The notes below the pieces were generated by a model. That model did no database searches and was not told where the DNA came from. It saw only the letters and a program-made list of their open reading frames with translations. This document shows, one piece after another, positions 1 through 33,732 of a DNA stretch of 33,732 nucleotides (positions are counted from its first letter, which is position 1; each line of letters opens with the position of its first letter). The position numbers were made by a program, and so were the translations under genes. The stretch comes from Terriglobales bacterium. Its GTDB lineage: Bacteria > Acidobacteriota > Terriglobia > Terriglobales > Acidobacteriaceae. The stretch is taken from positions 1-33,732 of the forward strand of contig DATIGQ010000132.1 of the NCBI GenBank assembly GCA_035454605.1. The letters are read 5' to 3'.

Positions 1-1
1 C

Positions 2-340
2 CGTAACGGCACGCCGCAGGATACCGACCTGGTGTTCGACGTGCGCTTCCTGCCCAATCCGCACTTCATCCCCGAGCTGCGTCCGCTCACCGGTAAGGAC
101 CCGCGCGTGGCCCGCTACGTGCGCAGCTTTCCGCAGACGAAAGAGTTCATCGCCCGCATCTCCGACCTGCTGGTCTACCTGCTGCCGCACTACGTGCGGG
201 AAGGGAAGAGCTACCTGACTATCGGATTCGGGTGCACCGGCGGCCAGCACCGCTCGGTGATGATTGCTGAGGACGTTCGGCGGCGTCTGGCCGCCGCCGG
301 GTATCGCACGCGAGCTACCCACCGCGACCTACCGCGCTAG
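2..340 (+). CDS. rapZ: RNase adapter protein RapZ, C-terminal part (5' end outside window)
   Basis: The reading frame is open from base 2, so only the last ~112 codons are present. The C-terminal RapZ/YvcJ signature is visible: a DVRFLPNPHF segment, a GKDPRV segment, and the glycine-rich GFGCTGGQHRSV motif followed by the A-E-x-V helix. RapZ proteins are P-loop nucleotide-binding proteins whose C-terminal domain binds small RNAs or the metabolite GlcN6P in enterobacteria, where they steer degradation of glmS-controlling sRNA. The N-terminal Walker A domain lies upstream of the window. A glmS gene is present further along (25341-27212), but there is no direct linkage. The family assignment is firm; the regulatory role in this organism is inference. 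Confidence 0.93.
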   Translation, partial: RNGTPQDTDLVFDVRFLPNPHFIPELRPLTGKDPRVARYVRSFPQTKEFIARISDLLVYLLPHYVREGKSYLTIGFGCTGGQHRSVMIAEDVRRRLAAAGYRTRATHRDLPR

Positions 341-385
341 CCTCCGGAAACTGGGAACGGAAAACTGGGAACCCTATAGAATGAG
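341..385. repeat. Short intergenic direct repeat (AACTGGGAAC type)
   Basis: Two near-identical 14-base units, GGAAACTGGGAACG and GAAAACTGGGAACC, lie in tandem just after the rapZ stop. The same kind of sequence appears on the other strand before glmS (27218-27243: CAGTTCCCAGTTGCCGG). It is a non-coding simple dispersed repeat with no evident regulatory role. Confidence 0.5.
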
Positions 386-425
386 CTAGTTTGCTTATGC
401 CGGACACGTCCCTTTCCGGAGCTCT

Positions 426-2270
426 ATGCGCCAGCTGATGCGCCTGCTGCGCTACGTCGCGCCTTACGGGCTCCACGTGCTGGCGTCGGTGCTGCTGATG
501 GCCGCAGTCGGGCTGCTGGATGCCTTCCGCGTGTTGCTGGTAGGCCCCATCTTCGACCGCGTGCTCAACCCGGGCTCGCGCTCGGCGGACGTGGCGCTGT
601 TCACCGTCCCGGGCACGGACCGCGTCATCCACCTGCAGCAGTTCGTGCCGGAGCATTTCCACAACGTCTGGACTATCGTGGCGTTCTCCCTGGTGGCAGC
701 CACGCTGCTCAAAGGAATCGCCGACTACGCCGGCACCTACCTGGTGAACTACGCCGGCTTCGGATTGATCACCGACCTGCGCAACGAGCTGTACAACGCC
801 ATCGTGCGGCGCTCCGCGGGATTCTTCCAGCGGCATTCCACGGGCACACTGCTTTCGACCATCGTCAATGACGTGGAGCGGGTGCAAATCGCCATGTCCA
901 CCGTGCTGGCGGAATCCCTGCAACAGCTCTTTATCCTCATCTTCACCGCCGGCGTGGTGGTGTTGCTGGGCGGGAAGCTGGCCTGGGTGCTGGTGCTGTT
1001 TATCCCTTTTGTGATCGTTTCGGCGTCGCGCATCGGCAAGCGGGTGCGCCGTACGACGCGTACGGGCCAGGACAAGCTGGCCGAAATCCACAACCTCTCC
1101 CACGAAGCCATCACCGGCAACCGCATCGTCAAGGCGTTTGGCATGGAGTCGTGGGAGATCGGCCGCTTCCGGGGCGCGGCCTCGCGGCTGTTCCGCGCCA
1201 ACCTGCGTTCCGTGCGCGCCGCTGCGCTCAGTTCGCCGCTGATGGACCTGATCGGGGCCGTGGCCATCGCCCTGCTCCTGCTGCTCGGCCGAGACCAGAT
1301 CAAGAGCCAGGCCTTCACCGCCGGCACGTTCCTGGCGTTCCTGGTCGCCGTCTTCAAGCTGTACGACCCGGTACGCAAGTTCGCCCTGTACCACAACCAG
1401 TTCCAGCAGGCGCTGGGCGCCTCTTCCACGATCTTCCGTTTCCTGGATGACGAGGATGAGGTTCGCGAGCAGCCACAGGCGCGACCTCTGCCGCCGTTCC
1501 GGAACAGCGTTCGCTTCGAGCATGTGGGCTTCAACTACGGCTCGAACGGCGAGGAAGCGCGGGCCGTGCTGAATGACGTGTCCATGGAAGTACGCGCCGG
1601 AGAGGTGGTGGCCATCGTGGGCTCGAGCGGCGCCGGAAAAAGCACGCTGGTGCACCTGATCCCGCGCTTTTTCGACGTCACTTCCGGCCGCCTGCTGATC
1701 GACGGCCACGACGTGCGCGAGGTCACGCTGCACTCGCTGCGCGCGCAGGTGGGGATCGTGACCCAGGAGACCATCCTGTTCAACGACACGGTACGCAACA
1801 ACATCGCGTACGGCCAGCCGCACGTTTCGCTGGAGCGCGTGCAGGCGGCCGCGCGCGCCGCCCTCGCCCACGACTTTATTTCCGCCATGCCGGAGGGTTA
1901 CGACACGGTGATCGGTGAACGTGGCCTGCGGCTTTCCGGCGGCGAGCGCCAGCGACTGGCAGTGGCCCGCGCGTTGCTGAAGGACGCTCCCATCCTCATC
2001 CTGGACGAGGCGACGTCGGCACTGGACACGGAGAGCGAGTCTTTGGTGCAATCGGCGCTACATAACCTCATGGCGGACCGCACCGTGTTCGTGATTGCGC
2101 ATCGCCTCTCCACCGTGCGCCGCGCGGATCGCATTGTCGTGCTGGAGAACGGCACCATCACCGATAGCGGCACGCACGAGGAACTGATGAATCGGCTCGG
2201 CACCTATCGCCGCCTCTACGAACTGCAGTTCGTGGACGCGGACCCGCCGAGCGTCACGACAAGATCATGA
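426..2270 (+). CDS. ABC exporter, MsbA/lipid A flippase-like (fused TM and ATPase domains)
   Basis: This 614-residue half-transporter has an N-terminal membrane domain of about six helices (residues ~10-330) and a C-terminal ATPase (residues ~345-600). The ATPase shows Walker A GSSGAGKST (~398-406), the LSGGERQ signature (~502), Walker B ILILDEATSALD (~520-531) and the H-loop IAHRLST (~557). Exporters of this architecture act as homodimers that flip lipids such as lipid A precursors, or drugs, across the inner membrane. The start ATG follows a CCGGAG ribosome-binding site. It sits alone after rapZ and is followed 16 bases later by the yicC region. MsbA-like lipid transport is the most likely role; substrate cannot be read from sequence. 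Confidence 0.9.
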   Translation: MRQLMRLLRYVAPYGLHVLASVLLMAAVGLLDAFRVLLVGPIFDRVLNPGSRSADVALFTVPGTDRVIHLQQFVPEHFHNVWTIVAFSLVAATLLKGIADYAGTYLVNYAGFGLITDLRNELYNAIVRRSAGFFQRHSTGTLLSTIVNDVERVQIAMSTVLAESLQQLFILIFTAGVVVLLGGKLAWVLVLFIPFVIVSASRIGKRVRRTTRTGQDKLAEIHNLSHEAITGNRIVKAFGMESWEIGRFRGAASRLFRANLRSVRAAALSSPLMDLIGAVAIALLLLLGRDQIKSQAFTAGTFLAFLVAVFKLYDPVRKFALYHNQFQQALGASSTIFRFLDDEDEVREQPQARPLPPFRNSVRFEHVGFNYGSNGEEARAVLNDVSMEVRAGEVVAIVGSSGAGKSTLVHLIPRFFDVTSGRLLIDGHDVREVTLHSLRAQVGIVTQETILFNDTVRNNIAYGQPHVSLERVQAAARAALAHDFISAMPEGYDTVIGERGLRLSGGERQRLAVARALLKDAPILILDEATSALDTESESLVQSALHNLMADRTVFVIAHRLSTVRRADRIVVLENGTITDSGTHEELMNRLGTYRRLYELQFVDADPPSVTTRS

Positions 2271-2301
2271 CCAAGCGAATCGCATTGTGGCGTTGCTGAC
2301 C

Positions 2302-3189
2302 ATGCCCATCCGCTCCATGACGGGTTTTGCGCAGGTCCGGGGACAGGCCGGTGAGCAGGGCGGATTCACGCTCTCCCTGAAGTCGGTGAACCACCGCTTC
2401 CTCGACCTGCACCTGCGGTTGCCTTCGGACCTGGATTCGCTCGAGGTTTCGCTGCGTCGCCGCCTGAAAGAACGCGTGGCGCGCGGTCACATCGAGCTGG
2501 TGCTCTCCCTCGACCGCGTCAGCGCGGGCGGAATGACGGTGAACCGGGAGCTGGCGGGCGGATTCATCCGGGCGTTCCGCGACGCCGCGCGCGAGTTCGG
2601 TCTCTCCGGCGAACCCGACCTGAACACCATTCTGCGGCTGCCGGGAGCGCTGGTGCCCGCCCAGGCCGCGGGGGATGGGTCTCTGGAAGGTGCGACGCTA
2701 AGAGCCTTGGAAGAAGCCGTCGGACGGCTCGACGAAATGCGTCTGGAAGAAGGCGGCGGCATCGAGCGCGAGTTGCGGGAACGCGTCGGGCGCTTGCGCG
2801 CGGCCAACTCGGAGATGGAATCACTACGGACCGCCGTTTCCCGCGCCTGCTTCGAGAAGGTCGAATCGCGGATGCGCGAACTCATCGGCAGCCACGCCGA
2901 CCGCGAGCGTATCCTGCAGGAAGCCGCGCTGCTGGCCTCCCGCAGCGACATCCAGGAAGAGATCGTGCGCATGGAGACCCATATCCAGCACTTCCTGGCG
3001 CTGCTCGAGCAGGGCGGCGAGGCCGGCAAGAAGCTCGACTTCCTGCTGCAGGAAATGAATCGCGAAGCCAACACCCTGCTTTCCAAGACCTCGGGAGTCT
3101 CCGGCGAAGGCCTGCGCATCACGGAACTCGGACTGGTGATGAAGTCGGAGATCGAGAAACTGCGCGAGCAGGTGCAGAACGTCGAATGA
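2302..3189 (+). CDS. yicC: YicC/YloC-family endoribonuclease
   Basis: This 295-residue protein opens with IRSMTGFA, the hallmark start of the YicC/YloC family, and ends with the conserved segment GVSGEGLRITELGLVMKSEI-type helix and REQVQNVE. Members are stress-induced endoribonucleases. The ATG at 2302 is chosen because it places the family motif at residue 3; an in-frame GTG at 2287 would add five residues. No clear Shine-Dalgarno is visible. The stop overlaps the gmk start (ATGA at 3186-3189), indicating translational coupling. The order yicC-gmk-rpoZ-coaBC-priA matches the Bacillus yloC-gmk-rpoZ-coaBC-priA cluster. Confidence 0.92.
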   Translation: MPIRSMTGFAQVRGQAGEQGGFTLSLKSVNHRFLDLHLRLPSDLDSLEVSLRRRLKERVARGHIELVLSLDRVSAGGMTVNRELAGGFIRAFRDAAREFGLSGEPDLNTILRLPGALVPAQAAGDGSLEGATLRALEEAVGRLDEMRLEEGGGIERELRERVGRLRAANSEMESLRTAVSRACFEKVESRMRELIGSHADRERILQEAALLASRSDIQEEIVRMETHIQHFLALLEQGGEAGKKLDFLLQEMNREANTLLSKTSGVSGEGLRITELGLVMKSEIEKLREQVQNVE

Positions 3190-3884
3190 GCGTGTTCATC
3201 ATCTCGGCGCCTTCCGGTTCGGGGAAGTCCACGCTGGTCACCGAGCTGCGCAAGAACGTTCCCGGCCTGGAATTCTCCATCTCCTACACCACGCGCTCGC
3301 CGCGCGGCAGCGAGCAGAACGGCCGCGAATACTACTTCGTGACGCGGGAGGAATTCGAGCGCATGCTGTCGGGTGACGAATTCCTGGAGCACGCCCAGGT
3401 CTTTGGCCACTACTACGGGACACACCGGCGCTTCCAGCGCGAAGCCGACGCGCGCGGCCACGACCTTCTGCTCGATATCGACGTGCAAGGCGCGCGCCAA
3501 ATGAAGGAAAAGATCCCGGAGGCGGTGAGCATTTTCGTGCTGCCTCCGTCGCGAGAAGAACTGGAGCAGCGACTGCGCCGCCGCAGCCAGGCGGAGAACA
3601 TGCGCTCCGAGGAAGTGATCCGGAATCGCCTGGAAACTGCCACGCGGGAGATTGAGAATTACCCCGGTTACGACTATATTCTCATCAACGATCGCCTGGA
3701 GCAGTCCATCGATGCTTTGAAGGCCATCGTCCTGGCGGAGCGCCTGCGCAGCCTGGGCACGCCCCTGGGGACGGACGAACAGGAGATCGTGGAAACGGCC
3801 GAGCGCTACCGCCAGGCGCACGCCGGCGAACAGCTCAAGCGGGTCCTGGCGACGTTTGCTTTGCCGGCATCGGACCGGCGCTGA
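3186..3884 (+). CDS. gmk: Guanylate kinase
   Basis: Phosphorylates GMP/dGMP to GDP/dGDP with ATP. The protein has 232 residues with the P-loop SAPSGSGKST at residues 7-16, the GMP-binding motif YTTRSPRGSEQNGREYYF just after, and the LID-region segment RRSQAENM. The ATG overlaps the yicC stop by four bases, so translation is probably coupled. The protein is about 25 residues longer than typical Gmk at the C-terminus (ERYRQAHAGEQLKRVLATF region), a helical tail without recognised function. Confidence 0.96.
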   Translation: MSVFIISAPSGSGKSTLVTELRKNVPGLEFSISYTTRSPRGSEQNGREYYFVTREEFERMLSGDEFLEHAQVFGHYYGTHRRFQREADARGHDLLLDIDVQGARQMKEKIPEAVSIFVLPPSREELEQRLRRRSQAENMRSEEVIRNRLETATREIENYPGYDYILINDRLEQSIDALKAIVLAERLRSLGTPLGTDEQEIVETAERYRQAHAGEQLKRVLATFALPASDRR

Positions 3885-3913
3885 CCACTACGAGAAGCGA
3901 CTGAGGGCAAATC

Positions 3914-4138
3914 ATGGACGGATTCGACAGCAACTACCGCTACGTTCTGGTGGCCGCGCGCCGCGCGCGCCAATTACTCTCCGGCGCCCGGCCCATGGTC
4001 GAGACCCCCACCCGCAAGCCTTGCCGCGTCGCTATGGAGGAGATTGCCGCGGGCAAGGTGGCCTACGTGGTCGGCGAGCCCAAGGCACCGGCGGAGACCG
4101 CGGGCGAAATCCTCGATCCGCCAGCTGGTCCTAGCTAG
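3914..4138 (+). CDS. rpoZ: DNA-directed RNA polymerase omega subunit
   Basis: This 74-residue protein has the omega pattern: N-terminal DSNYRYVLVAARRARQL (normally S-(R/K)-(Y/F)-x-L-V-x-x-x-x-K-R-A-R-Q), then P-x-x-x-A-M-E-E-I-A-A-G-K-V. Omega assists RNA polymerase assembly by binding the beta' subunit. Its place directly after gmk is conserved across many phyla. A GAGGGC ribosome-binding site precedes the ATG. A run GCGCGCGCGCTTTTT at 4145-4158, just after the stop, is GC-rich then T-rich but has no clear loop, so I do not call it a terminator. Confidence 0.93.
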   Translation: MDGFDSNYRYVLVAARRARQLLSGARPMVETPTRKPCRVAMEEIAAGKVAYVVGEPKAPAETAGEILDPPAGPS

Positions 4139-4170
4139 TCCGTCGCGCGCGCGCTTTTTCTCGGCTGCGC

Positions 4171-4176
4171 TACAAT
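4171..4176 (+). promoter_or_regulatory. -10-like box for coaBC, probably giving a leaderless mRNA
   Basis: TACAAT preceded by GC lies seven bases before the coaBC ATG, with no Shine-Dalgarno between them. The expected start site would be at or within a base or two of the ATG. No convincing -35 is seen. Confidence 0.4.
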
Positions 4177-4183
4177 CAAAGCT

Positions 4184-5404
4184 ATGAAGGTAGTGCTGGG
4201 TGTCTCCGGCGGCATCGCCGCCTACAAGGCGGCGGAGGTCGTCCGCCTGTTACAGGAACGCGGGCTGCGCGTGCAAGTGGTGATGACGCGCGCCGCGCAG
4301 GAGTTCGTGCGCCCGCTCACCTTTGCCGCGCTTTCCGGCGAGAAGGTCATCACCGACATGTTCGGCGCGGGCACTGAGGAGCCCAATATTGATTCCGCGG
4401 TCGAGCATATTGCGGTGGCACAGTCGGCGGACGCGCTGCTGGTGGCGCCGGCCACGGCTGACATCCTCGCCAAGTTCGCCAACGGGCAAGCCGACGATTT
4501 CCTGACCACGCTCTTCCTCGCCACAACGGCGCCAGTGGTCGTTGCCCCGGCCATGAACGTCAATATGTGGGAGCATCCGGCCACCCGCGCCAACGTGGAG
4601 AAGCTGCGCGAGCGCGGCGTGCGCGTGGTGGAGCCCGACTCCGGCTATCTCGCGTGCGGCATGGTCGGTCCGGGACGCCTGGCGGCCAACGAGACCATTG
4701 TCACGGCCGTACTCGAGGCGCTGGGCGCCGTGCCTGACCTGACGGGTGAGACCGTGCTGGTCACCGCGGGCCCCACGCGCGAGCCCATCGATCCGGTTCG
4801 TTTCCTCAGCAATCGCTCCAGCGGACGCATGGGATACGCGCTGGCCGAAGCTGCGCTGCGCCGTGGCGCGCGCGTCATTCTGGTGACGGGTCCGGTGGCG
4901 CTGGACCCGCCTTCCGGCGCCGACGTGGTGCGCGTCGAGACGGCGGCGGAGATGCGCGCGGCTGTCCTGGAGCGCTTTGCGGAATCCACTATCGTCATCA
5001 AGTGCGCGGCCGTCAGCGATTACCGCCCCAAACAGGTGGCTGCGGAGAAGATCAAGCGTTCCGGAGACCTGTCGCTCGAACTGACCCCCACGGCCGACAT
5101 TCTTGCGGAACTCGGCCGCTCCCGCACTTCTCAGGTCTTGGTTGGTTTTGCGGCCGAGACTAGTGACGCGCTGGAGAACGCGCGTCGCAAGCTCGAATCG
5201 AAGGCGGTGGACGTCATTGTGGTCAACGACGTCTCCCGGCCGGGCGTGGGGTTCGATTCCGAACGCAACGCGGTCAGCATCCTTGGCGCTGACCATCAGG
5301 TCGACGTGCCAGAGACCTCCAAGTGGGAGGTAGCGCACCGCGTGCTCGACGCCGTCGTCCGACTGAAGCAGCGCCGCCGCGCTCCGGCCGAAGCCGGGCG
5401 CTGA
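4184..5404 (+). CDS. coaBC: Bifunctional phosphopantothenoylcysteine decarboxylase / phosphopantothenate-cysteine ligase
   Basis: Carries out two consecutive steps of coenzyme A synthesis. The 406 residues contain the N-terminal FMN-dependent CoaC domain (GVSGGIAAYK at ~6-15; catalytic histidine in VEHIAVAQ; PAMNVNMW; the substrate-clamp cysteine in GYLACGMVGPGRLA) and the C-terminal CoaB ligase (TAGPTREPIDPVRFLSNRSSGRMG; catalytic lysine region AAVSDYRPKQVAAEKIKR). Both activities appear intact. The next gene begins one base after its stop, so the two are likely co-transcribed. Confidence 0.96.
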   Translation: MKVVLGVSGGIAAYKAAEVVRLLQERGLRVQVVMTRAAQEFVRPLTFAALSGEKVITDMFGAGTEEPNIDSAVEHIAVAQSADALLVAPATADILAKFANGQADDFLTTLFLATTAPVVVAPAMNVNMWEHPATRANVEKLRERGVRVVEPDSGYLACGMVGPGRLAANETIVTAVLEALGAVPDLTGETVLVTAGPTREPIDPVRFLSNRSSGRMGYALAEAALRRGARVILVTGPVALDPPSGADVVRVETAAEMRAAVLERFAESTIVIKCAAVSDYRPKQVAAEKIKRSGDLSLELTPTADILAELGRSRTSQVLVGFAAETSDALENARRKLESKAVDVIVVNDVSRPGVGFDSERNAVSILGADHQVDVPETSKWEVAHRVLDAVVRLKQRRRAPAEAGR

Positions 5405-5405
5405 C

Positions 5406-6272
5406 ATGTCCGGCCGCCCTCTGGCAGACCCGGAACTGCGCCGCGCCCTGCGCGCCCGCCTCGGCTTTTATCGGGAACTCGGGATTTACGACCTCTATCG
5501 CCGTCCGGCGCCGGGTGCCGCGAATCAGGCGAAGGCGCACGGCGCGACGCAGCAGACCACAGAAGAAGCGACCGCGCCGGCGGAGTCGCCTCACGCCAGC
5601 GCCGCGGCGCCGATGCCGGACGCATCCCAACTGGCGTTGCTCGACGTCGGCAGCGGCGCCTTGGCTCCCATCCGCCGAGCGGAAGATCCTGCGGCGCTGC
5701 TGCGGCTGATCCGCGACGACATTGGAGACTGTACGCGCTGCCGGTTGCACCAGGGACGCAAGAACATCGTTTTTGGCGTGGGGAATCCGCGCGCGGATCT
5801 CATGTTCATCGGCGAGGGGCCGGGCGCCGATGAAGACGAGCAGGGTGAGCCGTTCGTCGGCCGCGCCGGGCAGCTCCTGAACAAAATGATCGAAGCCATG
5901 GACCTCAAGCGCGGAGACGTCTATATCGCTAACGTCGTCAAGTGCCGCCCGCCGGGCAACCGCACGCCGGAGCGCGATGAATGCGACACCTGCTCGCCGT
6001 TCCTCAATCGCCAGATTGAAGCCCTCGCGCCCCGTGTCATTGTCGCGCTGGGCGCGGTCGCCGCCCGCACCCTGCTCGAAGTCAACCAGTCTATGGCCGC
6101 GTTGCGCGGGCGCTGGCACGACTACCGTGGTGTCCCGCTCGCCGTCACCTACCACCCTGCATTCCTGCTCCGCGATCCTCGCCAGAAAAAGGAAGCCTGG
6201 AAGGACCTGCAGATGGTGATGCAGTACCTCGGCCTGAAGGCGAAAGGGCGCACCGGATTGGATGCGCAATAG
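5406..6272 (+). CDS. Family 4 uracil-DNA glycosylase (4Fe-4S)
   Basis: Removes uracil from DNA in base-excision repair. The catalytic domain occupies residues ~95-280. Cysteines 109, 112, 180 and 196 show the CxxC and 16-residue C..C spacing of the family 4 iron-sulfur cluster ligands. [23 protein letters not shown] carries the catalytic and uracil-binding loop, and [11 protein letters not shown] is the DNA-intercalation motif. Residues 1-95 are an extra N-terminal region: a short helical segment ([21 protein letters not shown]) then an Ala/Pro/Thr-rich linker. Such extensions occur in some family members annotated as phage SPO1 DNA polymerase-related proteins. The gene lies between coaBC and priA. 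Confidence 0.92.
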
Positions 6273-6351
6273 CCGTAAGCAAGACTCCTTTCGGGCGCGG
6301 TCACCAAATCACTTCCATCTTCACGGCTGAGTTAAGCTGTCGGTAGCCCTG

Positions 6352-8799
6352 ATGCCCTCCTTCTGCGACGTCGCGCTGCCCGTGCCCCTCAATACCACCT
6401 TCACGTATCGCCTGGCGGCGGACGGGCAGACTCCGCCGGTAGTCGGGGGACGCGTCCTGGTTCCGTTCCGCAGCCAGCGCCTGGCGGGCGTGGTGACATC
6501 ACTGCACGACCAGCCGCCGTCGGTTGAGGCCAAGACGGTGCTCGATGTCCTCGATGCGGAGCCCGTTCTCGATGCCGACTTGCTGCGCCTGGCGGATTGG
6601 ATCGCCAGCTACTACCTGGCGCCCCTGGGCGAAGTGTTTCGCACCATGCTGCCGCTGGCAGCGGAGGTCAGGCGCGAGGTCGTGTGGAACATCGCCGAGG
6701 CCGGTTTGACCGCTCTGCATGAATCAGCGCAGCGGGGCTCGTCTGCGCGCTCGCGTCGCACTCCCGACGAACAGATGGCCGAGTACCGCGTGCTCGATTA
6801 CCTGGCGGCGCATGAGTCCGCCCGCGAAGCCTCGCTGCGCACGGCCACCGGCGCCACACGCGCACTGCTCGAAGGAATGCTGCGCAAGAGGTGGCTGGTG
6901 CGCGAGGACGTCTCGGCAGCCCGCGATGCCCGACGGCTGCGACGCATCGCGCTGCTGCATGAGGTGAGCGGAAAGCTCAATGCCAACCAGAAGACGCTGG
7001 TGGAGACGCTGGCCGCAGCCGGGGGCCGCCTGCCCGTGGATGCGTTACGCGACCTCGAGGTACCGAGAACGACGCTGGGGACGTTGGTGCGCCGCGGCGT
7101 CATCGAGTTGCAGCAGGAGCCGGAAGATTTCCGGCTCACGCGTGTGCCCGCCACGCACAGCGCCGACTGGGAGTTCAACCGCGAGCAGCGTGAAGCGCTG
7201 GAAAAGATCGAGGCTGCCTCGCGGGCAGGGAAGTTCTCGGTCACGCTGCTCTACGGCGTCACCGGCTCCGGGAAGACCGCGGTGTACCTCGCGGCGATGC
7301 AGTCAGTGCTGTCCGCGGGCGGCTCCGCGCTGCTGCTGGTGCCGGAGATCGGGCTGACGCCGGCCGCAGCCGCCAACCTGGCACAGGTGTTCGGCGACGA
7401 CGTGGCGTTGCTGCACTCGGCGCTCACGCTGCGCGAGCGCGCCGAGCAGTGGCATCGCATCCGCGGTGGGCAGGCGCGCATCGTGGTGGGGACGCGCTCG
7501 GCGGTATTCGCGCCCCTGCGTGACTTGCGCCTCATCGTGGTGGATGAAGAGCAGGATTCTTCTTACAAACAGGAGGAGGCGCCACGCTACCACGCCCGCG
7601 ACGTGGCCGTGATGCGCGCCAAGTTCCTGGACGCCGCCGTGGTCATGGGCTCGGCCACACCTTCGCTGGAGTCGTTCTACAACGCGCAGCAGGGAAGATA
7701 TTCGCGCCTCGAACTGCGCCAGCGCGTGGAGCAGCGCCCCCTGCCCGAGGTCGAAGTCGTGGACATGCGGGCCGAGTTCAAGGAGACCGGTGAAGACCAA
7801 CTGTTTTCCCGCACTCTGCTGGCCGAGGTGCGCCAGCGCCTGGAGCGCGGCGAGCAGGCCATGGTGCTGCTCAACCGCCGTGGCTATTCCGCCGCCGTAC
7901 TGTGCCGCGCCTGCGGAAAGACGGTCGAGTGTCGCAATTGCGCCATCGCCCTCACCTTCCACAAGCGCATGAACCGCATGGTCTGCCATTACTGCGGACA
8001 TCAGCAGCCTGTGCCCCGCGTCTGCCCGCAATGCGGCAGCGACTACGTTTATTTCCTGGGCTCGGGGTCAGAGAAACTGGAGGAGCGGCTGCACGCGGCG
8101 TTTCCCACGGCGCGCATCGGGCGCCTGGATCGCGACACGGTGCGCGGACGCCACGACTTCGAGCGCATCCTGGCCGCGTTCCATGCCGGCGAATTCGACC
8201 TGCTGGTGGGCACGCAGATGATCGCCAAGGGACACGACGTCCACGGGGTCACGCTGGTCGGCGTGGTGGGCGCCGACTTCGCTCTCGGCTTTCCCGATTT
8301 CCGCGCCGCCGAGCGCACCTTCCAACTGCTCACCCAGGTGGCGGGGCGCGCCGGCCGCGGCTCCACGCCCGGCCGCGTCGTCCTCCAGACCTATTTCCCC
8401 GAACACTATGCCATCCAGTTTGCCGCCCGGCATGACTACGAAGGCTTCTTCGAAAAGGAACTGCGGTTTCGTCGCTGGATGCGCTACCCGCCGTTCACCG
8501 CCGTCGCCAACGTCCTCCTACGAAGTGACAAGTTGGAGCGCGCCTTGCGCTGGGCCGGTCTGCTGGGGAGATGGTTCGAGAGCACGGCGAAGTCGCGTCC
8601 GGCTGACTTCCGCGTGCTCGGCCCCGCAGCCGCGCCCATCCTGCGTCTGAAGCGCGACTACCGCTATCACTTCGTACTCAAGTCCGCCAGCCGCAAGCGG
8701 CTGAATGAAACCTTGCGAGCGCTCATCGCTTACGCCGACGCGCAGAAGATCCCGCGCACGAACGTCATTGTGGATGTGGACGCGTTGCAGTTGCTGTAA
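6352..8799 (+). CDS. priA: Primosomal protein N' (replication restart helicase PriA)
   Basis: This 815-residue 3'-5' helicase rebuilds stalled replication forks by loading the replisome. It has an N-terminal 3'-DNA-binding domain (residues ~1-110), a Walker A motif GVTGSGKT (~301-308), a DEEx box reading DEEQ instead of the usual DEEH, and a zinc-binding insert with eight cysteines in four CxxC pairs (CRAC, CRNC, CHYC, CPQC). The helicase C-lobe has GTQMIAKGHD and QVAGRAGRG. The ATG is used because MPSFCDVALPVPL is the typical PriA start. No Shine-Dalgarno is evident. Confidence 0.96.
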   Translation: MPSFCDVALPVPLNTTFTYRLAADGQTPPVVGGRVLVPFRSQRLAGVVTSLHDQPPSVEAKTVLDVLDAEPVLDADLLRLADWIASYYLAPLGEVFRTMLPLAAEVRREVVWNIAEAGLTALHESAQRGSSARSRRTPDEQMAEYRVLDYLAAHESAREASLRTATGATRALLEGMLRKRWLVREDVSAARDARRLRRIALLHEVSGKLNANQKTLVETLAAAGGRLPVDALRDLEVPRTTLGTLVRRGVIELQQEPEDFRLTRVPATHSADWEFNREQREALEKIEAASRAGKFSVTLLYGVTGSGKTAVYLAAMQSVLSAGGSALLLVPEIGLTPAAAANLAQVFGDDVALLHSALTLRERAEQWHRIRGGQARIVVGTRSAVFAPLRDLRLIVVDEEQDSSYKQEEAPRYHARDVAVMRAKFLDAAVVMGSATPSLESFYNAQQGRYSRLELRQRVEQRPLPEVEVVDMRAEFKETGEDQLFSRTLLAEVRQRLERGEQAMVLLNRRGYSAAVLCRACGKTVECRNCAIALTFHKRMNRMVCHYCGHQQPVPRVCPQCGSDYVYFLGSGSEKLEERLHAAFPTARIGRLDRDTVRGRHDFERILAAFHAGEFDLLVGTQMIAKGHDVHGVTLVGVVGADFALGFPDFRAAERTFQLLTQVAGRAGRGSTPGRVVLQTYFPEHYAIQFAARHDYEGFFEKELRFRRWMRYPPFTAVANVLLRSDKLERALRWAGLLGRWFESTAKSRPADFRVLGPAAAPILRLKRDYRYHFVLKSASRKRLNETLRALIAYADAQKIPRTNVIVDVDALQLL

Positions 8800-8812
8800 G
8801 GCGATGCCCGGC

Positions 8813-9832
8813 TCAGCCGCCGGGTGGAGCGAACAGCAGTTCGCGAAGGGAGCCCCCGGCGAAGGGCGCGGGGATGAACGTGAGCAACAGGATGAGCAGG
8901 CCAAAGCGGGCGAGCCGCTTGCGCCCGGGAGAGAGTTCGGGGAATTCCTGCACCTGGGGATGACGCGTTCCGGTAATGAGCAGGATAAGCGCCCACAACA
9001 GCCACCCGGTCCACCAGTAGTAGCTCATCGGGATCAGCAGTGCAGCCACCAGTCGCGAAAGGTTGCGATGGAGCCGCGGCGAGAGCGCGTACACAATGTG
9101 CCCGCCATCCAGCTGGCCTCCGGGAATCAGGTTCAGCGCCGTGGCAAACATGCCCACCCAGGCGGCGACGGCAATAGGGTGAAAGTAGATGTCACGCAAC
9201 AAGGAAGAGCCGCCTTGCAGGTCCGAAAGCGGGAGCACCGCCCATAGCAGGTCGAAGATAGCCGGGTAGCCAAACTGCAGCTCCGACTGGCTTACCACCT
9301 GGGGAGCGTCGCGGGAGAGCATCATGCCAAGGGCCAGAGCCGGCACCGCGACCAAGAAACCAGCGATAGGCCCGGCGATGCCGATGTCGAACAGCGCCGT
9401 GCGCGTGCGGATGGGCGAACGGATGCGAATGAAGGCCCCAAACGTTCCGATGATGGTGGGCGCGGGAATGAAGAAGGGAAGGGTGGCATACACGCGGTTG
9501 CGCACGCAAAAGACGAAGTGGCCCATTTCGTGCGCCAGCAAAATCAGGAGCAAAGTGACCGAGAACGGCGTGCCCATCAGCAGGCGCGACGGTTCGCTCA
9601 ACGCCCAGGTGACCGGGAAGAAGTCTTCCTCTTCGGAGTACGCGGGCCGGTTGCGGTTGAAGTTGTGCTGCAGCCGCGCTCCCACAATCAGAGTGGTGAA
9701 GGTGGTGGCGAGGAAAAGCAGCAGGTGCAGCCAGATGCGGCGCCGCGGCCGCGGCGGCGGAACGAAGATCACCTCATGAGGGAAGCGAGGCAGTTCCGGA
9801 AGCGAGGCTGTGGGCGGAAGCGGCTCAGACAT
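8813..9832 (-). CDS. Site-2 protease-like M50 membrane metallopeptidase
   Basis: This 339-residue membrane protein carries the zinc motif HEMGH (H101, E102, H105) at the start of a transmembrane helix and a distal N-L-I-P-G-G-Q-L-D-G-G-H motif (~238-249) that supplies the third ligand. Between them lies the segment FIRIRSPIRTRTALFDIGIAGP, typical of the EGY/sll0862-like branch of S2P peptidases. There are about six to seven hydrophobic helices and a proline-rich cytosolic N-terminus. Family members cleave membrane-embedded substrates. No anti-sigma factor or other obvious substrate gene is adjacent, so the target is unknown. It ends 13 bases from the priA stop (convergent). Confidence 0.88.
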   Translation of the reverse strand: MSEPLPPTASLPELPRFPHEVIFVPPPRPRRRIWLHLLLFLATTFTTLIVGARLQHNFNRNRPAYSEEEDFFPVTWALSEPSRLLMGTPFSVTLLLILLAHEMGHFVFCVRNRVYATLPFFIPAPTIIGTFGAFIRIRSPIRTRTALFDIGIAGPIAGFLVAVPALALGMMLSRDAPQVVSQSELQFGYPAIFDLLWAVLPLSDLQGGSSLLRDIYFHPIAVAAWVGMFATALNLIPGGQLDGGHIVYALSPRLHRNLSRLVAALLIPMSYYWWTGWLLWALILLITGTRHPQVQEFPELSPGRKRLARFGLLILLLTFIPAPFAGGSLRELLFAPPGG

Positions 9833-9868
9833 GCGAGCAGTCCGTGGAGGAGCGGCAGCCGCCGGGCC

Positions 9869-10138
9869 TCAATCGATGGACTGCAGCTCCTTGCCGGGCT
9901 TGAAGCGCACCGCCTTGCCCGGCGGGATGCTGACTTCGGCGCCGGTCCGCGGGTTACGCCCGATCCCCGTCTTGCGCGGACGGACGCTGAACACGCCGAA
10001 GCCGCGCAGCTCGATGCGGTCGCTGTTCGACAGCGCCTTCTTCATGGCATCGAAGACCGTTTCCACCGCCAGCTCTGCCTTGGTCTTGGTGATGCCCGTC
10101 TTGGCCACGACTTCGTTGATGATGTCGAGTTTAATCAC
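9869..10138 (-). CDS. HU/IHF-family DNA-binding protein
   Basis: An 89-residue histone-like protein. The body shows the dimerisation helices (VIKLDIINEVVAKTGITKTKAE), the strand ELRGFGVFSVRPRKTGIGRNPRTG with the DNA-minor-groove arm, and the tail PPGKAVRFKPGKELQ. GRNPRTGAEVSIPP is the conserved arm-tip region where the proline intercalates. It is closer to IHF alpha-like sequences than to E. coli HU, but heterodimer partners are not visible. The GTG start is chosen because AGGGGGGCGGCTG precedes it and the sequence aligns from VIKLDLINEV; an upstream start would add eight unrelated residues. Confidence 0.93.
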   Translation of the reverse strand: MIKLDIINEVVAKTGITKTKAELAVETVFDAMKKALSNSDRIELRGFGVFSVRPRKTGIGRNPRTGAEVSIPPGKAVRFKPGKELQSID

Positions 10139-10206
10139 CAGCCGCCCCCCTGCGCCCCGCACAGGTACGCTCGATCGTTTTCTACAGCGTGCGTCCTAAG
10201 GCGCGG

Positions 10207-10235
10207 ATAGTAAAGGACATAGCGGCCATTGTCAA
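10207..10235 (-). promoter_or_regulatory. Sigma-70-type promoter for the HU/IHF gene
   Basis: On the minus strand TTGACA (10235-10230) is separated by exactly 17 bases from TACTAT (10212-10207), giving a predicted leader of about 60 bases. Its -35 box overlaps the -35 box of the oppositely oriented dcd promoter. Confidence 0.75.
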
Positions 10236-10257
10236 CGTCCGTTTTCACGCATAAGAT
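10229..10257 (+). promoter_or_regulatory. Sigma-70-type promoter for dcd
   Basis: TTGTCA (10229-10234), 17-base spacer, TAAGAT (10252-10257). It lies 22 bases before the dcd ATG, so the transcript would have a short leader containing the AGGAG ribosome-binding site. The -35 is shared with the HU promoter on the other strand. Confidence 0.65.
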
Positions 10258-10279
10258 GGCCGGGCAATCAGGAGAGCGA

Positions 10280-10834
10280 ATGGCAATCAAGAGCGACCGC
10301 TGGATCCGCAAGATGGCGTTGGAGCAGGACATGATCAATCCCTTCGCCGAGAAGCAGGTGCGCGACGGGGTGGTTTCCTACGGACTGTCCTCCTACGGAT
10401 ACGACCTCCGCGTAGCGGACGAGTTCAAGATCTTCACCAACGTGATGTGCTCGGTGGTGGATCCGAAGAATTTCGACGAACGCTCGTTCGTGACCGTGCG
10501 TGCCGACTGCGCCATCATCCCGCCCAACTCGTTCGCCCTGGCGCGCTCGGTGGAGTACTTCAAGATCCCGCGCGACATCCTAACGGTGTGCGTGGGCAAG
10601 AGCACTTATGCGCGCTGCGGCATTATCGTGAACGTGACCCCGTTCGAGCCCGAGTGGGAAGGATTCGTCACCCTGGAGATCTCCAACACCACCCCGCTTC
10701 CCGCCAAAATCTACGCCAACGAAGGGCTGTGCCAGATCCTCTTCTTCCAGTCCGATGAGGTCTGCGAAGTGAGCTACAAGGACAAAAAGGGAAAATACCA
10801 GGCACAGAGCGGGATCATGCTGCCGCGCCTGTGA
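10280..10834 (+). CDS. dcd: dCTP deaminase
   Basis: Deaminates dCTP to dUTP, the route to dUMP/dTMP in many bacteria. The 184 residues include [11 protein letters not shown] (equivalent to the catalytic Ser/Arg segment GRSSLAR) and VTLEISN, which holds the catalytic glutamate. [13 protein letters not shown] and the C-terminal [14 protein letters not shown] match the trimeric dUTPase/deaminase fold. The ATG at 10280 has a perfect AGGAG seven bases upstream; an upstream in-frame start would add 17 residues lying inside the promoter. tmk, also needed for dTTP, lies 1.7 kb away on the other strand. Confidence 0.95.
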
Positions 10835-10841
10835 GGCGGAC

Positions 10842-11246
10842 CTACCCCTGGTCGTCGTTCTCCGAGTTCTCCGACTGCTTGAACAGGTACTTGATGGCGG
10901 GCTTGTAGATGAGCAGGTTGGCTTCGCCATTCCCGCGATGCAGCTTGATGCAGCGCTTGTCATACCACTCGATGACGCCCTGAATCCGTTCGCCGTCCCG
11001 CAACACCACCACGATGGGCGTGCGCGTCTGCATCTGCTTCTGGTAATAGAAATTTTCGGCGTGCGTCTGCTCCGGCGGCGACTTCCGGGGCCCGGGGTTG
11101 GGCCGGGCCGCCGATGCGGCGCGCTCGTGGCGGGGAACGATGGGCATGTCCCGGCGCGCCAGCGACGGGCGGATGAGCTTGCGGTTGGCGAAGTCGGATT
11201 CGGCGGCAATGCGGGCCGCAGTGTGGTCGACGGGTTCCTTGCTCAT
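10842..11246 (-). CDS. Hfq-like Sm-fold RNA-binding protein with N-terminal extension
   Basis: This 134-residue protein has a C-terminal Hfq-like domain (~residues 70-128): AENFYYQKQMQTRTPIVVVL, then DGERIQGVIEWYDKRCIKL (Sm1) and NLLIYKPAIKYLFKQ (Sm2). Compared with E. coli Hfq, the Sm2 YKHA motif reads YKPA, and the proximal-face Q8/D9 positions read E/N. The lysine of YKH is kept. The first ~68 residues are a charged, probably disordered extension absent from enteric Hfq. The start at ATG 11246 is supported by TTGGAGCG just upstream. A role in RNA binding is likely from the family; sRNA chaperone activity is unproven here. Confidence 0.8.
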   Translation of the reverse strand: MSKEPVDHTAARIAAESDFANRKLIRPSLARRDMPIVPRHERAASAARPNPGPRKSPPEQTHAENFYYQKQMQTRTPIVVVLRDGERIQGVIEWYDKRCIKLHRGNGEANLLIYKPAIKYLFKQSENSENDDQG

Positions 11247-11408
11247 CGAACGCTCCAAATCCGGTGATCCAGCGGGAGCCGGTCACCAGGGCTGGCCCTG
11301 GAACACGACACCGCCCTGTCGGGTCTTGCTGAAAGTCGTGAATGGTGGCGGAAAGTCGGGTCCCGGGAGTTTCCGTTAACGTAACACAGCCCGGCAGAAA
11401 CTGACAAT

Positions 11409-11424
11409 CGCCCGTCCCCGGGCG
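11409..11424 (-). terminator. GC-rich stem-loop after holB
   Basis: A six-base-pair stem CGCCCG/CGGGCG with a four-base loop begins eight bases beyond the holB stop. On the minus strand it is followed by ATTGTCAGTTTCT, which is only weakly T-rich, so an intrinsic terminator is plausible but not certain. The rest of the 11247-11431 gap holds no gene. Confidence 0.4.
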
Positions 11425-11431
11425 GCAGAAT

Positions 11432-12529
11432 TCAGTCGCGCTCCAGGGCGGTGGCGAAGGCGTCGAGCGAAAGCGAGCGCAGAAGGTTGCGCCGCATGCC
11501 CGCTTCCACCTGGTCGAGTTCCTGGGCGGCCGCGGCCAGCCAGGCGAAGTCCACCGGGGCTGCCAGGCGTTCCAGGCGCGCGGCGATATCGGTGTTGCGG
11601 ACCAGTTCGGGTGTGCCCGACTTCAGAAAAAGCATGTCCTCCAGGACGGAATAGAGCGTGCGCAGCAGCCGCGCCGTCTTTTCGCGTCCGTCAGCGCCGC
11701 CGCGATAGGAGTCCGTGACCTTGAAAAGAGCACTGTGGTCGTGGCTCTCCAGCGCAGAGGCCAGCAGGGACAAGGCGTCGTTGCGGGCCTCGACGTAGGC
11801 GGCAAGGTCGAAGGAGCGGGCGCGTCCGACGGCCCCTTCGGAAAGCCGCGCCACCAGCGCCCGCTGCTTGGCGGTCCACTTGGGTTGTGCGCCGTCCAGC
11901 CACGCTTCCATCTCGGCGACCGGGAGCGGCGACAGTCGGACGGAGAAGCAACGTGAGCGCAGCGTAGGCAAGAGCTCGCCGGGATTTTCCGCCAACAGGA
12001 TGAGCGTGGCGAATTCCGGCGGCTCCTCCAGGACCTTGAGCAGCGCGTTGGCAGCCTCACGCATGAAAGCCGAGGTCGTGAAGACATAAACGCGCTCGCG
12101 TCCGGCGGCGGGACGGAAGTACACGGTCTCGGTGACGCGGCGCACCTGGCCTACCTTGATCATCATCTGGGGCGGATCGGGCGGGACGATGGTAACGTCG
12201 GGAAACGTTTGCAGGAAAAGACGGGCATCGCGCTTGTCGGCTTCCCGCAGCCCCTCACGCGCCTCCACCGCTTCGGCGAAACAGGTGTCGAAGTCGTCGG
12301 CCTGGGCGATGCGCCGGCAGGCAGAGCATTCTCCGCAAAAATCAGGAAGGCCGCCGGTCTGCGGAGCGCGCTCGCAGTTCATGGCCTTGGCGAGCATCTG
12401 GGCGAGCGTGTACTTGCCGGCGCCCGCGGGGCCGTGCAGGATGATGCTGTGCGGGAAGCGGCCGCGCGCCAGCATCTCGCGCAACGTCCGTACCGCTTCT
12501 GCGTTTCCGTAGAAGTCCTGGAAGCCCAT
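11432..12529 (-). CDS. holB: DNA polymerase III delta' subunit
   Basis: A clamp-loader ATPase-fold subunit of 365 residues. It has a Walker A-like GPAGAGKYT (residues ~28-36), a zinc module CGECSACRR with an upstream cysteine (MNCERA), and the SRC motif region LLPTLRSRC (sensor/arginine-finger segment). The P-loop carries Tyr where Thr/Ser is usual (GKYT), consistent with delta' subunits that do not need to hydrolyse ATP. The ATG at 12529 follows the tmk stop by five bases, so tmk-holB form a transcription unit, a widely conserved pair. An in-frame GTG at 12538 overlapping the tmk stop is an alternative. Confidence 0.88.
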   Translation of the reverse strand: MGFQDFYGNAEAVRTLREMLARGRFPHSIILHGPAGAGKYTLAQMLAKAMNCERAPQTGGLPDFCGECSACRRIAQADDFDTCFAEAVEAREGLREADKRDARLFLQTFPDVTIVPPDPPQMMIKVGQVRRVTETVYFRPAAGRERVYVFTTSAFMREAANALLKVLEEPPEFATLILLAENPGELLPTLRSRCFSVRLSPLPVAEMEAWLDGAQPKWTAKQRALVARLSEGAVGRARSFDLAAYVEARNDALSLLASALESHDHSALFKVTDSYRGGADGREKTARLLRTLYSVLEDMLFLKSGTPELVRNTDIAARLERLAAPVDFAWLAAAAQELDQVEAGMRRNLLRSLSLDAFATALERD

Positions 12530-12534
12530 GGCAC

Positions 12535-13224
12535 TCACGCCGACTTGGCGGCCAGCAGACGCTGGCGCACCGTCTGGACGATCTCCGCGTGGACGGTCTC
12601 GATGGGACGGCGGGCATCCATGACCACGACGCGGCCGGTTTCTCGCCGGGCGATGGCGAGATAGGCGTCGCGGACGCGCTGGAAGAAGGCACGGCTCTCC
12701 TGCTCGAATCGGTTCTCGTCCAGCGCAGCGGTTGCGACGGCGGCATCGGCCACGCGCCGGTTGCGGCGGCGGGCGCGCTCTACGCTGGCGGCCACGTCGG
12801 AGTCCATGAGGATGGTGAGGTCGGGCTGCAGGTCGCCGCAAAGGATGCGATGCAAGGCAAGCACGGGTTCGGCACCCAGGCGGCGGCCCCCGCCCTGGTA
12901 GGCTTCGGTGGAGTCGGTGAAGCGATCGCAAAGCACGAAGCGGCCGGCTTCGAGCGCCGGGCGGATGACCTCCGCGATGTGCTGGGCGCGGGCCGCGAAC
13001 ATCAGCGCCATCTCCGCCCAGCCAGAAAGCCCGGAAGTGTGGGAATCGAGCAAGACGCCGCGGATGCGCTCACCAATGGGCGTTCCGCCGGGCTCGCGTG
13101 TCTCCACCACGTCATGCCCGTCCGCGCGCAAGACCTCCGCGAGCTTCGCCAGTTGCGTGCTCTTGCCGCAGCCGTCAAGCCCTTCGATGGTGATGAACTT
13201 GCCGCGCGCTCGCTTGCGGGTCAC
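12535..13224 (-). CDS. tmk: Thymidylate kinase
   Basis: Phosphorylates dTMP to dTDP. The 229-residue protein shows the P-loop EGLDGCGKST (residues ~14-23), the TREPGGT motif, the DR(F/Y) motif in LCDRFTDSTEAYQGGGR, and an arginine-rich LID segment (ERARRRNRR). The start is GTG at 13224, reading VTRKRARGKFITIEG; the basic first residues are common. No ribosome-binding site precedes it and a TATGAT box lies only six bases upstream, suggesting a leaderless transcript shared with holB. Confidence 0.95.
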   Translation of the reverse strand: MTRKRARGKFITIEGLDGCGKSTQLAKLAEVLRADGHDVVETREPGGTPIGERIRGVLLDSHTSGLSGWAEMALMFAARAQHIAEVIRPALEAGRFVLCDRFTDSTEAYQGGGRRLGAEPVLALHRILCGDLQPDLTILMDSDVAASVERARRRNRRVADAAVATAALDENRFEQESRAFFQRVRDAYLAIARRETGRVVVMDARRPIETVHAEIVQTVRQRLLAAKSA

Positions 13225-13230
13225 GGCGGA

Positions 13231-13236
13231 ATCATA
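13231..13236 (-). promoter_or_regulatory. -10-like box for tmk, probably leaderless
   Basis: TATGAT on the minus strand ends six bases before the tmk GTG. There is no room for a Shine-Dalgarno leader and no convincing -35 box. Confidence 0.4.
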
Positions 13237-13244
13237 ACATCCGC

Positions 13245-13272
13245 TTCAGGTGTCGGTTTTCAGGTGTCAGGA
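13245..13272. repeat. Short direct repeat (CAGGTGTC units)
   Basis: TTCAGGTGTCGG and TTCAGGTGTCAGG follow each other within the tmk/rnhB gap. This is one of several micro-repeats of this style in intergenic gaps of the window. Confidence 0.45.
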
Positions 13273-13281
13273 AAACCGCAA

Positions 13282-14031
13282 TCAGCAGTCGGCTTTGCCG
13301 GAGGAAACAAGCAGGGCAGCGTCCTCATCCTCCAGCATGAAGGCCAGCGGCTCCTGAGCGCAGTTCCAGACGGGAGCGAACGAGCGGCGGTGCAGCGGAG
13401 AAGGCCCAACGCGGCGCAGGCTCTCGAGGTGCTGCGCCGTGCTGTACCCCTTGTTGGAAGCCAGCCCGTACAAAGGGAACTGCGCGTCCAGCTCGCGCAG
13501 GATGCGGTCGCGCTCCACCTTGGCGAGGATGGAAGCGGCGGCGACGGAGGCGCAACGGGCGTCGCCGTGGATGATGGAGCGCTGCGGACAGTCGCAATCG
13601 AGGCGCATGGCGTCCACCAGAAGAAAGTCGGGCGCAGGGGAGAGCTGCAGAACTGCGTCGCGCATGGCGAGACGTGAAGCCTGATAGATGTTGATCTCAT
13701 CGATGCGGGCGGCGTCCACGGCCGCCACGGCGAAAGCCACGGCACGCCGGCGGATGACCTCTGCGAGTTCCTCGCGGCGGTCTGCGGATATGAGCTTGGA
13801 ATCACGCAGGCCCCGAATGGGACGCCCGGGATCGAGAATGACCGCGGCCGCCAACACCGGCCCAAAGAGCGCGCCGCGTCCGGCTTCATCCACGCCGGCT
13901 ACCCGTTGCGCGCCGGTGGTCCAGGCCTGCCGTTCGAAGCGGAGAGTGCAGCGTAGTTTCTTCAGCATGCGCAGCTTGAGCGCGGCGGGAGAAAGTTCCT
14001 TGGAAACGGCCGACGGCCTGCGTACGTGCAT
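13282..14031 (-). CDS. rnhB: Ribonuclease HII
   Basis: Cleaves the RNA strand of RNA-DNA hybrids and removes single misincorporated ribonucleotides. The 249 residues hold the catalytic set: Asp-Glu in AGVDEAGRG, Asp in LLVDAMRLD, and a later acidic position, plus the conserved SIIHGDARCASVAAASILAKVERDR (canonically S-I-x-K-G-D-x-x-x-x-S-I-A-A-A-S-I-x-A-K). The usual GRGPLAGPV reads GRGALFGPV. The ~45 residues before the catalytic domain are an N-terminal extension (LKKLRCTLRFERQAW is basic/helical). ATG 13968 is an alternative start. It follows rplS, a common neighbour. Confidence 0.93.
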   Translation of the reverse strand: MHVRRPSAVSKELSPAALKLRMLKKLRCTLRFERQAWTTGAQRVAGVDEAGRGALFGPVLAAAVILDPGRPIRGLRDSKLISADRREELAEVIRRRAVAFAVAAVDAARIDEINIYQASRLAMRDAVLQLSPAPDFLLVDAMRLDCDCPQRSIIHGDARCASVAAASILAKVERDRILRELDAQFPLYGLASNKGYSTAQHLESLRRVGPSPLHRRSFAPVWNCAQEPLAFMLEDEDAALLVSSGKADC

Positions 14032-14078
14032 TGCGCAGGAGTTTGGCGCGGAACGGAGGAGGGTGCAAGGAGAAAAGA

Positions 14079-14128
14079 TGAGGAGTTTTCCTCAAGCGAG
14101 GAGGGCGCGGCCGCAATCGGCCGCGCCC
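14079..14128 (-). terminator. Tandem hairpins ending the rplS transcript
   Basis: Immediately after the rplS stop is a perfect 11-bp stem (GGGCGCGGCCG / CGGCCGCGCCC, loop of four bases; 14103-14128). A second stem TGAGGA/TCCTCA (14079-14094) follows and, on the minus strand, is followed by TCTTTTCTCC. The second hairpin plus T-rich run looks like an intrinsic terminator. Together they would reduce read-through into rnhB. Confidence 0.6.
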
Positions 14129-14134
14129 CGTCGG

Positions 14135-14482
14135 TTACTCGACTTCGCGCAAGCGGGCGGACTTGCCCCGGAGGGAGCGCAGGTAGAACAGCTTGGCGCG
14201 CCGGACCTTGGCGGAGCGCACGACATCGATGCGATCGATGACCTTGGAATTCACCGGGAAGATGCGCTCTACACCCTGGCCAAAGCTGATCTTGCGCACG
14301 GTGAAGCTGGCCTGCGGGCCGCGGCTGCGCGCGATGACGATGCCCTCAAACGCCTGCAGGCGCTCCTTATCGCCTTCCTTGATCCGCACCTGCACGCGCA
14401 CGGTGTCGCCGGGGACAAAAGACGGGATGTCGGTGCGCTGCGTCTTGGCGTTGAACTTGTCGAGCACGGGATGGTTTGACAT
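14135..14482 (-). CDS. rplS: 50S ribosomal protein L19
   Basis: A 115-residue L19 with the standard length and motifs: [32 protein letters not shown] near the N-terminus and [20 protein letters not shown] at the C-terminus. It sits at the subunit interface near the 30S. GGAAGGA lies eight bases before the ATG. It is the last ribosomal gene of the rpsP-khpA-rimM-trmD-rplS operon, the same order as in many bacteria. Confidence 0.97.
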
Positions 14483-14523
14483 GTCGTTCCTTCCGTTCGA
14501 GACAGCCGCTAGCGGCTGCGCTT

Positions 14524-15330
14524 CTATGATTTCCCGGACCGGATCTCAGCCAGCAGATCGCGATCCTCTTGGTTCAGGGCGACCGACTCCAGCAGTTCCG
14601 GCCGGTTGCGCCAGGTTTTTTCCAGCGCCCTGCGGCGGCGCCAGCGGCGAATCTCTTCATGGTGCCCGGAGATCAGGATCTCCGGCACCGCCCATCCCTT
14701 GTACTCCGCCGGCCGCGTGTAGTGCGGGTAATCCAGCAACCCGCCCGACGCGCAGGTCGAACTCGGACCCGCGGAAGCCACGGCTTCGGCGGCGGTGAAA
14801 CTTTCCTGGCGCGCGGAAGCCTCGTTGCCCAACGCGCCCGGCAGCAGACGCGTCACTGCGTCCACCACCACGGCGGCCGCCAACTCGCCGCCGCTTAGCA
14901 CGTAGTCGCCGACCGAAAGCTCGCGGTCGGCCAAATGCTCCGCCACGCGCTCGTCCACGCCCTCATACCTGCCGCAGAGGAGCACCACACGCTCCAGTCC
15001 GGCCAACTCCGCCGCCAGGGACTGATGGAACATGCGCCCCTGCGCCGAGAGCAGCACCACCGATTCCCTCACGCGCGCGGCCGCTCGCTCCGCTCGCGGC
15101 GCGATGCCCAGCGATTCCGCGCACTCGAACAGCGGCTCCGGCTTGAGCACCATGCCTTCACCGCCGCCGAAAGGCCGGTCATCCACGGTACGGTGCCGGT
15201 CGTGCGCGAAAGCCCGCAAATCGTGAATCGCGATCTCGACCAGGCCGGCTTCGCGCGCCCGGCGCACGACGCCGTAATCCATCGGCCCGCGGAAAAAGTC
15301 CGGAAAGATGGTCAGGATATCGAACTTCAT
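14524..15330 (-). CDS. trmD: tRNA (guanine37-N1)-methyltransferase
   Basis: Methylates G37 next to the anticodon using SAM, preventing +1 frameshifting. The 268 residues show [13 protein letters not shown], the [11 protein letters not shown] motif, the trefoil-knot SAM site [13 protein letters not shown] and [14 protein letters not shown], and the C-terminal domain [21 protein letters not shown]. The ATG at 15330 matches the family start and has GGAAAG upstream; a longer in-frame reading towards 15453 runs into rimM sequence and is not credible. Confidence 0.96.
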
Positions 15331-15371
15331 GGGGCATCTTTCCGCGTCTTTTCCGCTTTCGCGCTGATTCT

Positions 15372-15911
15372 CTACCGCTCGCCTTCCTTCTCTTCCCGCG
15401 AGAGCGGCTTCTCCAGGTCCAGCAATCCTTCCGGCAGCGTCATCTCCAGGCACCGCTCCTCGAGGCTCATCCTGCGCACGTACTCGGCGGCGAAGGGGAT
15501 CAGGAACTCCCTTCCCGCGGCCCGCACCACCAGCAGCGGCGCATCGCCGGCCCCGAACCGGACTTCGTCGATGGTGCCGACCACCACGTTCCGGCTCACG
15601 TCCATCACGCTGCAGCCCACCAGGTCGCTGACGTAGGCTGCGCCGGGGGGCAGCGAAGCGCGCTCCTCGAACGGCACCTGCAGTTCGCAGCCGGCAAGCT
15701 GTTCCGCGTCGCTGATGGAATCACAGCCGCGGAACTTCAGCACCATGCGGCCCTTGTGCGGCCAGGCCGCTTCGATCTCCCGTTCGCTTCGCGAACCGTC
15801 CTGCCCGAGCACATACAGGCTCTTGCGCCGGGCCAGCCGCTCCGGGAAGTCGGTGGACAACTCGGCGGCGACTTCACCCTTCCTGCCCTGGGCGCGAACC
15901 ACGCGAGCCAC
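15372..15911 (-). CDS. rimM: 16S rRNA processing protein RimM
   Basis: Helps assemble the 30S head by binding S19. The 179-residue protein has the N-terminal barrel ([26 protein letters not shown]) and the C-terminal PRC-barrel ([29 protein letters not shown]). The start is uncertain. The frame is open upstream as Y-V-T-V-A-R-V-V, which matches the family start, but GTG 15911 is the first start codon there and no ribosome-binding site is clear. It lies 17 bases after the khpA stop and 41 before trmD, so translation may be coupled to khpA. Confidence 0.92.
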
Positions 15912-15928
15912 GGTGACGTATGCGCGGC

Positions 15929-16183
15929 TTATTCCAGAATCTCCAGCGTGTAGCGCTTGTGCAGCTTCATTCCTGCGGCGCCCAGGATGGTGCGCATGGA
16001 ACGCGCAGTCCGCCCCTGCTTCCCGATCACCTTACCGAGATCGTTAGGGGCGACCTTGAGCTCCAGCACGACCGCCTGCTCGCCATCCACTTCGCGGACG
16101 GAGACCTGTTCGGGTTCGTCGACCAGCGCTTTGGCAATCTGTTCGACCAACACTCGCATGTCCCCACCAGGATCGCTCGTCAT
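15929..16183 (-). CDS. khpA: KH-domain RNA-binding protein KhpA
   Basis: An 84-residue single KH-domain protein (YlqC/KhpA family). The GxxG loop is GKQG in [18 protein letters not shown], preceded by [13 protein letters not shown]. KhpA partners with KhpB in several Gram-positive bacteria and influences RNA levels and cell shape. Its place between rpsP and rimM is conserved. The ATG at 16183 has AAGGAG six bases upstream, which decides it over an in-frame start 14 codons earlier. Confidence 0.92.
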
Positions 16184-16286
16184 AGGCGACTCCTTGCCAA
16201 TCGTGGGGCCGAACCCTGGTTGCATTGTGACGGTGAACTCACGCCGCGACGCTCGCGCGTCGGGAAGGCGATCCTCACCAGAACAA

Positions 16287-16544
16287 TCAGGCCGCGTTGC
16301 CCGTGCCCGCCGAGGCGGGCTGGGAATAAAGCTTGTTCACGGTAACCGAGAGCCGGGCGCCCTTGGATACCCAGTGCGCAATCCGCTCGCGCTTCAGGTC
16401 CACGGTGGCCGGGCTGGTGCGGGGATTGTACGTTCCCACAATCTCCAGAAAGCGGCCATCGCGGCGGCGCGCCTTCTCGATCACCACCACCCGGTAGTGC
16501 GGCTGTTTGCGCGCACCGGTGCGCGCCAGTCGGATCATCAGCAC
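16287..16544 (-). CDS. rpsP: 30S ribosomal protein S16
   Basis: An 85-residue S16 with [20 protein letters not shown], the [13 protein letters not shown] motif and [14 protein letters not shown] chose GTG 16544 ([10 protein letters not shown]) because AAGGAA lies at a reasonable distance and related proteins start MLMIRL; ATG 16538 is the alternative. It is the first gene of the rpsP-khpA-rimM-trmD-rplS operon, with its own promoter upstream. The C-terminal [11 protein letters not shown] tail is a low-complexity end. Confidence 0.93.
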
Positions 16545-16594
16545 AAAAAAGTCTTTCCTTTCTAGTGATTGCCGAGCAGACCAAACAAACTTCA

Positions 16595-16624
16595 ATTATC
16601 GCTTATGGCGCCGTTTCTTGGCAA
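16595..16624 (-). promoter_or_regulatory. Promoter of the rpsP operon
   Basis: On the minus strand TTGCCA (16624-16619), an 18-base spacer and GATAAT (16600-16595). It sits in the short AT-richer gap between the peroxiredoxin-like gene and rpsP, giving a leader of about 45 bases with AAAGGAAAG near its end. Confidence 0.6.
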
Positions 16625-16634
16625 CCGGCCGCGC

Positions 16635-17324
16635 TCAGGCGCGCAGGGCAGCCAGGACTGCGGCAGGGTCCGGGCGGCGCCGGAAGTCGCAGTCGGCGGC
16701 GGCGTAGAGCACCGTGCCGTCGCGGTCCAGAACGTAGGCGGCCGGCAGGGGTAGCTCCCAACTGGAGTCCCCATTGCTATGTACCAGGTTGATGAACGCG
16801 CGCTGAAAGACCGCCTTGAGGTCCTCCGGCAACCGGTACACCAGGCCGAACTGGCGGGCCACGGCGTTGCCGGCGTCAGAGAGCAGGGGAAAGCGCAATT
16901 GGTGTTGGTCCGCCAGGAAGAAGGTCTGTCGGACGGTCTGTGGAGACGCGGCCACCAGGGTTGCGCCGGCTGCTTCAATCTCCTGCAAGAGCTCGTTGTA
17001 CGCCTCAAGCTCGGCGATGCAGTACGGGCACCAGCGGCCGCGGAAGAACTTCACCACCAGGCGGCCACGAGCCAGCAGGTCTTCCGAGCGAACCATCTTG
17101 CCGTCCTTGTCCGGAAGCTCGAAAGCGGGCGCCTTCGAGCCGGCGGCCAGGATGCGTTCGGCAATACCGGAGCGCCGCAGTTCCTCGGCCGCCCGGTCAT
17201 GCACGGCCACGGTGGCGGCAGGGATCATGGAGTGAACGCGATCTCTCAGGGCCTCCAGCGTTTCCTGCAGGCTCCCGCCCTTACCGATGGCTTCGTACTC
17301 CGGGTTGGCCCCGCGCCAGCGCAT
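16635..17324 (-). CDS. Peroxiredoxin-like (AhpC/TSA, thioredoxin-fold) protein
   Basis: A 229-residue protein with a thioredoxin-fold domain from residue ~60. It contains GSKAPAFELPDKDGK and a CxxC active site FFRGRWCPYC (C99, C102), where classical peroxiredoxins have TxxC. Residues ~18-60 form the helical N-terminus (SLQETLEAL...AVHDRAAEELRRSGIAERIL) typical of this peroxiredoxin-like group. Probably a peroxide- or thiol-reducing cytosolic enzyme; the substrate is unknown. The start is uncertain: the first 17 residues are not family-like and no ribosome-binding site is clear. A micro-repeat hairpin lies just upstream. Confidence 0.8.
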   Translation of the reverse strand: MRWRGANPEYEAIGKGGSLQETLEALRDRVHSMIPAATVAVHDRAAEELRRSGIAERILAAGSKAPAFELPDKDGKMVRSEDLLARGRLVVKFFRGRWCPYCIAELEAYNELLQEIEAAGATLVAASPQTVRQTFFLADQHQLRFPLLSDAGNAVARQFGLVYRLPEDLKAVFQRAFINLVHSNGDSSWELPLPAAYVLDRDGTVLYAAADCDFRRRPDPAAVLAALRA

Positions 17325-17338
17325 GAATGCCGTTTCAA

Positions 17339-17417
17339 CTCTTCGGGTTTCTCGTTTCTCGAAGAGTGAGACACAAGGGGAAGCCCGGCGTCGTCAACGA
17401 GAAACTAGAAACTGCCT
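17339..17417. repeat. Inverted and direct micro-repeats (GAGAAAC type) between ffh and the peroxiredoxin-like gene
   Basis: CTCTTCG (17339-17345) and CGAAGAG (17360-17366) form a 7-bp stem around GGTTTCTCGTTTCT. A further ACGAGAAACTAGAAACTG occurs at 17398-17415 in the opposite sense. The AAACGAGAAAC/AAACTAGAAAC theme looks like a dispersed intergenic repeat. It could fold in RNA between ffh and the next gene, but there is no T-run. Confidence 0.5.
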
Positions 17418-17418
17418 T

Positions 17419-18783
17419 TCATGTTCCCGGCAGCTTCACGCCCGCCAGGCGCTTTTGCAGGAAGCCGGACTTGCCCATGCTCTTGAACATCTTGCGCATC
17501 TGGGCGTACTGACGCAGGAGCTGATTCACTTCCTGCACGCTGGTTCCGGAGCCGCGCGCGATGCGCCGCCGCCGGCTGCCGTTGATGACTTCGTGGTGCG
17601 CGCGTTCGTAACCCGTCATGGAGTTGATGATGGCTTCGACACGCACGAGCTGCCGTTCTTCCACTTCCCCGGCCCCCTTCAAGGCGGCGAACGGCCCCAC
17701 CTTGGGCATGAGGTTCATCAGGCTCTCGAGCGAACCCATCTTCTTCACCTGGCGGAGTTGCTCGCGAAAGTCCTCGAGCGTGAAACCGTCGCCGGAGAGC
17801 GCTTTGACGGCCAGGTCCTGGGCCTTCTTCTTGTCCAGCTTTTCTTCCGCTTTCTCGATGAGCGAGAGGATGTCGCCCATGCCCAGGATGCGTGACACCA
17901 TGCGGTCGGGATGGAAGGCTTCGAGGGCGTCGTACTTCTCGCCCACGCCCACGAACTTGATGGGCGCGCCGGTGACACTGCGGATGGAGATGGCCGCGCC
18001 GCCGCGGGCGTCGCCATCCATTTTGGTCAGCACCACGCCGGTCAGCGTGAGTTTCTTGTGGAACTCGTCGGCGGAGCGGACAGCGTCCTGGCCGGTCATG
18101 GCGTCGGCGACGAACAGGATCTCCGGCGGATTGAGCAGCCGCTTGAGCGACTGCATCTCTTCCATCAACTGATCGTCGATGTGCAGGCGCCCGGCCGTGT
18201 CCACGATGAGCACGTCGCACCCGGAGAGCATGGCTTCGCGGCGGGCCTCGCGTGCCAGCCGTTCGACGGTTACCGTGTTCTCTTCGCCGGGAGCGACCTT
18301 GCCTTCGTACAGGTTGGCGCCCACCGCCTGGGCCACGATTCTCAACTGCTCGCGCGCCGCCGGACGATAGACGTCCACGCTGACCAGCAGCGGCCGATGC
18401 CCGCTCTTCTTCAGCCAGGCGGCCAGCTTGGCCGAGGTCGTGGTCTTGCCGGAGCCTTGCAGGCCGGCCATCAGGATGACCGTGGGCGGCTGTGAGGCCA
18501 GCTTCAGCCGCGCCGTCTCACGGCCCAGCAGATCGACCATTTCGTCGCGCACCACCTTGACGACCTGGTCTGCGGGGGAAAGCGCGGTCAGCACCTCCTG
18601 CCCCATGGCCTTAGCTCGCACCTGCTCGAGGAACTGGCCTACCACCTTGACGTTGACGTCGGCCGCCAGCAGCGCCAAACGCAGCTCGCGCAGCGCTTCC
18701 CCGACGTTCTCTTCGGTCAGGGTGCCTTGTCCGCGCAGGTTCTTGAACGTGCGCTGGAGTTTGTCTGTGAGGTTCTCGAACAT
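17419..18783 (-). CDS. ffh: Signal recognition particle protein Ffh (SRP54)
   Basis: A GTPase that binds signal peptides with 4.5S RNA and targets ribosomes to FtsY and the translocon. The 454 residues comprise the N domain (1-~85), the G domain with P-loop GLQGSGKT (107-114), DTAGR (G3), TKMDGDARGG (G4), and the M domain ending in GSRRRRIARGSGTSVQEVNQLLRQYAQMRKMF, the RNA-binding helix-turn-helix. The C-terminus is short, without a long methionine-rich tail. No Shine-Dalgarno precedes the ATG. Confidence 0.97.
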   Translation of the reverse strand: MFENLTDKLQRTFKNLRGQGTLTEENVGEALRELRLALLAADVNVKVVGQFLEQVRAKAMGQEVLTALSPADQVVKVVRDEMVDLLGRETARLKLASQPPTVILMAGLQGSGKTTTSAKLAAWLKKSGHRPLLVSVDVYRPAAREQLRIVAQAVGANLYEGKVAPGEENTVTVERLAREARREAMLSGCDVLIVDTAGRLHIDDQLMEEMQSLKRLLNPPEILFVADAMTGQDAVRSADEFHKKLTLTGVVLTKMDGDARGGAAISIRSVTGAPIKFVGVGEKYDALEAFHPDRMVSRILGMGDILSLIEKAEEKLDKKKAQDLAVKALSGDGFTLEDFREQLRQVKKMGSLESLMNLMPKVGPFAALKGAGEVEERQLVRVEAIINSMTGYERAHHEVINGSRRRRIARGSGTSVQEVNQLLRQYAQMRKMFKSMGKSGFLQKRLAGVKLPGT

Positions 18784-18809
18784 ACGGAGGAATGCGGCGT
18801 GAGAGCCTT

Positions 18810-18815
18810 ATTGTA
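18810..18815 (-). promoter_or_regulatory. -10-like box upstream of ffh
   Basis: TACAAT preceded by GC on the minus strand, 26 bases before the ffh ATG. No clear -35. The same GC-TACAAT string precedes coaBC and the deacetylase-like gene. Confidence 0.35.
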
Positions 18816-18865
18816 GCAGGCGGAATCGGCAGGCCGCGGGTGCCGCTGGGGGCCGGAGAGAGGAG

Positions 18866-19042
18866 CTACTTCTTCCCGCGCAGCCGCAGGATCAGGAACA
18901 CGTTGATGCCGCGGGGGCCGCTGTTGGGCACGACGAACGCCAGCTCGTAGCCGTCTTCCCAGGCTTCCGCCAGCGCCTGCTCGAGGTGGACTTCGTCCCC
19001 GCGGGGGGAGATGACCCTGTACTGCGGCTTCTTGCCTGGCAT
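18866..19042 (-). CDS. Small conserved-looking protein of unknown function (58 aa)
   Basis: I do not recognise this gene with certainty. It begins MPGKKPQYRVISPRGDEVHL, continues with a helix LEQALAEAWEDGYELAFVV and ends in a strand GINVFLILRLRGKK. The helix-then-strand pattern with 'GYEL' and a terminal 'ILR' resembles the short DUF4177-type domain (helix, GWEL, strand, L-K/R), but this is only a resemblance. AGGAGG lies a few bases before the ATG, a strong ribosome-binding site that supports real expression. It lies between ffh and the histone-deacetylase-like gene, all on the same strand; it starts 60 bases after the latter's stop. Confidence 0.7.
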   Translation of the reverse strand: MPGKKPQYRVISPRGDEVHLEQALAEAWEDGYELAFVVPNSGPRGINVFLILRLRGKK

Positions 19043-19102
19043 CCGATTCCTCCTCTGGTTCCTGGTGCGCGGCCGGGAGCCGTGCCGCGCGGGCACATAA
19101 CT

Positions 19103-20101
19103 CTACCCGGCTTTGGCCGCGGAGGCAAAGACTTCGCGCGCCGCGACCACCGTGTTGCAGTGGATGGCCACCGTATCCTGCACGTGGCGGGCGTATCCAC
19201 CGGCGAACGTGACCATCACCGGGATGCCGCGCGCCGCGGCCACGCGGAACACCAGCTCGTCCCGCTGCTTCAGGCCCTCGATGGTAAGCGCCAGCCCGCC
19301 GAGCTGGTCTTCGCGGTAGGGATCGGCCCCGGCGATGTAGCACAACAATTCGGGTGTGAACTGCCGCAGTCCGGAACTGAGCGCCTGGTCGAGCCATGCC
19401 AGGTACTGCTCGTCGGTAGTGCCGTCCGGCAGGTGCACATCAATCGAAGACGCCGGCTTCCAGGCCGGGTAGTTGTTCTCCTGATGCAGGGAGATGGTGA
19501 ACACGTCAGCCTCGGCGTGGTGCGCCGCCGTGCCGCGCCCGAGCATGGCCGGGCCGGTAGAGGGCAAGGGCGCCGGGGGAAGCGCCGCCGAGCCGAAGAT
19601 GGCTGCGGTGCCGTTGCCGTGGTGGACGTCGCAATCCACGGTCATGGCGCGCCCGATGGCGCCATCCTTCTGCATCCGGCGGATGGCTACGGCGACGTCG
19701 TGAATCATGCAAAAGCCTTCGCCGTGCCCGGGGAAAGCATGGTGAAAGCCGCCGCCGATATTGAACGCCACGCCCTCGCGCAGCGCCAGCCGCGCGGCCA
19801 GGATCGATCCGCCCGCGGCCAGCCAGAACGCGCCCGCCAGCTCGCGCGAGTAGGGGACCTCCATCACCATTTCCTCGCGCGGCGAGAGTGTGCCGGTCTT
19901 GAGCTTGCGCACGTATTCCGGCGTGTGCACCAGCAGGATGTCCTCATCGGAAGCGGGCTCCGGCGCGACGAAGTCCTCAGGCTGGGCTGCGCCGGTCTCC
20001 AGCAGGCGCCGGTGGATCAGCCGGTACTTCTCGGCCGGGAATACGTGCGCCCCAATGGGCAGGTAATAGGCGTCGCTGTAGACCAGCTTGAAAGGCAGCA
20101 T
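19103..20101 (-). CDS. Histone deacetylase-family (AcuC/acetylpolyamine deacetylase-like) amidohydrolase
   Basis: A 332-residue arginase/deacetylase-fold enzyme with the complete active site: His pair H120-H121 in GGGFHHAFPGHGEGF, zinc ligands D158 and H160 in DCDVHHGNG, D260 in AGADPYRED, and Tyr303 in FAGGY. Bacterial members remove acetyl groups from acetyl-lysine (AcuC acts on acetyl-CoA synthetase), polyamines or other small amides. The substrate here is unknown and no acetyltransferase or acs gene is adjacent. A thiolase lies 10 kb away. It has no close ribosome-binding site; a TACAAT box lies at 20223-20228 upstream. Confidence 0.9.
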   Translation of the reverse strand: MLPFKLVYSDAYYLPIGAHVFPAEKYRLIHRRLLETGAAQPEDFVAPEPASDEDILLVHTPEYVRKLKTGTLSPREEMVMEVPYSRELAGAFWLAAGGSILAARLALREGVAFNIGGGFHHAFPGHGEGFCMIHDVAVAIRRMQKDGAIGRAMTVDCDVHHGNGTAAIFGSAALPPAPLPSTGPAMLGRGTAAHHAEADVFTISLHQENNYPAWKPASSIDVHLPDGTTDEQYLAWLDQALSSGLRQFTPELLCYIAGADPYREDQLGGLALTIEGLKQRDELVFRVAAARGIPVMVTFAGGYARHVQDTVAIHCNTVVAAREVFASAAKAG

Positions 20102-20135
20102 GTTGAGCCGTCTTGCGGGCGTCCGAGCGCGCGGA

Positions 20136-20160
20136 GCCTGCCCTGAGCGAAGTCGAAGGG
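20136..20160. repeat. Dispersed repeat CCCTGAGCGAAGTCGAAGGG
   Basis: A 20-base imperfectly palindromic sequence lying in the 20102-20334 gap, preceded by CCTG. This sequence is familiar as a widespread intergenic repeat in several GC-rich phyla. It is non-coding and near the 5' end of the deacetylase-like gene. Confidence 0.6.
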
Positions 20161-20171
20161 CGAAATCCTGA

Positions 20172-20187
20172 GTCCGCCGCGGCGGAC
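20172..20187. repeat. Perfect 16-bp palindrome GTCCGCCGCGGCGGAC, copy 1
   Basis: Self-complementary over all 16 bases. An identical copy lies at 20919-20934, so the two copies flank the Spy-like gene. It could be a dispersed repeat core or a binding site. The rest of the 20102-20334 gap also holds a 6-bp hairpin GGGTTG-ATGG-CAACCC (20231-20246) and a GCCGCC/GGCGGC hairpin (20295-20313) just before the Spy-like start. Confidence 0.7.
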
Positions 20188-20334
20188 AAACGAACTTGCG
20201 TTACCTCAGCCCGCGCCTCCAGATTGTAGCGGGTTGATGGCAACCCGTGGCGCGCAACTTCCGGCCGCAGTCTGGGTTGAAGAGCATGAGGGTCGCCGCC
20301 TTCGAGCGGCGGCCCACCAAGGAGACAGGTAGCA

Positions 20335-20847
20335 ATGAAAAGCAGGTGGATGAAACTGGCGGCCATAGCGATGGTAGTAGCGCTGGCGGGCGGAACGTTC
20401 GTCTATGCCAAGGGCCAACATGGCCGGCGCGGCCCGGGAGGCGGCGGCTTTCTAAGCGAGCGCATGTTCGCCCACATGGAAGCGCGGCTGAACCTCACAC
20501 CCGAGCAATCGCAGCAAGTGCGCGGCATCTTCGAGGCCCAGCGGGCCAAGATGAAAGGACAGTTCGCGAGCGGGCGCGGCGACCGCGAAGCACTGATGAA
20601 GGCGGTTTTCTCCGACAATCCCAACCAGGCGGAGATCCAGAAGCAGCTCACAGCGCTCGAACAGAAGCACGCGCAGATGCTGCAACAGATGGTGGACACC
20701 GGCTTGCAGGTGAACAAGGTGTTGACCCCGGAGCAGCGCGCCGAGTTCCTGAAGGCGATGGACGAGCGTCGTCAGGCTGGCGAGCGCTTCCGCGAGCGCA
20801 TGAAACAGCGCAAGGCGGAACGCCAGGGGCAGACGCCGCAGCAGTAA
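20335..20847 (+). CDS. Spy/CpxP-like periplasmic protein (LTxxQ motif)
   Basis: A 170-residue protein with a signal peptide (MKSRWMKLAAIAMVVALAGG, cleavage near TFVYA-KG), a glycine-rich linker, and two LTxxQ-type motifs: LTPEQSQQVRGIF (~56) and LTPEQRAEFLKAM (~129), separated by long charged helices. Spy and CpxP proteins are helical periplasmic chaperones or stress sensors. The C-terminus is highly basic and Gln-rich. CAAGGAGACAGG gives a good ribosome-binding site. No two-component system is adjacent, so the controlling signal is unknown. Confidence 0.82.
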   Translation: MKSRWMKLAAIAMVVALAGGTFVYAKGQHGRRGPGGGGFLSERMFAHMEARLNLTPEQSQQVRGIFEAQRAKMKGQFASGRGDREALMKAVFSDNPNQAEIQKQLTALEQKHAQMLQQMVDTGLQVNKVLTPEQRAEFLKAMDERRQAGERFRERMKQRKAERQGQTPQQ

Positions 20848-20853
20848 GTTTGG

Positions 20854-20904
20854 CGAGGAATCCCTATTCCAGCCCAGCCGCATGGCGACGATAGGGATTC
20901 CTCG
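20854..20904. repeat. 14-bp perfect inverted repeat downstream of the Spy-like gene
   Basis: CGAGGAATCCCTAT (20854-20867) and ATAGGGATTCCTCG (20891-20904) are exact reverse complements with a 23-base loop. They start seven bases after the Spy-like stop. The stem is long enough to act as a 3' end hairpin, but there is no T-run. The GAGGAATCCCT string and the nearby GGAATGAC string (20951-20958) are typical of dispersed intergenic repeats. Confidence 0.65.
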
Positions 20905-20918
20905 ATTCGCGCTTCTTC

Positions 20919-20934
20919 GTCCGCCGCGGCGGAC
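20919..20934. repeat. Perfect 16-bp palindrome GTCCGCCGCGGCGGAC, copy 2
   Basis: Identical to 20172-20187. Lies between the Spy-like gene and hspR, directly after the 14-bp inverted repeat. Confidence 0.7.
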
Positions 20935-20966
20935 TCGGTCGCGCTTCCTCGGAATGACAATCGAAG

Positions 20967-21371
20967 CTAACGACCCTTCTTCTTTTCCCTGCCCGCTGGA
21001 GGTGCTGGCGCCACCACCTTCCGAATGGGCACGATGGCTCCGCGGCCGGGGTCGGCCATGGGGTGGCTGAGCATCTCTTTTTTCACAAAGTTCACGAACT
21101 CCTGCATCTGGCGCTGCATCTCTTCCATGCGCTCGCGCATTTCCAGGATGATGGCCATGCCGGCGATGTTCACCCCCAACTCGCGTGCCAGCGAAAGGAT
21201 GAACTCCAGCCGCTCCAGGTCCTGGTCGGTGTAAAGCCGGGTGTTGCCTTCGGAGCGCGATGGCCGCAGCAACCCCTCGCGCTCGTAGAGGCGCAGCGTC
21301 TGCGGGTGGATGCCGTACATCTCGGCCACCGCCGAGATCATGTATGCGCCTTGTTTCTTTCGCTTCGGCAT
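20967..21371 (-). CDS. hspR: MerR-family heat-shock repressor HspR
   Basis: A 134-residue MerR-type regulator. The winged-helix region reads YMISAVAEMYGIHPQTLRLYEREGLLRPSRSEGNTRLYTDQDLERL, the HspR signature (HPQTLRxYExxGL). It is followed by a dimerisation helix (LELGVNIAGMAIILEMRERMEEMQRQM-like) and a basic, proline-rich tail ending GREKKKGR. HspR uses DnaK as co-repressor and binds HAIR operators. ATG 21371 lies four bases after the dnaJ stop, so it is the last gene of dnaK-dnaJ-hspR and would autoregulate the operon. A HAIR-like site overlaps the dnaK promoter (24715-24735). Confidence 0.9.
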   Translation of the reverse strand: MPKRKKQGAYMISAVAEMYGIHPQTLRLYEREGLLRPSRSEGNTRLYTDQDLERLEFILSLARELGVNIAGMAIILEMRERMEEMQRQMQEFVNFVKKEMLSHPMADPGRGAIVPIRKVVAPAPPAGREKKKGR

Positions 21372-21375
21372 CGGG

Positions 21376-22569
21376 TTACACCTTGCTCCACAACTCCGCC
21401 CTCGGGTCGTCCGGGTTGAGCTTCTGCAATTCGCGCAGGATCTCTTTCGAGCGCTCGTCGCGCGGCAGGGGCACGACGATCTGCACTTCGACGATCTCGT
21501 CGCCGCGCGCGCCTTCACGCGTGGCCGAGGGCACGCCCTTTTCGCGCAGCCGCAGGCGCTGTCCCGAGCGCGTGCCGGGCGGGATCTTGAGCAGCGTGCG
21601 GCCGTCGATGGTGGGCACCTCGATCTTCGCTCCCAACGCCGCTTCCATGGCGGTGACCGGAACGGTGATGCGGATGTCGTCGCCCTCGCGGCGAAAAACG
21701 GGGTGCTCGCCCGTGCGCACGATGATGTAAAGGTCTCCCGGTGGGCCGCCGCGCAGCCCGGCGTTGCCCTTGCCGGCCAGGCGGATGCGCTGCCCCTCGC
21801 GGGTCCCGGGCTTGATGCGCACTTCCAGCGGCTCGGTGCGATGCAGCACGCCTTCGCCGCCGCAGGCCGGGCACAGGTTGCGGGTCTTGCCGGAGCCGCC
21901 GCACCGCGGGCACGCCAGCTTGAACTTCATGCGCCCGCTGGTCTGCGTAACCTGGCCGGAGCCGTTGCATTCCGGGCAGGTCTGGGCGCCGGCGTCGGTC
22001 GCGCCGCTTCCCTTGCATCGGGCGCAGCCCTCCGTGCGGGCGATGTTCAGCCGCATCACCGCGCCGCGGATGGCCTGCCAGAAGCCCACGTTGACCTGGT
22101 ATTCCAGGTCGGTCCCGGGCTCCGGTCCGGCTTCTTCCGCGCCGAAGCCGCGCCCGCCGAAGATACCGGAGAAGATGTCGCGGAAGCTGGTGCCGCCGCC
22201 CTTCTTGCCGGGTTCGGTGAGATCGGAGAAGTCGAAGCCGCCAAAATCGAAGTGGACGCCGCCCGGCCCCGCCTGGCCGCCGCCAAACCCCGGCCCGTGG
22301 CCGCCGCGAGCTGCGGCCTCGGCCGCCGCTGCGTCGATGTTGTCCGAGTAGAAGCCCAGCCGGTCGTAGACCTTGCGCTTCTTGGGATCGCTCAGGACGT
22401 CATTGGCTTCCGAGATCTGCTTGAACTTCTCTTCCGCAGCTTTGTTGCCGGGATTGAGGTCGGGATGGTACTTGCGGGCGAGTTTGCGGAAGGCTTTTCG
22501 GATGTCCTCGGCCGAAGCGCTCTTTTTCACGCCGAGGATTCCGTAATAGTCCTTGGTTGCAGTGGCCAT
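21376..22569 (-). CDS. dnaJ: Chaperone DnaJ (Hsp40)
   Basis: A 397-residue type I J-protein. The J domain (residues ~6-75) includes HPDLNPG, with the HPD motif that stimulates DnaK ATPase. A Gly/Phe-rich linker follows (~85-150). The zinc-finger region has four CxxCxGxG repeats ([32 protein letters not shown]). The C-terminal substrate-binding domains are ~250-385. The linker is longer and more glycine-rich than in E. coli. grpE, normally between dnaK and dnaJ in HspR operons, is absent here. Confidence 0.95.
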
Positions 22570-22595
22570 GCTTTCGCCGCTTCTCGCACAAAATC

Positions 22596-22690
22596 AGCCA
22601 CGGACCAACACGAATTGCACGAATCACTCAGCGCGGCGTCGGTGTTCGACTGCCCTGCTATCCGTGTTCATCCGTGTGAATCCGTGGCTG
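22596..22690. repeat. Imperfect inverted copies of a dispersed intergenic repeat between dnaJ and dnaK
   Basis: The right arm (22660-22690) starts ATCCGTGTTCATCCGTG and ends AATCCGTGGCTG. The left arm (22596-22624) reads AGCCACGGACCAACACGAAT and is an imperfect reverse complement. The right arm is almost identical to 27322-27350 before glmS. The arms could fold into a long hairpin in the dnaK-dnaJ mRNA, ending four bases beyond the dnaK stop. Confidence 0.65.
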
Positions 22691-22693
22691 CGT

Positions 22694-24631
<1,938 letters not shown>

Positions 24632-24705
24632 GTTCTCAAGCCTCCGTGCAGTTCAGCAGGGCCACTGGCTCACCGGGCCTGCGTCGGCACAAACGATTCT
24701 TATTC

Positions 24706-24734
24706 ATAATAAGATGTGAGTGAGATATTGTCAA
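24706..24734 (-). promoter_or_regulatory. Consensus sigma-70 promoter of the dnaK operon
   Basis: On the minus strand TTGACA (24734-24729), a 17-base spacer and TATTAT (24711-24706), with a ~70-base leader to the dnaK ATG. The region stands out as AT-rich in a GC-rich window. Confidence 0.85.
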
Positions 24735-24735
24735 G
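24715..24735 (-). promoter_or_regulatory. HAIR-like HspR operator overlapping the dnaK promoter
   Basis: The known HAIR consensus is CTTGAGT-N7-ACTCAAG. Here the minus strand reads CTTGACA-N7-ACTCACA: the spacing is exact and 10 of 14 bases match. It covers the -35 box and spacer, where a repressor would block RNA polymerase. hspR is in the same operon, which supports the assignment. Confidence 0.65.
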
Positions 24736-24762
24736 TTCTTGTAAGTCATTGTTAAATATACA

Positions 24763-24771
24763 TGTTATAAT
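24763..24771 (+). promoter_or_regulatory. Extended -10 promoter for the small membrane protein
   Basis: TGTTATAAT on the plus strand is a TGn extended -10 with a perfect TATAAT hexamer. The -35 is poor. It drives away from dnaK, about 110 bases before the start of the membrane protein gene. Confidence 0.5.
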
Positions 24772-24880
24772 CTATCTGTGTCGGTGATAGTCCGAGCCAT
24801 TGAGAACACCTGAATCCCCTGGCAGGCCGGGTGATTCCGCGCTACACTTTGCGACCGTTCTTTCCGGAGGAGGCGACCCG

Positions 24881-25309
24881 ATGGAGACGGCGAAGGAAGG
24901 GCGCATCTGGCAGGCGGCGGGCGCGGCCGCGGTCGTGGGAGGTGCCGCGTTCCTGGTGCGCGTGGTTCTGTTGTACGGCATGGCCTACGCCGATGCCTCG
25001 GCACTCTCGCTCGGCTTGGCGGCTTCGTTCATGATGCTGGCCGGGGTGGCGGCATTCGTCGGCGGTCGCGCTCTTTCCGCCATGGCAAGCGGCATCGGCT
25101 CGCGCGAGCTTTCCTTGTGGGGCGTTCTGGCCGTGGCCGGGCTCATCGGCGGTACAGCGACGGTGCTTTTTGCCTATCGGCAATCGATACGGGGGAGCAT
25201 TCCTACGTTCGACGACCTGGCGGTCGCTCTTGCCGGCTCCTTCATTGTGATGGTGGGCATGATGGCGCTGCTGGGTCAGCGCATCATGAAACACGCCACG
25301 CGAAAGTAG
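24881..25309 (+). CDS. Small four-helix membrane protein of unknown function
   Basis: A 142-residue protein with four predicted hydrophobic helices at roughly residues 12-36, 39-65, 79-99 and 112-134, short polar loops and a basic C-terminus (KHATRK). I do not recognise a family. The ATG is preceded by GGAGGAGG, a very strong ribosome-binding site. The gene is divergent from dnaK and its extended -10 lies 28 bases from the HAIR-like site, so heat-shock co-regulation is possible but unproven. The small loops suggest neither a transporter motif nor an enzyme site. Confidence 0.72.
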   Translation: METAKEGRIWQAAGAAAVVGGAAFLVRVVLLYGMAYADASALSLGLAASFMMLAGVAAFVGGRALSAMASGIGSRELSLWGVLAVAGLIGGTATVLFAYRQSIRGSIPTFDDLAVALAGSFIVMVGMMALLGQRIMKHATRK

Positions 25310-25340
25310 ACGGAATTGCCCGCTGCTTGTTGCAGCGGTC

Positions 25341-27212
<1,872 letters not shown>

Positions 27213-27217
27213 AAGTC

Positions 27218-27243
27218 AGTTCCCAGTTGCCGGTTGCCAGTTC
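27218..27243. repeat. Short intergenic repeat (CAGTTCCCAGTTGCC type)
   Basis: CAGTTCCCAGTTGCCGG followed by TTGCCAGTTC, immediately upstream of glmS. It is the complement of the AACTGGGAAC theme seen at 341-385. Confidence 0.45.
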
Positions 27244-27321
27244 ATCGCTGGAAGACGCCAGCGTCGCGGGGAAGTTCGAAGGCCTTTTAGATGCTGTCGC
27301 CACCCAAGCGACCCATCTTTA

Positions 27322-27350
27322 ATCCGTGTTCATCCGCGTGAATCCGCGGC
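27322..27350. repeat. Dispersed intergenic repeat, second copy (near glmS/purS)
   Basis: ATCCGTGTTCATCCGCGTG followed by AATCCGCGG. This matches the arm at 22660-22690 with three substitutions. Confidence 0.65.
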
Positions 27351-27358
27351 GAAAGTCT

Positions 27359-27604
27359 TTAGTCTTCGATCTTGTAACTGAACTCCTCGATCACCGGGTT
27401 GGTGAGCACTTCGCGCGCCATGCGCTCCACCTCGGCCTTGGCGGCGTCTTGGGAAAGCCCCCCGTCGAGCGCGATCTCAAAAAACTTGCCCTGGCGGACG
27501 TCGCCCACTCCCTTGTATCCCATCTTCTTCAGCGCGCCATGGATGGTCTTGCCCTGGGGGTCGAGCACCGTCTTCTTCAGCGAAACGTAAACGTAGGCCT
27601 TCAT
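27359..27604 (-). CDS. purS: Phosphoribosylformylglycinamidine synthase subunit PurS
   Basis: The small subunit of the three-part FGAM synthase (PurS-PurQ-PurL) in purine synthesis. The 81 residues match closely: MKAYVYVSLKKTVLDPQGKT, then YKGVGDVRQGKFFEI and a C-terminal LTNPVIEEFSYKIE. PurS bridges PurQ and PurL. Neither partner gene is in the window. The ATG has no ribosome-binding site and TATAAT lies 11 bases upstream. Confidence 0.95.
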   Translation of the reverse strand: MKAYVYVSLKKTVLDPQGKTIHGALKKMGYKGVGDVRQGKFFEIALDGGLSQDAAKAEVERMAREVLTNPVIEEFSYKIED

Positions 27605-27615
27605 GACTTGGGTAG

Positions 27616-27621
27616 ATTATA
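27616..27621 (-). promoter_or_regulatory. -10 box of purS with a very short leader
   Basis: A perfect TATAAT (minus strand, preceded by GCT) ends 11 bases before the purS ATG. The leader would be about 4 bases. No convincing -35. Confidence 0.45.
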
Positions 27622-27681
27622 AGCTGGAATGCGCAGGGCAGCCGGGAGTCTTGCGGCGTCCGGCGAAAGGGGGTTCTCTCC

Positions 27682-28452
27682 ATGCGAAAGATGGTGCTGC
27701 TGGGACTGGCGATTCTTCTCTGCGCGGCGAACGCGCTGGCCGCACCCGAGGGCAAACCCACGCGCGTGATGGTGCGCGCGGTCTCGCGCGACGCCAAGAT
27801 CCTGGGCACACACGTGGGCGGAGCGCGCATCACCATCCGTGACCTGGCCACCGGAAAGACGCTGGCGGAAGGCGTGCAGGAAGGCGGGTCAGGAGACACC
27901 GACCGCATCATGGTCGAGCCCCGTCGCCGCGGTGCTGCCGTTTACGACACTCCCGGCGCCGCCGGCTTCCTGGCCACCGTCGCCCTGGAGCGTCCCACGG
28001 TGGTGGAAATCAGCGCGGAAGGGCCGCTCGGCCATCCCCAGGCCACGCAGCGGGCCACGAAAACACTCCTTCTCGTTCCCGGAGAGGACATCCTCGGCGA
28101 TGGCGTGGTGCTGGAAATTCACGGATTCATCCTGCAGTTCGTTGATCCCGCCGCGGACGTGCATGTGAAGACGGGGGATCCCATCCCGGTGCGCGCCACC
28201 ATGACCATGACTTGAGGGTGCCCTACGGAGCCCGGCGGGCTCTGGGACGCCAACAAGATCCGCCTTGTCGCGCAACTGGTTCGGGAAGGGAAGGTGGAGG
28301 TGGAATCGGTCTTGGCCTACGCCGGCGAGAAGAGCACGTACTCGGGAACGCTCCAGGCTCCCGCAGCCGGCGCGTACGAGTTACGGCTATTGGCAATCGA
28401 TTCTGCCAACACGAACTTCGGCATGAACTCGCGCAAGCTGGTGGTCGAGTAG
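27682..28452 (+). CDS. Probable exported selenoprotein of unknown family (TGA read as selenocysteine at residue 178)
   Basis: Starts at ATG 27682 after AAGGGGG. The first part is a signal peptide (MRKMVLLGLAILLCAANALA) and a ~155-residue region with beta-rich character (RITIRDLATGKTLAEGV; DTDRIMVEPRRRG). An in-frame TGA at 28213-28215 follows ...VRATMTMT. The same frame then continues for 78 codons (GCPTEPGGLWDANKIRLVAQ... to ...SRKLVVE) and ends with TAG at 28450-28452. By hand count 64 of these 78 third positions are G or C, like the neighbours. The tail resembles an Ig-like beta domain (YSGTLQAPAAGAYELRLLAID). A bacterial-SECIS-like stem-loop follows the TGA. Without read-through the protein would be 177 residues and lose this domain. 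Predicted motif U178-G-C180. Alternatives: a recent nonsense mutation, or a sequencing error. I know no function; a metal or redox role is inference from the U-x-C pair. Confidence 0.72.
28213..28215 (+). other. In-frame TGA, putative selenocysteine codon
   Basis: TGA between an ACT codon and GGG-TGC, residue 178 of the exported protein. It is followed by continuous coding sequence in the same frame and by a hairpin. Selenocysteine next to G-C would give U-G-C. The selenocysteine machinery (selA, selB, selC, selD) is not in the window. Confidence 0.68.
28222..28246 (+). promoter_or_regulatory. Putative bacterial SECIS stem-loop
   Basis: An upper stem of eight pairs (28226-28233 with 28237-28244: CGGAGCCC with GGGCTCTG, one G-U) carries a three-base apical loop GGC (28234-28236). 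Below it, a bulged UA (28224-28225) is followed by two more C-G pairs (28222-28223 with 28245-28246). There are 18 bases between the TGA and the loop. The bacterial SECIS model needs a G in the first two loop positions, an upper stem of at least ~4 pairs and a loop roughly 16-37 bases from the TGA; all hold here. A bulged U is also present in the E. coli fdhF element. Confidence 0.65.
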
Positions 28453-28453
28453 C

Positions 28454-29557
28454 TTAGCTCCTCGGCCCATGCCCGGCCAGTTGCGCCAGGGTTGCTTCGG
28501 CTTGCGCCACGATCTCCGCCACGATCTCAGCTGCGCCCTGATCGGACTTGAGCAGCCGCACCGCTTGTCCTGTCAGCAGCGGGTAGAGATCGGCATCACC
28601 GGCAGCGATGGCACGGGCATAGAGGTCGCCGGCAGCCAGTGCCTGCAACGGCCATGCCAGGGGCTCGACCTTGGCAGCGAGCAGAGCGTCGAGTACCCGG
28701 TTATGAATGCCGCGAGCGGGCCGGCCGGTGAAGGCCCGGGTGACGACGGTGGCAGCTTCGTCCGCCTCGAGCACTCTCTGCTTGTACGCAGGAAAGGCGG
28801 CGCTTTCGCGCGCCACCAGGAAACGCGTACCCATGGCGGCTCCGGCAGCGCCCAGCGCCAGCGACGCCACCAGGCCGCGGCCATCCGCAATGCCGCCTGC
28901 CGCCACCACCGGGACGCGCACGGCGTCCGCAACCTGCGGCACCAGCGCCATCGTTCCCACCAGCGCCGCCTCACCGTCGGGGCCCAGCCGAAATGTCGAG
29001 CGATGCCCGCCGGCCTCGGCACCTTGCGCCAGCACGATGTCCACACCCGCCCCGGCTACCGCCTGGGCCTCCGCCACCGTGGTCACCATCGCCATCACCT
29101 TGGCGCCGGCTGCGTGTGCCGGCTCGACCAGCGGCGTCGGATCTCCCATCGCCGTGCTCAGCACCGGCACCCTCTCCTCGAGGATCACCTGGATCTGCTG
29201 CTGGAGTTGGGAAGGCGGCAGGGCTGGCGCGTCGCTCACTTCCGGCAACTTCAGCTCGCGGCGCAAGTGGTTCAGGACTTGCTGCACAGGCACGGCGTCG
29301 CGGTTGCCTGGCTCGGGCGGTGCCAGTAAGACATTCACGCCGAACGGGCGATCCGTTCGCTCCCGCACCGCACGGATCTGTTTTCGCACATCTTCCGGCG
29401 CAACGCGGAACGCCGCCAGCACGCCGAAACCGCCGGCCTCACAGACGGCCGCCACCAGCTCGGGAGTGGTCGGCCCGCCCGACATCGGCGCCTGCACCAG
29501 CGGATAACGCACACCCAACAGGTCGCAGAGCGGCGTGTGCAGAGCGTGTTTTTCCAT
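28454..29557 (-). CDS. Nitronate monooxygenase-family FMN enzyme (2-nitropropane dioxygenase/FabK-like)
   Basis: A 367-residue TIM-barrel flavoprotein. It starts MEKHALHTPLCDLLGVRYPLVQAPMSGGPTTPELVAAV. FMN phosphate-binding residues are in VPVVAAGGIADGRG and ALGAAGAAMGTRFL. The catalytic histidine is in AQGAEAGGHRST. Family members oxidise nitronates or, in the FabK branch, reduce enoyl-ACP; which applies cannot be decided. ATG 29557 is preferred over the adjacent GTG because GAGGTGA lies just upstream. Its stop is one base from the end of the convergent putative selenoprotein gene. Confidence 0.88.
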   Translation of the reverse strand: MEKHALHTPLCDLLGVRYPLVQAPMSGGPTTPELVAAVCEAGGFGVLAAFRVAPEDVRKQIRAVRERTDRPFGVNVLLAPPEPGNRDAVPVQQVLNHLRRELKLPEVSDAPALPPSQLQQQIQVILEERVPVLSTAMGDPTPLVEPAHAAGAKVMAMVTTVAEAQAVAGAGVDIVLAQGAEAGGHRSTFRLGPDGEAALVGTMALVPQVADAVRVPVVAAGGIADGRGLVASLALGAAGAAMGTRFLVARESAAFPAYKQRVLEADEAATVVTRAFTGRPARGIHNRVLDALLAAKVEPLAWPLQALAAGDLYARAIAAGDADLYPLLTGQAVRLLKSDQGAAEIVAEIVAQAEATLAQLAGHGPRS

Positions 29558-29623
29558 CACTCACCTCGAAGAGAGAGGGAATTCCGGAATGCTACTCGTA
29601 ACAGAAAGGAAGGAGCCAGCTGG

Positions 29624-30394
29624 CTACAGCCGGAACAGCTCCCGCAACCGCTTGGTCTGGGCGCGGCTCACCGGAATCTCCGATTGTTTCTTGTCGTCCA
29701 TGCGGAGCTGATAGCTGCTCTTGAACCAGGGCACCACTTCCCGGATGCGGTTGATGTTCACCACGTAGGAGCGGTGCGCGCGCCAGAAGGTGTTGGCATC
29801 GAGCGAGGCCAGTAGTTCTTCCAGGGTGCGGCAGTTCGATTGGCCTTCCGCCGCCGCCGTCACTACCGTGATCACGCCGTCTTCAATGGAGGCGTAACAG
29901 ATGTCCTTCTGGTCCACCAGGAACAGCCGCCCGCCGGCCTTGATCAGGATGCGGTTAGCCTGCGGCTTCTGTCCTTCCAGCATCTTCACCAGCGCGTCCA
30001 AACGCTCGGCAGGCGCTCCCGCGGTCTCTCTCGCGCGCTTGGCCTTCTGGACTGATTGCGTCACCCGCTTCTTGTCGAAAGGCTTCAGCAGGTAGTCGAC
30101 CGCGTTCACCTCGAAGGCCTTGACGGCGTACTGATCGTAGGCGGTGGCGAACACGATCTGCGGCAGCGGCACCCGCCGGTCGAGCAGCTTCTTGATGACG
30201 CCGAAGCCGTCCAGGCCGGGCATCTGCACGTCCAGGAAGACCAGGTCGGGCGAGTGCTCCTTGATCAGGCTCACCGCCTCCAGGCCGTTCTTGCCCTGGG
30301 CCACTACTTCGACGTCACCCACCGACTTCAGCAGGTAGGCCAGCTCGTCGCGCGCGAGCTGCTCGTCATCCACGATGAGAGCGGAAAGTGGCAT
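29624..30394 (-). CDS. LytTR-family response regulator
   Basis: A 256-residue two-component regulator. The receiver domain (residues 1-~120) has the acidic pocket DDE (9-11), phospho-acceptor Asp55 in LVFLDVQMPG, and Lys104 in YLLKPF. A linker follows, then a C-terminal LytTR DNA-binding domain (~150-256: ILIKAGGRLFLVDQKDICYASIEDG to FWRAHRSYVVNINRIREVVPWFKSSYQL). Such regulators often control virulence, cell-wall or exopolysaccharide genes. No histidine kinase gene is in the window, so its partner is unknown. Its own promoter is at 30430-30459. Confidence 0.93.
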   Translation of the reverse strand: MPLSALIVDDEQLARDELAYLLKSVGDVEVVAQGKNGLEAVSLIKEHSPDLVFLDVQMPGLDGFGVIKKLLDRRVPLPQIVFATAYDQYAVKAFEVNAVDYLLKPFDKKRVTQSVQKAKRARETAGAPAERLDALVKMLEGQKPQANRILIKAGGRLFLVDQKDICYASIEDGVITVVTAAAEGQSNCRTLEELLASLDANTFWRAHRSYVVNINRIREVVPWFKSSYQLRMDDKKQSEIPVSRAQTKRLRELFRL

Positions 30395-30429
30395 GGGTTA
30401 TCGGATGCCTCGAGAAAAGCTTCCCAACG

Positions 30430-30459
30430 AGTATAAGAACCCCGGTTTTGCAGCGTCAA
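30430..30459 (-). promoter_or_regulatory. Sigma-70-type promoter of the LytTR regulator
   Basis: On the minus strand TTGACG (30459-30454), an 18-base spacer and TATACT (30435-30430). The leader is about 30 bases and has no strong ribosome-binding site near the ATG. Confidence 0.6.
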
Positions 30460-30498
30460 CGCGCGCCGATCGAGGTTACCAGTCGAGGCTGTCCGCTT

Positions 30499-31680
30499 TC
30501 AGGCTACGCTCTCCAGCGCCAGCGCCATGCCCATGCCGCCGGAGACACAGAGCGTCGCCATGCCTCGCTTGGCCTTGCGCCGCAGCATCTCGTGCAGCAG
30601 CGTCACCGTGATGCGCGCACCCGTGCACCCGATGGGATGTCCCAGCGCGATCGCCCCGCCGTTCACGTTCAGCTTCTCCGGATCGAAGTGCAGCTCGCGG
30701 TCGCAGGCCAGGACCTGCGCGGCAAAGGCTTCGTTCAGCTCGATCAGGTCGAACCCGGCGTAATCCAGCCCGAACTTTTCCTTCATCTTGCCGAGCGCAG
30801 GCACCGGCCCGATCCCCATGATGCGCGGATCGACGCCGGCGCTGGTCGCCGCCATCACCCGCGCCGTCGGCTTCAGGTTGTGCCGCTTCACGAAGGCTTC
30901 GCCCGCCACCACCAGCGCGGCTGCGCCATCGGTGATGCCCGACGAATTTCCCGCGGTGATGGTGCCCGTCTTGGAGAACACGGGCGCCAGCTTGGCCATC
31001 TTCTCCAGAGTTGCGCCCAGGAAAGGGTGCTCGTCGCGCGCGAATGTCTGCGGGCCTTTCTTGCCGTCGAGCTCAACCGCAACGATCTCTGAGCCGAACC
31101 TGCCGGCCTCGATGGCCGCCTGCGCGCGCTGCTGCGACCGCAGCGCGTATTGATCCTGTTCTTCACGCGGGATCTTGTACTGTTCGGCGAGCACCTCGGC
31201 GGTTTCGCCCATCACCATCTTGGCCAGGGGACAGAAGAAGCCGTCGCGATACATGCCGTCCACCAGGTCCTGGTTTCCCAGCCGGTAGCCCCAGCGCGCG
31301 CCGTCCAGGTAGTAGGGAAGGCGCGACATGGATTCCGTGCCCCCGGTGAGCACGCACTCCAGGTTTCCGGCCGTGATCTCCTCGAACGCCAGCGCCACCG
31401 ACTTCATGCCGGAGGCGCAGGCCTGGTTCACGGTATAGGCGGGAACCTCCTGCGGCAGGCCGGCGCGGATGGAGATCTGTCGCGCCACATTCGGACCGCC
31501 GCCCGCCTGGCGGGCGTTGCCGAAGATGGTCTCGTCCACCTGGTCGGCCCGGACTCCGGCGCGCTCCAGCGCAGCCCGCGCCGCAATGGCGCCCATGTCT
31601 GCGGCAGTCTTTCCCGCCAGCGAGCCGCCGAACTTGCCGATGGCCGTGCGCACCGCCGAAAGAATAAAGACGCCTTCCAC
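30499..31680 (-). CDS. Acetyl-CoA C-acetyltransferase (thiolase)
   Basis: A 393-residue thiolase with the full catalytic set: Cys88 in VNQACASGM, His348 in [16 protein letters not shown] and Cys378 in [12 protein letters not shown]. It condenses two acetyl-CoA to acetoacetyl-CoA, or the reverse in fatty-acid/PHB or ketone metabolism. The N-terminus [15 protein letters not shown] is typical of biosynthetic thiolases. A GGAGG site precedes the ATG. It stands alone; no acyl-CoA dehydrogenase or PHB genes are adjacent. Confidence 0.94.
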
Positions 31681-31699
31681 CGCGACCTCCGAAACTGTC

Positions 31700-31705
31700 A
31701 GTCTA
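31700..31705 (-). promoter_or_regulatory. -10-like TAGACT box upstream of the thiolase
   Basis: GTTAGACT on the minus strand, about 20 bases before the thiolase ATG; no clear -35. The same octamer occurs before rlmB (32683-32690). Confidence 0.3.
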
Positions 31706-31745
31706 ACACCCGCCCGGTCTGGGCCCGGAGAGTGAGAAACGCCGG

Positions 31746-31751
31746 TACAAT
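31746..31751 (+). promoter_or_regulatory. -10-like TACAAT box of the PAP2-type gene
   Basis: GGTACAATC 14 bases before the ATG. The expected leader is under 10 bases. No clear -35. Confidence 0.35.
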
Positions 31752-31765
31752 CCGGGTCCCGAGCT

Positions 31766-32659
31766 ATGACGAACCAGTCTCAACCGGTTTCCTGGTGGCA
31801 GCGGACCAACTTTGTCGACCGACTCTACTTCGCCTGGTTCGGCGGGCTGGGTCTGGTGATTCTGTTGCTGCACCACCGCATCCCCGCCTGGCCGTCGTTC
31901 CTGGCCGTTCACGCCGTTTGTCTGCTGGTGATCGCGGCATTGGTAGCAGGCGCTCCGCGCTCCCGCATTTGGCACTTCCTGCATCACTGGTATCCGTTGC
32001 TGATATTCATCGTCTGTTTCGAGGAGGTGGCCCGCCTCTCCTTCCTGTTCGTCGACTCCTGGCAGGACCAGTATTTGCTCGACCTCGAAGCCAGGTTCTT
32101 TGCCGCGCCACCCACGGTCTGGCTGGGACAATTCGCCACGCCCTGGCTGACCGAGGTCCTGGAGATCGGGTACTTTTCCTACTTCCTGCTGCTGATAATG
32201 GTGGGCGGCGTGCTCTACCACCGCGGCGACATGCCCGCCTTCCGGCGCACCATGTCCACCAGCGTCGTGAGCTACATGCTGTGCTACCTGGTCTTTCTGA
32301 CCTTTCCGACCGAAGGTCCCGCGCACACGCTGCGCCATCTGCACACCGTACCGCTCGAGGGCGGCCCGTTTCATTTCCTCGTGAACCTCATCCAGAAGCA
32401 CGGCGGCGTGCACGGCAACGCTTTTCCCAGTTCGCACGTCGCCGCCGCCGTAGTGGCGTTGATCTACGCCTGGCGCTACGCCCCGCGCCTGGGCATGGCG
32501 CTCACGCCGCTGGTAGTGCTGCTCTGCATCGGCGCGGTGTATGACCGCTATCACTATGTATCCGACATCGCTGGCGGCATCGTGATCGCGCTGCTGGCGG
32601 AGGCGATCGTTGCTTGGCTGGTGCGGCGGCCTCGCTGGGCCAGGCTCGTCCAGTCGTAA
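31766..32659 (+). CDS. PAP2-superfamily membrane phosphatase / inositolphosphotransferase-like protein
   Basis: A 297-residue integral membrane protein with about six helices. The two C-terminal PAP2 motifs are present: AFPSSHVAA (His224) and the RYHYVSDIAGG motif (His263, Asp267). The first motif (KxxxxxxRP) is not evident. This fits the PAP2_3/Aur1-like branch, whose members act on lipid phosphates or transfer phosphoinositol, with the catalytic histidines at a membrane surface. Substrate is unknown. It is followed 38 bases later by rlmB, which has its own -10 box. Confidence 0.85.
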   Translation: MTNQSQPVSWWQRTNFVDRLYFAWFGGLGLVILLLHHRIPAWPSFLAVHAVCLLVIAALVAGAPRSRIWHFLHHWYPLLIFIVCFEEVARLSFLFVDSWQDQYLLDLEARFFAAPPTVWLGQFATPWLTEVLEIGYFSYFLLLIMVGGVLYHRGDMPAFRRTMSTSVVSYMLCYLVFLTFPTEGPAHTLRHLHTVPLEGGPFHFLVNLIQKHGGVHGNAFPSSHVAAAVVALIYAWRYAPRLGMALTPLVVLLCIGAVYDRYHYVSDIAGGIVIALLAEAIVAWLVRRPRWARLVQS

Positions 32660-32684
32660 TCCCTCGTCAATCGCACAATTCCGT

Positions 32685-32690
32685 TAGACT
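32685..32690 (+). promoter_or_regulatory. -10-like box for rlmB, probably leaderless
   Basis: GTTAGACT ends seven bases before the rlmB ATG, with CATCCCG between and no Shine-Dalgarno. No clear -35. Confidence 0.4.
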
Positions 32691-32697
32691 CATCCCG

Positions 32698-33435
32698 ATG
32701 GACGTCATTTTCGGCATCAACCCTGTGACCGAGGCCTTGAAGGCCCGCGGCCGTGCCTTCGCGTACCTGGGCGTTGCCAGTCGGAACGACGCCCGCGTCG
32801 AGAAGCTGATTGCAGAATGCCGCGCGCTCGGCGTGCCGGTGCGCTTTCTGCCCCGCCACCAGCTTGACCGCCTGGCCAACGGCGGCGCGCACCAGGGCGT
32901 GGTGGCGGTGGCCGCGGCCCGGCGCTACGACGACCCGGAGGCTATCCTGGCCCACCGCCACGGCCGCCATGCCTTTGTCCTCGTGCTCGACGGCATCGAG
33001 GACCCGCACAACCTGGGCGCTATCCTGCGGACCGCCGATGCCGCCGGCGCCGACGGCGTCCTCATTCCCGAGCGTCGCGCCGTGGGCGTTACCGCTACCG
33101 TGGCCAAAGTGTCCGCCGGCGCCAGCGAGCACCTGCCCATCGCGCGCGTCACCAACCTGGGCCGTGCGCTCGAGGAGCTGAAGGCGCGCAACGTGTGGAT
33201 CGTCGGCCTTGACGAACGCGCCCCGCAAAGCTACGACGCCCTCGACTACAACATGGACTGCGCTCTGGTGCTGGGCGCCGAGGGCAAGGGCATGCACGAG
33301 CAGATCCGGCGCCGCTGCGACTTCCTAGTCTCCATTCCCATGCTGGGCAAGGTTCCTTCGCTGAACGTCTCCGTCGCCGCCGCGGTGGTCATGTATGAAC
33401 TCGTCCGCCAACGCCGCCAGGTAGCAGCCAAGTGA
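32698..33435 (+). CDS. rlmB: 23S rRNA (guanosine-2'-O-)-methyltransferase RlmB (TrmH/SpoU family)
   Basis: Methylates the ribose of a guanosine (G2251 in E. coli) in the peptidyl-transferase loop of 23S rRNA using SAM. The 245-residue protein has the N-terminal substrate-binding domain (FGINPVTEALKA) and the SPOUT knot motifs: LDGIEDPHNLGAILRTADAAGADGV, VLGAEGKGM and SIPMLGKVPSLNVSVAAAVVMYEL. The ATG at 32698 matches the family start; the in-frame extension back to 32614 overlaps the PAP2 gene and is rejected. Its stop TGA shares one base with the start of the next gene. Confidence 0.95.
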   Translation: MDVIFGINPVTEALKARGRAFAYLGVASRNDARVEKLIAECRALGVPVRFLPRHQLDRLANGGAHQGVVAVAAARRYDDPEAILAHRHGRHAFVLVLDGIEDPHNLGAILRTADAAGADGVLIPERRAVGVTATVAKVSAGASEHLPIARVTNLGRALEELKARNVWIVGLDERAPQSYDALDYNMDCALVLGAEGKGMHEQIRRRCDFLVSIPMLGKVPSLNVSVAAAVVMYELVRQRRQVAAK

Positions 33436-33732
33436 TGACGACCCGGTCCTCCTTGGTGTCCTTCGTGGCAGTCCTTTGCGTTCTTTGTGGTGGTGCTCTT
33501 TCATCTTCCGCCCTCGACCGTTCCGCCTTCACCATCACCGCCTGGGAACTGAAGGCTCGCATCTCGCCTGCGCAACAGACCCTGGCTGCCACTGCGAACG
33601 TGACTTTGCGCAACGACAGCCCCGCGCCGCAGCGCGTAGCCGCGTTGCAGATCTCGTCAGCGCTCGCCTGGAAGACGGTCACTGCGGCAGGGAAGCCGCT
33701 GCAGTACGTTGGGCAGCCCTACATCTCCGACC
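33435..33732 (+). CDS. Exported protein of unknown function, N-terminal part (runs off window)
   Basis: ATG 33435 overlaps the rlmB stop by one base. The frame is open to the window end, 99 codons. It begins with a signal peptide-like segment (MTTRSSLVSFVAVLCVLCGG, then ALSSSALDRS), with a cysteine that could be a lipobox but does not fit one well. The mature part reads FTITAWELKARISPAQQTL and continues with VTLRNDS and LQISSALAW, resembling the N-terminal beta domain of large acidobacterial exported proteins, some with M1-type peptidase domains; that similarity is from memory and is weak evidence. The DNA for the signal segment matches a known type of intergenic repeat. Confidence 0.7.
   Translation, partial: MTTRSSLVSFVAVLCVLCGGALSSSALDRSAFTITAWELKARISPAQQTLAATANVTLRNDSPAPQRVAALQISSALAWKTVTAAGKPLQYVGQPYISD
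33448..33492. repeat. Repeat of the CCACGAAGGACACCAAGGA type, inside the signal-peptide region
   Basis: Read on the minus strand, 33492-33448 gives CCACAAAGAACGCAAAGGA, then TGCCACGAAGGACACCAAGG. These ~9-base A/C/G-rich units are typical of dispersed intergenic repeats in acidobacterial and other genomes. Here they lie within the first codons of an exported protein. Confidence 0.55.

Follow-up and report, generated by a model that had tools for sequence, protein, structure and literature searches.

The window, by which we mean the whole 33,732-nucleotide stretch analysed here, carries on its plus strand an ATG-initiated frame at 27682–28452 that holds a single in-frame stop, a TGA at 28213–28215 (codon 178, after 177 codons), followed by 78 codons and a TAG at 28450–28452. 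The positions and the length of the open tail agree exactly, on recount, with an earlier interpretation made from the letters alone (hereafter the sequence-only reading), as does its figure of 82% G or C at third codon positions after the TGA: GC3 is 0.79 before the TGA and 0.82 after it. The next gene is convergent, on the minus strand at 28454–29560, and its end at 28454 leaves the single base 28453 between the two genes, the spacing that this reading had described. A gene caller would end the gene at the TGA, as it had also foreseen. The features of the locus are as follows.

27682–28452, plus strand: whole candidate selenoprotein gene, ATG to TAG, 256 codons with the TGA read as selenocysteine (Sec); full-length homologs without internal stops
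27682–27741, plus strand: probable Sec/SPase I signal peptide, residues 1–20, ending in A-L-A; identified by eye, a low-confidence N-terminal helix in the model
27745–28122, plus strand: predicted domain 1, residues 22–147, a beta-sandwich resembling the transthyretin/Cna-B type (AlphaFold2 alone, pLDDT 90.8)
28123–28449, plus strand: predicted domain 2, residues 148–256, an Ig/FnIII-like beta-sandwich that holds the TGA codon (AlphaFold2, VIA-align)
28213–28215, plus strand: putative Sec codon TGA, residue 178; TGA in 11 inspected genomes, Cys in 18
28217–28251, plus strand: bacterial SECIS-like hairpin, minimum free energy (MFE) −23.3 kcal/mol over 28213–28260
28219–28221, plus strand: Cys180, the third residue of the U-G-C motif, unchanged across the 28 rows; past the signal peptide, the window protein has no other Cys
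28228–28233, plus strand: 5′ side of the upper stem, GAGCCC, conserved
28234–28236, plus strand: apical loop GGN, 18 nt past the TGA
28237–28242, plus strand: 3′ side of the upper stem, GGGCTC, conserved

The window is GC-rich, and 247 of its 1,137 stop-to-stop runs are at least 78 codons long. Because open runs of this length are common, the openness of the tail is insufficient by itself for the claim, and what raises the frame above chance is homology, in the form of full-length proteins with Cys at position 178 and ten further genomes with TGA at codon 178.

In a first sample of 100 genomes, which like the class and phylum samples below includes the window's own genome (G000), two genomes matched, G000 and G002. 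The G002 gene, the one match among 58 genomes from other genera of the same family, is uninterrupted and 46% identical; the sole congener sampled, G001 (99% complete), has no match to the gene, whose distribution is patchy. A named genome collection gave one matching contig, from a Candidatus Latescibacterota MAG, again uninterrupted and with 42% identity. Both proteins have C-G-C-P in place of the window's U-G-C-P, the very substitution that the sequence-only reading had held would be decisive. Wider sampling found matches in 9 of 399 genomes of the class and 19 of 396 of the phylum, as well as in 4 of 80 genomes of the phylum of the Latescibacterota MAG, none of the latter with an internal stop.

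Across the 29 homolog genomes whose motif was inspected, a set that leaves out the three new matches from the phylum of the Latescibacterota MAG, codon 178 is TGA in 11 (12 loci) and Cys in 18, within a common motif [U/C]-G-C...W. The TGA genomes (G000, G238, G332, G775, G582, G589, G536 twice, G448, G678, G575 and G568) span seven family labels. Homologs continue past the site instead of ending at the TGA, and the recurrence of the codon in 11 genomes (12 loci) in practice rules out a sequencing error. In the 28 aligned rows, P133, G148, C178 (where U is written as C), G179, C180 and W188 never vary, and N245 and G247 hardly do. The Sec/Cys position is preceded, two residues earlier, by Met in most members and by Leu in G448, G678 and G575.

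G332 and G568 have copies that are either truncated or diverged, and both G536 copies reach contig ends. At the G332 locus (L028, 1495–1962) a C-terminal domain with its TGA stands without a recognisable N-terminal domain or a good start codon, behind a gene that we take to resemble phosphoglycerate mutase; this copy is either a truncated gene or an assembly join. The G536 copies (L039 and L048) are very similar to each other, and each sits at the end of a contig in a single draft genome; they represent either a duplication or unmerged strains.

Between G000 and G238, dN/dS is 0.24 before the TGA and 0.29 after it. Ten pairwise comparisons of TGA genes give ratios of 0.25 to 0.56 after the TGA, mostly slightly above those before it; some of these ratios are pN/pS, with synonymous sites near saturation. 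The weakest constraint after the TGA is a pN/pS of 0.56, between G000 and G582. These values indicate that the tail is under purifying selection.

AlphaFold2, run with U entered as C and 28 sequences, models the full read-through product with a mean pLDDT of 93.4, and each block from residue 171 on reaches at least 95. The tail, which the sequence-only reading had called a plausible beta-domain, is placed by the model in an Ig-like domain. Compared with solved Ig/FnIII domains by VIA-align, domain 2 gives Z up to 11.7, with 92 residues aligned at 2.7 Å; a Foldseek search with the whole model returned 37 matches at E <= 0.001. Domain 1 is matched best by an S-layer protein (Z 10.4; 1.7 Å over 87 aligned residues), followed at Z of about 7 to 8 by CnaB and transthyretin, a resemblance that may reflect merely a common arrangement; Foldseek with domain 1 alone found no match at E <= 0.001. 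Sec178 lies directly after the second strand of domain 2, so that a stop at this codon would leave a broken domain.

Two readings in which the TGA terminates translation can be weighed at this point. In one, the codon is a nonsense mutation or a sequencing error, and the locus a pseudogene or a gene for a 177-residue protein, in line with the halt of a gene caller at the TGA and with two related copies, those of G332 and G568, that look truncated or diverged; set against a TGA shared by 11 genomes (12 loci), a tail apparently under purifying selection and an Ig-like domain that would be severed after its second strand, we consider this very improbable. In the other, recoding is regulated, with UGA acting as a stop at low selenium and the 177- and 256-residue products both functional. 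Sec insertion is generally incomplete, which speaks for such an arrangement, but the short product would retain just two of the Ig-like domain's strands, the Cys homologs encode the long form only, and we judge regulated recoding to be unlikely.

Downstream of the TGA, the RNA is predicted to form a hairpin of the kind that directs Sec insertion in bacteria. The bacterial SECIS (bSECIS) model, as given in a 2026 selenoprotein inventory, places a G in the loop's first two positions, with the loop 16–37 nt away and a stem of 4–16 bp with an MFE <= −7.5 (PMC13188914). The window hairpin agrees with this model: its stem has 7 bp, the GGC loop lies at a distance of 18 nt, and the energy is −22 to −26 kcal/mol. 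Its fold has a z of −2.75, 3 of 200 shuffles being equally stable. Our bSECIS filter is passed by 261 of the 772 TGAs in the window and by 21.6% of synonymous recodings, and a fold at least as stable as that of the window hairpin occurs at 4 of the 772 TGAs and in 9% of the recodings. The bSECIS rules are permissive and weak by themselves, and we do not count them as proof.

Comparison between genes is more telling. The six pairs of the upper stem are intact in 72 of 72 cells of the 12 TGA loci, versus 54.2% in the Cys loci (12 of the 18 were used). G775 has swapped one G-C pair for C-G, changing both sides, with Glu becoming Gln and Leu kept through another codon. Covariation is slight, limited to this one pair and reached by 38 of 500 shuffles; it is weak because the stem hardly varies, and a comparison of synonymous sites was used instead, counting codon pairs where two genes share the amino acid. 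At the four stem codons, synonymous identity is 191/210 in TGA genes versus 71/168 in Cys genes, and at codons 183, 184 and 186 all 155 of 155 codon pairs in TGA genes are identical. Elsewhere in the gene, identity is 1550/4386 in TGA genes and 3186/6533 in Cys genes; none of 20,000 random four-column draws from the TGA genes matches the stem value. With the stem codons frozen in TGA genes only, the RNA itself, beyond the protein, is held constant. At the loop codon 185, 18 of 55 pairs are identical in TGA genes, which indicates that this constancy spares the loop base left free by the bSECIS model.

The restriction of this constraint to TGA genes also bears on whether the TGA is read as tryptophan through a changed code, or passed by general read-through. 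TGA is the stop of 13 of the 28 window genes taken as clear, so it is still an ordinary stop here, and the codon would be a case of Sec recoding of one codon and not of an altered code; the homologs, moreover, have Cys at the site and not Trp. Nothing that we observed favours either form of this explanation, which seems to us scarcely credible.

The genome has the means to decode Sec. It encodes a tRNA-Sec with anticodon TCA (69 bits) together with SelB (384 bits), SelA (542 bits) and SelD (374 bits), the full set that the sequence-only reading had said to look for. Its SelD gene, on contig C104 (L020, 3168–4094), has an in-frame TGA of its own, with Sec in G-U-A-S-K, a further indication that the genome decodes Sec; SelD shares the in-frame TGA with the window gene but is an unrelated enzyme with its own sequence context. 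The main SelA match stops near the end of contig C6, and another, short SelA-like piece (L019, 57.8 bits), which corresponds to the C-terminal part, is found at C150 25082–25285, at the edge of its contig; SelA of this genome is perhaps one gene split across contigs. A tRNA-Ser with anticodon TGA (L016, 2850–2937, contig C199) scores 1.1 bits above the Rfam gathering score for tRNA-Sec, and the Rfam threshold alone would yield a false second tRNA-Sec.

SelA exceeds the cut-off in 8 of the 11 TGA genomes and in 13 of the 18 Cys genomes, so having the Cys form does not imply a lack of Sec decoding. The TGA genomes with no SelA over the cut-off are G536, G678 and G568; G536 and G568 have SelB over the cut-off, and G678, which is 72% complete, has just a SelB-like stretch of 146 bits that falls below it. 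Five Cys genomes have no SelA over the cut-off: one of them, G484, has SelB over the cut-off, and the other four, all of family f7, have neither SelA nor SelB over it. In the tree, these four Cys forms group with G000 and G238, both Sec forms, in a single fork (drawn open, support 93/93). The topology requires four changes between Sec and Cys, of which strongly supported branches force just one. This pattern fits a replacement of Sec by Cys upon loss of decoding, without proving it, and the four f7 genomes offer a natural comparison for what Sec contributes.

Machinery, exchange of Sec for Cys, frozen hairpin codons and selection on the tail together support the central claim of the sequence-only reading, that of a new selenoprotein. 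None of the three findings that this reading had named as grounds for rejecting it was obtained. On this sequence evidence, 27682–28452 very probably encodes a selenoprotein in which codon 178 specifies Sec. At UGA 178, SelB with Sec-tRNA(UCA) would insert selenocysteine under the direction of the hairpin GAGCCC-GGN-GGGCTC, which has its loop, starting with G, 18 nt downstream. The 256-residue product, with two beta-sandwich domains of which the second is Ig-like, would then be exported. Export had been part of the earlier claim; the signal peptide recognised by eye speaks for it in the window protein, which is probably exported, whereas some TGA relatives seem to have none. The genes of G448, G678 and G575 seemingly start directly at domain 1, and the location of the protein may therefore vary within the family.

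Sec is usually a catalytic or metal-binding residue, so Sec178 pinpoints the likely functional site of this uncharacterised family. In the mature window protein, Sec178 and Cys180 are the only thiol or selenol residues and lie just after the second strand of domain 2; with no other Cys past the presumed signal peptide, Sec178 could pair with nothing but Cys180 or a partner molecule. Sec178 and Cys180 may act as a U-x-C redox pair that forms a reversible selenenylsulfide at the loop end of domain 2, and given a selenoprotein, we rate the chances of such a pair as roughly even, ahead of any other role. The Ig topology brings the loop that follows strand two and the loop that leads into the last strand to the same end, so that U178-G-C180, W188 and N245-x-G247 may, in the predicted fold, form a single site.

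On the same question of function, Sec178 and Cys180 might, instead of forming a catalytic redox pair, serve as ligands of a metal or metalloid such as copper, mercury or arsenic. The Met found two residues before Sec/Cys in most members suits such a role, and several known selenoproteins are thought to be heavy-metal binders, according to the accessible text of the inventory (PMC13188914). Against it, the 28 rows contain no further invariant Cys or His beside the motif, and none of the seven neighbour proteins scanned belongs to a metal-resistance family. We give this possibility a minority share, though a real one.

Whichever role applies, one wider reading, to which as a whole we give even odds, places the family outside the thioredoxin-fold mainstream. 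On this reading, the family would present a new U-x-C redox or metal centre at the loop edge of an Ig domain, following a second beta-sandwich; a SECIS inside the codons of E-P-G-G-L would fix motif and RNA together, and lineages that lose Sec decoding would turn to Cys and free these codons.

No family-wide partner gene was seen in the 14 regions viewed by eye. A sodium:solute symporter gene coupled to the Sec gene was seen in G448 and G678 only (loci L040 and L041, with L054 2689–4098 and L055 2151–3569). The stop of the Sec gene abuts the symporter start in G448 and overlaps it in G678. We regard this coupling as a lead and not a rule.

The findings add to the known selenoproteins a family whose Sec form occurs in 11 genomes and whose Cys form in 18, with a clear Sec/Cys pair, and they show that SECIS conservation can be read from synonymous sites. 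They also mean that gene callers halting at the TGA drop the half of the protein that carries the motif.

The sequence-only reading had recognised no known family in the protein, and profile searches bear this out. The whole window protein has nothing in Pfam or NCBIfam at E up to 1. A search of PDB sequences gave one match (E 0.4), and PHROGs and PADLOC gave none. For the 28 members, Pfam at E <= 0.1 gives scattered weak matches only: GlgE_dom_N_S in 2 of 28 (best E 0.0039) and nine other families in one member each, fn3 among them (0.007). NCBIfam at the same threshold adds one member matching TIGR00319 (best E 0.0089) and one matching TIGR01710, and nothing else. FixH (PF05751) was considered and rejected, since its match to the isolated tail (E 0.15, 12.5 bits against a cut-off of 23) is absent when the whole protein is used.

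In its accessible part, the 2026 inventory lists 119 selenoprotein families or subfamilies, among which DUF1573 and a TlpA-like family have the motif UGC, and thioredoxin-like, Cu/Zn-efflux and CoA-disulfide-reductase families have UxC or UGxP (PMC13188914). None of the entries in that part fits the window protein, the inventory's hypothetical families without a motif being compared just so far as the NCBIfam library covers them (PMC13188914). Within the accessible portions of the lists in PMC2398784 and PMC9312934 and of the new families in PMC12013277, no entry is recognisable by name or motif. Searches of the open-licence PubMed Central literature turned up no report of this selenoprotein family, which does not prove absence. 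Most likely, then, judging from sequence comparisons, the family is new and absent from the lists compared.

Its listed motif UGC made DUF1573 an analogue worth comparing, and an Ig-like fold is attributed to DUF1573 as well. The DUF1573 (PF07610) selenoproteins, as described in the accessible parts of two sources, share the motif UGC with the window protein and likewise have no known function (PMC13188914, PMC9312934). Unlike them, the window family does not match PF07610 (0 of 28 members at E <= 0.1). A profile comparison with 14 DUF1573-matching domains gave no match (probability 0.1%), but those loci showed no CGC, and the comparison therefore says little on the UGC subgroup.

The FAD-dependent CoA-disulfide reductase (TIGR03385) is listed in the accessible inventory text with a motif UGxP that U-G-C-P matches letter by letter (PMC13188914). 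TIGR03385 matches neither the window protein nor any of the 28 members, and the window protein has 256 residues and an all-beta model. The UGC-containing TlpA/Prx-like selenoprotein (pfam00578, cd02966), for which the GOS table gives 46 Sec and 855 Cys forms, has both the U-G-C spacing and the Cys homologs of the window family (PMC2398784). Its domain is thioredoxin-like, whereas the window protein has no Pfam match to PF00578/cd02966 and is modelled as two beta-sandwiches.
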